Of a stretch of DNA of 64,000 bases, positions 1 through 64,000 are shown piece by piece. Position numbers and translations under genes: made by a program. Below the pieces are notes generated by a model. That model was given only the letters and a program-made list of their open reading frames with translations. It was not told the origin of the DNA and ran no database searches. The stretch covers positions 62,001 to 126,000 of the forward strand of contig NZ_AUWQ01000001.1 of NCBI RefSeq assembly GCF_000455205.1. Direction: 5' to 3'. Source of the DNA: Mycobacterium sp. UM_CSW (GTDB lineage: Bacteria > Actinomycetota > Actinomycetes > Mycobacteriales > Mycobacteriaceae). The stretch's first letter is position 1, and each line of letters begins with the position of its first letter.

Positions 1-1
1 G

Positions 2-256
2 TTAGCGGCCGACGAGGCCCGCGAATTGAGTGGGCTATTGACGAAATACGCAGACAAGCTCGACAAGTCCAAGGACGCCGGCAAATCCGAGGACTCCGAT
101 AAGTCGGAGGACTCGGACAAATCCGACGACTCGGACAAATCCGACGACTCGGGAAAGTCCGACGACTCCGACAAGTCCGAGGACTCCGACGCGTCCGACG
201 ATTCCGACCAGTCGGACGACTCCGAGGACGGCGACGAGCAAGAAAAGTCCGGCTGA
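2..256 (+). CDS. C-terminal part of a protein with an acidic Ser/Asp/Lys repeat tail (5' end outside window)
   Basis: The reading frame is open at the left edge, so this is the 3' end of a gene that starts upstream; a TTG at 26 is in frame but need not be the start. About 25 residues with a helical look (LTKYADKLDKSKD) lead into an acidic tail made of six-residue units rich in Ser, Asp and Lys, ending EDGDEQEKSG. Such tails are intrinsically disordered and make the reading frame convincing (the antisense frame is Val/Gly-rich nonsense). It converges on the potassium channel gene with a 26-base gap. I do not recognise the family; no function is assigned. Confidence 0.6.
   Translation, partial: LAADEARELSGLLTKYADKLDKSKDAGKSEDSDKSEDSDKSDDSDKSDDSGKSDDSDKSEDSDASDDSDQSDDSEDGDEQEKSG
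80..223 (+). repeat. 18-bp coding tandem repeat, about 8 units of (D/G)(K/A/Q)S(E/D)DS
   Basis: Eight consecutive 18-base units encode GKSEDS, DKSEDS, DKSDDS, DKSDDS, GKSDDS, DKSEDS, DASDDS and DQSDDS. Units vary mainly at the third codon position and at the D/E choice, so the array is old enough to have diverged but could still expand or contract by slippage. It forms the disordered acidic tail of the flanking gene. Confidence 0.8.
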
Positions 257-282
257 GCGGCCCTATCGAGCGTGCGGGGCCT

Positions 283-2139
283 TTAAACCTCTGTCTCCTG
301 CGCCCATCGCGGCCGGCGCGGTTCCCGGCTGTGCGGCGAGCGCGCCGCGGCGAGTGTCGCCGCAGTCCCGCCGTTGATCGCGGTAAGCGGCGGCGGCTGG
401 CCCTTACGCAGCGTCGCGATCAGCTCGCGGTACGGGCCGATGAGGTAGACGGTGTCGCCCGCCTGCAGGCGGGCGTCGCGGCGGGGGCGCAGCCTGACCG
501 GTCCTTCCGGCCGGATGATCGCGATCACGCGCGTTTGCGTCGACATGTGCATCATCGTCAGTCCGTCGAGCTCGCTGCCCTCCGCCACAAGCATCCCGCC
601 CACCATGAACGAGCGCTGCCCGACCCAGAACGTCCCCAGCACCTGCAGGCCCATCGCGGCGCCGATGAACCAGGGGGCCGCCAGGTCGACGATCGACCGC
701 ACGTTTTCGAAGCCGAACCGCCGATTCACCGCGGTGCCCAGCGCCCGGCCCTGAACGCGCATCACGATCGGCGTCTTGGTATCGGATCCGAGGATCTCGA
801 GCAGCACGATCCCGGTCTCGATGTTCTCCATGTCGTCGCTGGTCACCACCGCCACTCCTCGGGCGCGATCGACGCGCGCCGACTCCAGCGTCTGGCGCAT
901 CGCCGGATCTCCGAAGATCACTGGGACGTCGAGTTCCGCAGCGGTCGACAGGAAGCGGTTGTTCTCGTCGCTCTCGATGACCAGGACGTCATATCCGGCC
1001 GCGGCCAGGTCGCTCACGACGCGGATGCCGACGGAACCCAGCCCGATGACGACGACGTGGTCGCGCATTTGCCGGGCTCGCCGGAGTCCGGCCAACTGGA
1101 CGAAGCGGCGCGAGAGCAGCAGGTCCGCTAGGAACGCGACGAGGATGGCCGTGACGATCGCGCCGCTGAACATCAACCCCACAGCGAACAGCCGAAGCCA
1201 AACGGGTTGTTGGGTGAAGTTGAATTCGCCGTAGCCCACGGTGGTAATCGTCTCGGAGGTGAAGTACAGGGCGTCGATCCACGACATCCGCGGGTTCCGG
1301 TAGGCGAAGTGCACCACGGCTGTCGAACCGAGCGTGAGGAATAGCGCGAATCCCAACGAGGGATAAAGCATCGGGTTGATGTCGTCGCGCATGGCGCGCG
1401 TGGCATCGATGATGCGCCGCACCCGGGAGTGGCGAGAGCGCGTCGCGGTCGCGGGGGGCACCTTGATCCCCCGGGCTTCCAACTCGTCCTTGACGCCGAT
1501 CATCGACGTCCAGTCGCCGGCGTAGACCCGCTGATCCCGTCCGGGGCATGGCACCACCTCGCCGGGGGCGGGTGACTTCTTGCCGTGGACCACCGCCACC
1601 GGTGCCAGGTCGCCGTATATCTCGCGCAGTGTCCCGTCGTGCGGTGCCTCGGCTCCCCAGACGACGAATTCGATACCGGCCGTGTCGAACTGGTGCGCGT
1701 TGCGCGAAAGGACCGCCTCGACGAGCGATGGCGTCGCCAGCTCGGCGACGTCCAGGATCGCGCCGGGGCCGTTGACGGTCGACACCGCTTCGCGCAGCAC
1801 GTCATTGGCCAGCCGCGCCACCACGCGGACGTCCGGGCTGTATTGCCTTGCCAGCAATGCGATTTCGAGATTTATCGCGTCGTTTGGCCCGGCGCAGACG
1901 ACTGCCCGCGCGCGATGTACTCCGGCACCGAGCAGATCGGCGGCGGTGCTGATCTTGATGATCCGCGCGCCGGCGCCTCGCAACTCCTCGGCGATGGTTC
2001 TCGACAGAGCGTCGTCACCGGCGACGATGATTTCGCGATGCATGATCTCGCGCGCCGGTTGGGAAACGGGTTGCTCCATGCGACCGTCGAGATGGTCGAT
2101 TTGTGGCCTAAGCCGGGGAACCGACGACATCGTCTTCAT
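283..2139 (-). CDS. Potassium channel protein with N-terminal and C-terminal RCK/TrkA-N domains
   Basis: 618 residues, starting at ATG 2139. An N-terminal Rossmann-type segment (residues about 34-150, beginning REIIVAGDDALSRTIAEEL) precedes two transmembrane helices (about 258-280 and 315-345) that flank a canonical K+ selectivity filter, TVGYG at residues 300-304. A second Rossmann domain starts at about residue 358 (VVVIGLGSVG) and is followed by a TrkA-C-like domain near 525-600 (LDGLTMMHMSTQTRVIAIIRP). The order RCK, pore, RCK means both regulatory modules are on one chain, whereas many bacterial channels have only the C-terminal one. It should be an inner-membrane K+ channel gated by nucleotide or ion binding. 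It diverges from the glutamine synthetase gene across a 205-base region. Confidence 0.9.
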   Translation of the reverse strand: MKTMSSVPRLRPQIDHLDGRMEQPVSQPAREIMHREIIVAGDDALSRTIAEELRGAGARIIKISTAADLLGAGVHRARAVVCAGPNDAINLEIALLARQYSPDVRVVARLANDVLREAVSTVNGPGAILDVAELATPSLVEAVLSRNAHQFDTAGIEFVVWGAEAPHDGTLREIYGDLAPVAVVHGKKSPAPGEVVPCPGRDQRVYAGDWTSMIGVKDELEARGIKVPPATATRSRHSRVRRIIDATRAMRDDINPMLYPSLGFALFLTLGSTAVVHFAYRNPRMSWIDALYFTSETITTVGYGEFNFTQQPVWLRLFAVGLMFSGAIVTAILVAFLADLLLSRRFVQLAGLRRARQMRDHVVVIGLGSVGIRVVSDLAAAGYDVLVIESDENNRFLSTAAELDVPVIFGDPAMRQTLESARVDRARGVAVVTSDDMENIETGIVLLEILGSDTKTPIVMRVQGRALGTAVNRRFGFENVRSIVDLAAPWFIGAAMGLQVLGTFWVGQRSFMVGGMLVAEGSELDGLTMMHMSTQTRVIAIIRPEGPVRLRPRRDARLQAGDTVYLIGPYRELIATLRKGQPPPLTAINGGTAATLAAARSPHSREPRRPRWAQETEV

Positions 2140-2344
2140 GGTTCGGCCTTTCGCTTTTCGTTCCTATGACTATCGGCCACCGTGGCGGCTCATGCCACCT
2201 GAGGAGTACGGATGCAGAAAGTCGTGCGGTGCAACAGGTTCGACTCGGGCGCGTCACGCTGACGAAATAGTTGAGGTGTACAAAACCCTGGCGCCACTGC
2301 TACCCGCGACAACAGTCTGATAGTGGCGAGCGAAGGAGCATTCC

Positions 2345-3781
2345 GTGTCCGAACACACGCCCGACGACATCTTCAAACTCGTCAAAGACGAGAACATCGA
2401 GTACGTCGACGTCCGCTTCTGCGACCTGCCGGGCACCATGCAGCACTTCACGATTCCGATTTACGTGTTCGACGAGAACGTGTTCGAGGAAGGCCTGGCC
2501 TTCGACGGCTCCTCGATTCGCGGCTTCCAATCGATCCACGAGTCCGACATGTTGCTGCTTCCCGACCCGGAGACCGCGACGATCGATCCGTTCCGCGAGG
2601 CCAAGACGCTGAACGTGAACTTCTTCGTGCACGACCCCTTCACCCTCGAGCTGTACTCACGCGACCCGCGCAACGTCGCCCGCAAGGCCGAGAACTACCT
2701 GATCAGCTCCGGCATCGCGGACACCGCCTACTTCGGCCCGGAGGCGGAGTTCTACATCTTCGACTCGGTCAAGTTCGACTCCAACATCAACAGCTCCTTC
2801 TACAAGGTGGACGCGACGTCAGGGTGGTGGAACACCGGCGAAGAGACGGAGTCCGACGGCAGCCCCAACCGCGGCTACAAGGTCCGGCCCAAGGGCGGAT
2901 ACTTCCCGGTCGCCCCCACCGACCACTACGTCGACCTGCGCGACAGGATCCTGACGAACCTGACCAACGCCGGATTCTCCCTGGAAAAGGGCCACCACGA
3001 GGTGGGGGGTGGCGGCCAGGCCGAGATCAATTACAAGTTCAACACGCTGCTGCACGCGGCCGACGACCATCAGATGTACAAGTACATCGTCAAGCAGACC
3101 GCGTGGCAGGCGGGCAAGACCGTGACGTTCATGCCCAAGCCCCTGTTCGGCGACAACGGCTCGGGGATGCACTGCCACCAGTCGCTGTGGAAGGACGGCG
3201 TCCCCCTGATGTACGACGAGGAGGGCTATGCCGGCCTGTCGGACACCGCGCGGCACTACATCGGCGGGTTGCTCTATCACGCCCCGTCGTTGCTCGCCTT
3301 CACCAACCCCACGGTCAACTCCTACAAGCGCCTCGTTCCCGGCTATGAGGCCCCCATCAACCTCGTCTACAGCCAGCGCAACCGCTCGGCGTGCGTGCGC
3401 ATCCCCATCACCGGCAACAATCCGAAGGCCAAGCGACTGGAGTTCCGTTGCCCCGACTCGTCGGGCAACCCCTACCTGGCGTTCTCGGCCATGCTGATGG
3501 CCGGCCTGGACGGCATCAAAAACAAGATCGAGCCGCCACCACCGGTCGACAAGGACCTCTACGAGCTGCCGCCCGAGGAGGCCGCGGAAATCGTTCAGGC
3601 TCCCACCCAGCTGTCCGCCGTGATCGACAGGCTGGAGGAGGACAGCGAATACCTCACGGAGGGAGGCGTTTTCACGCCCGACCTGATCGAGACGTGGATC
3701 AACTACAAGCGCGACTACGAGATCGCGCCGTTCAACCTCCGGGTGACCCCGTACGAATTTGCGCTGTATTACGACGTGTGA
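2345..3781 (+). CDS. glnA: Glutamine synthetase, type I (GlnA1-like)
   Basis: 478 residues from GTG 2345, with GAAGGAG just upstream. It joins ammonia to glutamate using ATP in the cytoplasm. Family signatures are intact: [11 protein letters not shown], the metal-site stretch around [21 protein letters not shown], and NRSACVRIP. Tyr406 in DLYELPP lies at the adenylylation position used by GlnE, so it should be a regulated GSI-beta enzyme. Length and sequence are close to M. tuberculosis GlnA1, but the usual neighbours of that gene (lipA/lipB, glnE) are absent here, so this may be an additional paralogue. No clear GlnR site was recognised upstream. It converges on the amidase gene with a 6-base gap. 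Confidence 0.93.
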
Positions 3782-3787
3782 GCCGGA

Positions 3788-4471
3788 TCAGCTGCCCGCC
3801 TCGATGGCCGCGACTCTTGCGGCCGCGTCGGGCCCGCAAAACCGCTGGAGGTCCACCGGGCCCGCGGCCAGCAGATCGTCAATGCGGCGCTTGAGGTCAC
3901 CCGACGAGAGATGGGCATAGAGGTTCGCGCCCGGGCAGGACGTCGAGGCAAAATCGCGATGACCCGCCAATGTGTTGCTCGCGACCCGAAAGTTCTGCGC
4001 CGCCCAGGCGAACGCGAGCGCGGCTCCCTGCAGCTGGGCCTCGGACACCGCTTCCTGATCGAAGTCTCCTTCACAGAGCACCAGGAAATGGCCGGTCGTG
4101 TTGTAGTCGGTGGCGGTGTCACCCGCGAATTCGGTGCTTCGCAGCTCGTAGATGTTGCCGTTGCGGTCGACGCCGACGTGATACGCGATGTCGATCCAGC
4201 CCTTCTCGTCTTGGTGGTACCGCTGGTCTTGGCGCAAATGGCTTGGGGCGTTGCGGTTTTCGCCGAGGACCACCGCCTCGTGGTGCAGCGTCATGCGGGT
4301 GATGGTGTGGGGCTTCCCGCCGGCGCGGGCAGGTCGCGCCCCCCACGCGTCTCGGCAGAGCAATTGCGCCGACGTAGCAGCCGAGGCGACGTCCGTCCGT
4401 GCCGCACCCGCGCCGAACACCGACAAGCCGATGCCGCCCGCCAGCCGCAGCAGCTGACGGCGGTCAACCAT
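3788..4471 (-). CDS. Tat-exported N-acetylmuramoyl-L-alanine amidase (PGRP/amidase_2 fold)
   Basis: 227 residues. The N-terminus has an RRQLLRLAGG twin-arginine-like signal followed by a short hydrophobic run and a likely cleavage near ASA at about 30-32, so the enzyme is exported. The mature part has peptidoglycan-recognition-protein zinc ligands: His63/His64 (TLHHEAV), His170 (GHRDF) and Cys178 (STSCPG), plus the usual IAYHVGVDRNGNIYE segment. It should cut the amide bond between MurNAc and the stem peptide. The DUF732 gene lies 12 bases upstream on the same strand, so they may be co-transcribed. A second, larger PGRP amidase is at 27924. Confidence 0.88.
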   Translation of the reverse strand: MVDRRQLLRLAGGIGLSVFGAGAARTDVASAATSAQLLCRDAWGARPARAGGKPHTITRMTLHHEAVVLGENRNAPSHLRQDQRYHQDEKGWIDIAYHVGVDRNGNIYELRSTEFAGDTATDYNTTGHFLVLCEGDFDQEAVSEAQLQGAALAFAWAAQNFRVASNTLAGHRDFASTSCPGANLYAHLSSGDLKRRIDDLLAAGPVDLQRFCGPDAAARVAAIEAGS

Positions 4472-4483
4472 GGGCCAGCGCTC

Positions 4484-4951
4484 CTACTTCGCCGCACTCG
4501 GGCAGTACGCAAAGACGGCGGCCTGCGCCAAATGCAAGGCGTCGTCATGACTGAACCGTTTCGGCCATGGATTACCCGCGGCTCTGTCCTGATTCTGTGC
4601 GGCCAGGATGTTGTTCACCGTGGACTCGATGGGCTCCGGCCGCGGCGGCAGCATCATGAAGCAGCTGTGATGCCCAAGCTCCATGAACCGCTGACGCATG
4701 GCCGCCTTTCCGCTGTCGTTGATGCCGTAGCTGTCCAGCGTGGACAGGAATTGTGCGTCCGCGCCGTCGGCCGGAGCGTTGGCGGCGCTCGAGGCGCTGA
4801 CCGTGACGGTTTGCGGGCCCGGCGACATCGCCGTTTTGTCCCGTGACAGGTACACCCCCACCGAAATGAGGCCCGCCAGGGCGGCTACCGCGAGAGCCGC
4901 CCCGCCAATGAGCACCCCAACCGGCGTCTGCCTGGTTTGGCTGCCCGTCAT
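4484..4951 (-). CDS. DUF732 domain membrane-anchored/secreted protein
   Basis: 155 residues if it starts at the ATG at 4951 (MTGSQTRQTP), chosen because GAGGAGG precedes it; the frame remains open to 4993. One hydrophobic segment (about residues 14-36) acts as anchor or signal, then a Ser/Ala/Pro-rich linker, then a DUF732 domain (FLSTLDSYGINDSG...) with two cysteines, one in HHSCFMM and one in VFAYCP, expected to form a disulphide outside the membrane. DUF732 is common in mycobacteria and has no settled function. It lies directly upstream of the PGRP amidase. Confidence 0.8.
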   Translation of the reverse strand: MTGSQTRQTPVGVLIGGAALAVAALAGLISVGVYLSRDKTAMSPGPQTVTVSASSAANAPADGADAQFLSTLDSYGINDSGKAAMRQRFMELGHHSCFMMLPPRPEPIESTVNNILAAQNQDRAAGNPWPKRFSHDDALHLAQAAVFAYCPSAAK

Positions 4952-5144
4952 GCGCGGCCTCCTCTGACTCTCGGATGGTCGCCAAGGGCGCACGCGCTTC
5001 GTGGATCACGCCGACCCCTCGCCCGGACTCCCCAGGCAACCCCAAGTCCAATCAATATCGCACCGTTTACGCTCCGGAGTTCAACGACACGTCAATGGCC
5101 GATGTCGAAGTCTGTCATGGCGGCGGCGGTCCGTACAGACACCG

Positions 5145-5750
5145 CTACGACACCGGGCCGACCAGGTTGGCGTTCTGCGGGCAGTACGCGTGGACGGAGA
5201 TCGTCACGTAGGTATCGGCGTCGAGCCCCGGATTGCTCGTCCGGAACGCCCCGACTATCTGTGGCACCGTCATCCCCTGACGGATGTCGTCGCACACCAC
5301 CTTCCCGTTGTGAATGGCGGCCTCGGGATTGGCGAACGAGATGCCGTGATCGTTCAGGTCCTGCACGTACTTGTTGTCCTGATCCGGCGTGGACACGATG
5401 GACGACGGCCCGGCCGCTGAAGGCGGCGCCGTGGATGCGGTCGGTGCAGGCGTCGGCGCGGCCGGTTGCGGACCCTTGGGCGACGGGCTGAAGAACCAGA
5501 AGACCAGCACGATCGCGCCCGCCAACCCGAGGCCGCCCATCAGCAGCGCCGCGGCCTTTCGCCAAGTGGCGCTCCATGATTGGCGGTCTTCCGGTGGTTC
5601 ATCCCGGACATCGTCGTAGTCGCGCGCCGACGTGCGGTCGGCTTCATCCGAAGCCGCGTGATTGGGTACGGCAACCGTCTCGGCGCGGTTGAGCCCGAAT
5701 GTTTCGTCGGCAGCCGGAGACGGCTCGGCCATGACGGCCATCGTAGCCAT
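5145..5750 (-). CDS. DUF732 domain protein with one membrane anchor
   Basis: About 200 residues. ATGs at 5750, 5741 and 5732 (MATMAVMAEPSP) are all possible starts; the longer open frame to 5969 would overlap the divergent membrane protein gene and is not supported. An acidic cytoplasmic N-terminus of about 70 residues is followed by one transmembrane helix (AAALLMGGLGLAGAIVLVFWFF), a Pro/Thr/Ala-rich linker and a DUF732 domain (YVQDLNDHGISFANPEAAI...) with the Cys pair in VVCDDI and HAYCPQ. Same family as the gene at 4484, but sequence similarity outside the domain is low. Function unknown. Confidence 0.8.
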   Translation of the reverse strand: MATMAVMAEPSPAADETFGLNRAETVAVPNHAASDEADRTSARDYDDVRDEPPEDRQSWSATWRKAAALLMGGLGLAGAIVLVFWFFSPSPKGPQPAAPTPAPTASTAPPSAAGPSSIVSTPDQDNKYVQDLNDHGISFANPEAAIHNGKVVCDDIRQGMTVPQIVGAFRTSNPGLDADTYVTISVHAYCPQNANLVGPVS

Positions 5751-5778
5751 CGCCGAGCGATTGTGAGAACCTCGCGCT

Positions 5779-6102
5779 ATGTCAGCCTCGCCTGACCACC
5801 ACGCCGACCCGGACGACCGGGGAGTTTCCGGAGGCCGCGTCGAGCGCGCGATGGATTTGCTTCGGCGCGTGCTGCAATACGAGGTCAGCGTCGGGGCGCT
5901 GATCGAACTGGCGCTGTGGCTCGCGATCCCGTACCTGTCCATCGGCTTCGTGTGGGCGGTCCTGCACACCGACGAGACCCAGCGAATCCGGGCGCGACTC
6001 GAAACCGTGTTCCCGACGGCCCCCGACGTCGCGGCATTTGGCCTGACGGCGGCGCTGTGGCCGGCTTCGATTCAAATCGCCGATGCGTGCCCGGCCAAGT
6101 AA
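5779..6102 (+). CDS. Small conserved membrane protein of unknown function
   Basis: 107 residues. A polar N-terminus is followed by a helix (VERAMDLLRRVLQYEVSVG) and one strong hydrophobic segment (ALIELALWLAIPYLSIGFVWAVL, about residues 40-62), then a second weaker one (VAAFGLTAALWPASIQI). It is transcribed divergently from the DUF732 gene across fewer than 50 bases and ends 3 bases before the convergent TetR gene. I do not recognise a named family; the clean frame and helix content make it a real gene. Confidence 0.65.
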   Translation: MSASPDHHADPDDRGVSGGRVERAMDLLRRVLQYEVSVGALIELALWLAIPYLSIGFVWAVLHTDETQRIRARLETVFPTAPDVAAFGLTAALWPASIQIADACPAK

Positions 6103-6105
6103 CGG

Positions 6106-6768
6106 CTAACCCGCCGCGGCGTCGTCCCCGGTTACCCGTTCGATCGTCTGGGGCGCAACGCCGAGTCCGCGCAGGCAGAACCGCAGCGCGCGTTCGCGGA
6201 CGACAGCTCGGTCCCAACGATGGGTGGCCCACTGCCGCTGGGTGCCTGCCCAAACGACGCCGTGGATCGATTTCGCCGCGGTCGACGGGACGATGTCTTC
6301 GAACACGCCGAGTTCGAGCCCGCGCTCGAGCTGCTCGATGAGCGGCTCGAGTATCGCACCGTATGCGGGGGCCACCTTTTCCGGCGAGGAGAGCGCTTGC
6401 GAGTGAGCCTCCAACGACAGGCGGCGCGAACCCGATTCGCCGTTGTCTTCAAAGGCGAGTTCGAGTCGCCCGTCGACCCACGCAACGACGGCTTCGACCG
6501 GGTTGGTGGTGTTCGCCATCCGGCCTCTCAACCGTTGGGTCTCCATGCGGGCCAGCTCCAGAAAGACCTCCGCAACCAATTGGTCCTTCGAGTCGAAATG
6601 CCGGTAGAAGGCGCGGGTACTGAGCTGCGCGCGTTCCAGCACGGCGGCGACGCTAAGCCCTCGGACGCCGTAGTCGTGCATCGACTGAGAGGCGGCGTCC
6701 AGGATGGCGTACCGCACGTCCGGGTCGGGGGCGAGCTTGTTCCGTCGTTGCGTCAACGAGGTAGTCAT
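6106..6768 (-). CDS. TetR/AcrR family transcriptional regulator (paralogue A of a tandem pair)
   Basis: 220 residues. The N-terminal helix-turn-helix (residues about 17-65) reads AAVLERAQLSTRAFYRHFDSKDQLV, a typical TetR DNA-binding unit; the remainder is the ligand/dimer domain. It is strongly similar along its whole length to the next gene upstream (6891-7583), including a KLAPDPDVR N-terminal signature and the C-terminal run FCLRGLGVAP. The two therefore arose by tandem duplication. They share a strand and may be co-transcribed across a 122-base spacer that contains an inverted repeat at 6862. Confidence 0.87.
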   Translation of the reverse strand: MTTSLTQRRNKLAPDPDVRYAILDAASQSMHDYGVRGLSVAAVLERAQLSTRAFYRHFDSKDQLVAEVFLELARMETQRLRGRMANTTNPVEAVVAWVDGRLELAFEDNGESGSRRLSLEAHSQALSSPEKVAPAYGAILEPLIEQLERGLELGVFEDIVPSTAAKSIHGVVWAGTQRQWATHRWDRAVVRERALRFCLRGLGVAPQTIERVTGDDAAAG

Positions 6769-6861
6769 GGGTCAGAAGAGGGTGGTCCGGTTATACAGGC
6801 GTTTCATAGGTGCGTAGGTACCCCGCGTGATTGCCAGCGGAAACCTCCAAACATCGACCGA

Positions 6862-6881
6862 TCGAAAATTTACGTTTTCGA
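6862..6881. promoter_or_regulatory. Inverted repeat between the paralogous TetR genes
   Basis: TCGAAAA and TTTTCGA form perfect 7-base arms around a 6-base spacer. The element is about 95 bases upstream of the 6106-6768 TetR start and 9 bases past the stop of the 6891-7583 TetR. It could be a TetR operator or part of a transcription end signal; its AT-rich arms stand out from the surrounding GC-rich DNA. Confidence 0.4.
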
Positions 6882-6890
6882 AATCTCTGG

Positions 6891-7583
6891 CTAGCCCAAG
6901 GCGGTGACTTGCTCGATGGTGTTCGGCGCCACGCCCAACCCGCGCAGGCAGAACCGCACGGCTCGGTCGCGGACCTCGTCTCGGTCCCAATGGTTCGTCG
7001 CCCACTGCCGCTGCGTGCCGGCCCACACGACGCCGTGTATCGACTTGGCCGCGACCGCCGGGACGATGTCCTTGAACACGCCCAGTTCCAGGCCTCGCTG
7101 GAGTTGCTCGACGAGCGGCTCGAGGATTGCACCGTAGGCGGGTGTCACCGCCTCGGGAGTCGAGACCATTTTCGATTGGGCTTCCAGCGACACCTGCCGC
7201 AGCTCCGCCCTGATGTCCTCGTCGAACGCGAGGTCGAGCCGCCCGTCGATCCAGGCGGCCACCGCCTCGATCGGGTCGGTGGCTTGCGACATCTTGTCGC
7301 GCAGCCGCGTCACTTCGCTGCGCGTCATCTCCAGAAAGACCGCCGCCACCAGTTGGTCCTTCGACTCGAAATGGCGGTAGAACGCTCGGGTGCTCAGCTG
7401 CGCGCGTTCGAGCACCGTGGCCACGCTGAGTCCCCGAACACCCTGCTCGCGAACCGATTTCGCCGCGGCATCGACGATCGCACGGCGCACGTCGGGGTCG
7501 GGCGCAAGCTTCTTGCGGCGTGGCGTGACCGTGTGGCTGGCATATTGCTGCGGACGCGCTCGCGGATCCCCCTGTCCCGTCAT
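6891..7583 (-). CDS. TetR/AcrR family transcriptional regulator (paralogue B of a tandem pair)
   Basis: 230 residues from the ATG at 7583 (MTGQGDPRARPQQ); the open frame continues to 7844 but that extension is Arg/Cys-rich and unlike the family. The helix-turn-helix (VATVLERAQLSTRAFYRHFESKDQLV) and the C-terminal domain closely match the neighbour at 6106-6768. Differences concentrate in the central ligand domain, consistent with two regulators that read similar DNA but sense different effectors. A long AT-richer region of about 390 bases lies upstream, with a perfect palindrome at 7907-7922 nearer to the divergent gene. Confidence 0.87.
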   Translation of the reverse strand: MTGQGDPRARPQQYASHTVTPRRKKLAPDPDVRRAIVDAAAKSVREQGVRGLSVATVLERAQLSTRAFYRHFESKDQLVAAVFLEMTRSEVTRLRDKMSQATDPIEAVAAWIDGRLDLAFDEDIRAELRQVSLEAQSKMVSTPEAVTPAYGAILEPLVEQLQRGLELGVFKDIVPAVAAKSIHGVVWAGTQRQWATNHWDRDEVRDRAVRFCLRGLGVAPNTIEQVTALG

Positions 7584-7977
7584 AGTTTGTAAAAATAATC
7601 CGCTGATCGCTCGTACACACCCGCTTTCGGAAACCCCGTGTCGGGCGAGTTGACGTCGCGCAGGTACGAGCGCGAAGGAAATGTTGGCCGAGCCTTCTAT
7701 TAGACAAATGCACAATTGTTCGCGCTCGAATAGTTCTCGAGGACTTGTGGCTGGTCTCGGCCGTTTCGGTGGCGTGTCTTGCGGGTCGCAGACGGCGACG
7801 CGGCAATTGCGTTTCACCCGAACGGGTTTGCTGAAGTCGAGCAACGTACCGCAACTTTCTTAAACGTCTTGCTGGCGAAAATTCATAACTGAAAACGACC
7901 ATTTCGGTGAACTCTAGTTCACTGACAAGCGAAACGTCGTGCTCGTGCACCGGAGCGATTGGCTCTAGGCTGCGGCC
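7584..7977. other. Long intergenic region between divergent TetR and membrane-protein genes
   Basis: 394 bases without a credible gene; short frames here lack codon bias. It is visibly richer in A+T than its surroundings. It holds a perfect 7-2-7 palindrome at 7907-7922, a 9-base inverted pair CGCTCGTAC (7608-7616) with GTACGAGCG (7664-7672), and ACAATTGT near 7713. It probably carries the promoters of both flanking genes. Confidence 0.5.
7907..7922. promoter_or_regulatory. Perfect palindrome, candidate TetR operator
   Basis: GTGAACT-CT-AGTTCAC is a perfect 7-base inverted repeat with a 2-base centre, the size typical of TetR-family operators. It lies about 55 bases upstream of the 7978 start and 324 bases from the TetR at 7583, so it would act most directly on the membrane protein and oxidoreductase pair. 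Assignment to a specific regulator is inference. Confidence 0.5.
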
Positions 7978-8373
7978 ATGGCAATCGACCGGGCCGCGCT
8001 TGTCGCGGGCAGCATCCGACTCGCGTCGGGCATCTCCTTCCTCGTCGACCCGCTCCGGGCGAACCGGCTGTGGGGCGACCCGGAGGAACCGACGCCGACG
8101 GCGCGACTGTTGCTGCGTTCCATGGGCTATCGCGATGCGTTGATCGGCGGGCTGCTCGCCGCGGCGGCGCTGCGCGGCAAGGACACCCGCGGCTGGTTCC
8201 TGGCCTCGGGCGGTGCCGACGCGGCCGACCTGCTGGGCGGGATGAGCGTGCACGACGAGTTGAAGCCGTCGCAGCGGCTTATCGGCCTCGGCGGTGCCGT
8301 CGTCGGTATCGGCGTGGGGCTTTGGGGCGCGACGCGGCGTAACGTCGTCGGGCGACGAGGGGAGCAACCATGA
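7978..8373 (+). CDS. Small membrane protein (DUF4267-like)
   Basis: 131 residues from ATG 7978. Hydrophobic segments at about residues 7-24 (LVAGSIRLASGISFLVDP), 50-66 (GYRDALIGGLLAAAALRG) and 100-118 (LIGLGGAVVGIGVGLWGA) indicate three or four membrane helices. The layout recalls DUF4267-type proteins, but I cannot confirm the family by eye. Its stop overlaps the start of the luciferase-like oxidoreductase by ATGA, so the two are translationally coupled. A palindrome sits about 55 bases upstream. Confidence 0.7.
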   Translation: MAIDRAALVAGSIRLASGISFLVDPLRANRLWGDPEEPTPTARLLLRSMGYRDALIGGLLAAAALRGKDTRGWFLASGGADAADLLGGMSVHDELKPSQRLIGLGGAVVGIGVGLWGATRRNVVGRRGEQP

Positions 8374-9197
8374 GAATCGGCGTCCTGACGTTCATCACCG
8401 ACGAAGGAATCGGCCCGGTCGAGCTGGGCCGGGCACTCGAGGAGCGCGGGTTTGCCTCCCTGTTCTTGGCGGAGCACTCGCACATCCCCGTCGACGCCAA
8501 GACGCCGTATCCGATGGGCGGCCCGATTCCGCGGAAGTACTACCGGACGTTCGATCCGTTCGTGGCGTTGACCGCCGCGGCCGTCGCGACCGAGCAACTC
8601 GTCCTGGGCACCGGGATCGCGTTGGTCCCGCAGCGAGACCCGATCCTGACGGCCAAGGAGGTGGTCTCGCTCGACCTGGTGTCGCAGGGGCGATTCCGCT
8701 TTGGTGTGGGCGTGGGCTGGCTGCGCGAGGAGATCGCCAACCATGGCGTCGATCCTGGTGTGCGCGGCCGCACGGCGGACGAGCGGCTGGACGCGATGAT
8801 CGAGATCTGGACGCGGGAAAAGGCTGAGTTCCACGGCGAATTCGTGAACTTCGATGCGATCTACAGCTGGCCCAAGCCGCTGACGAAGCCGTATCCGCCG
8901 CTGTACGTGGGCGGCGGGTCGGGGGCTTTCAAGCGCATCGCCCGGCTCAACGCCGGCTGGCTCGCCATGAGCGGGTCGGCGGACGCCCTGTCGGGTCAGC
9001 TGGAGGAGCTGCGCGCCATTGCCGGGCACGACGTCCCGGTGATCAACATGCACATGGGGAAGCACACGGCGCAAGCGCTCGAGGGTTACCCGCCGCTGGG
9101 CGTCGAGCAGGTTTTGGTGGAGCTGGCCACCGAGCCGCGCGACGAGACGCTGCGGCGTTTGGATGAGCTGCAGGCCGAGTTCGCGCAATTGGCGTAA
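8370..9197 (+). CDS. LLM-class F420-dependent oxidoreductase
   Basis: 275 residues. The (beta/alpha)8 luciferase-like fold is indicated by MRIGVLTFITDEGIGPVELG at the start, FLAEHSHIP, the GTGIALVPQRDPI segment, FGVGVGWLREEIANHGVD and YVGGGSGAFKRIARLNAGW. In mycobacteria such proteins usually use reduced F420 to reduce or oxidise small organic molecules; the substrate is not evident. It is translationally coupled to the upstream membrane protein and ends 20 bases before a convergent flavin monooxygenase gene. Confidence 0.88.
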   Translation: MRIGVLTFITDEGIGPVELGRALEERGFASLFLAEHSHIPVDAKTPYPMGGPIPRKYYRTFDPFVALTAAAVATEQLVLGTGIALVPQRDPILTAKEVVSLDLVSQGRFRFGVGVGWLREEIANHGVDPGVRGRTADERLDAMIEIWTREKAEFHGEFVNFDAIYSWPKPLTKPYPPLYVGGGSGAFKRIARLNAGWLAMSGSADALSGQLEELRAIAGHDVPVINMHMGKHTAQALEGYPPLGVEQVLVELATEPRDETLRRLDELQAEFAQLA

Positions 9198-9217
9198 ACC
9201 ATTGCCGGGCAGGGGAT

Positions 9218-10708
9218 CTATCGGACCAGGGCCGCTTCCACGAGCGACCAGTAGTTGCGTTCCCGCTCGGTCAGCACGTTCGATGTGATCGCACCGAAGG
9301 TGGCGGCGTCGCGCGCGAACCGGGTCGGCGCGTCGGGCAACGCGTCCGGGCCTTGGAGCCGGAAACAACTCGGCGCCAGGGGACCGAACAGCAGGGCGCG
9401 CCGCAGCTCCGGCCAGTCATCCGGCTTCGGCTCGACACCAGCGGCCCGGGCGAAGGTCACCGCGACCACGTTCATCCGCGTCTTCTGCGACGTCCCTCGC
9501 CGCGAGCGGTAGGCCTTGATCGCCGACCGCTGGTCGGTCTCGGTGGGCGAGGGGATGGTGCCGCCCCATGTGTACGCGATCCACCTGGCTTGAAGTTCAA
9601 GCGGCACAAAGTATCCGCCCGACTGATCCCACATGCCCACGAAGGCCAGCCCCGGAAGGTCGGGATGGAAGGTGTAGCGGTCGGCGTCCAGGTGCACCGA
9701 GTCCAGGTCGAGGACGCGCCGGATGTCTTCCCCGAGGAATGGCATCGAAAGACTGAACCCGGTGCCGAACACGATCCCGTCGAATTCCTCGGTGCGGCCG
9801 TCGGCGAACGCCACCGTCGTGCCCGCGACCGACGCCATCCACGGGCGCACCGAGATCCGGCCCTCGGCCACCAGCGGCAGGTAGTGCTGGTTGAGGGTGA
9901 GGCCGGCCACCGAGATGGAAGGGTCCGGCGCCGGCGCGCCGTACTGCTGGGGGCTCCCTCCCGCCGCGACCACCAGCTCCTTGAGTTGCCGGTCGATCTC
10001 GGCCGGCTGCAGCGTCTCGTCGGCCAGCGTTCCGTACCGCGTATAGACCCGGTGATCGGACGGGACGCCGGCGGCGAACTTGGGCAGCACGTACCGCTGG
10101 CGTCGCTGGGTCACCACGACGCGCGCCGCGCCGAGTTGCGCGAGTTCCGTCGCGATCTCGAGCGCGCTGATCGCGCAGCCCGCCACCAGAACGCGCTTAC
10201 CCTGATACGGGGCGGGCCCGCGGTAGTGATATGTCGCGGTCGCTCCGGCCGAGCCGGCGAAGGTCTCGAGCCCAGGCACAGTTGGAATGGCTGCGGCGTG
10301 GAACCTTCCGGTGGCCACCACGACCCGCTCGAAACTTTCCTCCCCGCCGGCATAACGAACGAGCCAGCGGGCGCCGTCTCGCGTGACGAGTTCGACCGGA
10401 GTCCCGAACAGGATGCGTTCGACGAGCCCGAACCTTTCGGCGAAGCGGCGCAAATAGTCGAGAATGGCGCGGTTGGACGGATAGACGAGGCCGGTCTCGT
10501 GCTCGAGGTCGCTGAAGGCCGTCAGGACGCGGCTGCTGTTCGTGTGCATGCTGGGCCATACGCCGCTGCGGCCGTCCAGGCCCGCCCATTGCCCGCCGAG
10601 CACGGGCGAGCGCTCGAAGATCGTCGGCTCGAACCCCTGCGACAGCAGCCAACGCGCCGCGATGAGACCACCCGGTCCCGCCCCGATCACCGCGACGTTT
10701 CCAGCCAT
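9218..10708 (-). CDS. Flavin-containing monooxygenase-like NAD(P)/FAD oxidoreductase
   Basis: 496 residues. The FAD-binding Rossmann motif GAGPGG is at residues 9-14, followed by FERSPVLGGQWAG; the NADPH-binding motif is VAGCAISALEIATELA near residue 190. The usual FMO fingerprint FxGxxxHxxxY is altered to FAGSAGATATYHY, without the His at the standard place. This resembles FMO/Baeyer-Villiger-type enzymes that oxygenate small lipophilic molecules. It is the last gene of a same-strand run (SDR, SDR, CMD, ALDH, FMO) with an 18-base gap after the aldehyde dehydrogenase, which suggests a shared catabolic task. Confidence 0.87.
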   Translation of the reverse strand: MAGNVAVIGAGPGGLIAARWLLSQGFEPTIFERSPVLGGQWAGLDGRSGVWPSMHTNSSRVLTAFSDLEHETGLVYPSNRAILDYLRRFAERFGLVERILFGTPVELVTRDGARWLVRYAGGEESFERVVVATGRFHAAAIPTVPGLETFAGSAGATATYHYRGPAPYQGKRVLVAGCAISALEIATELAQLGAARVVVTQRRQRYVLPKFAAGVPSDHRVYTRYGTLADETLQPAEIDRQLKELVVAAGGSPQQYGAPAPDPSISVAGLTLNQHYLPLVAEGRISVRPWMASVAGTTVAFADGRTEEFDGIVFGTGFSLSMPFLGEDIRRVLDLDSVHLDADRYTFHPDLPGLAFVGMWDQSGGYFVPLELQARWIAYTWGGTIPSPTETDQRSAIKAYRSRRGTSQKTRMNVVAVTFARAAGVEPKPDDWPELRRALLFGPLAPSCFRLQGPDALPDAPTRFARDAATFGAITSNVLTERERNYWSLVEAALVR

Positions 10709-10726
10709 CCTGGAACTCTAAACGCT

Positions 10727-12175
10727 TCAGCCCATGGCGATTCGAATGTTCTTGATTCGCAGGAATTCGTAGAGGCCGTCCAGGCCGCCGGTGCGGCCGA
10801 AGCCGCTTTGCTTGAAACCGCCGTACGGTCCCTGCGGCGAGATGTCGCTGAACGTGTTGATCCAAACCGAGCCCGCCTCGAGCCGGCGCGCCACCCGGTG
10901 CGCGCGGGCGAGGTCGCGCGTCTGCACGAAGGCGTTCAAGCCGTATGGCGTGTCGTTGGCGATGCGCACCGCTTCGGCTTCGCTGCCGAACTTCATCAGG
11001 GACACCACCGGGCCGAAGGTCTCCGTTTGGGCCAGCGTGGAAGCGTTGTCCACGTCGCCGAACACGGTCGGCTCGATGTAGTATCCTGCCGCCAGCTCGC
11101 CGCCCAATCTGGTTCCGCCGGTGAGCAATTCACCCGCTTTGCTGCGGACGGCGCCATCGATCTCGGCGATGATGCGATCGGCGGCGGGCTGGCTGATGAC
11201 GGGCCCGAACACCACGCCCAGGTCGAACGGGTCGCCCGCCTTGGCGCTCGTGACGGCGCGCACGAAGCGTTCGGCGAACGCGTCATAGACCGATTCGTGC
11301 ACCAGGATCCGGCTGGCGCAGGCGCAGCTCTGTCCCGACTGGATCAGCGGGCCCTGGTGCGCCGACAGCATGGCGGCCGCATCGAGGTCGGCGTCGTCGA
11401 AGACGATCATCGCCGACTTGCCGCCGAGCTCGGCGACCACCGGTGTCAGGTTCGTCGCCGCCGCCTCGAGAACCTTGCGGGCGGTCGCCACGCCGCCGGT
11501 GAAGTGCACCTTGCGGATACCCGGATGGCGGACGAGGGCGTCACCGCCTTCCGGTCCGGCGGGCACCACATTGACGAGCCCGGCGGGAAGGCCCGCCGCC
11601 ACGCACAGCTCGCCGAATCGCAAGGCGGCGAACGGCGCCACCTCCGACGGCTTGAGCACGACGGCGTTGCCCGCCGCCAGCGCCGGGGCGACGCAGGACG
11701 CGATCACCACCAGCGCGCCGTTCCACGGGGTGATGACGCCGACGACGCCGTAGGGCTCACGCTCGACGAGGTTGACGTCGAACGATTCGGCCACCGGCGT
11801 GCTGAGGCCGTGCGGTTTGTCGACGTAGCCCGCGAAGTGGCGCAAAAACCGTTCGAGCAGAATCGCGTTGCCGGCGAGCGAGATTGGGACGGCGTAGTCG
11901 TGCACGTTGAGCCGGGCCAGCTCGTCCAGATCGTCGCGCACCGCGTCGGCCAGGTCGATCAACTTATCCCGCCGGCGATCGGCGGTGAGCGACATCCATT
12001 CTCGATGGGCCGCCCATGCGGAGGCGACCGCCTCGTCGATCTCGGCGGCGCCGGCCAATTGCACGCTCGCGTTGGGCTGGCCGGTGGCAGGGTAGATGTG
12101 CTGGTGGACCCCGCCGGACGACCGGGTCACGCGGTCGCCGCCGATCAGGAGTTCTCCGGACAGCGACGAACTCAC
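10727..12175 (-). CDS. Aldehyde dehydrogenase (NAD(P)+-dependent)
   Basis: 482 residues from GTG 12175, where GTGA overlaps the stop of the upstream CMD gene; the longer open frame to 12679 would run inside that gene. Family marks are present: ITPWNG in the cofactor pocket, FTGGVATARKV, the catalytic Glu in VAELGGKSA, and the nucleophile Cys in SGQSCACASR. It should oxidise an aldehyde to the acid. Together with two mycofactocin-type SDRs and a monooxygenase it suggests an alcohol-aldehyde-acid route; the substrate is unknown. Confidence 0.92.
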   Translation of the reverse strand: MSSSLSGELLIGGDRVTRSSGGVHQHIYPATGQPNASVQLAGAAEIDEAVASAWAAHREWMSLTADRRRDKLIDLADAVRDDLDELARLNVHDYAVPISLAGNAILLERFLRHFAGYVDKPHGLSTPVAESFDVNLVEREPYGVVGVITPWNGALVVIASCVAPALAAGNAVVLKPSEVAPFAALRFGELCVAAGLPAGLVNVVPAGPEGGDALVRHPGIRKVHFTGGVATARKVLEAAATNLTPVVAELGGKSAMIVFDDADLDAAAMLSAHQGPLIQSGQSCACASRILVHESVYDAFAERFVRAVTSAKAGDPFDLGVVFGPVISQPAADRIIAEIDGAVRSKAGELLTGGTRLGGELAAGYYIEPTVFGDVDNASTLAQTETFGPVVSLMKFGSEAEAVRIANDTPYGLNAFVQTRDLARAHRVARRLEAGSVWINTFSDISPQGPYGGFKQSGFGRTGGLDGLYEFLRIKNIRIAMG

Positions 12176-12972
12176 GTCGCGGCGGCTTCCGCGTGCCATT
12201 CCGCCGACACCCGCTGCTTCTGCTCGCCGATCACCTGGCTCAGGTGGGAGGCCTTCGGCCAGCCGTAGTAGGCGGCGAAATGCAGGGCCAATTCGTCCAT
12301 CTCGTCGAACGAGATGTCGCGGCTCTTGAGCGCGGCGTAGACGTGGCTGAGGATCGGGATAGGCGCGTCCTGGATGGCCACACACGCCACCGTCACCAGC
12401 CGCCGCTCCTTGATTCCCAGACCCGGCCGCAGCCACATCTCGCCGAACACGAAGTTCAAAATCCCCGCGCCGGAGTAGGGGTTGTCGCGGATCGGAACAA
12501 ACGGAATGCAGTTGACCGCCCTGAAGCATTCCTCCCCGCCCGCCAATCGGCTCTCCGCGTCGCTCGGGGTGACCAAGGGCAGCAGCGGCTCGGGCGGCGG
12601 CACATCCTGGCCGCGCTCGCGCTGGATCCGTTCCCATTGCGCGTCGACGGCCATGTTGAATCGGGACGCCTTGGGCCAACCGGCGTATACCGCGAAATGC
12701 AGTACCGTTTCGCGCATCTCCGTGATCGTCAGGTCGCCGCTGTTCAACGCCGCGTACACGTGATCCTGCAGGGGTTCCTCGGCGTCGGCGGCCGCGACGC
12801 AGGCCAGCGTGACGAAACGCCGGTCCCTGCGGCTCAAGATCGGCCGCGACCAGATTTCGGCGAAGACGAAATCGATCAGGCCACTGGTGGTCGTGGGGCT
12901 CGGATCGTCGGGCGGGGGCACCGTCATCACCTCGGCGAAACGGTGTCGGCCCAGTTCGGAGCGTTCTGTCAT
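12172..12972 (-). CDS. Tandem carboxymuconolactone decarboxylase (CMD)-like protein
   Basis: 266 residues from ATG 12972. Two homologous halves are visible: residues about 28-110 (SRRDRRFVTLACVAAADAE, LHFAVYAGWPKASRFN) and about 160-250 (GIKERRLVTVACVAIQDAP, LHFAAYYGWPKASHLS), so the protein is an internal duplication of a CMD/AhpD-fold domain. Neither half has the CxxC of AhpD peroxidases, so a peroxidase role is unlikely; a decarboxylase or hydrolase-type role, or a stabilising partner, is more plausible. It overlaps the aldehyde dehydrogenase by 4 bases and follows the SDR by 34 bases. Confidence 0.85.
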   Translation of the reverse strand: MTERSELGRHRFAEVMTVPPPDDPSPTTTSGLIDFVFAEIWSRPILSRRDRRFVTLACVAAADAEEPLQDHVYAALNSGDLTITEMRETVLHFAVYAGWPKASRFNMAVDAQWERIQRERGQDVPPPEPLLPLVTPSDAESRLAGGEECFRAVNCIPFVPIRDNPYSGAGILNFVFGEMWLRPGLGIKERRLVTVACVAIQDAPIPILSHVYAALKSRDISFDEMDELALHFAAYYGWPKASHLSQVIGEQKQRVSAEWHAEAAAT

Positions 12973-13006
12973 GAAACCCACTCTCGGCGTTGGGGTTTGA
13001 TGGCCG

Positions 13007-13816
13007 TCACCGTAGGGTGACGCCGGCGTCCACCTTGAACTCCAGCCCGGTGACGAATCGGGACTCGTCCGACACCAGGAACAGCACCGCGTTGCTGATG
13101 TCGATCGCCTCGGCCATGAGGGTGGGCAGGGCATTGAGGAAGATGGGGATCAAGTCGGGCCGCGTCTCGGCCAGGAGGCCCTGCAGGGATTCCGGGCGCA
13201 TTCCCGTCTCCACCCCCGTCGGGTGCACGGTATTGACGCGAACGCTCTGCGCGGCAAGCTCATTGGCCAGCGCGCGGCTCAACCCGACGACGCCGTGCTT
13301 GGACGCCGTGTACGGAAGGTGCAGCGGGGTGCCCTTCAGCCCGGCCGACGAACTGACGAGGACGAGGCTGCCGCCCTGGCCGACGAGGTGGGGGAGGGCG
13401 GCGGCGCAGGTGTTCCAGGTGCCGATGAGGTTGACGTCGACGACGGTGCGCCACTGCTCCGGCGTCGTCGTGTCCCAGGTGCCGACGGTCAGCACCCCGG
13501 CGTTGGCCACGGCGGCGTCCAGGCCGCCCAATTCGGCGACGCCGTCGTCGACCGCCGCGGCCAGGCCCGCCGCGTCGCGGATGTCGACCACGTGGAGGAC
13601 GGCGCGGCGGTCATGCTTTTCGATCAGCCGTGCGGTTTCCTCGAGGTCCGCGCGCGAGGCGAGGGGATACTCGATCTCCGGCAGTGAGGCGCAGATGTCG
13701 ACCAGGATGAGGTCGGCTCCCTCCTCGGCCAGGCGCACCGCGTGGCTGCGGCCCATTCCCCGCGCGGCGCCGGTTACCAGCACTCGCTTGCCTGCGACTC
13801 GTCCGTTCGCGCTCAT
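13007..13816 (-). CDS. Mycofactocin-coupled short-chain dehydrogenase/reductase
   Basis: 269 residues. The cofactor motif TGAARGMGRSHA with the following LILVDICASLPEIEYPLA, the ANAG element and the catalytic YTASK are all present. The RGMGRSHA version and the insertion after the second strand are features of the mycofactocin-associated SDR family, whose NAD is held tightly and re-oxidised by mycofactocin. It probably oxidises an alcohol. Its ATG at 13816 overlaps the upstream SDR stop (ATGA), so the two related SDRs are translated together. Confidence 0.88.
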   Translation of the reverse strand: MSANGRVAGKRVLVTGAARGMGRSHAVRLAEEGADLILVDICASLPEIEYPLASRADLEETARLIEKHDRRAVLHVVDIRDAAGLAAAVDDGVAELGGLDAAVANAGVLTVGTWDTTTPEQWRTVVDVNLIGTWNTCAAALPHLVGQGGSLVLVSSSAGLKGTPLHLPYTASKHGVVGLSRALANELAAQSVRVNTVHPTGVETGMRPESLQGLLAETRPDLIPIFLNALPTLMAEAIDISNAVLFLVSDESRFVTGLEFKVDAGVTLR

Positions 13817-14643
13817 AGCTTGTTGCAGAATCCGGCGTCGACGGGGAAGGTCACGCCGGTGACGTACTTGGCCTCGTCGGAAACCAGGTAGGCGATGGCG
13901 GCGCTGATGTCCTCGGGCTCCAGCAGGCCGACCGGCATCGGGTTTTGCAGGTGCGGGCCGCCGTCGGGGTAGTTCTCGAGGAATTCGGTCATGGCGGGGT
14001 TGACCGCCATCATGGTGTTGACCGCGGTCGGGTGCACGGTGTTGACCCGAATGTTCAGCGGCGCAAGCGCATTGGCGAGTGTCCGCATCAGCCCGACGAT
14101 GCCGTGTTTGGAGGCCGCGTAGCCCAGGCCGCCGCCTTGCAGGCCGCCGAAACCTTTCAGGCCAGCGGTGGAGCTGGTGAAGATGATCGCCCCGCCGCGA
14201 TTACCGGCGAGCAGGTGCGGAATCGCCGCCCACGCGGTGTGGTAGGCGCCGTCGAGGTTGACCCCGGTCGCCGCCTTCCACTGCTCCAGCTCCTCCTCGA
14301 TGGTCAGCTCGCGGAAGGCCACCGGTGCGATCCCCGCGTTGGCCAGCACGATGTCGAGGCGGCCGAACTGCTCGACGCCGGCGTCCACCGCCGACTTGAC
14401 CTGATGGAAGTCGCGGACGTCTGCCACCAGCCCGAGCATCTTGGCGCCCTCGGCCTCGACGAGGGCCACCGTTTCGTCGAGCTCGGCGCGACTGGCCATC
14501 GGGTAGCCGTTGGCGGCGATGTCTTCGCAGATGTCGATGCCGACGATGCTGGCCCCGTCGCGCGCCAGGCGAATCGCGTGGCTGCGGCCCTGTCCGCGCG
14601 CGACCCCGGTGATGAAGGCGACCTTGCCTTCCAGTTGGCCCAT
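13813..14643 (-). CDS. Mycofactocin-coupled short-chain dehydrogenase/reductase
   Basis: 276 residues, first gene of the 9.2-14.6 kb operon. TGVARGQGRSHAIRLARDGA, the DICEDIAANGYPMA insertion, ANAG, and YAASK are all intact, again matching the mycofactocin-associated SDR type. It is a paralogue of the downstream SDR rather than a copy: the fold motifs agree but the substrate region differs. The promoter lies in the 44 bases shared with the divergent TetR gene; the 13-base element at 14658-14670 is only 15 bases from its start codon, so repression by that TetR is likely. Confidence 0.9.
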   Translation of the reverse strand: MGQLEGKVAFITGVARGQGRSHAIRLARDGASIVGIDICEDIAANGYPMASRAELDETVALVEAEGAKMLGLVADVRDFHQVKSAVDAGVEQFGRLDIVLANAGIAPVAFRELTIEEELEQWKAATGVNLDGAYHTAWAAIPHLLAGNRGGAIIFTSSTAGLKGFGGLQGGGLGYAASKHGIVGLMRTLANALAPLNIRVNTVHPTAVNTMMAVNPAMTEFLENYPDGGPHLQNPMPVGLLEPEDISAAIAYLVSDEAKYVTGVTFPVDAGFCNKL

Positions 14644-14657
14644 GATGCTGCCCTTCA

Positions 14658-14670
14658 GTAACGTGGTTAC
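14658..14670. promoter_or_regulatory. Operator copy 1, GTAAC-N3-GTTAC
   Basis: GTAACGTGGTTAC is a perfect 5-base inverted repeat around 3 bases. It lies 15 bases upstream of the first SDR gene (minus strand) and 18 bases upstream of the TetR start (plus strand). An identical-arm copy follows 25 bases later. The pair is the obvious binding site for the adjacent TetR regulator. Confidence 0.72.
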
Positions 14671-14682
14671 CCGAGCGGTAGA

Positions 14683-14695
14683 GTAACATGGTTAC
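14683..14695. promoter_or_regulatory. Operator copy 2, GTAAC-N3-GTTAC, overlapping the TetR start codon
   Basis: GTAACATGGTTAC has the same arms as the copy at 14658, and its central ATG is the likely start codon of the TetR gene (14688). Binding here would directly block expression of the regulator's own gene. Centre-to-centre spacing of the two copies is 25 bases. Confidence 0.72.
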
Positions 14696-15281
14696 TGTGG
14701 TTGCAGAAGGGGGTCGCCAGCCGGATCCGATCATCGAGATCGTGGTCGAGCTGCTGGACACGCAGGGCTACGAGGCCGTGCAGCTCCGCGAGGTGGCCAA
14801 GCGCGCACGGGTATCCCTCGCCACGATCTACAAGCGGTACGCGACCCGCGACGAGCTGATCGTCGCCGCCCTCGAATGGTGGATGGACACCAATCGTTAC
14901 GCGAACCTGCCGTCACCCGCCACCGGCGAAAGCGGCGAATCGCTTTACTCCGACCTGATGGCTGTGATGCGGACGATTTTCGAGCCGTGGGAGCGGCACC
15001 CGACGATGCTGCGTTCGTACTTTCGCGCACGATCCGGGCCGGGCGGCGAACGGCTGATCCAGCGTGGCGTCGACGCCGTGGTCCCCGTTGCTAAATCGAT
15101 TACGGCCCAGGTGGATTCGGATTACGCGAAAGATCTCGAGCTGATCCTGACGGGCGTCGTCTTCGGCTTCCTAGGACGCTTTGCGCAGGGCGAGATCGAG
15201 GTCACCGAGATCGTGCCCGGAATCGAGCGCGCCGTGTTCTGGCTGACGGCGGCCTACGAGAACCGCGCCGTCGCGCAATAG
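14688..15281 (+). CDS. TetR/AcrR family regulator of the adjacent SDR-ALDH-FMO operon
   Basis: 197 residues. The helix-turn-helix is at about residues 26-56 (LREVAKRARVSLATIYKRYATRDELI), followed by a helical effector domain with several Trp/Phe residues that could line a hydrophobic pocket. The start ATG sits in the middle of a palindrome and no Shine-Dalgarno sequence is visible, so the mRNA may be leaderless, as is common in mycobacteria. Divergent placement and paired operators indicate autorepression and control of the 9.2-14.6 kb operon. It ends one base before the convergent SelO gene. Confidence 0.88.
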   Translation: MVTVVAEGGRQPDPIIEIVVELLDTQGYEAVQLREVAKRARVSLATIYKRYATRDELIVAALEWWMDTNRYANLPSPATGESGESLYSDLMAVMRTIFEPWERHPTMLRSYFRARSGPGGERLIQRGVDAVVPVAKSITAQVDSDYAKDLELILTGVVFGFLGRFAQGEIEVTEIVPGIERAVFWLTAAYENRAVAQ

Positions 15282-15282
15282 T

Positions 15283-16746
15283 TCAAGTGCCGCAGAACGT
15301 TTGGTACGCGCCGAAATCCTCCGGCGCGGGGCTGGCGTAGCGCTCGAGGCCCGGTCGTTCGTCATACGGGGCGGTGACTGCGTCGAGCAGGCGCCCGAGC
15401 GGATCGAGATCGCCCGCCGTGGCCGCGGCCAGTGCCTCCTCGACAAGGTGATTGCGCGGAATGTAGACGGGGTTGGTGCGGTCCATCGATTCGGCGTCCG
15501 GGCCGAGGGCGCGCCAGCGTGCCAACCAGTCGTCGAACCCGGCGAGGTTGATGAACAGCCCGCGCGCTCCTTCCGATTCGCCGCGCGCCGCGCGCCCGAG
15601 GTGGCGGAAGAAGGACGTGTAGTCGACATGGCTTTCGTTCAGCAGCGCGAGCAACTCGTCGGCCAGCGGCGCGACGACTCCGGCGTCCAGGTCCTCGGGC
15701 AGACCCAGTTTGGCGCGCATGCCGGCCGACCACACCGCGTCATAGCTGGGCCGGAAAGTTCCGAACGCTTCCTCGGCGAGCGCCACCGCCTCGTCAACAT
15801 CGTTGGACAACAACGGAATCAGCGATTCGGCGAACCGCGCCAGGTTCCACCCGGCCACCACCGGCTGGTTGCCGAAAGCGTAGCGACCCCAGAAATCGAT
15901 CGAGCTGAAAACCGTGTCCGGGTCATAGGCCTCCATGAATGCGCACGGCCCGTAGTCGATGGTTTCACCGGAGATCGTCATGTTGTCGGTGTTCATCACC
16001 CCGTGCACGAAACCGATCAGCATCCATCGGGCGATCAGCGACGCCTGGACGCCCACCACCGCTTCGAACAGAGCTAGGTACGGTCGCTCGGCCTCGGCCG
16101 CGCTCGGATGGTGCCGCGCGATCGCATGGTCGGCGAGGCGGCGCAGCAGATCGACGTCGCCGGTGGCCGACGCGTATTGGAAGCTGCCCACGCGCAGGTG
16201 ACTACTGGCCACGCGGGTGAGCACGGCGCCGGGCAGCAGCGTCTCGCGCTGCACCGGCCGCCCGGTGGCCACGACGGCCAGCGACCGGGTCGTTGGGACG
16301 CCCAACGCGTGCATCGCCTCGCTGACGACGTACTCGCGCAGCATCGGGCCCACCGCCGCCAGACCGTCGCCGCCGCGTGCGAATGGCGTCGGGCCGGACC
16401 CCTTCAGGTGGATGTCGCGCAGGCGCCCGCCGTCGTCGACGAGCTCGCCCAACAGCAGTGCGCGGCCGTCGCCTAACCGCGGGACGTACCCGCCGAACTG
16501 GTGCCCGGCGTAAGCCTGGGCCACCGGAACGGCGCCGCCGGGGACGAGGTTGCCCACCAGGAAACGCAGCCCGTCGGGACTCCGCAGCCAGTCGGCGTCG
16601 AGACCGAGCTCGGCGGCCAGCGGTTCGTTGATCGCGAGCAGCCGCAGGTCGGGTGCCAGCTCGGCCTGCCAGCGGACGGCCATCTCCGGCAGCTGGCGAA
16701 AGAACCGGTCCTGCAGAGCAACGGTGGTATCCGGCGCAACGCTCAC
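15283..16746 (-). CDS. selO: SelO/YdiU family protein (pseudokinase-fold AMP-transferase)
   Basis: 487 residues from GTG 16746, the full family length. Diagnostic segments include [61 protein letters not shown] and the atypical kinase active site MNTDNMTI...[13 protein letters not shown]. SelO proteins transfer AMP to protein hydroxyl groups and are linked to redox stress; the family's C-terminal selenocysteine or cysteine corresponds here to the Cys in TFCGT at the very end. Cytoplasmic. It converges on the TetR gene with a one-base gap. Confidence 0.92.
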
Positions 16747-16774
16747 TTCACCGAGACTACGGAAAGTCCCGTAC

Positions 16775-17341
16775 CTAGCCGATGGCCTGCGCGATCAAGT
16801 CGCGGGCGCGGTCCAGCATCGAGGCAAACGGCCCGACGGCGAAATTCAGCTTCGCCGATTCCACGCCCGGATGCGGACGGGTGGGGGCTATCGCCTCGGC
16901 CGCACGCACCGCCGAGCCCATCCGCTTGAGGTCGTTCGCGTCGACTTCCTTCTGCAGCAGGGGGAATTCTTCGTCCTCCTCGTGCCGGGCGTGGTCGAGC
17001 ACGGCGTCGCGCAGCTTGGTCAGCTCGTCGACGAACTCCTGCGAGGTGAAGTCGAGTTTCTCGATCCCCGACAGCAGTTCCTTGGCTTCGTGCTCTTCTT
17101 TGAGCCGGGCGTCGACGATTGCGTCGCCGCCGTCGACCTCGCGGCGAGTCCGCGGATGCACCACCATCTCCTCGGCCGTCTCGTGCACGGCCAGCAGTTG
17201 GCGCAACTCCACGAACGGCTTCTCGCGTGCCTTGGGGTCCGATGCGTGCAGCACTTCGTCAAACATGTCCTCGATGAGGTTGTGCTGCGCTTTGAGAAAC
17301 GCGACGACCTCCTCGGGAGATTGGACAATCATGTCGGCCAT
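16775..17341 (-). CDS. Hemerythrin HHE domain protein
   Basis: 188 residues from the ATG at 17341 ([12 protein letters not shown]), preferred because GGAGG stands 8 bases upstream; an ATG at 17356 is also in frame. The four-helix-bundle ligands appear as [35 protein letters not shown] and [12 protein letters not shown], the usual arrangement for a non-haem di-iron site that binds oxygen or nitric oxide. A C-terminal tail follows (about 140-188). It lies 28 bases past the SelO start on the same strand; a functional link is not shown. Confidence 0.88.
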
Positions 17342-17437
17342 CGCCGATACCTCCATCGATAGGGGATCCGGGGGTGCGGGCTATGGGCTGTGCACCGCTT
17401 TGCCAGAAATACCCGGCGCTGGGACGGGTAAACGCGA

Positions 17438-17473
17438 GCCCCCGTCGGACCGCTTGCAGCATCCGACGGGGGC
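17438..17473 (-). terminator. Strong hairpin after the WGxxGxxG protein gene
   Basis: A perfect 12-base stem (GCCCCCGTCGGA at 17438-17449 with its complement at 17462-17473) encloses a 12-base loop. It lies 15 bases past the stop of the 17488-17769 gene on the minus strand. Downstream of the stem that strand reads TCGCGTTTACCC, a weak T-run, so it is a plausible mycobacterial-type terminator. Confidence 0.7.
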
Positions 17474-17487
17474 TTCGGCGGATTCAG

Positions 17488-17769
17488 CTAGATGTTGCCG
17501 CGTGTGGTGGGTGTCCCGACAGCGGCGACGGTGTCAGTGTCCTTGCGGCGCTTGAGCCCCACGAGTCCACCCAACCCGAGCAGGCCAAGCAGCCCCCACA
17601 GCCCGTTGTTGTCGCTGCGCTGGTCGGTGTTTTGGCCATTGTTGTTGTCGGCCAGCGTCGTTGTGGTCGATGACGGCGCCGGCGCACTTTGAGTGGTGGC
17701 GTTGGCGACGCCCGCCCCGCCGAACAGCAGTGCTCCGGTGGCAGAAATGACCGCAATCGTCTTACGCAT
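17488..17769 (-). CDS. Small exported WGxxGxxG-CTERM-like protein
   Basis: 93 residues from ATG 17769 with AGGAG at good spacing. A signal peptide (KTIAVISATGALLFGGAGVANA) leads into a Thr/Ser/Asn-rich linker, then a C-terminal hydrophobic segment with WGLLGLLGLGGLVGLKRRK. A Trp-Gly plus leucine-glycine repeat followed by a basic cluster matches the WGxxGxxG-CTERM sorting-type signal; after it come about 18 more residues, unlike the usual immediate end. It should be held in the membrane with the linker outside. A strong hairpin follows the gene. Function unknown. Confidence 0.78.
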   Translation of the reverse strand: MRKTIAVISATGALLFGGAGVANATTQSAPAPSSTTTTLADNNNGQNTDQRSDNNGLWGLLGLLGLGGLVGLKRRKDTDTVAAVGTPTTRGNI

Positions 17770-17888
17770 GTTTGCTCCTGAATTTGTTGTGCTCGATCGA
17801 GTGAAGACCGAGCATCAGATCGGGACCAGTTGCTTCTAGCCCGCGCGGAAAAGCGACACGAAAACAAGGCCCGATGCGTCGCAAGTGC

Positions 17889-18764
17889 ATGGCTACCCGG
17901 CGTGAGAGGAATGAAACTACACCCGAGGATTTTGCCAAGTACGATCGTTTGCTGATGGATCAGCAGGAAGCGCAACAGCGCATCGCCGAGTTGGAGCTGC
18001 AGCTCGCGCAGCAGAAGCGCATCGCGGAGCTGGAGCGCCAGCTGGCCGACGCGAGAGCGGCCGCGGGAGACGGCCAGCCAGTCGAGCGTCCGGCCGAGGT
18101 CTCCGCCGTGCAGCTGGCCGCGATCGACGAGCACGCGCGCCGGCTGGCCCAAGCGTTGGCGGCCGACCGCAGGCAGCCCTTTGGCGGACCGGCGCCGCTT
18201 CGGGAGGCACTTTCACGCGCCGTCGTCGACGCAGGACTGTCGCAGCAGCAGTACAGAGACGTCCTCGACCGGGCCGGCCTGCGCGCGGGCGGCACGATCA
18301 AAGTCGGGGGACAAGTGGTCTACCAGCGTTGCGACCCATCCGACCCTGTTTTCCTGGCACCGCGCCCGCGGGGAGCCTATGGCGGTCAGGGCTTCGCGGC
18401 GCCGCAGCGCAAGCTCTCCGGGGCCGGTTGGATCGGGCCGATCGTTGCGCTGCTCGGCGGGGGGATCGGCCTCTGCGTAGGCATCGCGGCGGCGGCGACC
18501 GCCCTCATCCCGTCGAGCGCGCTGTGGATGAGTCCCATCGTGTGCCGCAGCGGATACGCGATGGCGTACAACACCTCGCACTACAGCTACAAGCCGGGCC
18601 AGTCGGGCACCAGCGTGAGCTTCCAGTGTGTCGGTGACGCCGACTCGTACGACGTCAACGACTTCGCGGTCTTTGCGATGCAGTCGTTGCTCGCCGCGCT
18701 CCTGGTGTTCGCCATCCTGGCTGTGGGGGGCTTGCTCTGGCGACGCTCGCACAAGCCCGCGTGA
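17889..18764 (+). CDS. Membrane protein with N-terminal coiled coil, unknown function
   Basis: About 291 residues; starts at 17874 or 17889 (MATRRERNE) are both possible. Residues about 18-60 form a coiled coil (RIAELELQLAQQ, RIAELERQLADA). A middle region of about 100 residues resembles a small winged or helical domain (LREALSRAVVDAGLSQQQYRDVLDRAGL). Two membrane helices follow (about 185-210, WIGPIVALLGGGIGLCVGIAAAATALI, and 263-285) with a roughly 60-residue extracytoplasmic loop between them containing two cysteines (IVCRSG, FQCVGD) that could be paired. The family is not recognised. It stands alone, divergent from the WGxxGxxG gene. Confidence 0.72.
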   Translation: MATRRERNETTPEDFAKYDRLLMDQQEAQQRIAELELQLAQQKRIAELERQLADARAAAGDGQPVERPAEVSAVQLAAIDEHARRLAQALAADRRQPFGGPAPLREALSRAVVDAGLSQQQYRDVLDRAGLRAGGTIKVGGQVVYQRCDPSDPVFLAPRPRGAYGGQGFAAPQRKLSGAGWIGPIVALLGGGIGLCVGIAAAATALIPSSALWMSPIVCRSGYAMAYNTSHYSYKPGQSGTSVSFQCVGDADSYDVNDFAVFAMQSLLAALLVFAILAVGGLLWRRSHKPA

Positions 18765-18818
18765 TCATCGGTTCGCCAGGCGACTACGGTCTAAGAAACA
18801 CGAATTTCACTCAACGGA

Positions 18819-19760
18819 ATGAACATGGCGACAGATCAGATGTACGAACAGGTCGACGACCAGGCGCCGGATCCCGCCGACATCGGCTGGCGCATCGATC
18901 CCGTTCTCGCCCGCAGTTGGCTGCTGGTCAACGGCGCGCACGCCGACCGTTTCCAGGCGGCGGCGCATTCCCGCGCCGACATCGTCGTCCTCGACATCGA
19001 GGATGCGGTGGCGCCCAAAGACAAGCAGGCCGCCCGCGAGAACGTGGTGCGTTGGCTCAGCGCCGAAAACACCGACTGGGTCCGCATCAACGGGTTCGGC
19101 ACCCCGTGGTGGGCCGATGATTTGGCGGCACTGGCCGGTACGCCCGTCGGCGGGGTAATGCTGGCGATGGTCGAATCGGTGGACCACGTCACCGAGACCG
19201 CGCAACGCTTGCCCAACGTGCCCATCGTGGCGTTGGTCGAGACGGCCCGGGGACTAGAGCGCATCACCGAAATCGCCGCGGCCAAGGGCACATTCCGGCT
19301 CGCGTTCGGGATCGGCGATTTCCGCCGCGACACCGGCTTCGGGGAGGACCCGAGCACCCTGGCGTACGCGCGCTCGCGCTTCACGATCGCCGCGAAGGCG
19401 GCCAACCTGCCCAGCGCGATCGACGGGCCGACGATCGGCTCGAATGCCTTGAAGCTCATTGAGGCCACGGCCGTTTCCGTCGAATTCGGGATGACCGGCA
19501 AAATCTGCCTGACGCCAGATCAGTGCGCCGTGGTGAACGAGGGGCTCTCCCCATCCCAGGACGAAATTTCTTGGGCCAAGGAGTTTTTCGCCGAGTTCGA
19601 ACGTGACGGGGGAGAGATCCGCAACGGCTCCGACCTGCCGCGTATCGCGAGGGCCACCAAGATCCTGGATCTGGCCCGCGCCTACGGCATCGAGGTGTCG
19701 GAGTTCGACGACGAGGAGCGCGTGCACTCGCCCGCGCCCTCGGACACGTATCACTACTAG
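18819..19760 (+). CDS. HpcH/HpaI aldolase / citrate lyase beta-like (CitE-like) protein
   Basis: 313 residues. The CitE-like TIM barrel is indicated by [58 protein letters not shown] and [14 protein letters not shown]. Members of this family cleave or form C-C bonds on acyl-CoA substrates such as malyl- or citramalyl-CoA, with Mg2+ bound at the Glu/Asp of these motifs. No other citrate lyase subunits are nearby, so it acts alone. The DsbA-fold gene follows after 11 bases. From memory the order CitE-like, DUF222, DUF488, luciferase-like matches M. tuberculosis Rv3075c-Rv3072c. Confidence 0.87.
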
Positions 19761-19771
19761 GAGTCGGTCCG

Positions 19772-20488
19772 ATGAGCGCCACGGTGGACTTTCACTTCGA
19801 CCCCATGTGCCCGTTCGCCTACCAAACGTCGTTGTGGATCCGCGACGTTCGTGAGCAGCTCGGCATAACCATCAACTGGCGGTTTTTCAGCCTCGAGGAG
19901 GTCAATCGGTCGGAGGGCCAAAAGCACCCGTGGGAACGGGAGTGGTCCTACGGCTGGTCGCTGATGCGGATCGGGGCGCTGCTGCGGCGGAGCAACATGT
20001 CGTTGCTGGACCGGTGGTACGGCACGATCGGGCGCGAGCTGCATACCCTGGGCGGCAAGCCGCACGATCCGGCGGTGGCGCGAAAACTGCTGGGCGACAT
20101 CGGCGTCGACGCGGCGGTTTTGGACGAGGCGCTGGGCGACCCCACCACCCACGACGAGATTCGCGACGAACATCAGCGCGTCCTCGACGCGGGCGGATTC
20201 GGTGTGCCCACGCTTTTTCTGTTAGGCCAGTGCCTGTTTGGACCCGTGTTGGTGGATCCGCCGACTGGGCCTCCCGCGCTGACCCTGTGGAACGTCGTGA
20301 CCGGGATGGCCGAGTTGCCGCATGTCTATGAACTGCAGCGGCCCAAGGCGCCGGCCGATCTCGATCTCATCGGCCGAAGCCTGCGCCCGTATCTCGATGG
20401 GCGCGATTGGGTCAGCATCAACCGCGGCGAAGTCATCGACCTCGAGGGACTAAGCCGCGTGTCGGGCAATGGCGACGCCGATTCGTAA
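19772..20488 (+). CDS. DsbA-fold oxidoreductase, mycothiol-dependent nitroreductase-like, with CPFA in place of CPWC
   Basis: 238 residues, with AGGAG before the ATG. The thioredoxin-like fold with a helical insertion resembles the mycobacterial mycothiol-dependent nitroreductase family (Rv2466c-type): [14 protein letters not shown] at the active site, [17 protein letters not shown] around the cis-Pro, and [10 protein letters not shown] near the C-terminus. The active site here is CPFA, keeping the first Cys but not the second. One-cysteine forms can use mycothiol for turnover, so activity is not excluded. The last 39 bases overlap the end of the convergent DUF222 gene. Confidence 0.82.
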
Positions 20489-21706
20489 TTCGATCTCGCT
20501 GACCTCGATCGTGGGAGCCCGAGGTGGGGCGGTCGACCGGTACGTCTGCCCCGTCGGCGTGGTGAACTCGGCTGTGTGCGTATGGTTTTCGTCCACGGTG
20601 GTCCTGACCCGCCAGCCCGCGGCCTCCTTGGCGTAGTTGCACAGCTCGCAGCAGCCCATCCCATTGTCGGCGGTGGTGGGGCCGCCGGCAGCCCACGGCC
20701 GGGCGTGGTCGCGGTGCCGGATCGGCGCGTCGCAATAAGGAGTGCGGCAACGTTGATCTCGCATCTCGATGAAGACGGACAGGCCGCGGGGGAAGAGGCG
20801 CGCCCGCGACTCCATCGCGACCAGCGCCCCCGAACGCGGATGCGCGTAGAGCCTGCGCAGCGTCGCCCGGGAGCGCCGGTCCGCCAGCGCGCCGGCGACC
20901 ATGGTCCGGGCAACCGCCGCCGGAACCGGGCCGTAGCCGCCCAGGTCCGCCGGCGCATTGTCACCGCCCAGCAGCGTTGCGTCCGTGAGGACCAGGTTGA
21001 CCGCGATCGGGGTGGGGATTGCCGCGTCGCGTCCGGTGACCCGTTCCACCAGGGTGTCCGCCATAATTTGGCCGCGTGAGCGCCCGTCGCAGCGGGTGTC
21101 CGCCTCACGGCGCAGCGCCGCGTACACCGAGACTCCCTGAGTCACCGGCAGCAGCGCGGTCACGTAGGTCATTGTGTCCGGCGCCGGCCTGATGGTGACC
21201 GTTCGCTCGTTCTCGGCCTTGGCCGCTCGCTCGACGACCGCATGCGGGTCCAGGCGATAGGCGATCGCCTTGGCGGAGGCGGCCAACCGCGCGTCGCCCA
21301 CGCCGTTCAGCTTTTCCGGGTCGGCGCACAACTCGGCGTCCAGCGTGCGGCGATCCTCGACGTCCAGGCAGGCGCTCTCGCGCACGATCAGGGTGGCCCG
21401 CCACTCCGAGAGCGCCCCGCATTCCAACGCGGCCAGCGTGTGCGGCATCTCGTGCACCAGCGCCTTCGCGAATCCCAGATGCCGGCCGCCCCGGGCGGGG
21501 GAATCGCGTCGCGCCAGCGCGATCTCGCTGGCCACCCCCCGTCCGCGCTGCGCGGCCGGCACCCCGGCGGCGGCTTCGTTCGAGCGTCGCAACGCATCCA
21601 GGGCCGCGGCCAACCGCGCCTGACCCGCGGCGGCCGCCGACTTTTCGCGCTCCAACTCGGCGATCCTCTCGATGAGAGCGGCCTCGTCGGCATTCGGTTC
21701 GAACAT
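20450..21706 (-). CDS. DUF222/13E12-repeat family protein with C-terminal HNH motif
   Basis: 418 residues from ATG 21706. An N-terminal coiled coil ([18 protein letters not shown]) precedes the DUF222 domain (about residues 60-290), and an HNH-type zinc/nuclease motif closes it: [22 protein letters not shown] followed by [14 protein letters not shown]. This is the 13E12 repeat family, multicopy in mycobacteria; copies of this family serve as attachment targets for phage phiRv1 in M. tuberculosis. No phage is attached here and the frame is intact. Its 3' end overlaps the convergent DsbA-fold gene by 39 bases. Confidence 0.88.
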
Positions 21707-21753
21707 ACGTTCGATTATACCGGGGCCACCGACAAGATCGCTAACCTGAGCCC

Positions 21754-22110
21754 GTGGGCGCCAAAAGCCGCATTCGTGTGGCGCGCGTATATGACGAAAC
21801 CGATCCGAACGACGGGCAGCGGGTGCTGGTCGACCGCATCTGGCCGCGCGGGGTGCGCAAGGACGACCCCCGGGTGGGTATCTGGTGCAAGGACGTCGCG
21901 CCGTCGAAGGAGCTGCGCGAGTGGTACCACCATGACCTGGAACGGTTCGACGAATTCGCGGCGCGCTACACCGACGAGTTGCACGACAGCCCGGCGCTGG
22001 CGGAGCTGAGAAAGCTGGCCAAGAGCGGCGTCGTGACCCTGGTGACCGCCGTCCGTGAAGTGGACGGCAGTCACGCGGCGGTGCTGGCGAAGCTCCTCAA
22101 AGGCAACTGA
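21754..22110 (+). CDS. DUF488 family protein
   Basis: 118 residues from GTG 21754. Family features are VARVYDETDPNDGQRVLVDRIWPRGVRKDD, WCKDVAPSKELREWYHHD and VTLVTAVREVDGSHAAVL. DUF488 proteins (YeaO-like) are small soluble proteins of unresolved function. The next gene, a luciferase-like oxidoreductase, begins 1 base after the stop, so they are probably co-transcribed. The length equals, from memory, that of M. tuberculosis Rv3073c. Confidence 0.88.
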   Translation: MGAKSRIRVARVYDETDPNDGQRVLVDRIWPRGVRKDDPRVGIWCKDVAPSKELREWYHHDLERFDEFAARYTDELHDSPALAELRKLAKSGVVTLVTAVREVDGSHAAVLAKLLKGN

Positions 22111-22111
22111 A

Positions 22112-22984
22112 ATGCGGTTGGGATTGCACGCGCTGGGAATCGGGTCCGGCGCCGACCGCGCGGTGATCGACGCCGTCGCATCGGCCGCGGACAATTATGG
22201 CTTTGCCACACTCTGGGCCGGTGAACACGTCGTCATGGTGGATCGATCCGCATCCCGCTACCCCTATTCCGACGACGGCGTCATAGCCGTTCCCGCGCAA
22301 GCGGATTGGCTCGACCCGATGATCGCACTGAGCTTCGCCGCCGCTGCGTCGTCCCGGATCGGCCTGGCGACGGGTGTGCTCCTGCTCCCCGAACACAACC
22401 CGGTCGTGGTGGCCAAGCAGACCGCCAGCCTGGACCGGCTGAGCGGCGGGCGCCTGACGCTGGGCGTGGGCGTCGGATGGTCGCGGGAGGAATTCGCCGC
22501 TCTCGGTGTGCCTTTCGAGCAGCGGGCGGCCCGCACCGCCGAATACGTGGCGGCGATGCGCACGTTGTGGCGCGACGACCTCGCCTCGTTCGACGGGACG
22601 TTCGTCCGCTTCGATGCGATCCGGGTCAACCCAAAGCCGTTGCGTGAACGCCGCATCCCAATTGTGTTGGGGGGCAACAGCGATGCGGCGCTGCGGCGCG
22701 TGGCCGCTTGGGGCGACGGCTGGTACGGGTTCAACCTCGACGGGCCGGCCGCGGTGCGCGACCGCATCGACAGGCTGGAGCGACTCTGTGCCGACGAGGG
22801 CCGCGACCGCGCCGAGCTGGGGGTGTCCGTGGCGCTGCGGGATCCACGTGTTCGCGACATCGGCGCGCTTTGCGAGGCGGGCGTCGACGAACTGGTCCTG
22901 GTAGCGGCGCCGCCTGACCGCCCCGAGGCCGCTACCGGCTGGGTTTCCGCGTTGGCCGACAAGTGGGCGGAGGCGCTTGGGTAG
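22112..22984 (+). CDS. LLM-class F420-dependent oxidoreductase
   Basis: 290 residues from ATG 22112, right behind the DUF488 stop; the frame extends back to 22055 but inside DUF488. Luciferase-like features are MRLGLHALGIGSGAD, LWAGEHVVMVDRS, TGVLLLPEHNPVVVAKQ, LGVGVGWSREEFAALGVPFEQRAAR and VLGGNSDAALRRVAAWGDGWYGFN. It should use F420 on an unknown substrate. The M. tuberculosis counterpart at this locus is, from memory, shorter, so this may be the full-length ancestral form. Confidence 0.88.
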   Translation: MRLGLHALGIGSGADRAVIDAVASAADNYGFATLWAGEHVVMVDRSASRYPYSDDGVIAVPAQADWLDPMIALSFAAAASSRIGLATGVLLLPEHNPVVVAKQTASLDRLSGGRLTLGVGVGWSREEFAALGVPFEQRAARTAEYVAAMRTLWRDDLASFDGTFVRFDAIRVNPKPLRERRIPIVLGGNSDAALRRVAAWGDGWYGFNLDGPAAVRDRIDRLERLCADEGRDRAELGVSVALRDPRVRDIGALCEAGVDELVLVAAPPDRPEAATGWVSALADKWAEALG

Positions 22985-22998
22985 GCTGCGCGTTTGAT

Positions 22999-23628
22999 AT
23001 GAGCGAACCCGAAGTGATCTTGCCGCGGGAACTGACCGACATCAGCGAAGAGGTGCGTCGCGTGCCGCCGCCGCCCGGCACCGCCGACGTTCCCGAACCG
23101 TATGCTTTCCGGCTTGCCGACCCGGACAAAGATGCCGAGATGATCTCGGAGTGGATGAACCGGCCCGCCCTCGCCGAATCATGGGAATACGCCTGGCCGC
23201 CCCAGCGCTGGCACCGATACCTCAGCGCGCAACTCGACGGTAGCTATTCCCGACCGTTTTTTGCCAGCCAGGATGGCCGAGACCACGCTTACATTGAGTT
23301 GTACCGGGCCGCAAAGGATTCCATCGCCACGCGGTACGAGGCGGACCCCTACGATCTGGGGATACATGCCGCCATCGCCGACGAAGAGTTCGTGAATCGG
23401 GGTATCGCCGGCTACATACTGCCGTACTTCGTGGCGAGCGTGCTCGGCCAGGACCCACGGTGTCGCCGGATCATGTTCGATCCCGATTACCGGAACAAGA
23501 CCGCGCGGCGATTCTGCGAGCGCGCGGGTTGCGCGTTCCTGGGCGAGCACGACATGTCGAACCGGCGAATGGCGCTGTATGCGCTGCCCCGTACCCCCGA
23601 CGACGTGCCCAAGCTCCGCGAGGCCTGA
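22999..23628 (+). CDS. mbtK: Lysine N6-acyltransferase of mycobactin synthesis (MbtK homologue)
   Basis: 209 residues from ATG 22999. It follows M. tuberculosis MbtK (Rv1347c) closely, from memory: EMISEWMNRPALAESWEYAWP, YSRPFFASQDGRDHAYIELYRAAKDSI, EADPYDLGIHAAIADEEFVNRGIAGYILPYFVASV, CRRIMFDPDYRNKTARRFCERAGCAFLGEHD and NRRMALYAL. MbtK is a GNAT-fold enzyme that moves a long acyl chain to the lysine side chain of mycobactin. It is separated from any other mbt gene in this window and shows no iron-box palindrome I can identify, so iron control is uncertain. Confidence 0.85.
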   Translation: MSEPEVILPRELTDISEEVRRVPPPPGTADVPEPYAFRLADPDKDAEMISEWMNRPALAESWEYAWPPQRWHRYLSAQLDGSYSRPFFASQDGRDHAYIELYRAAKDSIATRYEADPYDLGIHAAIADEEFVNRGIAGYILPYFVASVLGQDPRCRRIMFDPDYRNKTARRFCERAGCAFLGEHDMSNRRMALYALPRTPDDVPKLREA

Positions 23629-23636
23629 GCGCCGGC

Positions 23637-24005
23637 TCAAACCTGCGTTGCCGCCCACTGGCCGAGGACTACGGCGGCGATGCCCAGGGCGACGCTGACG
23701 ACGACGTTGGCCAGCGCCGTCCATGTCTGGCGTTCCTCACCGAGGCGATGCGTTTCCAGCATCCAGGTGGAAAAGGTGGTGTAGGCGCCGACGAACCCGG
23801 TCCCCACGACCAGCGCCGCGTCCTTGCTCAGCGCCAGGCCACCAAGGAAACCCAACAGGAAGGCACCGCTGACGTTGACGGCCAACGTCCCGAACGGAAA
23901 CGACCGGGCCACCCGGCGGGCCACCGCGCGGTCGATCACGAACCGCAGCACCGACCCGATGCCGCCGACGAGCGCGACGCCGGACCAGACCAACACGGTC
24001 GTCAT
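23637..24005 (-). CDS. crcB2: Fluoride efflux channel subunit CrcB (second gene)
   Basis: 122 residues from ATG 24005. Four membrane helices carry the family signature [19 protein letters not shown] and [10 protein letters not shown]. CrcB/Fluc proteins are dual-topology fluoride channels; where two genes are adjacent the products usually form a heterodimer. Its start overlaps the stop of the first crcB gene by ATGA. Its 3' end converges on mbtK with an 8-base gap. Confidence 0.93.
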
Positions 24006-24400
24006 CGGCGCACTCTGACCCGGCGAACGAAGGCGGTGGCCAGGTAGACGGCCACGAATCCCAGCACGATGCTGCTGACCGTGTAGGTCGCGGCCATGGC
24101 CCAGTGGCCGTGCTCGATCATCCGGACGGTCTCGACCTGCATCGTCGAGAAAGTCGTTAAGCCGCCGCAGAACCCGGTGCCGAGCAGCGGGCGCCGGTAA
24201 CTCGACACCGGTAACCGCTCCAGCAGTCGGGTGGTGAAGTAACCGACCAGGGCGGCGCCGACGATGTTGACGATGAACGTCGGCCACGGCCACTGATCCG
24301 TGTCACGGACGAGGACCGTGCTCAGACCCGCCCGGGCCAGCGCGCCGATCGCTCCGCCGACGAAAACCGCGGCCAGTTCGCGATAGTCGGGTCGTGCCAC
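24002..24400 (-). CDS. crcB1: Fluoride efflux channel subunit CrcB (first gene)
   Basis: 132 residues from GTG 24400, with GGAAAGGAA upstream. Signature elements are [40 protein letters not shown] and [12 protein letters not shown] across four helices. Translationally coupled to crcB2, it should provide the second half of a heterodimeric fluoride channel. Only about 80 bases separate it from the divergent pgm gene, too little for a fluoride riboswitch, and none of its conserved segments is visible. Confidence 0.93.
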
Positions 24401-24481
24401 GCGTTCGGTTCCTTTCCGGCGGGTGAACGCTTCGCAGCATAGAGGGACATGCGACTGCAGCAGCGCGCAGAATTGATAACC

Positions 24482-26110
24482 ATGGCCCACCCGCGCGCCG
24501 GTCAGCCGGCCCAGCCCGAAGACCTCGTCGACCTGCCGCACCTGGTCACCTCGTATTACTCGATCGAGCCCGACCCGGACGACGTCGCTCAGCAGGTGGT
24601 GTTCGGCACGTCGGGGCACCGCGGCTCGGCGCTCAACGGGGCGTTCAACGAGGCCCACATCCTGGCCATCACCCAGGCCATCGTCGAATACCGGGCCGCG
24701 CATGGCACCACCGGACCGTTGTTCATCGGCCGCGACACCCATGGCCTCTCGGAGCCGGCGTGGGTGTCGGCGCTGGAGGTGCTGGCCGCCAACGACGTCG
24801 TCGCGATGATCGACTCGCGCGACCGCTACACGCCGACGCCGGCGGTCAGCCACGCCATCCTGACCTACAACCGCGGCCGCACCGACGGCCTGGCCGACGG
24901 GATCGTCGTCACGCCGTCGCACAACCCGCCGTCCGACGGCGGTTTCAAGTACAACCCGCCCAACGGGGGACCAGCGGACACCGACGCGACCAACGCAATC
25001 GCCAAGCGCGCCAACGAAATTCTGCGCAGCGGATCGGGCTTACAGCGGGTCCCGCTGGCCCGCGCGCTGGGGAGCGTCGAGCGCTACGACTACCTGGGCA
25101 CCTATGTCGATGACCTGCCCAACGTGGTCGACGTCGCCGCGATCCGCGAGGCCGGGGTGCGCATCGGCGCCGACCCGCTCGGGGGCGCCAGCGTGGACTA
25201 CTGGGGCGAGATCGCGCAGCGGCACGGCCTCGAGCTGACCGTCGTCAACCCGCTGGTAGATGCGACGTGGCGGTTCATGACCCTCGACCACGACGGCAAG
25301 ATCCGGATGGACTGCAGCTCGCCGGACGCGATGGCGTCATTAATAGCCAACCGGGACCGCTACCAGATCGCCACCGGCAACGACGCCGACTCCGACCGCC
25401 ACGGGATCGTCACGCCCGACCACGGGCTGCTGAATCCGAATCACTATCTGGCGGTGGCCATCGACTACCTCTATACCCACCGGCCGTCCTGGCCGGACGG
25501 CATCGCGGTCGGGAAGACGGCGGTCAGCTCGTCGATCATCGACCGCGTGGTCGCCGGCATCGGTCGCAAGCTCGTCGAGGTGCCGGTCGGGTTCAAGTGG
25601 TTCGTCGACGGCCTGATCGGCGGCACAATCGGCTTCGGCGGCGAGGAGTCGGCGGGGGCGTCGTTCCTGCGGCGCGACGGCTCGGTGTGGACCACCGACA
25701 AGGACGGCATCATCCTTGCGCTGCTCGCCTCCGAGATCCTGGCGGTCACCGGTTTGAGCCCGTCTCAGCGCTATCGGGAGCTGACGGCCGAGTACGGCAC
25801 CCCGTTCTACGCGCGCGTGGACGCGCCGGCCGACCGGGACCAGAAGGCGCGGCTTTCCAAGCTCTCGCCCGAGCAGGTGACCGCCACCGAGCTCGCCGGC
25901 GAGCCGATCACCGGCAAGCTGACGAGCGCCCCCGGCAACGGCGCACCACTGGGCGGGCTCAAGGTCACGACCGCCAATGCGTGGTTTGCTGCGCGGCCGT
26001 CGGGCACCGAAGACGTTTACAAAATTTACGCGGAATCGTTCAACGGATCGCAGCATTTGGCGGAGGTGCAGGAAGCCGCGCGCGAGGTGGTGAATAAAGT
26101 CATCGGGTGA
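24482..26110 (+). CDS. pgm: Phosphoglucomutase, alpha-D-glucose phosphate-specific
   Basis: 542 residues from ATG 24482; ATG 24449 is a possible earlier start. It interconverts glucose 1-phosphate and glucose 6-phosphate, linking glycolysis with glycogen, trehalose and cell-wall sugar synthesis. All four domains are recognisable: [17 protein letters not shown], catalytic Ser in [12 protein letters not shown], the metal loop [10 protein letters not shown], the sugar-binding [12 protein letters not shown], and the phosphate-binding [15 protein letters not shown]. The stop overlaps the MFS gene start (GTGA). A glycogen phosphorylase, whose product it uses, is at 58759. Confidence 0.94.
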
Positions 26111-27333
26111 CCCTTTCCCTCCGCCTTACACGCCTGGGGGGGCGTGGTCCTCGTTCTGAACGGCTGCCGCGCGAAGTCTGGATCCTCAGCTGGGCCAACA
26201 TCATGGTGGCACTGGGCTACGGCGTCATCTCGCCGGCGATGCCCGCCTTCGCCCGTACATTCGGGGTCAGCATCGAAGCGGTGACCTTCTTGGTCACCGT
26301 CTTCTCGTTGACCCGACTGTGTTTCGCACCGATAAGCGGACTGTTGGCACAACGGTTGGGTGAACGGCGGATCTACATCGGTGGTTTGCTGATCGTTGGG
26401 CTGGCCACCGCCGCGTGCGCGTTCTCCCAGGCGTACTGGCAACTGCTGTTTTTCCGCGCGCTCAGCGGCTTGGGGTCGACGCTGTTTTACGTCTCGGCCT
26501 TGGCGCTGATGATCCACATCAGCCCGCCCGACGTGCGCGGGCGGATCGCGGGCATTTTCACCAGCTCGTTCATGATCGGCGCGGTCGGCGGGCCGGCGGT
26601 CGGCGCCCTGACGGCGGGCTGGGGGCTCACGGCTCCGTTCATCGTCTACGGCGCCGCGATGCTGGGTGTGGCCGTGGTGCTGTTTTACGGCTTGCGCAAC
26701 TCCGCGCTGGCCGCGCCCCTGCCGCCGACACGATCGACGGTGACGATCCGAGAGGCGTTGGGGTTCCGCGCATATCGGTCGGCGCTGTTGTCCAACTTCG
26801 CGATGGGCTGGTCGGCGTTCGGGCTCCGCGTCGCGCTGGTCCCACTGTTCATTTCCGACGTGATGGGCCGCAGCGTCGGCGTCATCGGCGTGGTGCTCGC
26901 GGCGTTCGCGGCCGGCAACGCCGTGGCCGTCATTCCCAGCGGCTATTTGTCGGACCGGATGGGACGGCGCACCTTGTTGATCGTCGGCCTGGCGGCGTCC
27001 GGTGTGGCCACCGCCGGGCTGGGCGTCGCGACGTCGCTGCCCGCGTTCATGGTCGTGGGGTTTGTGTCCGGCGTGACGACGGGCATCTTCATGTCACCTA
27101 TGCAGGCCGCCGTCGCCGACATCCTCGGCAGGGAGGCGCGTGCGGGCACTCCGGTGGCCGCGGTGCAGATGGCGTCAGATCTGGGCGCGATCGTCGGCTC
27201 GATAGTGGTCGGCTGGGTCGCCGAGCGGCTCAGCTACGGCTGGGCGTTCGGCATCAGTGGGATTGTTCTTTTGGTCGCCGCCCTCGCCTGGCTGCCGGCA
27301 CCGGAAACGCGGACGGCGCTCGAGCCCGCCTGA
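26107..27333 (+). CDS. MFS transporter (12-helix drug/metabolite exporter type)
   Basis: 408 residues from GTG 26107, overlapping the pgm stop by GTGA. Twelve membrane helices in two halves. The helix 2-3 loop is [16 protein letters not shown] and the equivalent in the second half is [16 protein letters not shown], both standard MFS loops. It resembles multidrug or metabolite exporters of the DHA1 type; the substrate cannot be read. Coupling to pgm is positional and may be incidental. A hairpin starts right at its stop codon. Confidence 0.88.
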
Positions 27334-27353
27334 CCAGCGACTTTGAACGCTGG
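27334..27353 (+). terminator. Hairpin directly after the MFS stop codon
   Basis: CCAGCG (27334-27339) pairs with CGCTGG (27348-27353) around an 8-base loop. There is no T-run after it. It lies between the MFS gene and the tRNA, where the transcript is expected to end; mycobacteria often lack U-tracts at such sites. Confidence 0.4.
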
Positions 27354-27389
27354 ATGACAGTGGTGTAGCTTCGATGGGCACAACTTCTT

Positions 27390-27465
27390 GGGGCTATGGC
27401 GCAGCTGGTAGCGCACCACACTGGCAGTGTGGGGGTCAGGGGTTCGAGTCCCCTTAGCTCCACCA
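27390..27465 (+). tRNA. tRNA-Ala (anticodon GGC)
   Basis: A complete cloverleaf can be drawn. Acceptor GGGGCTA pairs with TAGCTCC (one G-T pair), the anticodon stem CCACA/TGTGG encloses CTGGCAG with anticodon GGC at 27423-27425, and the T-arm AGGGG-TTCGAGT-CCCCT is standard. The CCA end is encoded (ACCA at 27462-27465). It reads GCC/GCU alanine codons. An intrinsic terminator follows 31 bases later, and an accessory-looking segment begins just beyond. Confidence 0.97.
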
Positions 27466-27496
27466 TGTGATGAGTCGCCCTCTGGGCTAAAGATTG

Positions 27497-27521
27497 CCCG
27501 GCCATCGGCCGGGTTTGTTTT
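27497..27521 (+). terminator. Rho-independent terminator of tRNA-Ala
   Basis: CCCGGCC-ATC-GGCCGGG forms a perfect 7-base stem with a 3-base loop and is followed immediately by TTTGTTTT. This is a textbook intrinsic terminator, uncommon in mycobacteria, and fits the end of the tRNA transcript. Confidence 0.9.
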
Positions 27522-27550
27522 GGTTGCGCCAGTGGCTTTTGTCGGGCTTG

Positions 27551-27721
27551 ATGCGGTGGCTGATCGACGGATTGACGAACCAGGACGGCCAACCCAGGTA
27601 GTGGCTGGACTGGACCGTTCAGCACCCATGGTCCAGGGACGACGTCGAGTGCGCCGACAGCTGTATATACAACGGCCGGGAGCCGCGGCTGCGGATGGAT
27701 GGACGAGGTTGGTCCGCATAA
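27551..27721 (+). pseudogene. Decayed copy of the small hypothetical gene at 33054
   Basis: Read in one frame from 27551, this stretch gives QDGQPR, then a TAG stop at 27599-27601, then WLD, QHPW and DDVE, matching QDGQPRWWLD...QHPW...DDVE of the intact 114-residue protein at 33054-33398. Past DDVE about 20 residues are missing, then YNGREPRLRMDGRGW resumes the match to YNDQEPPLWLGGQGL before a TAA at 27719-27721. By hand, about 60 of 72 bases agree over the best block starting near 27580. No intact 5' part is recognisable. It is clearly a broken paralogue and lies in the same orientation as the intact gene. Confidence 0.8.
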
Positions 27722-27923
27722 GACTGCAAACTTGTGTTGTCATCGTCGAAAACGTTGAGGGCCTTGGCGGTCGGTGAGCGCGTGAGATACCGGTTTGGTG
27801 CCGCGGTGGCGGCCTCCACGGGATGTGTAGCGGCTTCGCAACTCGAAATGGGTACGCAATTCATTCGTTTCGGTAACGGCGCGGCAAAACTTTGTTCGAC
27901 CGGACGCGGGTTACCGTGTCGCC

Positions 27924-29144
27924 GTGCAACATCGCTGCAGCTGTGGATCGCAACCGCGGGCCTCCCGGCGTAGTGTGCTGAAATGCGCTGTGGCCGCGCC
28001 GGTTCTCCTCGGTTTGGGAATCGCCACGGACGTGCTCGTGGGCCCGGCGCGGGCACCCGCGGACCCCTACTTGTCGTCAGCGGCGATGGCGCCAGGCCAG
28101 CCGATCAACATCATCACCCGCGCCGGATGGGGCGCCAATGAGTCGTTACGGCGCGGAGGGCCTATCTGGGGCAATGGAATTCGTGCCGGGGTTGTGCACC
28201 ACTCCGCGACTGGCAACGACTATGCGCCGACAGACTCGGCGGCCATCGTGCGCTCGATCTACGAGCACCACGCGTTGACTGAAGGTTGGGGCGACATCGG
28301 CTACAACGCGTTGGTCGACAAGTACGGCCAGGTCTTCGAGGGCCGGTTCGGCGGCATCGCCAAACCCGTCCTGGGCGTCCACACCGGCGGATTCAACACC
28401 GACACCTGGGCGGTATGCATGATCGGCGATCTCAGCCAGGCGCCGCCCACGCCCGAACAAGTGCGGGCGGTCGGCCAGCTGCTGGGATGGCGGCTCGCGA
28501 TGGACACGGTGGATCCCAAGGACACCGTCGCACTGACTTCCGCCGGCGGCCCTAACACGCGCTTCCCGAGAGGTGCCACGGCGACCTTACCGAGCATCTT
28601 CGCCCATCGTGACGTCGGCGAAACCGCCTGCCCCGGCAACGCCGGGTATGCGTTCATGGAAAGGATCCGCGACATCGCCGCCCGGTACAAGCAACCGCCC
28701 AGCCCAGAAGATGTTGCGCAGTCGCTGAACGGCGGCGCGATCTACGACCGTTGGCAGGCGACGGGCGGAATGACCGGCGGCCTCGGCGCACCGACGTCAC
28801 CCGAAGCACCCATCGGTGATTTGATCCGCTACGTTGTCTTCGCCAAGGGCGCGATCTATTGGTCACCGGCCACCGGGGCTCAGCCGCTCACCGGCAGGAT
28901 CTACGAGGCCTGGGCCACGCTGGGCTACGAGCGCGGCCCGCTGGGCCTGCCGACCAGCGCCGAGATTCACGAGCCGGAGTGGATCGTGCAGAACTTTCAG
29001 CACGGCACACTGAGCTTCAACCGGCAAACCTCAACCGTCATGGCTGTGGTGGACGGGGTGGCCAGCGTGGTACCACCGCCGCCCGCGGGCGGACCGCCGA
29101 TGCAGCTCGAACGGTTCTCAGTAGCACGCAATCCCGTCATCTAG
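27924..29144 (+). CDS. Tat-exported N-acetylmuramoyl-L-alanine amidase with C-terminal LGFP repeats
   Basis: 406 residues from GTG 27924. A SRRSVLKCAVAAPVLLGLG twin-arginine-type signal is followed by a PGRP/amidase_2 domain (about residues 58-250): RAGWGANES, VVHHSATGNDY, DIGYNALVDKYGQVFEGR, IFAHRDVGETACPG (His and Cys zinc ligands). LGFP repeats (about 265-375) follow: GGLGAPTSPEAPIG and RGPLGLPTSAEIHEP, which usually bind the cell wall or arabinogalactan. It should trim or remodel peptidoglycan at the envelope. From memory the layout resembles M. tuberculosis Rv3811. It lies in the patch after tRNA-Ala. Confidence 0.9.
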   Translation: MQHRCSCGSQPRASRRSVLKCAVAAPVLLGLGIATDVLVGPARAPADPYLSSAAMAPGQPINIITRAGWGANESLRRGGPIWGNGIRAGVVHHSATGNDYAPTDSAAIVRSIYEHHALTEGWGDIGYNALVDKYGQVFEGRFGGIAKPVLGVHTGGFNTDTWAVCMIGDLSQAPPTPEQVRAVGQLLGWRLAMDTVDPKDTVALTSAGGPNTRFPRGATATLPSIFAHRDVGETACPGNAGYAFMERIRDIAARYKQPPSPEDVAQSLNGGAIYDRWQATGGMTGGLGAPTSPEAPIGDLIRYVVFAKGAIYWSPATGAQPLTGRIYEAWATLGYERGPLGLPTSAEIHEPEWIVQNFQHGTLSFNRQTSTVMAVVDGVASVVPPPPAGGPPMQLERFSVARNPVI

Positions 29145-29164
29145 CAGCGCCCAGTCCCGGGAAG

Positions 29165-30406
29165 TCACGCCGGAATCAGCGTGACCGGCAGCCGTTCGAG
29201 CCGGCGAATCACGTTGTTGACTGCCCACTTTGGAGTCCCATCGACCTCGATGCGTTTGACGCGTTCGAGCATCGCGGAGAGGATGGCGGCGGTCTCCATC
29301 CTTGCCAGACCCTGGCCGGCGCAGGCATGCGCGCCGTTGCCGAACCCGATGTGCCGTCCGGCGTCACGGCGGATGTCGAACACCTCAGGGTTCTCCCATT
29401 CGCGTTCGTCGCGGTTGGCCGAGGCATAGAGCACCAGTAATCGGGTTCCGGCAGGGACGTTCGTTCCGGCTATTGAGGTATTGCGGGCGGTCTTCCGCGT
29501 GAACGCACGCACCGGCGATTCGTACCGCACCACCTCGTTGATCGCGTTAGACAGCAATTCTGGTTCTGCTCTGAGCATTTCCCACTGATCAGGGTGGGTC
29601 GCGAATAGGTAGATCGCGCTGGAGATCGCGCTGATGGTGGTGTCCAATGACGGTGCAATGTAGTCAATGATCAGCGGCGGCACGTCTTCGAACGACAGAT
29701 TGCCCTCATCAACGGCGGTCAAGAGTTCGTGAGCCATGCTGCCGGGCAGGACGTTTCGGTCACGCACCACAGCACGCGCGAAGCGCAGCATCTGCATGCT
29801 GCGCGGGATGGCTCGGATCGCCTGATGGTTGAGCGGGCCAAGGAAGTCGAAGGTTGCTGCGGCCCAAGGAATCAGGTGCTCGCGTTGGTCCTGCGGCCAG
29901 CCGACCAGATCCGGGACCACAGCGAGCGGCAGTGCGGTCGCTAGATCGGCGACACCGTCGACTCGGCGCCTGGTGAGCGCGAGGTCGACGATGGCGCTTG
30001 CCGCGTCTTCCACGGAGGTGGTGACCCCACGCAGCGCCCTGGGCATCAGGCGATGGGCAACGAGCTTACGACGCCGGTCGTGGTCGGCGCCGTCGCTGTT
30101 GAGCGTGGTGCCGCGGGACAACCAGTTGGCAGCAGCGTTGGCGGCGACACCATGTCCGGAGAGGTATGAGTCGTCGGCGCGCAGGGTGGCTTTGCACTCG
30201 GCGTAGCGGGGGAGAGCGACCATGCGGCGGCGGGGTAGCCAGACAAGCGGACCAAGGCGCCGAAGCGTCCGGTAGTGCGAGTAAGGGTCGAGGATGGCCG
30301 ATGTGCTGTAGACGTCAGGCCGGTACGACGGGATGTCGCGAGGTCGGTGCACCACAGATCGCCTTAATTGTTGAGTTCGATGCCCGCCCGCGGGCACGGA
30401 CAGCAC
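29165..30406 (-). CDS. Cytochrome P450 monooxygenase
   Basis: 413 residues from GTG 30406; GTG 30352 (VHRPRDIPSYRP) is a reasonable shorter start. P450 signatures are complete: I-helix PSLDTTISAISS, K-helix ExxR in NEVVRYESP, and the haem loop FGNGAHACAGQGLA with Cys362 as the haem ligand. SLDTT stands where AGxDT is usual but keeps the key acid-Thr pair. It needs a ferredoxin and reductase, neither adjacent. The CYP family and substrate cannot be told from sequence alone. It is convergent with the LGFP amidase (20-base gap). Confidence 0.9.
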   Translation of the reverse strand: MLSVPAGGHRTQQLRRSVVHRPRDIPSYRPDVYSTSAILDPYSHYRTLRRLGPLVWLPRRRMVALPRYAECKATLRADDSYLSGHGVAANAAANWLSRGTTLNSDGADHDRRRKLVAHRLMPRALRGVTTSVEDAASAIVDLALTRRRVDGVADLATALPLAVVPDLVGWPQDQREHLIPWAAATFDFLGPLNHQAIRAIPRSMQMLRFARAVVRDRNVLPGSMAHELLTAVDEGNLSFEDVPPLIIDYIAPSLDTTISAISSAIYLFATHPDQWEMLRAEPELLSNAINEVVRYESPVRAFTRKTARNTSIAGTNVPAGTRLLVLYASANRDEREWENPEVFDIRRDAGRHIGFGNGAHACAGQGLARMETAAILSAMLERVKRIEVDGTPKWAVNNVIRRLERLPVTLIPA

Positions 30407-30556
30407 GAGGGTGCTACGCCTACCGCGCCGCGGTGCGCTTCGACAATCGGTTGCGTGTACGGCGCGTTGGCTGCATCACCTTCGGATGACGAAATCGTCA
30501 CATACGACCATATCGTCAGTCAAGACTCGTCGACGATCGCCGGCAAAGCGCCAGGC

Positions 30557-31366
30557 TCAGGGATGCAGGTTCCACTGACCGCAATCGTCGGCAAGGACGT
30601 CGTTGACGTCGACTTCGAGTCCTCCGACGACTGGGCCAGGATTCGACGCTGTACTCACCACGCGTTGGTAGAGGACCGCGGTCGGCTCGACCTGGCCGCG
30701 GGACCAGGACCGGGTCTGCCAGGCCCACCGGTGACCGGGGGTGCGCGAATTTCCAATTACGCCGTCGGCGGCGGCCCATCGGCACACATCGATACCGCCG
30801 TAGACGCCGGTGCGCTGCACTCCCAGTACGGAATTGATTCCGCGAAACCACTTAAGTGCCAAGTTGTTCCAGGTGTCGTGGTTTATGTCCTCGTCGACGC
30901 TGAAGAAGATCGGGGCACTCTGACCGCCACCCGCCGCGGTGTGCAGCTTCCAGGCGGTGCGAGCATCGTCGGCGCCGCCCTCGAACCCGCGCCTGAAGTC
31001 CGACGGTGCCGTCCCGCCTGGCTTTCCGTATTGGTAATTGCTGACGATCATCAGCCCAGCAGCGGTCAGCTGCTCGGCGTAGGACCGGGTGATCGGCTTG
31101 GCACCCATGGACGAGCCGGGACGCGATAGCGAGACGTAGTTGATGACCCCGGAGTGGCCGGCAGCTCGAATCTGCTGCGCTGGAATCTGGCGCATGGCGA
31201 AGTCGATCAATGTGGGGGTAGTGCCAACCGCCGCACGGGCGGTGACAACTGCCGATGCCGCATACAACCCTGGCAATACAGACAAAGCGGCGGCGTAGCG
31301 CAATACGTCGCGCCGCGGAATAGCGCGTAGTCCCTGGAGACACACATTTGCCGACAAGTCCTGCAT
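30557..31366 (-). CDS. Tat-exported DUF1906 glycoside-hydrolase-like protein (Rv2525c-type)
   Basis: 269 residues. An N-terminal RRDVLRYAAALSVLPGLYAASAV segment is a twin-arginine-type signal. The DUF1906 domain (about residues 50-265) starts TLIDFAMRQIPAQQIRAAGHSGVINYVSLSRPG and contains the acidic active-site-like FFSVDEDIN and VGGLEVDVNDVLA motifs. This fold resembles GH25-type TIM barrels that act on or bind cell-wall polymers; M. tuberculosis Rv2525c is the best known member, and its catalytic role is unsettled. With the amidase at 27924 it makes this patch rich in envelope enzymes. Confidence 0.87.
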   Translation of the reverse strand: MQDLSANVCLQGLRAIPRRDVLRYAAALSVLPGLYAASAVVTARAAVGTTPTLIDFAMRQIPAQQIRAAGHSGVINYVSLSRPGSSMGAKPITRSYAEQLTAAGLMIVSNYQYGKPGGTAPSDFRRGFEGGADDARTAWKLHTAAGGGQSAPIFFSVDEDINHDTWNNLALKWFRGINSVLGVQRTGVYGGIDVCRWAAADGVIGNSRTPGHRWAWQTRSWSRGQVEPTAVLYQRVVSTASNPGPVVGGLEVDVNDVLADDCGQWNLHP

Positions 31367-31498
31367 CGCGTGATGTTAAGTATTCGACTTTTGCGAACAG
31401 AAGTAGCCGGCAGCAGTCGATATCAAATCGGTTTTTGCGGTTCACCGGCCCGAGTTAATGGCCACAGCGGATGAGGGGACGCGGCGCTTGAACCCGGG

Positions 31499-32905
31499 CT
31501 ACGGAATCTCGTACACAACCATCTTGTCGGCGATGCCGCGCAGGGCGGCCTCCTTCCGAACCGGTCGGATCGACTCCTTCTCAAGGATGGCGGCGACGCC
31601 GGGCGCGTCGATCACGGGACCGGTGATGTGGATCTCCTGCGCCGTCGACAGGCTCTGCACCCGCGCCGCGATGTTGACGGTCTGGCCGAAATAGTCCTGC
31701 CGCTCGTTCAGCATCACCGCAAGACACGGCCCCTCATGGATGCCGATCTTCACGATCAGGTCGGTCCTGCCGCGTTCGGCATTGAGCTTTTCCATCGCGG
31801 CCCGCATCCGCAAGGCCGCGGCGAGCGCGTGGTCCGGCTGGACAAAAGTCGCCATCACAGCGTCCCCGATGGTCTTGACCACGGCGCCCTTTTCGGCCGC
31901 GATGATTTCCAGAAGCGCGTGAAAATGCGCGCGCACCAAGTCAAAAGCGGCAAGGTCGCCGACCCGCTCATAAAGCGCGGTCGAGCCCTTGAGGTCGGTG
32001 AACAAAAAGGTCAACGAGGTGATTTTGAGGCGCTGATCGATGGTGAGGTTGTCGGCCTTGAAGACATCGCGAAACGTCTGGTTCGACAGCATCCGCTTGG
32101 CGGTGAGGAACGGCCTGCGCTTGGCCAGCACGTCGTGGAGCGCGTCGGCGACGAAGACGGTGGGCAGTGTCCGCACGCTGCACCGGTTGTCGAGCACGAG
32201 CCGCAACGGACCCGGTCGCAAGGGGATCGACTCGGTCGGCGGATGCGCCTGATTGAAGGTCAGCCCGAGCTGCTGAGTTTCCTCGGTCGGCTCGCCTTGA
32301 ACATCGATGAAATGTGCGGAATGCGTGACCGGCTCGAAAACGATGATGAATTGGGACGGAAGCTCCAACGACAGCACAGCCTTTTCACCAGCAGCCAGCT
32401 CCATCGCATCCAACGTCGCTTCTCCGGTCAGCGAGGCAAAAGAATCCTCGCCGAGATCGATGCCCGAACTCCAGAACACCTGCTTGTAGTAGTCCCATAG
32501 CGGGAGCGTGTTGGGATCGTGCGCGCCAATCCGCCTGACCTTGGGGCTGACCGTAAACGCCACCTCGACCTGCTCGTCGACGGAAGGCTCATAGCCGCAC
32601 GCGCATAATCCGCAGCGATAGTCGTCATCACGCAGCGATTTCAGCGTGTCGTGCGCGTCCAGCACGCCGCTGCAACCGGGGCAAAGCACATTCCAGGTGA
32701 GATCGAACAGGCCAAGCCGCGAGGCATGCAGGAAGCCGGAAATCACCTTCTCTTCGTCGAAGCCGGTGCGCTCGGAAAAGTCCAGGGCGTTGATTCGATT
32801 GAGCTCATGATCTTCGCCGTCCTGGATCAGCAGCGCGACAGCGTCTGCGATGTCCGGATCGGCGGTTCGTTTCAGGGCCGAAAATTGGGACTGCAGGTCG
32901 CTCAT
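31499..32905 (-). CDS. Class III adenylate/guanylate cyclase with N-terminal DUF5939-like zinc-ribbon region
   Basis: 468 residues. The N-terminal part (about 1-275) includes a four-cysteine ribbon (VLCPGCSGV and CGLCACGYE) and a beta-rich segment as in DUF5939 proteins. The catalytic domain (about 298-468) keeps both metal Asp residues, Asp304 (FLFTDLKGSTAL) and Asp348 (TIGDAVMATF), and the transition-state Asn/Arg in VNIAARVQ, so it should make cAMP or cGMP. No membrane helix. Codon use and composition look less GC-biased than the neighbours, and this architecture is familiar from alphaproteobacteria, which suggests acquisition by transfer. It probably senses a signal through the N-terminal part. 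Confidence 0.88.
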   Translation of the reverse strand: MSDLQSQFSALKRTADPDIADAVALLIQDGEDHELNRINALDFSERTGFDEEKVISGFLHASRLGLFDLTWNVLCPGCSGVLDAHDTLKSLRDDDYRCGLCACGYEPSVDEQVEVAFTVSPKVRRIGAHDPNTLPLWDYYKQVFWSSGIDLGEDSFASLTGEATLDAMELAAGEKAVLSLELPSQFIIVFEPVTHSAHFIDVQGEPTEETQQLGLTFNQAHPPTESIPLRPGPLRLVLDNRCSVRTLPTVFVADALHDVLAKRRPFLTAKRMLSNQTFRDVFKADNLTIDQRLKITSLTFLFTDLKGSTALYERVGDLAAFDLVRAHFHALLEIIAAEKGAVVKTIGDAVMATFVQPDHALAAALRMRAAMEKLNAERGRTDLIVKIGIHEGPCLAVMLNERQDYFGQTVNIAARVQSLSTAQEIHITGPVIDAPGVAAILEKESIRPVRKEAALRGIADKMVVYEIP

Positions 32906-33053
32906 GATTCCAACCTAAACATCAGCGCAAGCTGCCTGCTGCGCCTTCGTCGATACACCAGTGCCGGGTCACAGGACGCGGTCAAGCACTTCAACACCAG
33001 TCGCTTCGAATTTGATCCGATGCCGCCTCGATCAATTCGATTAGGGTTGATTC

Positions 33054-33398
33054 ATGGGTGGCGAGTTCATCGAGATCCGCATAACCCACCCCTGGGAATC
33101 TCTCGAGTCGACGCCCGAGGCCCTCCGCCCGCGACTGCTGGATTGGGAGATTGACGCTAAGGGTAGGCACGTCGCCTGGCGCTACCGGATAACCCGGTAT
33201 GAGCAGGACGGCCAACCGAGGTGGTGGTTGGACGGGACCGGCCAGCATCCGTGGACCAGCGACGACGTCGAGTACCTGAAGGACGTTGCCGAGCACCACG
33301 CCGGTCGTCTGCTGCGCAGACAGCGATGGCGGCCCAAGAGCATGTACAACGACCAGGAGCCCCCGCTATGGCTTGGAGGCCAAGGGTTGTCGTCCTGA
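33054..33398 (+). CDS. Small conserved hypothetical protein (intact partner of a broken copy at 27551)
   Basis: 114 residues from ATG 33054. It is rich in Trp and Arg (WRYRITRY, WWLDGTGQHPW, RRQRWRPKSMY) with no signal peptide or membrane helix, and no family I recognise. Reality of the gene is supported by the decayed copy at 27551-27721, whose best-preserved stretch is in the same reading frame with protein-level similarity. Both copies point the same way and enclose the amidase, P450, DUF1906 and cyclase genes. Confidence 0.7.
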   Translation: MGGEFIEIRITHPWESLESTPEALRPRLLDWEIDAKGRHVAWRYRITRYEQDGQPRWWLDGTGQHPWTSDDVEYLKDVAEHHAGRLLRRQRWRPKSMYNDQEPPLWLGGQGLSS

Positions 33399-33444
33399 GG
33401 GCTGTAACTCGCGGCCGGCGTAAAGGTCAAGGCCTCACGGCTGA

Positions 33445-33930
33445 TTAAGGCTGTGAGCGCTCGTCTTCGGCGGAGTCGTCGTCGTTGGCCAAGTGGTGCA
33501 GGACGCGTTCGTTAAGGGCCGCGAGCATGTCGAGCTCCGCCGGGGAAAGCAGATCGATGAATTTGCGGCGGACGTCCTCGACGTGGCGGGGCGCCGCCTT
33601 CTCGATGGCGGCGCGGCCGGCCGGCAGCAGGCGGACCATGGTGCTGCGGGCGTCGTCGGGGTTGGGCTCGCGGCAGATCAGCCCGTCCTCCTGCATGCGC
33701 CGCACCTGGTGGGAGACCCGGCTCTTCTCCCAGCCCAGTGTGTTGCACAGGTCGTGCGCGGGCATGCGGTCCCCGTCGTGCTCCGACAGCACCGCCAGGA
33801 TCTGGTAGTCGGCCGCGGAGAGGCCCGCTTGCTGCAGGCCCCGGTTCAGGTGCACGGCGAGCTGGTGATGCGCGTGCTGGAAGGCCCGCCAGGCGCGGTC
33901 TTCACGCGGGGTCAGCCAGTTCGGTTCCAT
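33445..33930 (-). CDS. MarR family transcriptional regulator
   Basis: 161 residues from ATG 33930 (MEPNWLTPREDRAWRAF); the frame opens at 33948. The winged helix-turn-helix reads LSAADYQILAVLSEHDGDRMPAHDLCNTLGWEKSRVSHQVRRMQEDGLICRE, typical of MarR. It is divergent from a F420/NADP-type reductase gene, and two inverted repeats lie in the 95-base intergenic region, so autorepression with control of the reductase is likely. The ligand is unknown; MarR proteins of this layout often sense phenolic compounds or oxidants. Confidence 0.9.
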   Translation of the reverse strand: MEPNWLTPREDRAWRAFQHAHHQLAVHLNRGLQQAGLSAADYQILAVLSEHDGDRMPAHDLCNTLGWEKSRVSHQVRRMQEDGLICREPNPDDARSTMVRLLPAGRAAIEKAAPRHVEDVRRKFIDLLSPAELDMLAALNERVLHHLANDDDSAEDERSQP

Positions 33931-33951
33931 CGGCGTCCACCTTACCAATTG

Positions 33952-33965
33952 GTTGACGCATCAAC
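33952..33965. promoter_or_regulatory. Inverted repeat GTTGA-N4-TCAAC upstream of MarR
   Basis: GTTGACGCATCAAC has 5-base arms around 4 bases. It shares the GTTGA/TCAAC core and spacing of the longer element at 33977 and lies about 20 bases upstream of the MarR start, a position suited to autorepression. Confidence 0.6.
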
Positions 33966-33976
33966 AAAGATTCTTT

Positions 33977-33996
33977 AAGGTTGAGACGTCAACCTT
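33977..33996. promoter_or_regulatory. Palindrome AAGGTTGA-N4-TCAACCTT, candidate MarR operator
   Basis: Perfect 8-base arms flank GACG. The inner GTTGA-N4-TCAAC core is the same as in the element at 33952, 25 bases away. It lies 29 bases upstream of the reductase start at 34026. Two such sites between divergent genes are the usual MarR arrangement. Confidence 0.72.
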
Positions 33997-34025
33997 TTCC
34001 ACCGTCAACTAGGACAGGACACCTC

Positions 34026-34649
34026 ATGAGCAGCATCAGCATCATCGGCACCGGGAACATGGCCCGCGCCATCGGCGCGCTGGCGGTAGCGGGCGGCAAC
34101 AGCGTCGAGGTCATCGGCCGCGATCGAGCCAAGGCCGCTGACCTGGCCAAGGCCCTCGGCGGCAGCGCCACGACGGGAGAGTTCGGCGCCGTCCCGACCG
34201 GGGACATCGTCGTCGTTGCCCTGTTGTACGCCAACGTCGTTCCGGTCGTCGTCCAATATGGAGACGCCCTCGCGGGCAAGGTCATCGTCGACATCAGCAA
34301 CCCCTTCAACGCCGCGGCCGACGGGCTGGCCATCCCCGAGGACACCTCGATCGCGCAGGAAGTTGCCAAGGCGGCCCCGGCGAGCGCCAGCGTGGTGAAG
34401 GCATTCAACACCGTCTTCGGCGTCGTGCTGGCCCAGGGGCGCCGACTCGACGTCTTCATGGCCGGCGACGATGCGCGCGCCAAGGCGAGGGTGGCGGAGT
34501 TCATCGAGAGCCTCGGGCTGCGCCCGCTGGACGTCGGCGGCTTGGACATGGCGCACTGGCTGGAGGGAACGGGCCTGGTCGTGATGGGGCTCGCGCGTCA
34601 CGGAGTGGGGAACTTCGACTTCGCCCTCGGCGCCGCGGTTCCCGGCTAA
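34026..34649 (+). CDS. NADPH-dependent F420 reductase-like protein
   Basis: 207 residues from ATG 34026. The Rossmann motif SIIGTGNMARAIGALAVAGGNSVEVIGRD, the IVVVALLYANVVPVVVQYG segment, the DISNPFN motif and KAFNTVFG are those of F420H2:NADP+ oxidoreductase-type and related dinucleotide-binding proteins. It should move hydride between NADPH and F420 or a similar carrier. A luciferase-like (F420) oxidoreductase follows on the same strand, which supports an F420 link. Control by the divergent MarR is likely. Confidence 0.86.
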   Translation: MSSISIIGTGNMARAIGALAVAGGNSVEVIGRDRAKAADLAKALGGSATTGEFGAVPTGDIVVVALLYANVVPVVVQYGDALAGKVIVDISNPFNAAADGLAIPEDTSIAQEVAKAAPASASVVKAFNTVFGVVLAQGRRLDVFMAGDDARAKARVAEFIESLGLRPLDVGGLDMAHWLEGTGLVVMGLARHGVGNFDFALGAAVPG

Positions 34650-34714
34650 GCCGTGACCCCACCGGGGCACCGTGCGCCCAAAGACTGGTTGATGGATCAC
34701 CGAAAGGATTCGCT

Positions 34715-35614
34715 ATGAAGCTCGGTTTCGCACTCCCCATAGTCGGTCCCGCTATCAGCAGCGCCACTGGTCTGAGCGCGTTCTGCCGCGGGCTCGAGGA
34801 CCTTGGCTACGACACGCTGTGGGTCGGCGATCGATTCGTCACGCCGGTCGATATGCACAGCACCTATCCGGGCAAGGAACAGCCGTACCCGCCGCAGATG
34901 AGCCGTTACCTCGATCCGGTGCTGCTGTGGACCGTCGCTGCGACGGCGACCAGCCGGGTGCGGCTGAACGCCAGCACGCTCAGCACGTTCTACTACGAGC
35001 CGGTGCATTTGGCCCGGCTGCTGACCACGCTCGACGTGCTCAGCGATGGCCGCCTTGATGTTGGCGTGGGAATCGGGTGGATGAAGGACGAACACGACAT
35101 CGCCCGGAGCGCGGACTGGCGCCGGCGCGGGCGGATGCTCGATGACGTGCTCGCGTTCCTGCACGAGTGGTGGACGACGACCCCGGTGTCCTGGGAGAGC
35201 GAGTTCTTCTCGCTGCCGCAGGTCCATGCCGACCTCCGCCCGGTCCAGCCCGCCGGTCCGCCCATCTGGATCGGAGGTGCCAGCGAGGCCGCGATGCGCC
35301 GGGTCGGCCGCAGCGGCGTCGGCTGGCTCGGGGTCGAGGGGCTGCAGGACGAGGTCACCGACCACCTGTGGTCGATTGCGCGCCGTGCGGCGAAGGACGC
35401 CGGCCGCGATCCTGACGCGCTGAAGACGGCCATGCGGATCAATCTCGAACCAGGCACGTCCGTTGACTCGGTTGCGCTCAGGCTCGAGCGCCTCGCCCGG
35501 TCGGGGGCTGATGAGGGAATCGTGGATGCCTTCGCAATGTTTTCTAGCCTTGGCGAGATGCTCGACTTCGCCAGCCAGGTAATCGATCGATGGGGTGATG
35601 ATGGGAAAGCTTGA
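34715..35614 (+). CDS. LLM-class F420-dependent oxidoreductase
   Basis: 299 residues with AAAGGA before the ATG. Luciferase-like features are MKLGFALPIVGPAISSATGL, LWVGDRFVTPVDM, NASTLSTFYYEPVHLARLL, DVGVGIGWMKDEHDIARSADWRRRGR and IWIGGASEAAMRRVGRSGVGWLG. It sits between the F420-reductase-like gene and an SDR that overlaps its 3' end, so the three are probably one unit that reduces and rearranges a small ketone or enone. The substrate is not known. Confidence 0.88.
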   Translation: MKLGFALPIVGPAISSATGLSAFCRGLEDLGYDTLWVGDRFVTPVDMHSTYPGKEQPYPPQMSRYLDPVLLWTVAATATSRVRLNASTLSTFYYEPVHLARLLTTLDVLSDGRLDVGVGIGWMKDEHDIARSADWRRRGRMLDDVLAFLHEWWTTTPVSWESEFFSLPQVHADLRPVQPAGPPIWIGGASEAAMRRVGRSGVGWLGVEGLQDEVTDHLWSIARRAAKDAGRDPDALKTAMRINLEPGTSVDSVALRLERLARSGADEGIVDAFAMFSSLGEMLDFASQVIDRWGDDGKA

Positions 35615-36335
35615 CGGCAAGGTAGCGGTGATCACGGGCGGATCAAGCGGGATGGCGTTGGCCGGTGCCAAGTTGTTCGTTGAAGAAGGAGCTCACGTCT
35701 TCATCTCGGGTCGGCGGAAGGAAGCGCTGGATGAAGCCGTCGAGCTGATCGGCCGGAATGTGACGGGCGTGCAAGCGGATTCGGCCAACCTGGACGATCT
35801 GGACCGGTTGTTCGACGCGGTCAGGCAAGAAAAGGGCGCCGTCGACGTGTTGTGGGTGAGTGCGGGGATGGGCGAGGAGGGCAAGCTCGGCGAGATCACG
35901 GAGCAGCATTTCGACGCGACCTTCGGGCTGAACGCGCGTGGCACGCTCTTCACGGTGCAGAAGGCATTGCCGCTTTTCAACGACGGCGGCTCGATCTTCA
36001 TGACCGGGTCGATTGCTTCGGTGAAGGGTTTTCCTCACTTTAGTGTGTACGCGGCGAGCAAGGCCGTGCTGCATGCCTACGCCCGCGTCTGGTTGAACGA
36101 GTTGAAAGACAGAAGGATTCGGGTCAACGTGCTGACGCCGGGCCAGGTCGCCACGCCGATACAGGAGCAGTTGTTCGACGAGGAGACCAAGGCGCAGTTT
36201 GAGGCAATGATCCCGCGGGGAAAGATGGGCAGCCCTGAGGAGATTGCATCGGTCGCACTGTTTCTCGCCTCAGACGACTCGAGCTATGTCAATGGCATGG
36301 AGTTGATGGTCGACGGCGGCACCACGGCAGTCTGA
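35598..36335 (+). CDS. Short-chain dehydrogenase/reductase
   Basis: 245 residues from ATG 35598 (ATG 35601 also possible), overlapping the 3' end of the luciferase-like gene by 17 bases. Classical SDR features: VAVITGGSSGMALAGAKLF, with TGxxxGxx altered at the last position, the VSAG in place of NNAG, catalytic YAASK, and a C-terminal GSPEEIASVALFLASDDSSYVNGMELMVDGG. It should reduce or oxidise a hydroxyl/keto group with NAD(P)H. Convergent with the SMP-30-like gene. Confidence 0.9.
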   Translation: MMGKLDGKVAVITGGSSGMALAGAKLFVEEGAHVFISGRRKEALDEAVELIGRNVTGVQADSANLDDLDRLFDAVRQEKGAVDVLWVSAGMGEEGKLGEITEQHFDATFGLNARGTLFTVQKALPLFNDGGSIFMTGSIASVKGFPHFSVYAASKAVLHAYARVWLNELKDRRIRVNVLTPGQVATPIQEQLFDEETKAQFEAMIPRGKMGSPEEIASVALFLASDDSSYVNGMELMVDGGTTAV

Positions 36336-36396
36336 CTACGCCAGTGCTAATCCGTTCGCGTACAGGGAGATTCGTGGTCGGACGGCAGCGCTCGCT

Positions 36397-37218
36397 CTAG
36401 ACGCGCGCCGTCTCGATGGCAGCGCCCATCGCAGTCTGCGACTCGGCACGCTGACCAAGGGTGGTGGCCGTGAGCATGAACAGCGTGTGCCCGTCGGCAC
36501 CGCCCAATTCGCACGCGATCGCGTGGCGACCTGGCGTGTCGATGGTTGTCGTCACCGCGCCACCGGCAATCACGCGGACGAACCGGTCAAACGCCGGGCT
36601 GGCCACCCAGACGCCATCGTCTTCATCGATGGCGATGCCGTCGGGAAAATCCTCGAGCTCGGCCCAGACTCGGCGGTTATCAAGCGAGCCGTCGTCCGCA
36701 AGGTCGAATCCGGTGATGCGACGTCCGAAACTCTCCGCCACCAGCAGCGTCGACCCGTCGGCCGTGATCGCCATGCCATTGGCGAATTGGAGATCGTCGG
36801 CCACTTCGCGAGCCGAGCCATCCGGGTCGACACGCAACAGGGCGGCTGGCACCGGCTCATCGCCTGCCGCGTAGTCGTAGCCGAACTGGCCAACGAAGGC
36901 ATGGCCGCCGCGGGGGTCGACGCACATGTCGTTGATTTCGTGTGATGCGAATGGGCTCAAGTCGGCGTGGACGGCGAGATCCGAACCGTCGAAGCGCATC
37001 ACGTGGCGACGTGCCATCGAAGCGATCAACATCGAGCCGTCAGGGAGCCAGCCCAGCCCCGACGGCTGCTCCAGCTCGACCACGGTGCGAACTTCACCGT
37101 CCTCCCCGACGCGCAGCACGGCGTCACCGTGCATGTCCGAGACGTATAGCGCCCCATCGTGCCAACGCGGACCCTCCAAGAAGGACCGCCCCGTGACCAG
37201 GACATGGATGTCGGGCAT
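36397..37218 (-). CDS. SMP-30/gluconolactonase/LRE-like six-bladed propeller protein
   Basis: 273 residues from ATG 37218; the frame runs back to 37410 but that extension is not protein-like. Propeller repeats are visible as FLEGPRWHDGALYVSDMHGDAVLRVG, EQPSGLGWLPDGSMLIAS, SHEINDMCVDPRGGHAFVGQFG, FANGMAITADGSTLLVAES and FPDGIAIDEDDGVWVASP. The Glu, Asn and Asp ligands of the single metal site of lactonases are present. It may hydrolyse a lactone intermediate. It follows the aldehyde dehydrogenase gene by 58 bases on the same strand, at the edge of the Rieske island. Confidence 0.86.
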   Translation of the reverse strand: MPDIHVLVTGRSFLEGPRWHDGALYVSDMHGDAVLRVGEDGEVRTVVELEQPSGLGWLPDGSMLIASMARRHVMRFDGSDLAVHADLSPFASHEINDMCVDPRGGHAFVGQFGYDYAAGDEPVPAALLRVDPDGSAREVADDLQFANGMAITADGSTLLVAESFGRRITGFDLADDGSLDNRRVWAELEDFPDGIAIDEDDGVWVASPAFDRFVRVIAGGAVTTTIDTPGRHAIACELGGADGHTLFMLTATTLGQRAESQTAMGAAIETARV

Positions 37219-37276
37219 GGCAACGATCCTAGGACTGCATAGCGTGGTTGCTCGTCGAGGAGCCGCTGGTACGTGG

Positions 37277-38686
37277 TCATCCGCCAGGCAAGACCGCGAT
37301 GGACTTGGTGTCCAGGTAGCCGTCGAGGCCTTCCGGGCCCAGTTCGCGCCCGTAACCGCTGGCTTTGACGCCGCCGAACGGCGCAAAGGGATCCATGGTG
37401 TAGCCCGCATTGATCCCGAAGGTGCCGGTGCGGATGCGCCCGGCTATCGCCAAGGCTCGCACGGTATCTGCGGTCCACACCGAACCGGCAAGGCCATACT
37501 CGGAGTCGTTGGCAATGGCCACCGCATCGTCCTCGTCGCGATAGGGGATGACGGTGATCACCGGCCCGAATATCTCTTCGCGCGCGATGCGCATCGCGTT
37601 GTCGGCGGCGGCGAAGAGGGTGGGTTGGACGTACCACCCGCGTTCGAGGCCGTTGGGCATGCCGGAGCCCCCGACGACGAGCCGGGCGCCTTCTCGTTCA
37701 CCCACCTGGATGTAGTCGCGGACGCGTCGTTGTTGACGTTGCGAGACCAGGGGGCCGAGTTGGGTGGCGGGATCGTTCGGGTCGCCAACAATCAGGTTGG
37801 CCATCTCGGTTGCGAGCGCGTCGACGTACTCGTCGTGGCGGTGTGCGGGTACGAGCACTCTGGTCAGCGCGTTGCAGATCTGGCCGCTGTTGGACAGGCT
37901 GGCCGACCGGATGCCGGTGGCCACCTTGTGAGGTTCGGCGTCGTCAAGCACGATGGCGGCCGATTTGCCGCCGAGTTCGAGGCTGACCCTGGTCAGGTTG
38001 GAGGCGCACGCGGCGGCGACCGCCCGCCCCGCGGTCGTGGATCCGGTGAACGACACCTTGTCTACTTTCGCGTGCGCGACGAGGAGTTCGCCAACCGCGG
38101 CGTCGCCGGGTACCACGCTGACCACGCCTTCAGGCAGACCGGCTTGTTCGATCATCTCCGCTAAAAGCAGTGCATCCAAGGGTGATTCGGGTGCGGGCTT
38201 GAGTACCACGGCGCACCCGGCCAGCAGCGCGGGCACCAGTTTCGTAATGATCAGAAACTGCGGCATGTTCCACGGGACAATCGCTGCGACTACGCCGACC
38301 GGTTGCTTCTGGACCACTACATCGGCGCCGAAAAAGCCGGCGCGGCTCTGTTGCCATTGATGTCGCTCGGCCAGGTCGCAGAATGCGTTGATCATCATGG
38401 CGGGCAGACCGACCTGCGCGCGCTGGGCGAAGGTGATGGGAGCGCCGATCTCGGCCGTAATCGTCTCGGCCATCTCAGTGCGCCGTTGGTCGTAGACGTC
38501 GGCGAGCCGGCGGACCGCGGCGATGCGATCCGAGGGTCTGCTCGCGCCCCAGGCTCCCGTGTCAAAGGCGGTGCGCGCTGCGTTGACGGCTTCGTCGACG
38601 TCGGCGGGCGTCGCGGCAGGGACTTCGGCGATTGTCTGCTCGGTGTGGGGTGAGATGACTTCGATGAGCTTGGCCTGCGACCGCAC
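37277..38686 (-). CDS. Aldehyde dehydrogenase (NAD(P)+-dependent)
   Basis: 469 residues from GTG 38686 with AAAAGG just upstream. Family motifs: IVPWNMPQFLIITKL, KPAPESPLDALLLAE, FTGSTTAGRAV, catalytic Glu in SLELGGKSA, catalytic Cys in SGQICNALTR, and EEIFGPVITVIPY. It is divergent from the first Rieske oxygenase across 95 bases that contain a 17-base palindrome (38706-38722), only 19 bases from its start codon, so both directions are likely controlled by the same MarR protein. Confidence 0.93.
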   Translation of the reverse strand: MRSQAKLIEVISPHTEQTIAEVPAATPADVDEAVNAARTAFDTGAWGASRPSDRIAAVRRLADVYDQRRTEMAETITAEIGAPITFAQRAQVGLPAMMINAFCDLAERHQWQQSRAGFFGADVVVQKQPVGVVAAIVPWNMPQFLIITKLVPALLAGCAVVLKPAPESPLDALLLAEMIEQAGLPEGVVSVVPGDAAVGELLVAHAKVDKVSFTGSTTAGRAVAAACASNLTRVSLELGGKSAAIVLDDAEPHKVATGIRSASLSNSGQICNALTRVLVPAHRHDEYVDALATEMANLIVGDPNDPATQLGPLVSQRQQRRVRDYIQVGEREGARLVVGGSGMPNGLERGWYVQPTLFAAADNAMRIAREEIFGPVITVIPYRDEDDAVAIANDSEYGLAGSVWTADTVRALAIAGRIRTGTFGINAGYTMDPFAPFGGVKASGYGRELGPEGLDGYLDTKSIAVLPGG

Positions 38687-38705
38687 CTTTTGACCCTTCG
38701 TCTGC

Positions 38706-38722
38706 CAAGTATCAACTACTTG
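38706..38722. promoter_or_regulatory. Palindrome CAAGTA-N5-TACTTG, candidate operator shared with 42129
   Basis: CAAGTATCAACTACTTG has perfect 6-base arms. Its reverse complement recurs for 15 consecutive bases at 42129-42143, upstream of the ferredoxin gene. The site is placed between the divergent aldehyde dehydrogenase and first Rieske gene. The MarR at 41647, inside the same cluster, is the best candidate to bind both. Confidence 0.75.
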
Positions 38723-38781
38723 CGATTCGGGTGATCAGCATATACCGTCGGCCCGACGGACTCCTACAGATAGGAGAGGTT

Positions 38782-40047
38782 GTGGCTCGCTTCCCCAAGC
38801 CCTCGGAGGGCAGCTGGACGCAGCATTACCCGGAACTGGGCACCGGGCCGGTGTCCTACGAAGACTCCATCAGCCCGGAGATCTACGAATTGGAGCGGGC
38901 GGCGATATTCAAACGCGCGTGGCTGAATGTCGGCCGGGTGGAACAGCTTCCGCGTAAGGGCAGCTACTTCACCAAGGAGCTCAAGGTAGCCAACACGTCG
39001 GTCGTTCTGGTGCGCAACGCTTCTGGAGAGGTCAACGCCTTCCACAACATCTGCCGGCACCGTGGCAACAAGCTGGTCTGGAACGACATGCCGCTGGAGG
39101 AGACCAGCGGCGTGTGCCGGCAATTCACCTGCAAGTACCATGCCTGGCGCTACGACCTGGATGGCAACCTGACGTTCGTGCAACAGGAGGAGGAGTTTTT
39201 CAACCTCGACAAGAGCCGCTACGGGCTGGTGCCGGTGCACTGCGACGTCTGGGAGGGCTTCATATTCATCAACTTCGCGCAGGAGCCCGCACAGTCGTTG
39301 CGCGAGTTTCTGGGGCCGATGGTGACGGCGCTAGAGGGCTACCCGTTTGGGAAGCTGACGTCGCGTTGGCACTACAGGTCGCAGGTGAAGGCGAATTGGA
39401 AGCTCTACATGGACGCGTTCCAGGAGTTCTACCATGCGCCGGTGCTGCATGCGAACCAGTCGCCGACCGCCTACTCCAAGGCGGCCGCCGAGGCCGGCTT
39501 CGAGGCCCCGCACTACCGCCTGGACGGTCCGCACCGGCTGGTCAGCACGTCGGGAGTGCGGGCCTGGGAGATGCCGGACGAGATGCGTAAGCCCATCGAC
39601 GACATCTGCCGCAGCGGGCTGTTCGGCCCCTGGGAAAAGCCGGACCTAGGGGAGATGCCGGCGGGGCTCAATCCCGCGAAATGCAATCCGTGGGGCCTGG
39701 ATTCGTTCCAGCTGTTTCCCAACTTCGTCATGCTGTTCTGGGGTCAAGGCTGGTATCTGACCTACCACTACTGGCCGACGTCGTATAACAGCCACGTGTT
39801 CGAGGGGACGTTGTATTTCCCGCAGCCACGCACCCCGCGTGACCGCGTCGCGCAGGAACTCGCGGCGGTGACGTTCAAGGAGTACGGACTGCAGGACGCC
39901 AACACCCTGGAGGCGACCCAAAGCATGATCGAGTCACGGGCGATCGACGAGTTTCTGCTCAACGACCAGGAAATACTGTTGCGCCACCTGCACAAGGAGA
40001 CCGCGGCCTGGATCGATGAGTATCAACGAACCAAGGCAGGAGTGTGA
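38782..40047 (+). CDS. Rieske non-haem iron oxygenase alpha subunit (first paralogue)
   Basis: 421 residues from GTG 38782, chosen for the AGGAGAGG just before it. The Rieske [2Fe-2S] ligands are Cys91, His93, Cys117 and His120 (NICRHRG and CKYHAWRY), with 23 residues between His93 and Cys117, longer than the common 15-17, and an extra Cys112. The catalytic iron ligands are His218 and His223 in DAFQEFYHAPVLH, with a bridging Asp211. It should hydroxylate an aromatic or other cyclic substrate using O2. The next gene overlaps by GTGA and encodes a small helical protein; there is no usual beta subunit. A strong paralogue lies at 43257. Confidence 0.92.
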   Translation: MARFPKPSEGSWTQHYPELGTGPVSYEDSISPEIYELERAAIFKRAWLNVGRVEQLPRKGSYFTKELKVANTSVVLVRNASGEVNAFHNICRHRGNKLVWNDMPLEETSGVCRQFTCKYHAWRYDLDGNLTFVQQEEEFFNLDKSRYGLVPVHCDVWEGFIFINFAQEPAQSLREFLGPMVTALEGYPFGKLTSRWHYRSQVKANWKLYMDAFQEFYHAPVLHANQSPTAYSKAAAEAGFEAPHYRLDGPHRLVSTSGVRAWEMPDEMRKPIDDICRSGLFGPWEKPDLGEMPAGLNPAKCNPWGLDSFQLFPNFVMLFWGQGWYLTYHYWPTSYNSHVFEGTLYFPQPRTPRDRVAQELAAVTFKEYGLQDANTLEATQSMIESRAIDEFLLNDQEILLRHLHKETAAWIDEYQRTKAGV

Positions 40048-40382
40048 ACGCGGTGTCCACCATGCTGCCAACGGAATTCGCCGACCTGGAGCCGTTTGCG
40101 GAGTGGTGCCTGCCCACCGAACCCCAGCGCTACGCCAAACGGCTGGCCAGTTCCATGACCGAGATGAAGGCGTTCTACGACGCGATCATCCCGCGCGCAG
40201 AGGAGGCCTTGGCCTTCTGCGACAAGTTCCCCCTTGACGACTTGCCGGACGACGTCCTCAACCTGATGCACCTGCTGTATTCGATGATCATGGTGTCGTT
40301 TCCGGTGGAGTGCTGGAAGCAACGACGGGTTCCCGATTCCGGTGCTTCCACCCTGGACTGCGTGTTCGAGCCGGTGCCGTGA
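40044..40382 (+). CDS. Small protein linked to the Rieske oxygenase (first paralogue), unknown family
   Basis: 112 residues from GTG 40044, overlapping the Rieske stop by GTGA; GTG 40053 or ATG 40062 could also serve. It is predicted mostly helical, with EWCLPTEPQRYAKRLASSMTEMKAFYDAI, then CDKFPLDDLPDD and LNLMHLLYSMIMVSF. The protein at 44528 shares this layout, including CDKFPLDDLP, LNL, HL and YS plus the terminal EPVP, and is likewise next to a Rieske gene. It is too short and the wrong shape for a SnoaL-like beta subunit. It may be a dedicated subunit or chaperone of these oxygenases. Confidence 0.82.
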   Translation: MNAVSTMLPTEFADLEPFAEWCLPTEPQRYAKRLASSMTEMKAFYDAIIPRAEEALAFCDKFPLDDLPDDVLNLMHLLYSMIMVSFPVECWKQRRVPDSGASTLDCVFEPVP

Positions 40383-41626
40383 CAATTGTCCTTCGGGCAG
40401 CGCGCTGGGCTGACGTCGACGCCGGTCGGGTGCGCTCCCCGGCGGTTGTAGTGATCGACGGGCAGCGCATCAGCGCCGTCAATCCCGAAGGGCCACAGCC
40501 GGATCCGGCCACCGTGGTGGAGCTCGGCGACGTCACACTCCTACCCGGCCTGATGGACATGGAACTCAACCTGCTGATCGGCGGCCCCGGCGGCCCCGAG
40601 GGCCTCCCGGCACCGATGCACGGCGTGCAGGACGATCCGGCGTATCGCACACTCCGGGGCGCGGTGAACGCGCGCACCACGCTGGACGCCGGCTTCACCA
40701 CCGTGCGCAACCTCGGGCTCATGGTCAAGACCGGCGGCTACCTGCTCGACGTCGCGCTGCAGCGTGCCATCGACCAGGGCTGGCACATCGGGCCCCGCAT
40801 CTATCCCGCGGGACATGCCGTCACCCCTTATGGCGGGCACCTGGACCCGACGGTGTTTCAGCGGCTGGCACCCGGGATCATGCCGCTGTCCATCGCCGAG
40901 GGCATCGCCAACGGTGTGCCCGACGTCATCGCCTGCGTCCGCTACCAGATTCGCCACGGCGCCAAGCTGATCAAGGTCTCGGCGTCAGGGGGCGTCATGT
41001 CGCACAGCACCGCTCCGGGCGCCCAGCAGTATTCCGATGCGGAGTTCGCCGCGATCGCCGACGAGGCCCACCGCGCCGGGGTGCGGGTCGCCGCGCACGC
41101 CGTCGGCGACACTGCGATCCAAGCGTGCATTCGCGCCGGCATCGACTGCATCGAACACGGGTTTCTGGCCACCGACGAGACGATCCAGATGATGGTCGAC
41201 CACGGCACCTTCCTGGTTTCCACCACCTATCTGACGGAGGCGATGGCGATCGACCGGATCGCGCCGGAACTTCGGAAGAAAGCCGAGGAAGTCTTTCCCC
41301 GCGCAAAGGCGATGCTGCCCAAAGCAATTGCGGCCGGAGTGCGGATCGCGTGCGGCACCGACGCACCGGCGATCCCGCACGGCCAGAACGCCAAGGAGCT
41401 GGGGGCGCTGGTGGCGCGCGGCATGACCCCCATGCAAGCGATCCGGGCCGCGACGGTCGTGGCGGCCGAACTCGTCGAGGCCGACCACGAGTTGGGCCGG
41501 CTGGCGCCGGGTTACCTCGCCGACATCATCGCCGTACCCGGTGATCCGTCTCAGGACATCGCCAACACGCTGGACGTCTCATTCGTCATGAAGGACGGCC
41601 GGATTTTCAAGGAGCTGGCCGCGTGA
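40379..41626 (+). CDS. Amidohydrolase-superfamily protein lacking the HxH metal motif
   Basis: 415 residues from GTG 40379, overlapping the preceding stop by GTGA. The imidazolonepropionase/prolidase-type layout is clear: TLLPGLMDM, TTLDAGFTTVRNLG, the carboxylated-Lys position in AKLIKVSASGG, VAAHAVGD, IEHGF, and the Asp in CGTDAPAIPHG. The expected HxH after GLMDM is replaced by Glu62-Leu-Asn64, so the alpha-metal site is altered. The remaining ligands (Lys, two His, Asp) are intact, so a mononuclear enzyme is possible. It should hydrolyse a C-N or C-O ring or amide bond in the pathway, if active. Confidence 0.85.
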   Translation: MTIVLRAARWADVDAGRVRSPAVVVIDGQRISAVNPEGPQPDPATVVELGDVTLLPGLMDMELNLLIGGPGGPEGLPAPMHGVQDDPAYRTLRGAVNARTTLDAGFTTVRNLGLMVKTGGYLLDVALQRAIDQGWHIGPRIYPAGHAVTPYGGHLDPTVFQRLAPGIMPLSIAEGIANGVPDVIACVRYQIRHGAKLIKVSASGGVMSHSTAPGAQQYSDAEFAAIADEAHRAGVRVAAHAVGDTAIQACIRAGIDCIEHGFLATDETIQMMVDHGTFLVSTTYLTEAMAIDRIAPELRKKAEEVFPRAKAMLPKAIAAGVRIACGTDAPAIPHGQNAKELGALVARGMTPMQAIRAATVVAAELVEADHELGRLAPGYLADIIAVPGDPSQDIANTLDVSFVMKDGRIFKELAA

Positions 41627-41646
41627 ATCGGGACAAGGAGACCGGC

Positions 41647-42099
41647 ATGGAACTCACCGAAAACCTCCTGTGGTTGCTCAAGCAGGCGTTCTACTTCTCG
41701 CTGACCAGCGTGAACGACGCGATCAGCAGCCACGGTGTCAGCACGGCCCAGATCGGTGTGCTGCGTCAGCTCTCCAACGAACCCGGGCTGTCGGGCGCCG
41801 AACTCGCCCGACGTCTGCTGATCAGCCCGCAGGGTGTTCAACTGGCTCTCACCGCGCTCGAGCGCCGCGGCCTGGTTGAACGCAAGCAGGACCCCCAACA
41901 CAAGCGCATCTTGCAGGCCTATCTCACCGACGAAGGACGCGACGTCGTGGCGAAGGTGCTGGGTGACGCCCTGACCGCACACGCGGAGGTCTTCGGCGTA
42001 CTCAGCGGCGAGGAGCAGGAAACCCTGCGTGAACTGCTCGCAAGGGTGGTCGAAAAGGGCACCGGCCACGAGTTGTTCAAAGACAACATCGAGAGCTGA
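41647..42099 (+). CDS. MarR family regulator of the Rieske cluster
   Basis: 150 residues from ATG 41647, chosen for AAGGAG 6-7 bases upstream; a GTG at 41623 overlapping the amidohydrolase stop is also open. Winged helix-turn-helix: STAQIGVLRQLSNEPGLSGAELARRLLISPQGVQLALTALERRGLVERKQD. It lies inside the catabolic run and between the two control regions that carry the same palindrome (38706 and 42129). It is the likely repressor or activator of the oxygenases; the inducer would be a pathway substrate or intermediate. Confidence 0.9.
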   Translation: MELTENLLWLLKQAFYFSLTSVNDAISSHGVSTAQIGVLRQLSNEPGLSGAELARRLLISPQGVQLALTALERRGLVERKQDPQHKRILQAYLTDEGRDVVAKVLGDALTAHAEVFGVLSGEEQETLRELLARVVEKGTGHELFKDNIES

Positions 42100-42112
42100 T
42101 TCATGTCTCTAG

Positions 42113-42143
42113 TACTTGAGATTAATCGCAAGTAGTTGATACT
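42113..42143. promoter_or_regulatory. Control region of the ferredoxin/second Rieske operon with TACTTG and CAAGTA elements
   Basis: TACTTG (42113-42118) and CAAGTA (42129-42134) form an inverted pair with a 10-base spacer. The 15 bases CAAGTAGTTGATACT (42129-42143) are identical to the reverse complement of the site at 38706-38722. The region lies 11 bases from the ferredoxin ATG and 14 bases after the MarR stop, so the same regulator probably governs both transcription units. Confidence 0.75.
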
Positions 42144-42153
42144 GTGGCGAACG

Positions 42154-42474
42154 ATGCAAGACTCCCGCGCTACGGTGCAGCCGACCGATGCCGACGTCGT
42201 CACAACAGAGGTGACCATCGAGCTCGACCGGTGCACCATCACCGTGACCTACAGTCCCGGCGACACGTTGCTGCAGACGGCCCGCATGGCGGATCTGAGC
42301 CCCCCGTCGTCGTGCGAAGTCGGGAACTGCGGAACGTGTATGGCCCGCTTGACCGAGGGCAGCGCCCGGATGATCAACAACGACGCACTTGAAGATGACG
42401 AGGTGGAGGAGGGCTGGGTGCTGACCTGTCAGGCACTGCCGACTAGCCCCACGGTGCGGGTGGTGTACGAGTGA
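42154..42474 (+). CDS. Plant-type [2Fe-2S] ferredoxin
   Basis: 106 residues from ATG 42154 (an ATG at 42136 is in frame but lies inside the control element). The cluster ligands follow the Cys-x4-Cys-x2-Cys...Cys pattern in SSCEVGNCGTCMARL and LTCQA. It should carry electrons to the Rieske oxygenases. No ferredoxin reductase gene is in the window, so a reductase elsewhere must supply it. Its stop overlaps the SDR start by GTGA. Placement upstream of the second oxygenase and after the first suggests that it serves both. Confidence 0.93.
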   Translation: MQDSRATVQPTDADVVTTEVTIELDRCTITVTYSPGDTLLQTARMADLSPPSSCEVGNCGTCMARLTEGSARMINNDALEDDEVEEGWVLTCQALPTSPTVRVVYE

Positions 42475-43214
42475 ACAGGGTCTGCGTTGTGACCGGGGGC
42501 GCATCTGGCATGGGAGAGTCGACGTGCCACGAGCTGGGCCGGCGCGGCCACCATGTCGCGGTTCTCGACGTCAACGAGCAAGCGGCGCAACGCGTCACCG
42601 AGGATTTGCGTGCGGCGGGGGTGACGGCCATCGGAGTCGGCGCCGACGTCACCGACCGAGGCGCCGTCGAGCAGGCGTTCGCCAAGGTGCGCAGTGAGCT
42701 GGGCCCGGTCTCGATCCTGGTGACGAGCGCGGGCATGTTCGGGCACTCCCCGTTCACCGAGATCACCGTCGAGTCATGGGCCAAGATCATCGACGTCAAC
42801 CTGACGGGCACCTTTCACTGCTGCCAAGTCGCTATTCCCGACATGGTCGCCGCGAAATGGGGCCGGATCGTGATGATCTCGTCGTCAAGTGCCCAGCGTG
42901 GATCGCCGTTCGCCGCCCACTACGCGGCGTCCAAGGGCGCGGTCATCACCCTCACCAAATCGCTGGCCCGCGAATACGCAATGCACGGGATCACCGTCAA
43001 CAACATCCCGCCATCGGGCATCGAAACACCGATGCAGCTCCAGGCGCAGGAGGCGGGATTTGTGAAGTCCAACGAGGAAATCGCCAGGAATATCCCGATG
43101 GGCCATCTGGGCACCGGAGCCGACATCGCCGCGGCGGTCGGGTTTCTGTGTTCCGACGAGGCGGGCTTCATCACCGGTCAGGTGCTGGGCGTCAACGGCG
43201 GAGCGGTGATGTGA
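42471..43214 (+). CDS. Short-chain dehydrogenase/reductase
   Basis: 247 residues from GTG 42471, overlapping the ferredoxin stop. SDR features are intact: VCVVTGGASGMGESTCHELG, ADVTDR, TSAG in the NNAG position, the catalytic Ser/Tyr/Lys in MISSSSAQRG and YAASKGA, and a C-terminal FITGQVLGVNGGAVM. In a ring-hydroxylation pathway it would oxidise a dihydrodiol or alcohol intermediate; that is inferred from position. Start spacing is tight and the run continues to the second Rieske gene after 42 bases. Confidence 0.9.
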   Translation: MNRVCVVTGGASGMGESTCHELGRRGHHVAVLDVNEQAAQRVTEDLRAAGVTAIGVGADVTDRGAVEQAFAKVRSELGPVSILVTSAGMFGHSPFTEITVESWAKIIDVNLTGTFHCCQVAIPDMVAAKWGRIVMISSSSAQRGSPFAAHYAASKGAVITLTKSLAREYAMHGITVNNIPPSGIETPMQLQAQEAGFVKSNEEIARNIPMGHLGTGADIAAAVGFLCSDEAGFITGQVLGVNGGAVM

Positions 43215-43256
43215 CGAGGTTGGTCTTAAAAGCATGGTGACACAGGGAGGTTCACG

Positions 43257-44525
43257 ATGACGCGGTCCGGCAGGCCCTCGGAGGGCTCCTGGACGGAGCA
43301 CTATCCCGAGCTGGGGACCGGCCCCATCTCGTTTCGAGACTCAACATCGCCGGAATTCTTCGAACTGGAACGCGAGGCCGTGTTCAAACGGGCGTGGCTG
43401 AACGTTGCCCGCGTCGAGGAGTTGCCGCGCGTAGGCAGCTATGTCACCAAGGAAATCGAGGTGGCCCGCGCGTCGGTGATTCTGGTCAGGGGCCGCGACG
43501 ATCGCATTCGCGCCTTCTACAACGTCTGCCGCCACCGGGGAAACAAGTTGGTATGGAACGACTTTCCCGGTGAAGCGACACGCGGGACCTGTCGTCAGTT
43601 CACCTGCAAGTACCACGGGTGGCGCTACGGCCTCGACGGTGCGCTGACATTCGTGCAGCAGCCGGAAGAGTTCTTCGACCTCGACGCCGCGGACTACGGA
43701 TTGCGGCCGGTGCATTGCGATGTGTGGAATGGCTTTATCTTCATCAACTTTGATGCCGAACCGCGTCAAAGCCTGCGCGAGTTCTTGGGTCCGATGATCA
43801 CCGGCCTTGATGACTACCCGTTCGGCAAGCTGACCGAGCGCTACGAGTGGGTGGCGCACAACAACAGCAACTGGAAAATCTTCGCCGATGCGTTCCAAGA
43901 GTACTACCACGTGCCGTCGCTGCACCCACAACAGGTGCCGGCGGAGGTGCGCGACCCTAAGTCCGGATTCACCTGTGGGCATTTCCAACTCGACGGCCCG
44001 CACCGGCTCGTGTCGACCGCGGGACGGCGCCGTTGGCTGCTGCCGCCGGAGTTCATGTATCCCATCGAGCGGGCCACCAAGAGCGGCCTCGTCGGCCCGT
44101 GGCGCACACCGGATATCGGGGAGCTCCCGGCCGGCCTCAATCCCGGGGGCATTGAGCCCTGGGGAATCAGCAACTTCCAGATCTTCCCGAACACCGAGAT
44201 ATTGATCTACGGCGGCTGGTATCTCCTGTACCGGTACTGGCCGACTTCGTACAACACCCACCGGTTCGAGGCCTACACCTACTTCCACCCGGCGCGCACC
44301 GTCCGGGAACGCATTGAACACGAAGTCGCCGCGGTGGTGCTGAAGGAGTTCGCGCTGCAGGACGCTGGCATGCTCGGCGGAACGCAGGCTGCACTGGAGT
44401 ACGGCGTTGTCGACGAGTTCCCGCTCAACGACCAGGAGATCCTGGTGCGCCACCTGCACAAGGTCATCGTCGACTGGGTAGAGGCATACCAACGCGAAAA
44501 AGCTCCGGCGCCGGCGGGGGTCTGA
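43257..44525 (+). CDS. Rieske non-haem iron oxygenase alpha subunit (second paralogue)
   Basis: 422 residues, with AGGGAGG before the ATG. It aligns almost without gaps to the paralogue at 38782. The Rieske ligands are again Cys91, His93, Cys117, His120 (CRHRGNKLVW, CKYHGWRY) and the iron ligands His218 and His223 (DAFQEYYHVPSLH), with the same long 23-residue loop and the extra Cys112. Divergence is greatest between about 230 and 300, the likely substrate pocket, so the two probably act on different steps or substrates. It is followed 2 bases later by its own small partner gene. Confidence 0.93.
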   Translation: MTRSGRPSEGSWTEHYPELGTGPISFRDSTSPEFFELEREAVFKRAWLNVARVEELPRVGSYVTKEIEVARASVILVRGRDDRIRAFYNVCRHRGNKLVWNDFPGEATRGTCRQFTCKYHGWRYGLDGALTFVQQPEEFFDLDAADYGLRPVHCDVWNGFIFINFDAEPRQSLREFLGPMITGLDDYPFGKLTERYEWVAHNNSNWKIFADAFQEYYHVPSLHPQQVPAEVRDPKSGFTCGHFQLDGPHRLVSTAGRRRWLLPPEFMYPIERATKSGLVGPWRTPDIGELPAGLNPGGIEPWGISNFQIFPNTEILIYGGWYLLYRYWPTSYNTHRFEAYTYFHPARTVRERIEHEVAAVVLKEFALQDAGMLGGTQAALEYGVVDEFPLNDQEILVRHLHKVIVDWVEAYQREKAPAPAGV

Positions 44526-44527
44526 TC

Positions 44528-44863
44528 ATGCCGGACGCCCTGCTGCCCAGTGCATTCGCCGAGCTGGAGCGCTATGCCCAAATCTGGTGCCTGGCCACCG
44601 AGACCGAGCGCTGGAACGCGCGGGTGGCCAGCACCATGCCCGAAATGCACGAGTTCTACGATGCGTTCTTCCCGCGCCTCGAAGAGGCCATCGACTACTG
44701 CGACAAGTTCCCGCTCGACGACCTACCCGAAGATGCGCTCAACCTGCTCCACCTGATCTACTCGCTGATCATGGTCGCCATGGCGGTCGAGGTCATGCAC
44801 CAGCCCATTCCGACCGATGCCGCCGATGCGGTCATGATCCGCACCGACGAACCGGTCCCGTGA
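44528..44863 (+). CDS. Small protein linked to the Rieske oxygenase (second paralogue), unknown family
   Basis: 111 residues, starting 2 bases after the second Rieske stop. It shares with the protein at 40044 the pattern of W-C-L-(P/A)-T-E, CDKFPLDDLP, LNL, HL, YS, IMV and a terminal EPVP, though overall similarity is moderate. It is mostly helical with no signal peptide, no Cys cluster and no known catalytic motif. Co-duplication with its oxygenase argues for a physical or functional partnership. Confidence 0.82.
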   Translation: MPDALLPSAFAELERYAQIWCLATETERWNARVASTMPEMHEFYDAFFPRLEEAIDYCDKFPLDDLPEDALNLLHLIYSLIMVAMAVEVMHQPIPTDAADAVMIRTDEPVP

Positions 44864-44902
44864 CATCCGCGTGACCACAAGGAAGGCCAGGCAGGGATTT
44901 TC

Positions 44903-45748
44903 ATGAGTCTGCTCACCATCACCAAGCTCGGCGACTCCGTCGGCGCCGAAGTCACCGGCCTGGATCCGGCTCACCTCAGTTCCGACGACCCGGTCGGTGA
45001 AGTCCTCCTGGATGCGTTGGAGCACAACGGTGTTCTGGTCTTTCCGGGGCTCCGGCTGCAACCGGAGGCCCAGGTCGCCTTCTGCCGCCGCCTCGGAGAG
45101 GTCGATCACTCCTCCGACGGGCACCACCCCGTGCCCGGGATATACCCGATCACGCTGGACAAATCGAAGAACTCCTCGGCGGACTATCTTCGGGCGACGT
45201 TTGACTGGCATATCGACGGATGCACCCCGCTAGGGGACGAGTATCCCCAAAAAGCCACCGTCCTTTCGGCCGTGCAGGTCGCCGAATGTGGCGGCGAAAC
45301 CGAATTCGCCAACTCATACGCCGCCTACGACAGGCTGAGCGACGAAGAAAAGCGCCGTCTCGGCACGTTACGTGTCGTGCACTCCCTGGAAGCCTCACAA
45401 CGGAGCGTCACCCCGGATCCGACCCCAGAACAGTTGGCGCGATGGCGATCCCGGCGCACCCACGAGCACCCGTTGGTGTGGACACACCGCAGCGGCCGCA
45501 AGTCACTGGTGCTGGGCGCATCGGCCGACTACGTCGTCGGAATGGATCTCGACGAAGGGCGTGCCCTGTTGGCCGAACTCCTCGAGCGCGCCACCGTGCC
45601 CGCGAACGTCTACAGCCACACCTGGTCGGTCGGGGACACCGTCATCTGGGACAACCGAGGGGTCCTCCATCGCGCGGCTCCTTACGACCCCCGTTCAGCC
45701 CGCGAAATGCTCCGCACGACCGTCCTCGGCGACGAGCCGATCCAGTAA
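44903..45748 (+). CDS. TauD/TfdA-family Fe(II)/2-oxoglutarate-dependent dioxygenase
   Basis: 281 residues. Iron ligands are the HxD in FDWHIDGC and the distal His in NRGVLHRAAPYD; the 2-oxoglutarate-binding Arg is in REMLRTTV. N-terminal VGAEVTGLDPAHLS and HNGVLVFPGLRL are typical for the family. It should oxidise a C-H bond, often releasing a small group (sulfite or an aldehyde), with CO2 and succinate as by-products. It follows the small Rieske partner after 39 bases, so it probably works on a pathway intermediate. Confidence 0.9.
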   Translation: MSLLTITKLGDSVGAEVTGLDPAHLSSDDPVGEVLLDALEHNGVLVFPGLRLQPEAQVAFCRRLGEVDHSSDGHHPVPGIYPITLDKSKNSSADYLRATFDWHIDGCTPLGDEYPQKATVLSAVQVAECGGETEFANSYAAYDRLSDEEKRRLGTLRVVHSLEASQRSVTPDPTPEQLARWRSRRTHEHPLVWTHRSGRKSLVLGASADYVVGMDLDEGRALLAELLERATVPANVYSHTWSVGDTVIWDNRGVLHRAAPYDPRSAREMLRTTVLGDEPIQ

Positions 45749-45760
45749 AGGGAACCGTGA

Positions 45761-46072
45761 ATGACAAAGTCACTACTGTTCGTGGAGAGCAAGCCGGCGT
45801 CAGCGGAACTGGTTGAGGAATACCATCATTGGCACGATCGGGTGCATGTGCCCGAGATGCTGACAATTGATGGATTCGTGTCGGCCCGACGTTGGCAGAC
45901 CGATGGTGACTCGTTCGTCACGCTCTACGAGATCGACACCGACGTCGACGCGGCGCGCACCAACCTACGGGCGGCGTTCGCCGAGGGTCGCATGTCCAAA
46001 CCGGTTGCGGTCGAGACAGAACCGCCACCGGTGATGCGTTACCTGAGTCTGATCAGCGACTCCACTGTCTGA
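45761..46072 (+). CDS. Small EthD/dimeric alpha-beta-barrel-like protein
   Basis: 103 residues, 12 bases after the TauD stop. SLLFVESKPASAELVEEYHHWHDRVHVPEMLTIDGFVSARRWQ and FVTLYEIDTDVDAARTNL fit the ferredoxin-like half-barrel of EthD or related stress/monooxygenase-accessory proteins, with the HDRVHVPEM motif. No metal ligands or cofactor site are apparent. It would be the last gene of the 42.1-46.1 kb unit. It converges on the IclR gene with a 47-base gap. The family assignment is by pattern only. Confidence 0.72.
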   Translation: MTKSLLFVESKPASAELVEEYHHWHDRVHVPEMLTIDGFVSARRWQTDGDSFVTLYEIDTDVDAARTNLRAAFAEGRMSKPVAVETEPPPVMRYLSLISDSTV

Positions 46073-46119
46073 CGGACAGCCACATCGTGACCGGCCGACG
46101 ACCGCCGAGTAGGCATTGC

Positions 46120-47031
46120 TTACCAACCTATTTGGCCCGCCGGGCGCTGGGACTCTGCCGTCAACGCCTCGCTTAGCCGGCGGGTCGCAGCGGCGAGCTG
46201 CGCGCCGAGCTGAGTGACCGCCGCGCCGCTCATCGGCTCGGCGCTGGGGACCAGGCTGAGCATCAGGGCGATGCGAGATTCGGCCTCCAGAATGGGAGAG
46301 TCGATGTGGCTCACCTCGTAGGTGCGGTCCGGCTCCAGGCTGATCGGAAACCACTCCTCCTGATGGATCAGCTCGTCGGTCAATTCCTGTGCCAGCTGGC
46401 TCAGCCGGGTGGAACGCACCTCGGCACTGCGGACGATCTGTGCCAGTTCGCGCAGGCGCAGGTCGGGCAGGATGTGCAGGCCGACCGCGTAGCCGCGTTG
46501 CTTGGCGGCGGCGATGGCCTGCCGGTAGCGATCGCGCACGTCGTCGGGCAGGGTCGCCAGCCAGCGTTCGCGAGCTTCCGGCCCGGCCCAGGCGACGGTC
46601 GACGCGCCATACGGCGGGCGGTGCGGGAACTGAGTGCCGACGGGCATCGGGTTACCGCCGCCGCGGCTGCTCCGTACTTGATCGACGACGCTCGAGTAGT
46701 CATCGCTCACCGAAAAGGCAACGCAGTGCGCACCCGTCGCGGCCGACAGCTCGGCCATCGCGGAGCGGGCCAACACCAAAGCGGGATAACGGCCCGCTGC
46801 CTCTCGGCCGAGGCGCACCAGTGCGGGCCCGAGATGGTAGGTCTTGCGAACCGGGTCGCGCAGCAGCCAGCCGGTCCGGAGTAGTTCGGACAGCATCGAG
46901 TGGCAGCTGGCCTTGTGGACGCTCAACTGGCGCGAAACCTGAGCCAATGTCATCCCCCCGCTGCCATCACCCGCCAGGTGTTCGAACAGCTTCACCACCC
47001 GCTCGGTCTGGGGGGAGGGGCGCGGAGGCAT
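46120..47031 (-). CDS. IclR family transcriptional regulator
   Basis: 303 residues from ATG 47031; the frame extends to 47235 inside the divergent SDR gene. The helix-turn-helix is MTLAQVSRQLSVHKASCHSMLSELLRTGWLLRDPVRKTYHLG, and the C-terminal half is the IclR effector domain with a long DLRLRELAQIV region. It is divergent from the SDR, ADC-like and amidohydrolase run, and a 15-base palindrome lies in between. It probably controls that unit in response to an acidic or aromatic intermediate. Confidence 0.9.
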   Translation of the reverse strand: MPPRPSPQTERVVKLFEHLAGDGSGGMTLAQVSRQLSVHKASCHSMLSELLRTGWLLRDPVRKTYHLGPALVRLGREAAGRYPALVLARSAMAELSAATGAHCVAFSVSDDYSSVVDQVRSSRGGGNPMPVGTQFPHRPPYGASTVAWAGPEARERWLATLPDDVRDRYRQAIAAAKQRGYAVGLHILPDLRLRELAQIVRSAEVRSTRLSQLAQELTDELIHQEEWFPISLEPDRTYEVSHIDSPILEAESRIALMLSLVPSAEPMSGAAVTQLGAQLAAATRRLSEALTAESQRPAGQIGW

Positions 47032-47041
47032 GAAGCCTATG

Positions 47042-47056
47042 GTCGCATAATGCGAC
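47042..47056. promoter_or_regulatory. Palindrome GTCGCAT-A-ATGCGAC, candidate IclR operator
   Basis: Perfect 7-base arms flank a single A. It lies 10 bases upstream of the IclR start on the minus strand and 31 bases upstream of the SDR start at 47088. IclR proteins bind 14-15-base palindromes of this kind. Its position fits autorepression and regulation of the divergent operon. Confidence 0.75.
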
Positions 47057-47087
47057 TTCTTGCGGTGGCATGCGCGACCATGTGACC

Positions 47088-48026
47088 ATGACCACAATGT
47101 CTGACCTTCGAGGCAAGACCGCCGTCGTAACCGGGGGAGCCGGTGGCATCGGCCAGGCCATGGGCAGGCGCTTCGGCCGGGAGGGCATGAAGGTGGTGCT
47201 GGCCGACGTCCTCGCCGAACCGCTGGACGAGGCAACCCGGGCGCTCGTGGACGAGGGCTTCGAGGCGGTCGGCGTGGTCACCGACGTCACCGACTATTCC
47301 TCGGTCGAGTCGCTGGCCAAGGAGGCGCTCGCTCGCTTCGGCGCGGTGCACGTCGTCTGCAACAACGCCGGCACCGGCGGCGTCTCCGAGGGCTACATGT
47401 GGGAGCACGACCTGGCCGACTGGCGCTGGGGGATCGACGTCAACGTGCTCGGCGTCATCCATGGCATCAAGGCTTTCGCGCCGATCTTGCTCGAGCAGGG
47501 CGACGGGCACGTGGTCAACACCTGCTCGGGCAATGGCGGATTCGCACCGATCGCCCGGGGGGCCATGGGCGGCCCGGCCACGGCGGTCTACCCGATGACC
47601 AAGGCCGCGGTGCTCTGCCTGACCGAAAGCCTCTACACCCACCTGGAGATGACTGGGACGCGGGTGCGGGCGCACGTCCTCTTCCCCGGCGGCTTTCTGA
47701 ACACCGGAATCTGGGAGTCGTGGCGGCACCGCCCGGAGCGCTATGCCGCGACGCAGGAACGCCGCACGCCGGAGGCGACACTGGAAAACGTGGTGGCCCG
47801 CTTCGAGGCCGCCGGCGCACATGTCGAGTTCACCCCGCTCGAGACCGTCGCCGACCTCGTCGTGGAAGGGATTCGGGCGGACCGCTTCTGGATGATGGGG
47901 CCGCCCACGCCGGCCGATCAAGTCGTCAGCAAGAAGGCGGCATCGATCCTCGCCCGCGGCGAACCCGACTACCTGGTTGACGTCCTCGGCCGGAATGCCG
48001 AGAAATCCGAAGGAGGAACACGTTGA
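47088..48026 (+). CDS. Short-chain dehydrogenase/reductase
   Basis: 312 residues from ATG 47088; ATG 47070 and 47097 are alternatives. KTAVVTGGAGGIGQAMGRRF, CNNAG, the catalytic Ser/Tyr/Lys (NTCSGNGGF and YPMTKAAV) identify a classical SDR, longer than usual because of a C-terminal extension from about residue 245 (PADQVVSKKAASILARGEPDYLVDVLGRN). It is the first gene of a unit with the ADC-like protein and two amidohydrolases; its stop overlaps the ADC start by TTGA. Confidence 0.9.
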   Translation: MTTMSDLRGKTAVVTGGAGGIGQAMGRRFGREGMKVVLADVLAEPLDEATRALVDEGFEAVGVVTDVTDYSSVESLAKEALARFGAVHVVCNNAGTGGVSEGYMWEHDLADWRWGIDVNVLGVIHGIKAFAPILLEQGDGHVVNTCSGNGGFAPIARGAMGGPATAVYPMTKAAVLCLTESLYTHLEMTGTRVRAHVLFPGGFLNTGIWESWRHRPERYAATQERRTPEATLENVVARFEAAGAHVEFTPLETVADLVVEGIRADRFWMMGPPTPADQVVSKKAASILARGEPDYLVDVLGRNAEKSEGGTR

Positions 48027-48826
48027 GCGCCAACGAAATTCGCTACGGTCCTCGCGCACCCGAGGCGCAAGTCGATCACGAGATCGATGCCACCAAGGCG
48101 CCCATCGCCACCGAGGCGATCACCGTCACCTACCTCACCGATCCGGAGATCGTCGCGGCCGTGCTGCCCAAGCCGCTGGAGTCGGCGGCCGAACCGCTGG
48201 TGCGGGTCCAGCTTCAGCGCGTCCAAATCGAAGGCAGGCCGCCGTTCGGGTCCGCGGTGTTCTCGGTGACCGCGCGGCACGGCGACCTCGCGGGCGACTA
48301 CCCGCTCTTCATGCCCCAGTCGACCGAACAGTCGGTCACGGGCGGGCGCGAAACATTCGGTGAGCCAAAGAAACTGGCCCACATCGAGGTGGAGCGCGAC
48401 GGCGATCGCGTCGCCGCCGTCGTCGACCGGCTGGGCTATCAGCTCATCCGAGTGAACGGGCGCATCACCGGCGCCGCCGAGCTGCCGCCCGACCAAGTGA
48501 ACACCGAGTTCTACTTCAAGTTCCTGCGTGCGCCCGACGGCAGCGGCATCACCGACCCCCACCTGGTCTACGGCGAATACCACCGCCACTACGAGCTGCT
48601 CGAGAACATCGACGGCACCGTGGAATTGGGCGAGTCACCGCTGGACCCGGTGGCCGACATCGCGATCCGCCAGGTCACGTCGATCACGTGGTGTCGCCGG
48701 CGCACCATCCAGGTGGGGCGGATCGCGTCGCAGGTACCGCAGGAATGGCTGCTGCCGTACGTGCACCAGCGCTACGACGACGTGGCCCTGCTCGCCGCGC
48801 CACGTCCCGAGCCGACGCGGGTATAG
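48023..48826 (+). CDS. Acetoacetate decarboxylase family protein
   Basis: 267 residues from TTG 48023, chosen because AAGGAGGA stands 8 bases upstream and no other start is placed well. The ADC fold is shown by VTYLTDPEIVAAVLPKPLES, FGSAVFSVTARHGDLAGDYPLFMP and GRETFGEPKKLAHIEVERDGD, where the second Lys of PKK is the position of the Schiff-base lysine in acetoacetate decarboxylase. Many mycobacterial members are not true decarboxylases. In this unit it could release CO2 or act on a beta-keto or enol intermediate. Confidence 0.85.
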   Translation: MSANEIRYGPRAPEAQVDHEIDATKAPIATEAITVTYLTDPEIVAAVLPKPLESAAEPLVRVQLQRVQIEGRPPFGSAVFSVTARHGDLAGDYPLFMPQSTEQSVTGGRETFGEPKKLAHIEVERDGDRVAAVVDRLGYQLIRVNGRITGAAELPPDQVNTEFYFKFLRAPDGSGITDPHLVYGEYHRHYELLENIDGTVELGESPLDPVADIAIRQVTSITWCRRRTIQVGRIASQVPQEWLLPYVHQRYDDVALLAAPRPEPTRV

Positions 48827-48832
48827 CGCACC

Positions 48833-50047
48833 ATGGACCGGTACACGGTCATCTCGGCCGACTGCCACGCGGGCGCTGACCTGCTCGACTATCGCCAGTA
48901 CCTCGATCCTCAGTACAGGGACGAATTCGACGGCTGGGCAAAGGCATACGTCAACCCGTTCGGGGACCTCACCGAGGCCGACGCGGAGCGCAATTGGAAC
49001 AGCGCGCGCCGGAACTCGGACCTCGATGCCGAAGGCGTCGCGGGGGAGGTCATCTTCCCCAATACCGTGCCGCCGTTCTTTCCCCAGGCGAGTCTGGCTG
49101 CCCCCCAACCCGTGGACGCCCAAGAGCTCGAGCTGCGCTGGGCAGGCCTGCGTGCGCACAATCGTTGGCTTTCCGACTTCTGCTCGTTGTCGCCGGAGCG
49201 GCGCGCCGGGGTGGGTCAGATCTTGCTCGGGGACCTCGACGAAGCCGTCGCCGAGATAGCTCAGATCGCCGAGTTGGGCCTGCGCGGCGGTGTGCTGCTG
49301 CCCGGGATCCCGCCCGGCGCAGGCATTCCCCAGCTCTACGCCGAGCATTGGGAGCCGCTCTGGGCGGCGTGCGCGGAGGCGGGCCTAGTGGTCAACCACC
49401 ACGGCGGCAACGCCGGACCGAACCCCACGGACGGATGGGGCAGCTCGTTCGCGGTCTGGGTGTATGAGACGCATTGGTTTGCGCACCGGGCGCTCTGGCA
49501 CCTGATCTTCAGCGGCGCACTGGATCGCCATCCGGACCTCACCGTCGTCTTCACCGAGCAGGGTGCCGGGTGGATACCGGCGACCCTGGACTCGCTCGAC
49601 GTGGCGGCGGCCCGTTACGGACGGGCGAATTCGGCGATCGCCCGCTTCGCCGGGCCCACCGCCGGCTCGCTGAGCCTGCGGCCCAGCGAGTTTTGGTCCC
49701 GACAGTGTTACGTAGGCGCCAGTTTCATGCGGCCGGTCGAATGCGCCGAGCGCCACCGGATCGGCGTCGAGAAGATCATGTGGGGCAGCGACTACCCGCA
49801 CATGGAGGGCACCGCTCCATACACCCGAGAAGCGTTGCGCTACACCTTCAGCGGTGTGCCGGCTGACGAGGTGGCGGCCATCGTGGGCGGGAATGCGGCG
49901 GCCGTCTACGGCTTCGACCTCGACGCGTTGGCGCCCCTGGTTGAGCGAATCGGCCCGACCGTGGCAGAGGTTGCCGAGCCTTTGGCGGGCGCGCCCGCCG
50001 ATGCGAGCAGCACCGTCTTCGAGCCCGACCCGATCCGAACCTGGTAA
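48833..50047 (+). CDS. Amidohydrolase (amidohydrolase_2/ACMSD-like), first of a pair
   Basis: 404 residues from ATG 48833, 6 bases after the ADC-like stop. The DxH metal motif is in ISADCHAGADLLD; downstream are GEVIFPN, VNHHGGNAG (His pair) and WGSDYPHMEGTAPY with the conserved Asp. This subgroup covers decarboxylases and hydrolases of the ACMSD type using one zinc or manganese. It is a paralogue of the next gene, with the shared run AHNRWL and SPERRAGV. The two probably perform related steps on ring-cleavage or lactone intermediates. Confidence 0.88.
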   Translation: MDRYTVISADCHAGADLLDYRQYLDPQYRDEFDGWAKAYVNPFGDLTEADAERNWNSARRNSDLDAEGVAGEVIFPNTVPPFFPQASLAAPQPVDAQELELRWAGLRAHNRWLSDFCSLSPERRAGVGQILLGDLDEAVAEIAQIAELGLRGGVLLPGIPPGAGIPQLYAEHWEPLWAACAEAGLVVNHHGGNAGPNPTDGWGSSFAVWVYETHWFAHRALWHLIFSGALDRHPDLTVVFTEQGAGWIPATLDSLDVAAARYGRANSAIARFAGPTAGSLSLRPSEFWSRQCYVGASFMRPVECAERHRIGVEKIMWGSDYPHMEGTAPYTREALRYTFSGVPADEVAAIVGGNAAAVYGFDLDALAPLVERIGPTVAEVAEPLAGAPADASSTVFEPDPIRTW

Positions 50048-50061
50048 GCGAGAGGACCTCC

Positions 50062-51342
50062 ATGAACGACGCTGCGCCCTACCTCATCATCTCCGCGGAC
50101 ACCCACGCCGAGCTTCCCACCGAGCAGTATCGCGAATACATGGACCCGGAATACCGGGAGGACTTCGAGACGTTCCTCGCCGAGAAAACCGCCGCCGCGG
50201 CGCAGGCCGGCGCCTTCATCGACGAGGAGTTCGCCGAGCAGTGGTTCGACGAACACGGAGACGGCATCGCGGGTGGCTGGGACGTCGCCCAGCGCGACCG
50301 CGAACTCGACGGCGATGGCGTCGCCGGTGAGGTCATCTTTCCCGACGCCGACGCCGTCACCGGTGTCGCCGGGGCTCCGTTCGGCGCGGGCCTGGGGCAG
50401 TCCGGCGACCTGGACCCGGGACGTGCGATGGCCGGAGCGCGGGCCCACAACCGCTGGCTGGCCGAGCTGTGCAGCCACAGCCCCGAGCGGCGGGCCGGCG
50501 TCGCGGTCGTGCCGATCCTGGCGGACATCGACGCGGCGGTGGCGGAGATCGCTCGGGCGGCCGAGGCCGGGTTGCGCGGCGGCATCATGATCCCGGTGCT
50601 CTGGGGCGACTATCCGCCCTACCATGACCGGCGTTACGACAAGGTGTGGGCCGCCTGCCAGGACCTGCAGATGCCAGTTCACACCCACGTCGGTGCCGCG
50701 CCCAGTGAGCAGTACGGCCCGCACCTGGGCATCTACACGACCGAGGTGCGCTGGTGGGGAGTGCGGCCGCTGTGGTTCGCGTTGTGGGCCGGCGTGTTCG
50801 AGCGGTTCCCGAACCTGCGCTGGGGGGCTACCGAGTGCGGTGCCTACTGGGCTAATGACCTGTTGTGGCTGATGGACACCCGGTTCATGCGTGAGCACTC
50901 GGCCAAGAAGATGAGCCGTCTCTTGGAGGGCGATCTGACGATGCTGCCCTCGGCGTACTTCGACCGGAACTGCTTTATCGGCGCCACCACGACCGAGCGC
51001 CGGGAGCTGGCCCGTCGCTACGAGATTGGTGTACCAAACATGCTGTGGGGCAACGATTATCCTCACCCGGAAGGAACATGGCCGCATACCCGGGATTGGC
51101 TGCGGCGCTCGTTCTGGGACATTCCAATAGACGAGACGCGACAAATCCTCGGGCTCATCGCAGCCGAGGTATACAACTTCGATGTGGCTGCGCTCGCGGG
51201 TCTGGTCGAGCGCATCGGCCCGACCCCGGCGGACCTGGGTCAGGACGATGCGGTGAGCATCCCCAAGTGGGAGGCGGCCCGACGGGCCGGACGCCACTGG
51301 CTGACGGACGCGGAGCCTCTCCCGGACCTTGTGGAGAGCTGA
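50062..51342 (+). CDS. Amidohydrolase (amidohydrolase_2/ACMSD-like), second of a pair
   Basis: 426 residues from ATG 50062, 14 bases after its paralogue. The metal motif is ISADTHAELP, followed by AHNRWLAELCSHSPERRAGV, VHTHVGAAPSEQYGPH and WGNDYPHPEGTWPH. The HGDGIAGGWD insert near residue 64-75 is not in the first copy. It ends the 47.1-51.3 kb unit and converges on the membrane patatin gene with a 12-base gap. Function as for the first: a metal-dependent hydrolase or decarboxylase, substrate unknown. Confidence 0.88.
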   Translation: MNDAAPYLIISADTHAELPTEQYREYMDPEYREDFETFLAEKTAAAAQAGAFIDEEFAEQWFDEHGDGIAGGWDVAQRDRELDGDGVAGEVIFPDADAVTGVAGAPFGAGLGQSGDLDPGRAMAGARAHNRWLAELCSHSPERRAGVAVVPILADIDAAVAEIARAAEAGLRGGIMIPVLWGDYPPYHDRRYDKVWAACQDLQMPVHTHVGAAPSEQYGPHLGIYTTEVRWWGVRPLWFALWAGVFERFPNLRWGATECGAYWANDLLWLMDTRFMREHSAKKMSRLLEGDLTMLPSAYFDRNCFIGATTTERRELARRYEIGVPNMLWGNDYPHPEGTWPHTRDWLRRSFWDIPIDETRQILGLIAAEVYNFDVAALAGLVERIGPTPADLGQDDAVSIPKWEAARRAGRHWLTDAEPLPDLVES

Positions 51343-51354
51343 GCGGCTACGTTC

Positions 51355-54300
51355 CTAGAGCGTCGAGTCCTTCTGGAGATCGTGGATGCATTCTCGCACT
51401 TGCTGCCCCATGATGCGCCCCAGCTGGGTGTAGGCGGCGAATTGCCCTTCGTTGAACCATTGATCGGATGTTGGGTCATGGGGGAACACGTCACTCGAGG
51501 CCGCGTAGGTCAAGAGCCATTGGGGGAATCCCTTGCACAGCACCGCTTTCGCGAAAACGAGAAGGCCTTGACGCTCATGTGGGCCATGCCCCAAGTCAGG
51601 GGCTGCCGATGGATAGGTGATGAGCCCGACCGCGACGGTCCTCTTGGCGAGGCGGCTGTTCAGGCTGTAAAACGCGTCGGTCTCTTCGAACTTGTCGCCG
51701 GAGCCGGGGGTGAGCTCCGCCAAGGGGAACTTTGCGAAATAGTCGAAATCGATCGTCACACCCAGCTCGTATTCGGCCAATCGCATCGCGTCGGCCAGCC
51801 CGCTGGCCAATGGGGGTGCATCGCCGCCCCCATCGATGCAGAAGATCAGTCGGCTGCGGCGGCGCAGCGCCTCGACCAGTCCAAGGTTTTCGTAGTGGCC
51901 GCCGTCGGTGACTTGTACCAACCGCGCGTCGGGGTAGTTGAGGCCGATGAGTTCGCGGTAGTAGTAGCCCGCGCCGCGAATGTAAGGCAATGACTTCGGC
52001 CACGGCCTCTTGTTGTCCTTGGGATCGAGGCAGGCCCCTTTCTCGGAGGCGGCAAGGTTGGCAACAAAATTCGGGTTGGGCAGCCATGTCCCCAGGCGAG
52101 CACCCGAAACGGCCAGTAGTTTTTCAAATCCCTTCTGTTGTCGGCCCATCGCCGACGCGAAGGCGGCTCCACTCGCTGCAACCGCAGTCAAAACCGTGAG
52201 ATCCCGCTTGATTCTGGGTGGGGATTGGTCGTGCAGTTGGGGAGTCTGCAGCCACCCAAGTTCGGGGCCACCGATGAAATCGTGGCTGATCACGTAGGAC
52301 ACCGCGTTCAATCCCGGTGCAGGCTTGTGCTTTCCGCTGATGGGGGCCGCGGCGGCGAAAATGAACTTGGGTCCGCCCGCGGGAACGCTGCCAAAGTCAG
52401 GCAACCAGGTGTATTCATTCCGGTCGTAGGCTTCTGCGCGCCAGAGGCCCGAAACTCGTTTGCGCCGAACCGCGAACGTCTTCCCTAATCGATAGCGATA
52501 GAACGGATTCAGGCTTATCGACGCGACATCCACCGAGCTGATCCATGCGATCGCTAGGACCAATACCAACGAGGGCCACAAGGCGGAGAAAGGCATCTGG
52601 CGAAGGCCGCCCTCTAGTCCACCCGTGGTCAACGAGCGAAATACGCCGGCAGCAAAACATCCCAGGATGATCAGCCACGCGGCCAGCAGGACGGTAAGGG
52701 TCACCACCACCAGAATCATCGCGATGACGCCTGGGGGGAGCAGTCGCTTCCATAGTGAGAGCTTTTTCGCCTCTCCCGACAGTGTGCTGCGCTTTTTCCA
52801 AGCCATCGCGGTAATCGCCGCCAGGTAGTTGAGACCCACCAGGCCGGAAACGGCTGCGGCGGCGTCGCCCTGGTTATGGGTAGCGTGCGCGCTGAGCGAT
52901 GAACACAGCCGCATCAGCGTCGGTAGCCCGACGACCACTATCAGCACCAGCGCTGCGAAGACTGCGTTGCCGACCGCGAAGCGCTGCACCCACAATTTCG
53001 CGCGCTCGCTAGGTTTCTTCCAGAGAAACATCTCGATACCCATTGCGATACTGGTGAGGAACGCAGCCAAGCCGGCGAAGACAGCCACTGCGATCCACGA
53101 CGCGGGATGGTCTGTCAGACACATCAGGTAGTCCGGGTGCTCGTGCACGAACGCGTCGTTAACGTTCGGATTGAGTACGGGAATGATCTGGGCGAAGGAG
53201 AAGGCGGGGCGCGATAGCAGATATCCGAACACCCACCCCAGCAAGGCGGGGAGGGTGAAGAGGATGGTGATCGATGCCAGCAGATTCTTGAAGACCACCG
53301 CCAACGCGTAGACCAGTTCTCCGGGCGAGTCTGCGATATAGCTTGAGCCCCTTCGGAAATGATCGAGCTCGGGCGACCCTTCCTCGAAGCGCTCGGAAAC
53401 CAAGGGCTTCTTCTCGGTGTCCTGGGTGGCCAGCAGCCGCGCGCCGGCCGTATAGCCGCCGCCGGATACCGAGATCACGTAGTCGACGGTGTCGATGAGC
53501 TTTGCCCTGCCGCCGAACTTTTCGTGAACACCTATGCCTGGTTTGATCGGATCCTCTTTTGAGAATTCCTGCACGACGCCCATCGCGATGCATGCCGACC
53601 GCACTCCGCCACCGGACAAGCAGATCGCTTGCACCCGCTCGCCATTCCGGGCTTTGATGACGTTCCCAGCATCGGGGACGTTATACGCTTCGACCCAGCT
53701 CGCTTCATCGGGGTCGACAGCCTCGGTCGGCTTGGGTGGCGTCCACAGCACTTCGTTCCACCACGCCGCGGTGGTCTTGTCCGAGGACCGCGTCCGGCAA
53801 GATCTCCCACCCGCCGCCGCCCAGCGCAGGACGATTCCCACTGTCGCGGGAAAGCCGCCGAGGGCTAGCAGCAAGGCGCACCATTGGATGGTTGCTGCCG
53901 TCGAGATAGCGTTGATCCAGGCGGTCGAGTTGTGACCGTCGACCGCCCAACAAATCAGCGAAGCCTCGATAATCCCGGCTAAAGAGGCAATTGCCACGGC
54001 CGCAGCGACGTATATGGCCGCTAGTCGCCCAGCCGCCGAGATCGCCCACAACAGGAAGACCCCCGCTAGCCCGCCCAGCGTGAGGGTGTAGCCGAGGACG
54101 AAGAGAAAATCCGAGTAAATCGCTGCCCGGACCCGATCGACGACGACTGGGAATTGCGAGCCGTGACCGTAGATGTACCTCGCGAAGCTCGACCCTGCGG
54201 GGCCCGGCCACGAATACCACACCAATACGCCACCGGCGGTTGCAAGGGCAAATGCCGCGGCCGTTAGGACCCGCCGGCGAGACGCCCATTTGGCTGCGTC

Positions 54301-54378
54301 GATTGCCGACGGGGAAACCTCTTCAGTTGCCTCAGTTTGCGACGGTGAAGTCTTTTCGGTCACCAAAGTTTCCGACAT
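51355..54378 (-). CDS. Polytopic membrane patatin-like phospholipase/acyl hydrolase
   Basis: About 1007 residues from ATG 54378 (MSETLV, GAAGAGG upstream); ATG 54402 or 54423 would add 8 or 15. Numbering here is from 54423. Four N-terminal membrane helices (about residues 50-198) are followed by a patatin oxyanion loop, LSGGGVRSA near 267, and the nucleophile Ser319 in SVSGGGY. The partner Asp840 lies in VTDGGHYENLGL. Between them are about six more membrane helices (378-625). Patatins are usually soluble and compact, so a catalytic pair split by membrane segments is unusual. It should act on lipids at the membrane face. Base composition is lower in GC than the flanks. Confidence 0.82.
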   Translation of the reverse strand: MSETLVTEKTSPSQTEATEEVSPSAIDAAKWASRRRVLTAAAFALATAGGVLVWYSWPGPAGSSFARYIYGHGSQFPVVVDRVRAAIYSDFLFVLGYTLTLGGLAGVFLLWAISAAGRLAAIYVAAAVAIASLAGIIEASLICWAVDGHNSTAWINAISTAATIQWCALLLALGGFPATVGIVLRWAAAGGRSCRTRSSDKTTAAWWNEVLWTPPKPTEAVDPDEASWVEAYNVPDAGNVIKARNGERVQAICLSGGGVRSACIAMGVVQEFSKEDPIKPGIGVHEKFGGRAKLIDTVDYVISVSGGGYTAGARLLATQDTEKKPLVSERFEEGSPELDHFRRGSSYIADSPGELVYALAVVFKNLLASITILFTLPALLGWVFGYLLSRPAFSFAQIIPVLNPNVNDAFVHEHPDYLMCLTDHPASWIAVAVFAGLAAFLTSIAMGIEMFLWKKPSERAKLWVQRFAVGNAVFAALVLIVVVGLPTLMRLCSSLSAHATHNQGDAAAAVSGLVGLNYLAAITAMAWKKRSTLSGEAKKLSLWKRLLPPGVIAMILVVVTLTVLLAAWLIILGCFAAGVFRSLTTGGLEGGLRQMPFSALWPSLVLVLAIAWISSVDVASISLNPFYRYRLGKTFAVRRKRVSGLWRAEAYDRNEYTWLPDFGSVPAGGPKFIFAAAAPISGKHKPAPGLNAVSYVISHDFIGGPELGWLQTPQLHDQSPPRIKRDLTVLTAVAASGAAFASAMGRQQKGFEKLLAVSGARLGTWLPNPNFVANLAASEKGACLDPKDNKRPWPKSLPYIRGAGYYYRELIGLNYPDARLVQVTDGGHYENLGLVEALRRRSRLIFCIDGGGDAPPLASGLADAMRLAEYELGVTIDFDYFAKFPLAELTPGSGDKFEETDAFYSLNSRLAKRTVAVGLITYPSAAPDLGHGPHERQGLLVFAKAVLCKGFPQWLLTYAASSDVFPHDPTSDQWFNEGQFAAYTQLGRIMGQQVRECIHDLQKDSTL

Positions 54379-54598
54379 GGATGCCTCTTCAATCCGCACC
54401 ATGATGTTTCCCTTGTCCCGCATGCCCGACGGCCGCCAAGCTGGATGTCGGGCGAATTTCCGAATCCCGTGGGCAAATGCTAGGGACGATGTGCGGCACT
54501 CATCACGAGTAGTCGGCTACTCCAATTCGCTCGAATTGGCGTACACCGGCCGGGCGCGCTCACAACGCGAAGGCCAATCGTGGACGACGAGGGCTGCG

Positions 54599-55750
54599 TC
54601 ACCCGGCCGCCGGCGGCCGTGGCATCACCGTTAGCCGGTTCCCGTATCGCGGTATGACGCCCGAGGCCCGCGTCGCCGCCGGCATTCCGGGCACGCCGGG
54701 CATTCCCGCCCCGACTGCCTCCTCGGTTCCCGGGAGCGTGGTTAGGCCGGTGCCTGACAGGGCCGATATGTGGCTGACCGCCGGGGTGGACCAGCTCGCC
54801 GGCACGGACATCGGACCGATCGACTTGGCGCTGGTAAGCATCGCGGATACGCCGCCTCCGCCACTTGTGAACCCGGTTGTAATCGGGACTACCAACGAGC
54901 CACCAACCGCACCAGCCTCAGACAGTCCTGCTGCGGCAGCCGCGGGTCCTGCTGCTGCTGTAGTAGCTTCCTTGACGGCGTCACCTGCCATACCCGCAAT
55001 GTCAATGTTCGTCGGTAGCGCGAAAACCCCACTCGATGCTAGGGAGCCCCACATAGTGGCATCGGGCCCAAAGGCTGTGAAAAGTTTGTCGTCGAGCTCC
55101 GAACTTCCCGGTATGGCTTCGATGTATTGAACGAAATTGGCCCAATCGTTTTCAAGGTTCGTTCCTAGTCCTTGCACCGTGTTGGCCTGCGCGACGGCAT
55201 TCGCCTGGCTGGCCACGCCCGCCGGATTGGTGGTCTGGTTCGGCGGGATGAATGGCGTCAACGTCGCCGCGGCTGCGGAGGCGCTGGAGTAGCCGTACAT
55301 CGCGGCGGCGTCCTGGGCCCACATCTCGGCGTACTGCGCCTCGGTGGCCGCAATGGCCGCGGTGTTTTGGCCGAAGAAGTTCGTCGCGATCAGCGAAGCC
55401 AGTTGGGTGCGGTTGGCCGCGATCACCGGCGGGGGCACGGTCATCGCGAATGCCTGCTCGAAGGCCGCTGCGGCGGCCCTGGCCTGCATGGCGGTCTGCT
55501 TAGTCTGCTCGGCGGTCATGTTGAGCCAACCGATGTAGGGGATGGCGGTGGCCGTCATCGACTCCGACGCGGGTCCGTGCCAGTTCAAGGTGGTCAGGCC
55601 CGAGAGCACCGATTGGTAGGTCTCGGCCGTGGTGGTCAATTCGGCGGCCAGGGCGTCCCAGCTGCCCGCGGCCGCCAGCAGCGAACCGGCCCCTGGGCCG
55701 GTGTACATCCGGGCGGAGTTGATCTCCGGTGGCAATATCGCGAAATCCAT
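54599..55750 (-). CDS. PPE family protein, PPE-SVP subfamily
   Basis: 383 residues from ATG 55750, with AAGGAGA upstream; the frame continues to 55918 but that is not used. The N-terminal PPE domain (about 1-180) has [18 protein letters not shown], the WxG in LNWHGPAS and [33 protein letters not shown]. The C-terminal SVP motif is [10 protein letters not shown]. These proteins are exported by ESX type VII systems and sit at the cell surface. No PE or Esx gene is adjacent, so it depends on partners elsewhere. The C-terminus is Gly/Pro-rich ([13 protein letters not shown]). Confidence 0.93.
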
Positions 55751-56057
55751 TGTGTCACATCTCCTTAGCTTGACTTCGGTGGCAAACCCCCCTTTTTTGA
55801 CGGCGCAAGATAAGGCGCCGGGTGATGTCGGACAGATTGGTGCCGCGGCCCGGGTTTCCGGGCCTCTCCGCTTATTTGAGTTCTCGGCGGACCACGCGAA
55901 CTGTGCATATCCAGCCACCTTTGCGGTTTCGGTGACTATCTCTGGTGAACCCTATGAATTTCGAAGGAGTAAAGATAGGGCTGAACTGCGAAAAAATAAG
56001 ATCGCCGATCTTGATTGCCGCGGGGGAGACGCGGCAATGATTGGAGTTACTCGACTA
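55751..56057. other. Intergenic region upstream of the PPE gene
   Basis: 307 bases without a credible gene. It is AT-richer than its surroundings. It carries the PPE ribosome-binding site (minus strand AAGGAGATG next to 55750) and, farther upstream, a short hairpin GGCGC-N8-GCGCC near 55803-55820 beside a six-base C-run and T-run. It presumably holds the PPE promoter. No clear operator is visible. Confidence 0.5.
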
Positions 56058-56339
56058 TTACCGCCAGCTCGCCGGCAGGTCGATTATGTGGTTTGGGCAA
56101 ACGTCCTGGGCCGCCAGCGACATGAGGTTCCGTGCGTCCTCGGCCGACATCTTGGCCCGCAACGTCATGAATGCATATTCGGCTGGCGCGTAACCCGATT
56201 CGGGGCCGGCCGGATCGTCCATCAGCTGGCACGCCTGTTTTTCTTTGTCCTGAAAGCTATCCGCGTGGGCGATGCCCGCGCCCACCAGCAAGGCCAGGAC
56301 AGCCAGCCCGCCGGCAGCAATCGTCGTGGGGGTCCTCAC
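56058..56339 (-). CDS. Small secreted DUF732 protein
   Basis: 93 residues if it starts at GTG 56339 (VRTPTTIAAGG), which gives a clean signal peptide IAAGGLAVLALLVGAGIAHADS; the frame is open to 56405. The mature domain has the DUF732 pattern with two cysteines, KQACQLMDD and AQDVCPN, likely paired. Third DUF732 gene in the window. It is divergent from the PE-PPE gene with about 100 bases between and lies downstream of the PPE promoter region. Function unknown. Confidence 0.82.
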   Translation of the reverse strand: MRTPTTIAAGGLAVLALLVGAGIAHADSFQDKEKQACQLMDDPAGPESGYAPAEYAFMTLRAKMSAEDARNLMSLAAQDVCPNHIIDLPASWR

Positions 56340-56440
56340 GGGTACTTCACCTTCAGTCGCGCCTCCGACGGCCCAGTGTAAGACGCGGCGACGGCAGGAA
56401 TTCATCGAAGAGCGCTCGGCGACCGCCGTCGTTGACCAGA

Positions 56441-57937
56441 ATGGTCCGGGTGCAGGTCATTCCTGAGGGTCTGGTGTCTGCGGCGGAGGACGTCGGCAAG
56501 ATCGGCGCCGCGCTCGAAGAGGCGAACGCGATCGCAGCGCTGCGGACGAGCAGCATCCTGCCCGCCGGCGCCGACGAGGTGAGCGCGGCGGTCACGCCGT
56601 TGTTCATCAATCAATCGAGGATCTATCGGGAACTGGCCGCGGAGGGCCAGGCGTTCGAGCAGCGGTTCATGCAACTGCTGGGTGAGGCCGGCGCGGCCTA
56701 CGCGCAGACCGAGCAGGCCGCGCTGCAGGCGCTGCGCGACACGGTCGGCGAGCTGGAAGCGCCCCTCGCCTCCTTCGCCGCCTCGGCCGAGAACCCCGCC
56801 CCCACGAGCATTCCGCCGCTGATCGTCCCGCAGAACAGCTCGGTGGCGCTGATCGTCGGCGGCACCACGTTCCCCCTGCCGGACGCCAAGTACGTCAGCT
56901 CGATCATGGCCAACTTCCTGAACAACCCCACCCTGTCGCCGCTCCTCGGGGCCTCAGGGCAGTCGTTTTACACACCGGAGCAGTTCTGGCCCTTCACCCC
57001 GCAACTCGGAAACCTGACGCTGGGCCAGTCGGTGTCGCAGGGCGTGCAGTTGCTCAACACCGCCATCAACACCGAACTCGCGGCGGGCAACAAGGTGGTC
57101 GTCTACGGCACCTCGCAAAGTTCGCTCGTTGCCACCAACGAGATCCGCAACCTCATGGCCATGGCCAACCCGCCGGACCCAACCAGCCTGTCGTTCTTCT
57201 TGACCGGCGATCCGGGCAACCCCAACGGCGGGTTCTTCGAACGCTTCCCGGGCCTGTACATCCCGTTGGTCGACGTGCTGATGAACGGCGCGACGCCGCC
57301 CAACTCGCCGTATCCAACCGTGATCTTTACCAATCAGTACGACATGGTGACGAACCTGCCTCAGTACGTGCTCAACCCGGTCAGCGACCTCAACGCCTTC
57401 ATGGGCTTCGCGCTCTACCACGGGACGCACGACTACGTCGACCTGACACCGGGGCAGATCGCCAACGCCATCGAGCTGCCGACGTCGCCCGGCTACACCG
57501 GGGCCACCCACTACTACGAGCTGCTGACGCAGAACCTGCCGCTTGTCGCGCCGCTGCGCCTGTACGTGCCGCAGCCGTTCGGCAACGCGCTGGCTGATCT
57601 GCTGCAGCCGGACCTGCGGGTGATCGTCGACATGGGTTACGGGTCGGGCGAGTACGCCGACATCCCCACTCCCGCTAGCCTGTTCGAGCTGCCGAACCCG
57701 TTCACCATCGTCCCGGACCTGGTGCACGGCGCGGTTCAGGGCCCGCAGGCGGCGCTGGTGGATCTCGGGCTCCTGCCGCCGTCGATGATGCCGACCGGCT
57801 ACCCGTTCAACCCGGTGCTAGATCCGGGCCTGAACTTCCCGCTGCCCCAGTCGTCGGTCACCGGCGTTTCGCTGTTGACCGGGTTCGAGGGCCAGCTGAT
57901 GCGCGCGTTGGGTCTGATGCCTAGCTGGGACAGCTGA
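56441..57937 (+). CDS. PE family protein with C-terminal PE-PPE serine hydrolase domain
   Basis: 498 residues from ATG 56441. The PE domain (about 1-95) carries IPEGL at 7-11 and the secretion motif YAQTE at 87-91 (YxxxE). A linker leads to a PE-PPE domain (about 130-400) of the alpha/beta hydrolase type, with nucleophile Ser225 in YGTSQSSLVATN and later Asp/His candidates (YDMVTNLP, YHGTHDYVD). Proteins of this class are exported through ESX systems and some are surface lipases or esterases. It should be surface-exposed in this organism. Confidence 0.92.
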   Translation: MVRVQVIPEGLVSAAEDVGKIGAALEEANAIAALRTSSILPAGADEVSAAVTPLFINQSRIYRELAAEGQAFEQRFMQLLGEAGAAYAQTEQAALQALRDTVGELEAPLASFAASAENPAPTSIPPLIVPQNSSVALIVGGTTFPLPDAKYVSSIMANFLNNPTLSPLLGASGQSFYTPEQFWPFTPQLGNLTLGQSVSQGVQLLNTAINTELAAGNKVVVYGTSQSSLVATNEIRNLMAMANPPDPTSLSFFLTGDPGNPNGGFFERFPGLYIPLVDVLMNGATPPNSPYPTVIFTNQYDMVTNLPQYVLNPVSDLNAFMGFALYHGTHDYVDLTPGQIANAIELPTSPGYTGATHYYELLTQNLPLVAPLRLYVPQPFGNALADLLQPDLRVIVDMGYGSGEYADIPTPASLFELPNPFTIVPDLVHGAVQGPQAALVDLGLLPPSMMPTGYPFNPVLDPGLNFPLPQSSVTGVSLLTGFEGQLMRALGLMPSWDS

Positions 57938-57947
57938 CGGACGTGCC

Positions 57948-58754
57948 ATGACCAACAGCCGCAGCCCTTTCCGGGCCGACCTTCTGGAGGGCAAGGTCGC
58001 CTTGGTCACCGGCGGCGCAACGGGGCTCGGCCTGGAGGTCGCCCGGGTGCTGGGCAACCACGGCGCCCGCGTCGCGATCTGCAGCCGCAAGGAAGCCAAT
58101 CTCGAAGCAGCGGTTGCGGCGTTGCGGGAAGAGGGGATTGAGGCGACATACGGCGTCTGTGATGTCCGCCGCGACGACGAGGTGACGGCCGTCATCGAGG
58201 AGGTGCTGCGAAAGTTCGGCCAACTCGACATCGTCGTCAACAACGCCGCCGGAAACTTCCCCGTGCCGATAAGCGGCCTCAGCCCAAAGGGATTCAAGGC
58301 CGTCGTCGACATCGACCTACTGGGCACCTTCAACGTGTCGAAGACGGCGTACGACCTTTGGCTGCGCGATCACGGCGGCGCGGTGGTCAACATCAGCGCC
58401 GCGATCCAGTACCGCGGCATGGCCCTTCAGGCACACGTCGTTTCGGCCAAGGCCGGCGTCGACGCGTTCAGCCGCGCCTGCGCGATCGAATGGGGCCCCG
58501 ACGGGGTCCGGGTGAATGTCGTTGCCCCCGGCGCGATGTCGGGCACCGAAGGCGTGAAGAGAATCACCGGCGATAACCAGCACCGCGCCACTCAGAACCC
58601 GCTGCGGCGTCCCGGTTCCACCACCGAGGTGGCCGAAGCCGTACTATTTCTGGCGAGCGACGCGGCGTCCTACGTGACGGGAGCCGTCCTTGTCGTCGAC
58701 GGCGGCGGTTGGCTTACCGCGAGTGGAGTGCCGGATTTGCCGGGCTACCGCTGA
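57948..58754 (+). CDS. 2,4-dienoyl-CoA reductase-like SDR
   Basis: 268 residues. It is an SDR (VALVTGGATGLGLEVARVLGNHGARVAICSRKEANLEAA) with NNAAGNF, a signature of peroxisomal-type 2,4-dienoyl-CoA reductases. In the usual catalytic position it has HVVSAKAGVD, keeping the Lys but replacing the Tyr, as in those enzymes, which use other residues for protonation. It should reduce a double bond in unsaturated acyl-CoA with NADPH. It follows the PE gene by 10 bases and ends 4 bases before the convergent glycogen phosphorylase. Confidence 0.88.
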   Translation: MTNSRSPFRADLLEGKVALVTGGATGLGLEVARVLGNHGARVAICSRKEANLEAAVAALREEGIEATYGVCDVRRDDEVTAVIEEVLRKFGQLDIVVNNAAGNFPVPISGLSPKGFKAVVDIDLLGTFNVSKTAYDLWLRDHGGAVVNISAAIQYRGMALQAHVVSAKAGVDAFSRACAIEWGPDGVRVNVVAPGAMSGTEGVKRITGDNQHRATQNPLRRPGSTTEVAEAVLFLASDAASYVTGAVLVVDGGGWLTASGVPDLPGYR

Positions 58755-58758
58755 CGGC

Positions 58759-61278
58759 TCACATCTTCACGGTCAGCGGCCACACGTTCCAGATCTCGTC
58801 GCAGTATTCGGTGATGGCGCGGTCTGACGAGAACTTGCCGCTTCGAGCGGTATTGAGGATGGACATCTTCGTCCACGCCTCGGTGTCCCGCCACGCCTCG
58901 CTGACCTGCTCCTGGCACTTCAGGTAGGACGCGAAGTCGGCGCAGACCAGGAAGGGGTCGTCATGCCATAGGTTGTCCACCAGCGGCCGGAAGACCTCAG
59001 TGTCACCGTGCGAGAACGTCCCGCCCCCAATCAGATCCAGCACCGCGCGCAGCTCGTCGTTACCGTCGATGTAGTCGGCCGGGCGGTAGCCGTTCGCCTT
59101 GACGGCCTCGACCTCCTGCTCGGTCAGGCCGAACAGGAAGAAGTTCTCCGGCCCGACCTCATCGCGCATCTCGACGTTGGCCCCGTCGAGCGTGCCGATG
59201 GTCAGGGCGCCGTTGATCATGAACTTCATGTTGCCGGTGCCCGAGGCTTCCTTGCCCGCGGTGGAGATCTGCTCGGACAGGTCGGCGGCGGGGTAGATCA
59301 AGTGCGCGTTCTGCACGTTGAAGTTCGGCACGAACGCCACTCGCAGGAAGCGGTTCACGGCCGGGTCCGCGTTGACCGTCTCACCGACGGCGTTGATCAG
59401 CTTGATGATCCGCTTGGCCATGAAGTAGCCCGGGGCGGCCTTGCCGCCGAAGATGAAGGCACGCTGCGGAATCGACAACCCGGGGTCCTGCTTGAGCCGG
59501 TGATACAGCGCGACGATGTGCAGGACGTTGAGGTGCTGACGCTTGTACTCGTGAATGCGCTTGACCTGGACGTCGAACATCCAGTCCGGGTTCAGGTCGA
59601 CGCCGGCGACCGACCGAACGTACTTGGCCAGGCGCGCCTTGTTGTTGCGTTTGATGTCGTGCCATTCGCGGCGGAAGGCCGCGTCGTCGACGAACGGCTC
59701 CAGCCCGCGCAGGCGGCTCAGGTCGGTCAGCCAGCCGTCGCCGACGGTGCGGTCAAGCAGCTCGCGCAACCCGGGGTTGGCCAGGGCGAGGAAGCGTCGC
59801 GGCGTCACGCCGTTGGTCTTGTTGCTGAACCGCTCCGGCCATAGCTCGTAAAAGTCCTTGAGCACACTGCTTTTCAGAAGTTCGGAGTGCAGCGCGGCGA
59901 CTCCGTTGATGGCATGGCTGCCGACGGTGGCGAGGTGCGCCATCCGGACGCTTTTGCCGCCGTCCTCGCCGATCAGCGACATCCGACGCAACCGGTCCTC
60001 GTCGCCGGGGAAGCGCGCGCGCACCTCATCGAGGAATCGGCGGTTGATCTCGTAGATGATCTCGATGTGGCGCGGCAGCGCCTCGGAGAACATGTCCAGC
60101 GGCCAGGTCTCCAGCGCCTCAGGCAACAGGGTGTGGTTGGTGTAGCCGAACGTCGCGACGGTGATCTCCCACGCCTCGTCCCAGTCCAGCTGGCGCTCGT
60201 CGACCAGCAACCGCATCAGCTCGGCGACCCCGATGGAGGGGTGAGTGTCGTTGAGCTGCACGGCGAATCGTTGCGGGAGTTCCCGCACGCCGGCGTCCGC
60301 GAGATCGTCCATGATGTGCAGGACGTGCTGCAGCGAGCAGGACACAAAGAAGTACTGCTGCAGCAGGCGCAGTTGCTTGCCCGCCTCCGGCTCGTCGTTG
60401 GGGTACAGCACCTTGGTGACGGTCTCGGACATGACCTCGTCCTCGACCGCCCCGTAGTAGTCGCCAGTGTTGAACGCATCCAACGCGAACGACTTGACGG
60501 CCCGCGCGCTCCACAGCGTCAGCACGTTGCAGGTGTTGACTCCGTAACCCTGGATGGGCGTGTCGTACGCGACGCCCTTGAGCACGCGCCCCGGCACCCA
60601 TCGGACGCGATCGTGGCCGGAGTCGTCGGTGTAATGCGCGACGTAGCCGCCCCACTTGACCAGGTAGTTGACGTCGGGTTTCGCGATCTCCCAAGGGTTT
60701 CCGTGGTCCAGCCAGTTGTCGGTCTGCTCGACCTGCCAGCCGTCGCGGATTTCCTGGTCGAAGATGCCGAATTCGTAGCGGATGCCGTAGCCGATCGCGG
60801 GTCGCTCAAGCGTGGCCAGCGAGTCGAGGTAGCACGCCGCGAGCCGGCCGAGGCCGCCGTTGCCCAGGCCCGGTTCCTCCTCGCAAGCCAGGACCGTCTC
60901 GAGATTCTGTCCCATCGCGGCGAGCGCCGTCTTGGCCGCGAGCTCCATGTTGAGGTTCAGCAGGTTGTTGCCCAGCTGCGGACCCATCAAGAATTCGGCC
61001 GACAGGTAGCAGGTCACCTTGCGGCCGAGGTCCAGCGAGGTCTGCGTCGAGGCCACCCGACGGTCCTGCATGCGGTCGCGCACGGCGAGGGCCAGTGCCC
61101 GGTAGTAATGCTCCGGCCGCAGCGCCGCGGCCGGGCGACCGATCGAGTAGCGCAGGTGGTCGGTGATCGCCCGCTGCAGCGCCGCCGCGCTCATCCCGGT
61201 GCGGGAGTGCTCGGCCAGGTCGGCCCGCGTCGGGCTGGGCGAAATTCCGTCGGAGGGCGTCTGCTCGACATCGGTCAT
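58759..61278 (-). CDS. glgP: Glycogen phosphorylase
   Basis: 839 residues, the usual length of the muscle-type GlgP family. It releases glucose 1-phosphate from alpha-1,4-glucan. Marks include KVTCYLSAEFLMGPQLGNN, the catalytic loop EEEPGLGNGGLGRLAACYLDS, DWMFDVQVKRIHEYKRQHLN, and the pyridoxal-phosphate lysine in EASGTGNMKFMINGALT. Soluble, cytoplasmic. Its product would be used by the phosphoglucomutase at 24482. It stands alone, with 147 bases before the hydrolase gene. Confidence 0.95.
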   Translation of the reverse strand: MTDVEQTPSDGISPSPTRADLAEHSRTGMSAAALQRAITDHLRYSIGRPAAALRPEHYYRALALAVRDRMQDRRVASTQTSLDLGRKVTCYLSAEFLMGPQLGNNLLNLNMELAAKTALAAMGQNLETVLACEEEPGLGNGGLGRLAACYLDSLATLERPAIGYGIRYEFGIFDQEIRDGWQVEQTDNWLDHGNPWEIAKPDVNYLVKWGGYVAHYTDDSGHDRVRWVPGRVLKGVAYDTPIQGYGVNTCNVLTLWSARAVKSFALDAFNTGDYYGAVEDEVMSETVTKVLYPNDEPEAGKQLRLLQQYFFVSCSLQHVLHIMDDLADAGVRELPQRFAVQLNDTHPSIGVAELMRLLVDERQLDWDEAWEITVATFGYTNHTLLPEALETWPLDMFSEALPRHIEIIYEINRRFLDEVRARFPGDEDRLRRMSLIGEDGGKSVRMAHLATVGSHAINGVAALHSELLKSSVLKDFYELWPERFSNKTNGVTPRRFLALANPGLRELLDRTVGDGWLTDLSRLRGLEPFVDDAAFRREWHDIKRNNKARLAKYVRSVAGVDLNPDWMFDVQVKRIHEYKRQHLNVLHIVALYHRLKQDPGLSIPQRAFIFGGKAAPGYFMAKRIIKLINAVGETVNADPAVNRFLRVAFVPNFNVQNAHLIYPAADLSEQISTAGKEASGTGNMKFMINGALTIGTLDGANVEMRDEVGPENFFLFGLTEQEVEAVKANGYRPADYIDGNDELRAVLDLIGGGTFSHGDTEVFRPLVDNLWHDDPFLVCADFASYLKCQEQVSEAWRDTEAWTKMSILNTARSGKFSSDRAITEYCDEIWNVWPLTVKM

Positions 61279-61425
61279 CGTGGGTGGTCCTACTCCCTAG
61301 GGGTGGGCGGCAGGAGAGTCAGTGTGGCAGCGATTTTTGCACATCAGGAGCGCAATTGCCGTCTGTGAAGTGAACGCCAGCCCACATACTGGCGACGAGC
61401 AAGCGTTCGGTCCGCGACGCAAGCA

Positions 61426-62265
61426 TCAGCTGTCGGGCTTGAAGCGGTACGTCTCACCGTGAGCGAGATAGACGAATTTGGTGCTCGTGGTCGAGGCCTG
61501 GGCTGCCTGCTTGAAGTCGTCGAGACCGGAAAGGAAGACAGAGAAGTCGTTGTAGTGGATCGGGATTGCGGTGCGAGGTTTGGTGATCTCGACGGCCTTC
61601 ACGCCTTGCTCACCGGTCATCGTGACGACTGTGACAAGGAAGGTCGTGCCACCGGTGTGGATCAGGCCAAGGTCGATGTCGGGGTAGCGGCGCGGGATCT
61701 CCTCGAGGCTGTCGACGAGCATCGTGTCCCCGGTGATGTAGAGCCGGTAGAGGTTATCGTCATTGCGGCTGAAGTCGAGCAAGTGCCCGTTGACAGGCAT
61801 CAGCAGTTCGTTGACCGCCTCGTCCGTGGAGTGCTTGCCCGGCATGGCGGTGATGGTCAACGTCGCGTCGCCCTTGTGCACCGCGAGCGACTCCCAGGTG
61901 TCGAGGGCGTAGCCGTGCTCGAAACCCAGAGCGCTGAGCTTGTCCACCGCGTCAGCCGTTGACACGATGGGCAGCTTCTTGTCGAGCTGTTGTGCGGCGA
62001 CGTCGTCGAAATGGTCGCCGTGGTAGTGCGACAAGACGATCAGGTCGATAGGTGGCAGGTCGGCGATCTGGCAGGCGGGCTCGACTTCGCGACGGGCCCA
62101 TATGCCGTGGCCCAAATTGACGTGCTCGCCTTTGTGGAGGAAGGCGGGATCGGTCAGGATCGTCAGTCCGCAAAACCGGATCAAGGTGGTGGCGTTACCG
62201 ATAAAATAAACATCGCCTTCGTCGAAATCGGCTGTGCCACTGCTCGTTAGGTTCAAGGAAGTCAT
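61426..62265 (-). CDS. Metallo-beta-lactamase-fold hydrolase (UlaG/UPF0173-like)
   Basis: 279 residues. The MBL signature SHYHGDHFDD, the later His in GKHST, ITGDTMLVD, and IHYND give the usual two-metal ligand set. ILTDPAFLHKGEHVNLG near the start is typical of the UlaG/NAPE-PLD-like branch, which hydrolyses lactones or phosphodiesters. No signal peptide. It is divergent from the exporter gene downstream across about 170 bases; co-regulation is not shown. The substrate cannot be inferred further. Confidence 0.88.
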   Translation of the reverse strand: MTSLNLTSSGTADFDEGDVYFIGNATTLIRFCGLTILTDPAFLHKGEHVNLGHGIWARREVEPACQIADLPPIDLIVLSHYHGDHFDDVAAQQLDKKLPIVSTADAVDKLSALGFEHGYALDTWESLAVHKGDATLTITAMPGKHSTDEAVNELLMPVNGHLLDFSRNDDNLYRLYITGDTMLVDSLEEIPRRYPDIDLGLIHTGGTTFLVTVVTMTGEQGVKAVEITKPRTAIPIHYNDFSVFLSGLDDFKQAAQASTTSTKFVYLAHGETYRFKPDS

Positions 62266-62434
62266 CGCGTGTTCTCCTACCCTTGGTGATTCCCTGCCAT
62301 TGTGATGCTCGTCCCGCTACCAGTTTTGGGATATGGCGATTCCAGTCTGGGGCAGATCATGCCGACGGGCTAGACCCGCGGCGTTCAGGTCCCGCTATGC
62401 ACCGCGATGCGGCCATGGCGCAGAATGCTCAGCC

Positions 62435-63931
62435 GTGGACCAGCGCACGGGCAGTGAACCCGTCGGGCCACGCCAGTTGCCGTTGGCGTCGGCCGGTGCA
62501 CGCTGGCTCATCGCCGCGGCCGTCCTGGGTTCGGGCATTGCGCTGCTGGACGGCACCGTCGTCAACGTCGCGCTGCCGGCTATTGGGCGCGACTTGGGCG
62601 GGGGTTTGACCGGCCAACAGTGGGTCCTCGACGGCTACCTGCTGACGCTGAGTGCGCTGCTGCTCACCGGTGGCGCGGCGGGCGACCGCTATGGGCGCCG
62701 ACGGGTTTTCGTCGCCGGGCTGGTCGTCTTCACCGCGGCCTCCGTCGGCTGCGGTCTTTCGCCGACGGTCGGATGGCTGGTCGGCGCGCGGCTGGTGCAG
62801 GGTGTCGGCGCGGCGGCGCTGGTTCCGGGCAGCCTGGCGTTGATCGACGCCGGCATCGTCGACGACGACCGGGGCCGGGCGGTCGGGATCTGGGCGGGCA
62901 TGTCCGGGGTGACGACTGCGCTGGGTCCGTTCATCGGCGGCTGGCTGGTCGATGCGGCGTCGTGGCGCTGGGTGTTCTTCCTGAACCTTCCGCTGGCCGT
63001 GGCGGTGCTGTGGATCGCCGCCCGGCACATCCCCGAATCGCGCGATCCCACTGCGCGGGGCGGTCCGGACGTCCTGGGGACCGCCGCCGTCACCGTCGGG
63101 CTGTCCGGGGTGATCTACGCGCTGATCGAGGCTCCTTCGCGCGGTTGGACTTTCGTCACGACGGTGTCCGCCGCCGTCGGTGTGGCGGCGCTGCTCGCTT
63201 TTCCGGCGATCGAACGACGCGCGCAATCGCCGCTGCTGCCGTTGCGGCTCTTGCGATCCCGGCAATTCACCGGCGCCAACCTCGCGACCCTGGCCGTCTA
63301 CACCGCCATCGGCGGGGCGCTGTTCCTGCTGGCCCTGCAGCTGCAACAAAGCCTGCACTACTCCGCGCTCGCCGCGGGGCTGGCGATGCTGCCGATGACG
63401 ATCATCATGCTGATCGGCTCGCCGTGGGCCGGCGCCCTCGGGCAGCGGGCCGGGCCGCGGCTGCCCATGACGGTCGGGCCGCTGATCGCCGCGGCGGGTT
63501 TGGCGTTGATGGCGCGGATCGCGCCCGGGGCGACCTATCTCGGCGCGGTGCTGCCCGCCGTCGTCGTTTTCGGCGTCGGGCTGGCAATCACCGTGGCGCC
63601 GTTGACCGCCGCCGTCCTCTCCGCCGTTCCCGACGGCTACGCGGGCACCGCCTCCGGCGTCAACAACGCCGTCGCGCGCCTCGCCGGGTTGCTTGCCGTC
63701 GCCGTGCTGCCGGCTGCGGCCGGCATCACCGCCGCGCCAGGACAGCCGCTCGGTCCCGGCTTCTCAGTGGCGATGATCATCACCGCCGTCGCATGCGTGG
63801 TCGGCGCCTTGATAGCGGCGCTGACCGTCCGGACCGGCGGGGACTACGCCCACCAGGTGCTGCCCGGCATCAACCACGCCTGCCAGGACCCGTGCACCAG
63901 ACGCCCGGGCCTCGCCGACGACGCGGCCTAG
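62435..63931 (+). CDS. MFS transporter, DHA2 family (14-helix drug exporter type)
   Basis: 498 residues from GTG 62435 (VDQRTGSEPVGPRQ); the frame is open to 62333 but the extra N-terminus is Arg/Cys-rich and unlike the family. DHA2-type signature LLDGTVVNVALPAIGRDL, the helix 2-3 loop GDRYGRRRVFVAG, and VLGPFIGG-like LGPFIGGWLVDAASWRWVFFLNLP indicate a 14-helix proton-driven exporter of drugs or lipids. The C-terminus ends in a short polar tail. The 69 bases after the stop show no feature. Confidence 0.9.
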   Translation: MDQRTGSEPVGPRQLPLASAGARWLIAAAVLGSGIALLDGTVVNVALPAIGRDLGGGLTGQQWVLDGYLLTLSALLLTGGAAGDRYGRRRVFVAGLVVFTAASVGCGLSPTVGWLVGARLVQGVGAAALVPGSLALIDAGIVDDDRGRAVGIWAGMSGVTTALGPFIGGWLVDAASWRWVFFLNLPLAVAVLWIAARHIPESRDPTARGGPDVLGTAAVTVGLSGVIYALIEAPSRGWTFVTTVSAAVGVAALLAFPAIERRAQSPLLPLRLLRSRQFTGANLATLAVYTAIGGALFLLALQLQQSLHYSALAAGLAMLPMTIIMLIGSPWAGALGQRAGPRLPMTVGPLIAAAGLALMARIAPGATYLGAVLPAVVVFGVGLAITVAPLTAAVLSAVPDGYAGTASGVNNAVARLAGLLAVAVLPAAAGITAAPGQPLGPGFSVAMIITAVACVVGALIAALTVRTGGDYAHQVLPGINHACQDPCTRRPGLADDAA

Positions 63932-64000
63932 GTTGGGAATGCGGAAAGCGCTTCGGGGAGAACGCAGCTTCTCGGCGCGGTCGTCTCGTGCGCTACGGCG

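Follow-up and report, generated by a model that had tools for sequence, protein, structure and literature searches.

Small proteins encoded beside the alpha subunits of one Rieske oxygenase branch: a candidate third subunit of the oxygenase component

The beta subunits of Rieske oxygenases, such as NdoC of naphthalene dioxygenase, have a SnoaL/NTF2-like fold. A review gives the assemblies of Rieske oxygenases as alpha3, alpha3beta3 and related C3 forms, and tables CntA as alpha3 (PMC12445004). The genes picB1B2B3B4 are named as genes of the picolinate pathway in another paper (PMC10142695).

The stretch of DNA analysed here (the window, 64,000 nucleotides of Mycobacterium sp. UM_CSW) encodes two modules, each consisting of a Rieske oxygenase alpha subunit gene followed by the gene of a small protein (Table 1). 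The two alpha subunits are identical at 257 of 419 positions (61%) with 3 gap positions, in agreement with a preliminary description of this DNA that had called those starting at 38782 and 43257 paralogues that align nearly gap-free, and the two small proteins are identical at 57 of 108 positions (53%) with 1 gap position (E 2e-39, a single comparison). A protein of about 111 residues had also been placed after each alpha subunit, with a 4-base overlap or a 2-base gap, and the motifs CDKFPLDDLP, LNL, HL, YS and EPVP had been named as common to both small proteins; the coordinates agree, and all of these motifs are present in both. The overlap of alpha 1 with small 1 reads GTGA (4 bases), other in-frame starts of small 1 being possible at GTG 40053 and ATG 40062. 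For the amidohydrolase, GTG 40379 is the chosen start, which gives a 4-base overlap with the stop of small 1. The plant-type ferredoxin of the cluster is the probable electron donor. A recent local duplication of a single module is ruled out, because both module types are common to many genera and a third alpha-small module is located elsewhere in the UM_CSW genome; the modules are thus no local novelty of this genome.

Table 1. Genes of the two alpha-small modules and their cluster, in window coordinates
Feature	Position	Strand	Evidence
Rieske oxygenase alpha subunit 1 (Rieske + Ring_hydroxyl_A)	38782..40047	+	PF00848 E 4.4e-34, PF00355 E 5.5e-15; branch profile 651 bits
Small partner protein 1, 112 aa, GTG start, 4-base overlap with alpha 1 stop	40044..40382	+	Pairwise comparison, family alignments
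Amidohydrolase (Amidohydro_1)	40379..41626	+	Present in 66/75 related loci
MarR-type regulator of the cluster	41623..42099	+	Present in 62/75 related loci
Plant-type [2Fe-2S] ferredoxin	42136..42474	+	PF00111; present in 62/75 related loci
Short-chain dehydrogenase of the cluster	42471..43214	+	Present in 69/75 related loci
Rieske oxygenase alpha subunit 2	43257..44525	+	PF00848 E 5.3e-50, PF00355 E 5.5e-14; branch profile 627 bits
Small partner protein 2, 111 aa, 2 bases past alpha 2	44528..44863	+	Pairwise comparison; dN/dS 0.058-0.214
TauD/TfdA-type dioxygenase, conserved next gene	44903..45748	+	Present in 70/75 related loci

Both window alpha subunits carry the Rieske (PF00355) and catalytic (PF00848) domains above cut-off. 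Among 23 branch alphas, the Rieske ligands C-x-H and C-x2-H (C91, H93, C117 and H120 in the numbering of alpha 2) are invariant, as are H218, H223 and D369 of the 2-His-1-Asp iron site, and the bridging Asp, D211, is found at 90% or more. As judged from these sequences, the alpha subunit keeps its catalytic ligands.

When 23 diverse small proteins, including both from the window, were searched against profiles, the best E values were 0.045 in Pfam and 0.19 in NCBIfam, neither of them a credible match, and none of the 23 matched SnoaL-type or ring-hydroxylating beta families at E up to 1; the two window proteins had no match in PHROGs, and comparison of small proteins with PDB sequences returned nothing below E 0.37. 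These searches bear out the earlier impressions that the small proteins belong to no known family and that they do not resemble SnoaL-fold beta subunits. Among 20 plasmid records, 18 call the product a "hypothetical protein" and the other 2 have no annotation at the gene. No paper on the small protein was found in the openly licensed PMC literature, represented mostly by titles and the starts of abstracts, a weak sign that none exists; the available portions of PMC10974035 and PMC7907043 contain nothing about a protein of this kind. The dho/ipo indole genes were rejected as relatives, other functions being assigned to them in PMC12538310.

Within the family W20 is conserved, and the strictly conserved polar residues are few (R28, R32 and E88). 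The small protein probably contains no metal or iron-sulfur cluster, because Cys and His are absent from the 25 most conserved positions in an alignment of 53 small proteins; the Cys residues of small 2 are shared by no more than 31 of these 53, and conserved Cys/His ligands of the kind expected of a ferredoxin or iron-sulfur carrier were not found. The small protein may be helical, as the preliminary description had it, a crude propensity average being the one result that bears on this. Purifying selection acts on small gene 2: comparing it pairwise with mycobacterial relatives (9 comparisons) gave dN/dS values of 0.058-0.214.

Members of the small family come from Actinomycetota, from MAGs of Acidobacteriota and Myxococcota, and from plasmids of proteobacteria, the Pseudomonadota being sampled through plasmids only. 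An alpha directly precedes, in the same orientation, every one of the 130 small matches (76 loci); with starts assigned by a fixed rule, 79 of the 130 show a 4-base start/stop overlap with that alpha. In 15 small-bearing genomes of the order, 43/43 small genes lie directly 3' of an alpha (59 of 129 alpha entries and all 43 small entries being considered), and 43/43 alphas of the profile-defined branch (the entries at or above 340 bits among 128 profile entries) have a small gene. In 24 further genomes, 27 of the 30 branch alphas (at or above 366 bits among 33 profile entries) have a small gene, and 27 of 30 small genes have a branch alpha. Where a genome has 3-5 branch alphas, it has 3-5 small genes as well. 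Small-bearing alphas served as seeds for the tree described below and for the branch profile, and the test from alpha to small partly reflects this seeding, though the gaps in profile score are wide (340 versus 242 bits in the 15 genomes, 367 versus 214 bits in the 24 further genomes). Absences in the broad surveys carry little weight, because scoring for the small protein was confined there to the 15-30 best first-look candidates of each genome. The co-occurrence survey that the preliminary description had proposed as a check thus found the alpha/small linkage near-complete in both directions.

Adjacency to alpha is kept where the gene order is reversed, with the small gene first (L089, L093, L140 and the third EMRT-2 copy). 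A contig of Actinomadura carries three branch alphas and three small genes, of which one pair is separated by approximately 36 kb, both its alpha and its small being most like the same module type. One small gene was found beside an alpha remnant, and on lindane plasmids a small gene adjoins IS6100 without an alpha; one branch alpha without a small gene downstream (G745:C270) is cut by the contig end. The word "obligate", used in the preliminary description for the suggested subunit or chaperone, thus has a few exceptions. A neighbour that hitch-hikes without any functional tie could account for the few separated or orphan copies, but it is scarcely credible given linkage of 43/43 and 27/30 both ways, occurrence in several phyla, flipped gene order and purifying selection.

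In the alpha tree a single branch separates 28 small-bearing alphas from 15 small-less ones (97/97; 98% of 200 bootstrap trees). The tree omits L134_1738 (wrong ORF), L138_7440 (not an alpha), L144_own (its own alpha, C12:173-739, lies at a contig end and the wrong ORF was picked), the duplicates L132_202 and L134_190, and L098 (alpha split in two pieces). Module type of alpha and small agrees in 129/129 pairs, mostly mycobacterial, and the divergence of alpha correlates with that of small (r 0.84, 0/5000 permutations as high), the correlation dropping to 0.53 among 291 more distant comparisons. Each alpha paralogue is encoded beside its own small paralogue, nearly one to one, and both diverge together.

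In one branch of Rieske oxygenases the oxygenase component probably has a dedicated third subunit without catalytic function, a "gamma", and the small protein would be that subunit. It would bind its own alpha within the oxygenase, giving alpha3gamma3, or alpha3beta3gamma3 at loci that encode a beta too, and the trimer would depend on it for stability or activity. Against this reading, no alpha-small fusion came to notice, and a dedicated chaperone or a pathway partner would likewise be expected to show linkage and co-divergence. An assembly or maturation chaperone, which binds nascent alpha, aids folding, trimerisation or cofactor loading and then leaves, fits the linkage, overlap and co-divergence too; it would agree with the small size and the absence of conserved ligands, and could coexist with a beta subunit. 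It is nevertheless a rather unlikely alternative: a chaperone could be shared, yet each alpha keeps its own small in genomes with 3-5 branch alphas, and so do the window alphas, although they are still 61% identical, and the small protein offers no conserved Cys/His for delivery of a cluster or iron.

At annotated plasmid loci alpha is the constant neighbour of the small gene, and reductases, ferredoxins and downstream enzymes vary. The electron donors encoded near the modules include the plant-type ferredoxin in the window and, elsewhere, Rieske-type ferredoxins and VanB-type reductases. A coupling or docking factor, binding the oxygenase transiently and steering ferredoxin or reductase docking or substrate gating as effectors of the MmoB/DmpM type do on diiron monooxygenases, would suit an alpha-specific pairing alongside such varied donors, but it is improbable: the small proteins match no Pfam effector family, and with donors so varied a single conserved docking role is less natural. 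A separate role in the pathway, as an enzyme or a binding protein for the oxygenase product or substrate with no contact to the oxygenase itself, would be at home in these catabolic clusters, which also encode amidohydrolases, SDRs and dioxygenases; it is very improbable, however, with so few strictly conserved polar residues besides W20 and with alpha remaining constant while other pathway genes change between loci. Partnership of the small protein with the amidohydrolase instead of alpha was rejected because the annotated plasmid loci show no such amidohydrolase beside the small gene.

SnoaL-like genes and small genes occur together at L091, L095, L096, L100, L139 and L142, and these SnoaL-like neighbours, candidate betas, do match SnoaL families, unlike the small proteins. 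Because such beta-type genes adjoin some modules, the small protein probably has not replaced beta and is not a stand-in for it.

The balance tips, if gently, towards a third kind of subunit in Rieske oxygenases, so far unrecognised and without sequence relationship to beta, that marks a whole branch across several phyla and gives both alpha3gamma3 and alpha3beta3gamma3 assemblies; branch members expressed without the small protein would be expected to fail. Such a missing subunit, if real, could account for any difficulty in expressing branch members, would bring an additional component into what the neighbouring genes suggest are catabolic pathways of N-heterocycles and xenobiotics, and would give a name to a protein now annotated as hypothetical.

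Among known systems, the Rieske beta subunit is similar in being a small non-catalytic protein encoded beside alpha with a likely structural role, but the small proteins differ from it in having no SnoaL match (0/23). The alpha-only oxygenases include the carnitine monooxygenase CntA, the closest solved chain by sequence, and GbcA, the best NCBIfam relative, yet far below its cut-off; scanning part of the window cluster revealed no beta gene, a further similarity to these systems. A CntA-type plasmid locus, so labelled from its neighbouring carnitine transporter, differs in that it has no annotated small gene and its alpha falls outside the small-bearing group. A locus of Variovorax sp. WDL1, which encodes alpha, small, a SnoaL-type protein, a ferredoxin, an alpha/beta hydrolase, a 2,5-dihydroxypyridine dioxygenase and an isochorismatase, resembles the four-gene PicB of picolinate degradation (picB1B2B3B4) together with a lower pathway, and from this gene order PicB2 may be a relative of the small family.

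The two Rieske oxygenase alpha subunits of the window are 61% identical, which bears out the preliminary description of them as paralogues, and each is followed by a small protein at the close spacing that it reported; the small proteins are likewise related to each other (53% identical). The gene order is alpha 1, small 1, amidohydrolase, MarR regulator, plant-type ferredoxin, SDR, alpha 2, small 2 and TauD-type dioxygenase, and counterparts (identity of 50% or higher, covering over half of the query) of the amidohydrolase (66/75), MarR regulator (62/75), ferredoxin (62/75), SDR (69/75) and TauD-type dioxygenase (70/75) occur in related loci, counts that are lower bounds because contig ends clip some loci. 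The TauD gene is followed by a 103-residue ORF (45761-46072; unmatched at E 0.001 in both Pfam and NCBIfam) that is present in 13 of the 75 loci. Further on, at 47070-51342, lie an SDR gene and an acetoacetate decarboxylase-like gene (each in 2 of the 75 loci, which extend about 6 kb beyond the small gene) and two adjacent Amidohydro_2 genes. The host genome (6.39 Mb), which in the scan is most closely related to Mycobacterium species, encodes a third alpha-small module at locus L012, with CMD and Amidohydro_2 genes nearby.

Coordinates of the alpha-small modules of the window and of the third module in the same genome
Feature	Position	Remarks
alpha 1	window 38782-40047	Rieske oxygenase large subunit
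small 1	window 40044-40382	4-base overlap with the end of alpha 1
alpha 2	window 43257-44525	Rieske oxygenase large subunit
small 2	window 44528-44863	starts 2 bases past alpha 2
third alpha-small module	L012 6050-7625 (G000:C17:22049-23624)	
Amidohydro_1 gene	L012, from 7629	after the third module
SnoaL_4 gene	L012 8827-9249	past the amidohydrolase of the third module

The small protein had been described as belonging to no known family, and no credible Pfam or NCBIfam match was found for 23 members (the two window proteins and 21 diverse relatives), the best being hits of single members to unrelated families (E 0.045 in Pfam, E 0.19 in NCBIfam). PHROGs gave no match for either window protein; among PDB sequences there was none for small 2 and none better than E 0.37 for the small-protein profile. 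In 20 plasmid records the gene is labelled 'hypothetical protein' (18) or has no annotation (2). Four residues (W20, R28, R32 and L73) are invariant in 53 small proteins, and L6, P7, F43 and E88 are kept in 52 of the 53.

The suggested check, whether matches to the small protein always lie beside this type of Rieske gene, gave complete linkage in 15 genomes of the window's order (43/43) and in 76 loci (L012-L087), where an alpha gene is directly upstream on the same strand of all 130 matches, overlapping by 4 bases in 79 (start codon chosen by a fixed rule); elsewhere there are a few exceptions. An alpha gene accompanies 2/2 small genes in the Terriglobia phylum, 1/1 in the one new genome from the window-phylum sample, 1/1 in the sample of a 'Deltaproteobacteria' MAG, 2/3 in Actinomadura (G153), and 22/23 in the class of an Acidimicrobiaceae MAG, the remaining one being at a contig edge; the 22 include a piece of alpha before a contig edge (L171) and a partial match 433 bases off (G733). 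On plasmids, alpha adjoins the small gene in 17 of 19 distinct places (seven lindane-type records with equal match scores, two of them examined, being taken as one, and Acinetobacter YH12138 left out), among them the Sphingomonas sp. NBWT7 plasmid, where alpha is annotated as two pieces ahead of the small gene (L098, 3702-5294). Of the two exceptions, Cupriavidus necator retains some 30 codons of an alpha directly upstream; the other is the lindane-degrader plasmids (L090 1937-5333 and L143 5511-8195), in which a segment of linC, EthD and the small gene stops at IS6100. Past a further IS6100 on the other side, pISP4 carries a truncated piece of a Rieske alpha of this branch (51% identical to a branch alpha).

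The linkage was also evident from the alpha gene. A profile of 23 branch alphas, seeded like the alpha tree with small-bearing alphas, recovered 43 alphas at 340-651 bits (next, 242) in the 15 order genomes, exactly those with a small gene; PF00848 counts 129 alphas there, so most lack one. In 24 further genomes, 30 alphas scored 367-658 bits (next, 214) and 27 have a small gene downstream. One unpaired alpha ends at a contig end (G745:C240), another is cut by a contig end with no small gene downstream (G745:C270), and the third, from Actinomadura, has its likely partner about 36 kb away. This split pair shares one contig of Actinomadura barringtoniae (small, L159 8226-8561; alpha, L195 6252-7496) that carries three branch alphas and three small genes, and both separated members most resemble L012, the third module in the host genome (68% identity each). 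Two related genomes each have seven small-less Rieske alphas within a long stretch (G130:C1:15217-190662, about 175 kb; G034:C1:1720046-1789618, about 70 kb).

In the alpha tree, a branch with support 97/97 (98% of 200 bootstrap trees) separates 28 small-bearing alphas from 15 that lack a small gene (NdoB, a CntA-type enzyme, four more, and 9 of the 10 other alphas of the window's genome); the tree has no outgroup, and the small-bearing alphas form a clade if the root falls outside them. Alpha and small distances correlate over 27 pairs (0.84; 0 of 5000 permutations as high), and at 0.53 within the 291 more distant comparisons. The module type of alpha equals that of its small protein in all 129 scorable pairs (71 and 58). 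Small genes follow alpha except in L089, L093, L140 and the third EMRT-2 copy, where they come first; thus, adjacency has outlived rearrangement.

Occurrence of the family across the sampled genomes is patchy. The contig scan placed the best 80 of 97 relatives in 75 loci. With the centre genome counted in each sample and the best 15-30 candidates per genome scored, the small protein is present in at least 15/150 genomes of the window's order, 7/296 of its phylum, 19/296 of the Acidimicrobiaceae MAG's class, 2/297 of a Terriglobia MAG's phylum and 1/188 of the 'Deltaproteobacteria' MAG's phylum (the MAG itself, placed in Myxococcota by the tree tool), many counted genomes being MAGs with possible contamination. 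Five queries against plasmids added Sphingomonas, Sphingobium, Novosphingobium, Cupriavidus, Burkholderia, Variovorax, Acinetobacter, Azospirillum, Paroceanicella and Rhodococcus; Pseudomonadota were covered through plasmids alone.

Electron donors vary between loci. SnoaL-like genes, which putatively encode beta subunits, occur at loci L091, L095, L096, L100, L139 and L142 (SnoaL_4 or SnoaL; 6/6 confirmed by Pfam); the small protein is thus probably no replacement for a beta subunit. None was found among the 15 window neighbours scanned, and none is annotated in the stretches covered at loci L089, L092, L094, L097 and L099, where gene tables are incomplete. The Variovorax sp. WDL1 cluster (L100 3706-8791: alpha, small, SnoaL, ferredoxin, hydrolase, dihydroxypyridine dioxygenase, isochorismatase) resembles the picolinate pic genes and points to a hydroxylated pyridine as substrate at that locus, a reading not to be transferred to the window. 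Other loci have amidohydrolases, SDRs or CoA-linked enzymes.

That each alpha has a private small protein, often from an overlapping gene, is easier to reconcile with a putative stoichiometric subunit than with a chaperone shared among alphas; the small protein would act with its own alpha, and catalysis would rest with alpha, which carries every catalytic ligand. Nine alpha 2 residues typical of the branch and rare in small-less alphas (L19, P23, G178, P188, N295, W302, R352, E356 and H399) are candidates for the surface contacting the small protein, although active site or ancestry may explain them instead. The nearest solved chain by branch profile is CntA (171 bits), below the branch's score range, so no solved structure of the branch was seen. 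The main text of a review of Rieske oxygenases (PMC12445004) does not contain the terms 'accessory' and 'third subunit', and the assemblies it describes are alpha3, alpha3beta3, alpha3alpha'3 and alpha3alpha3.
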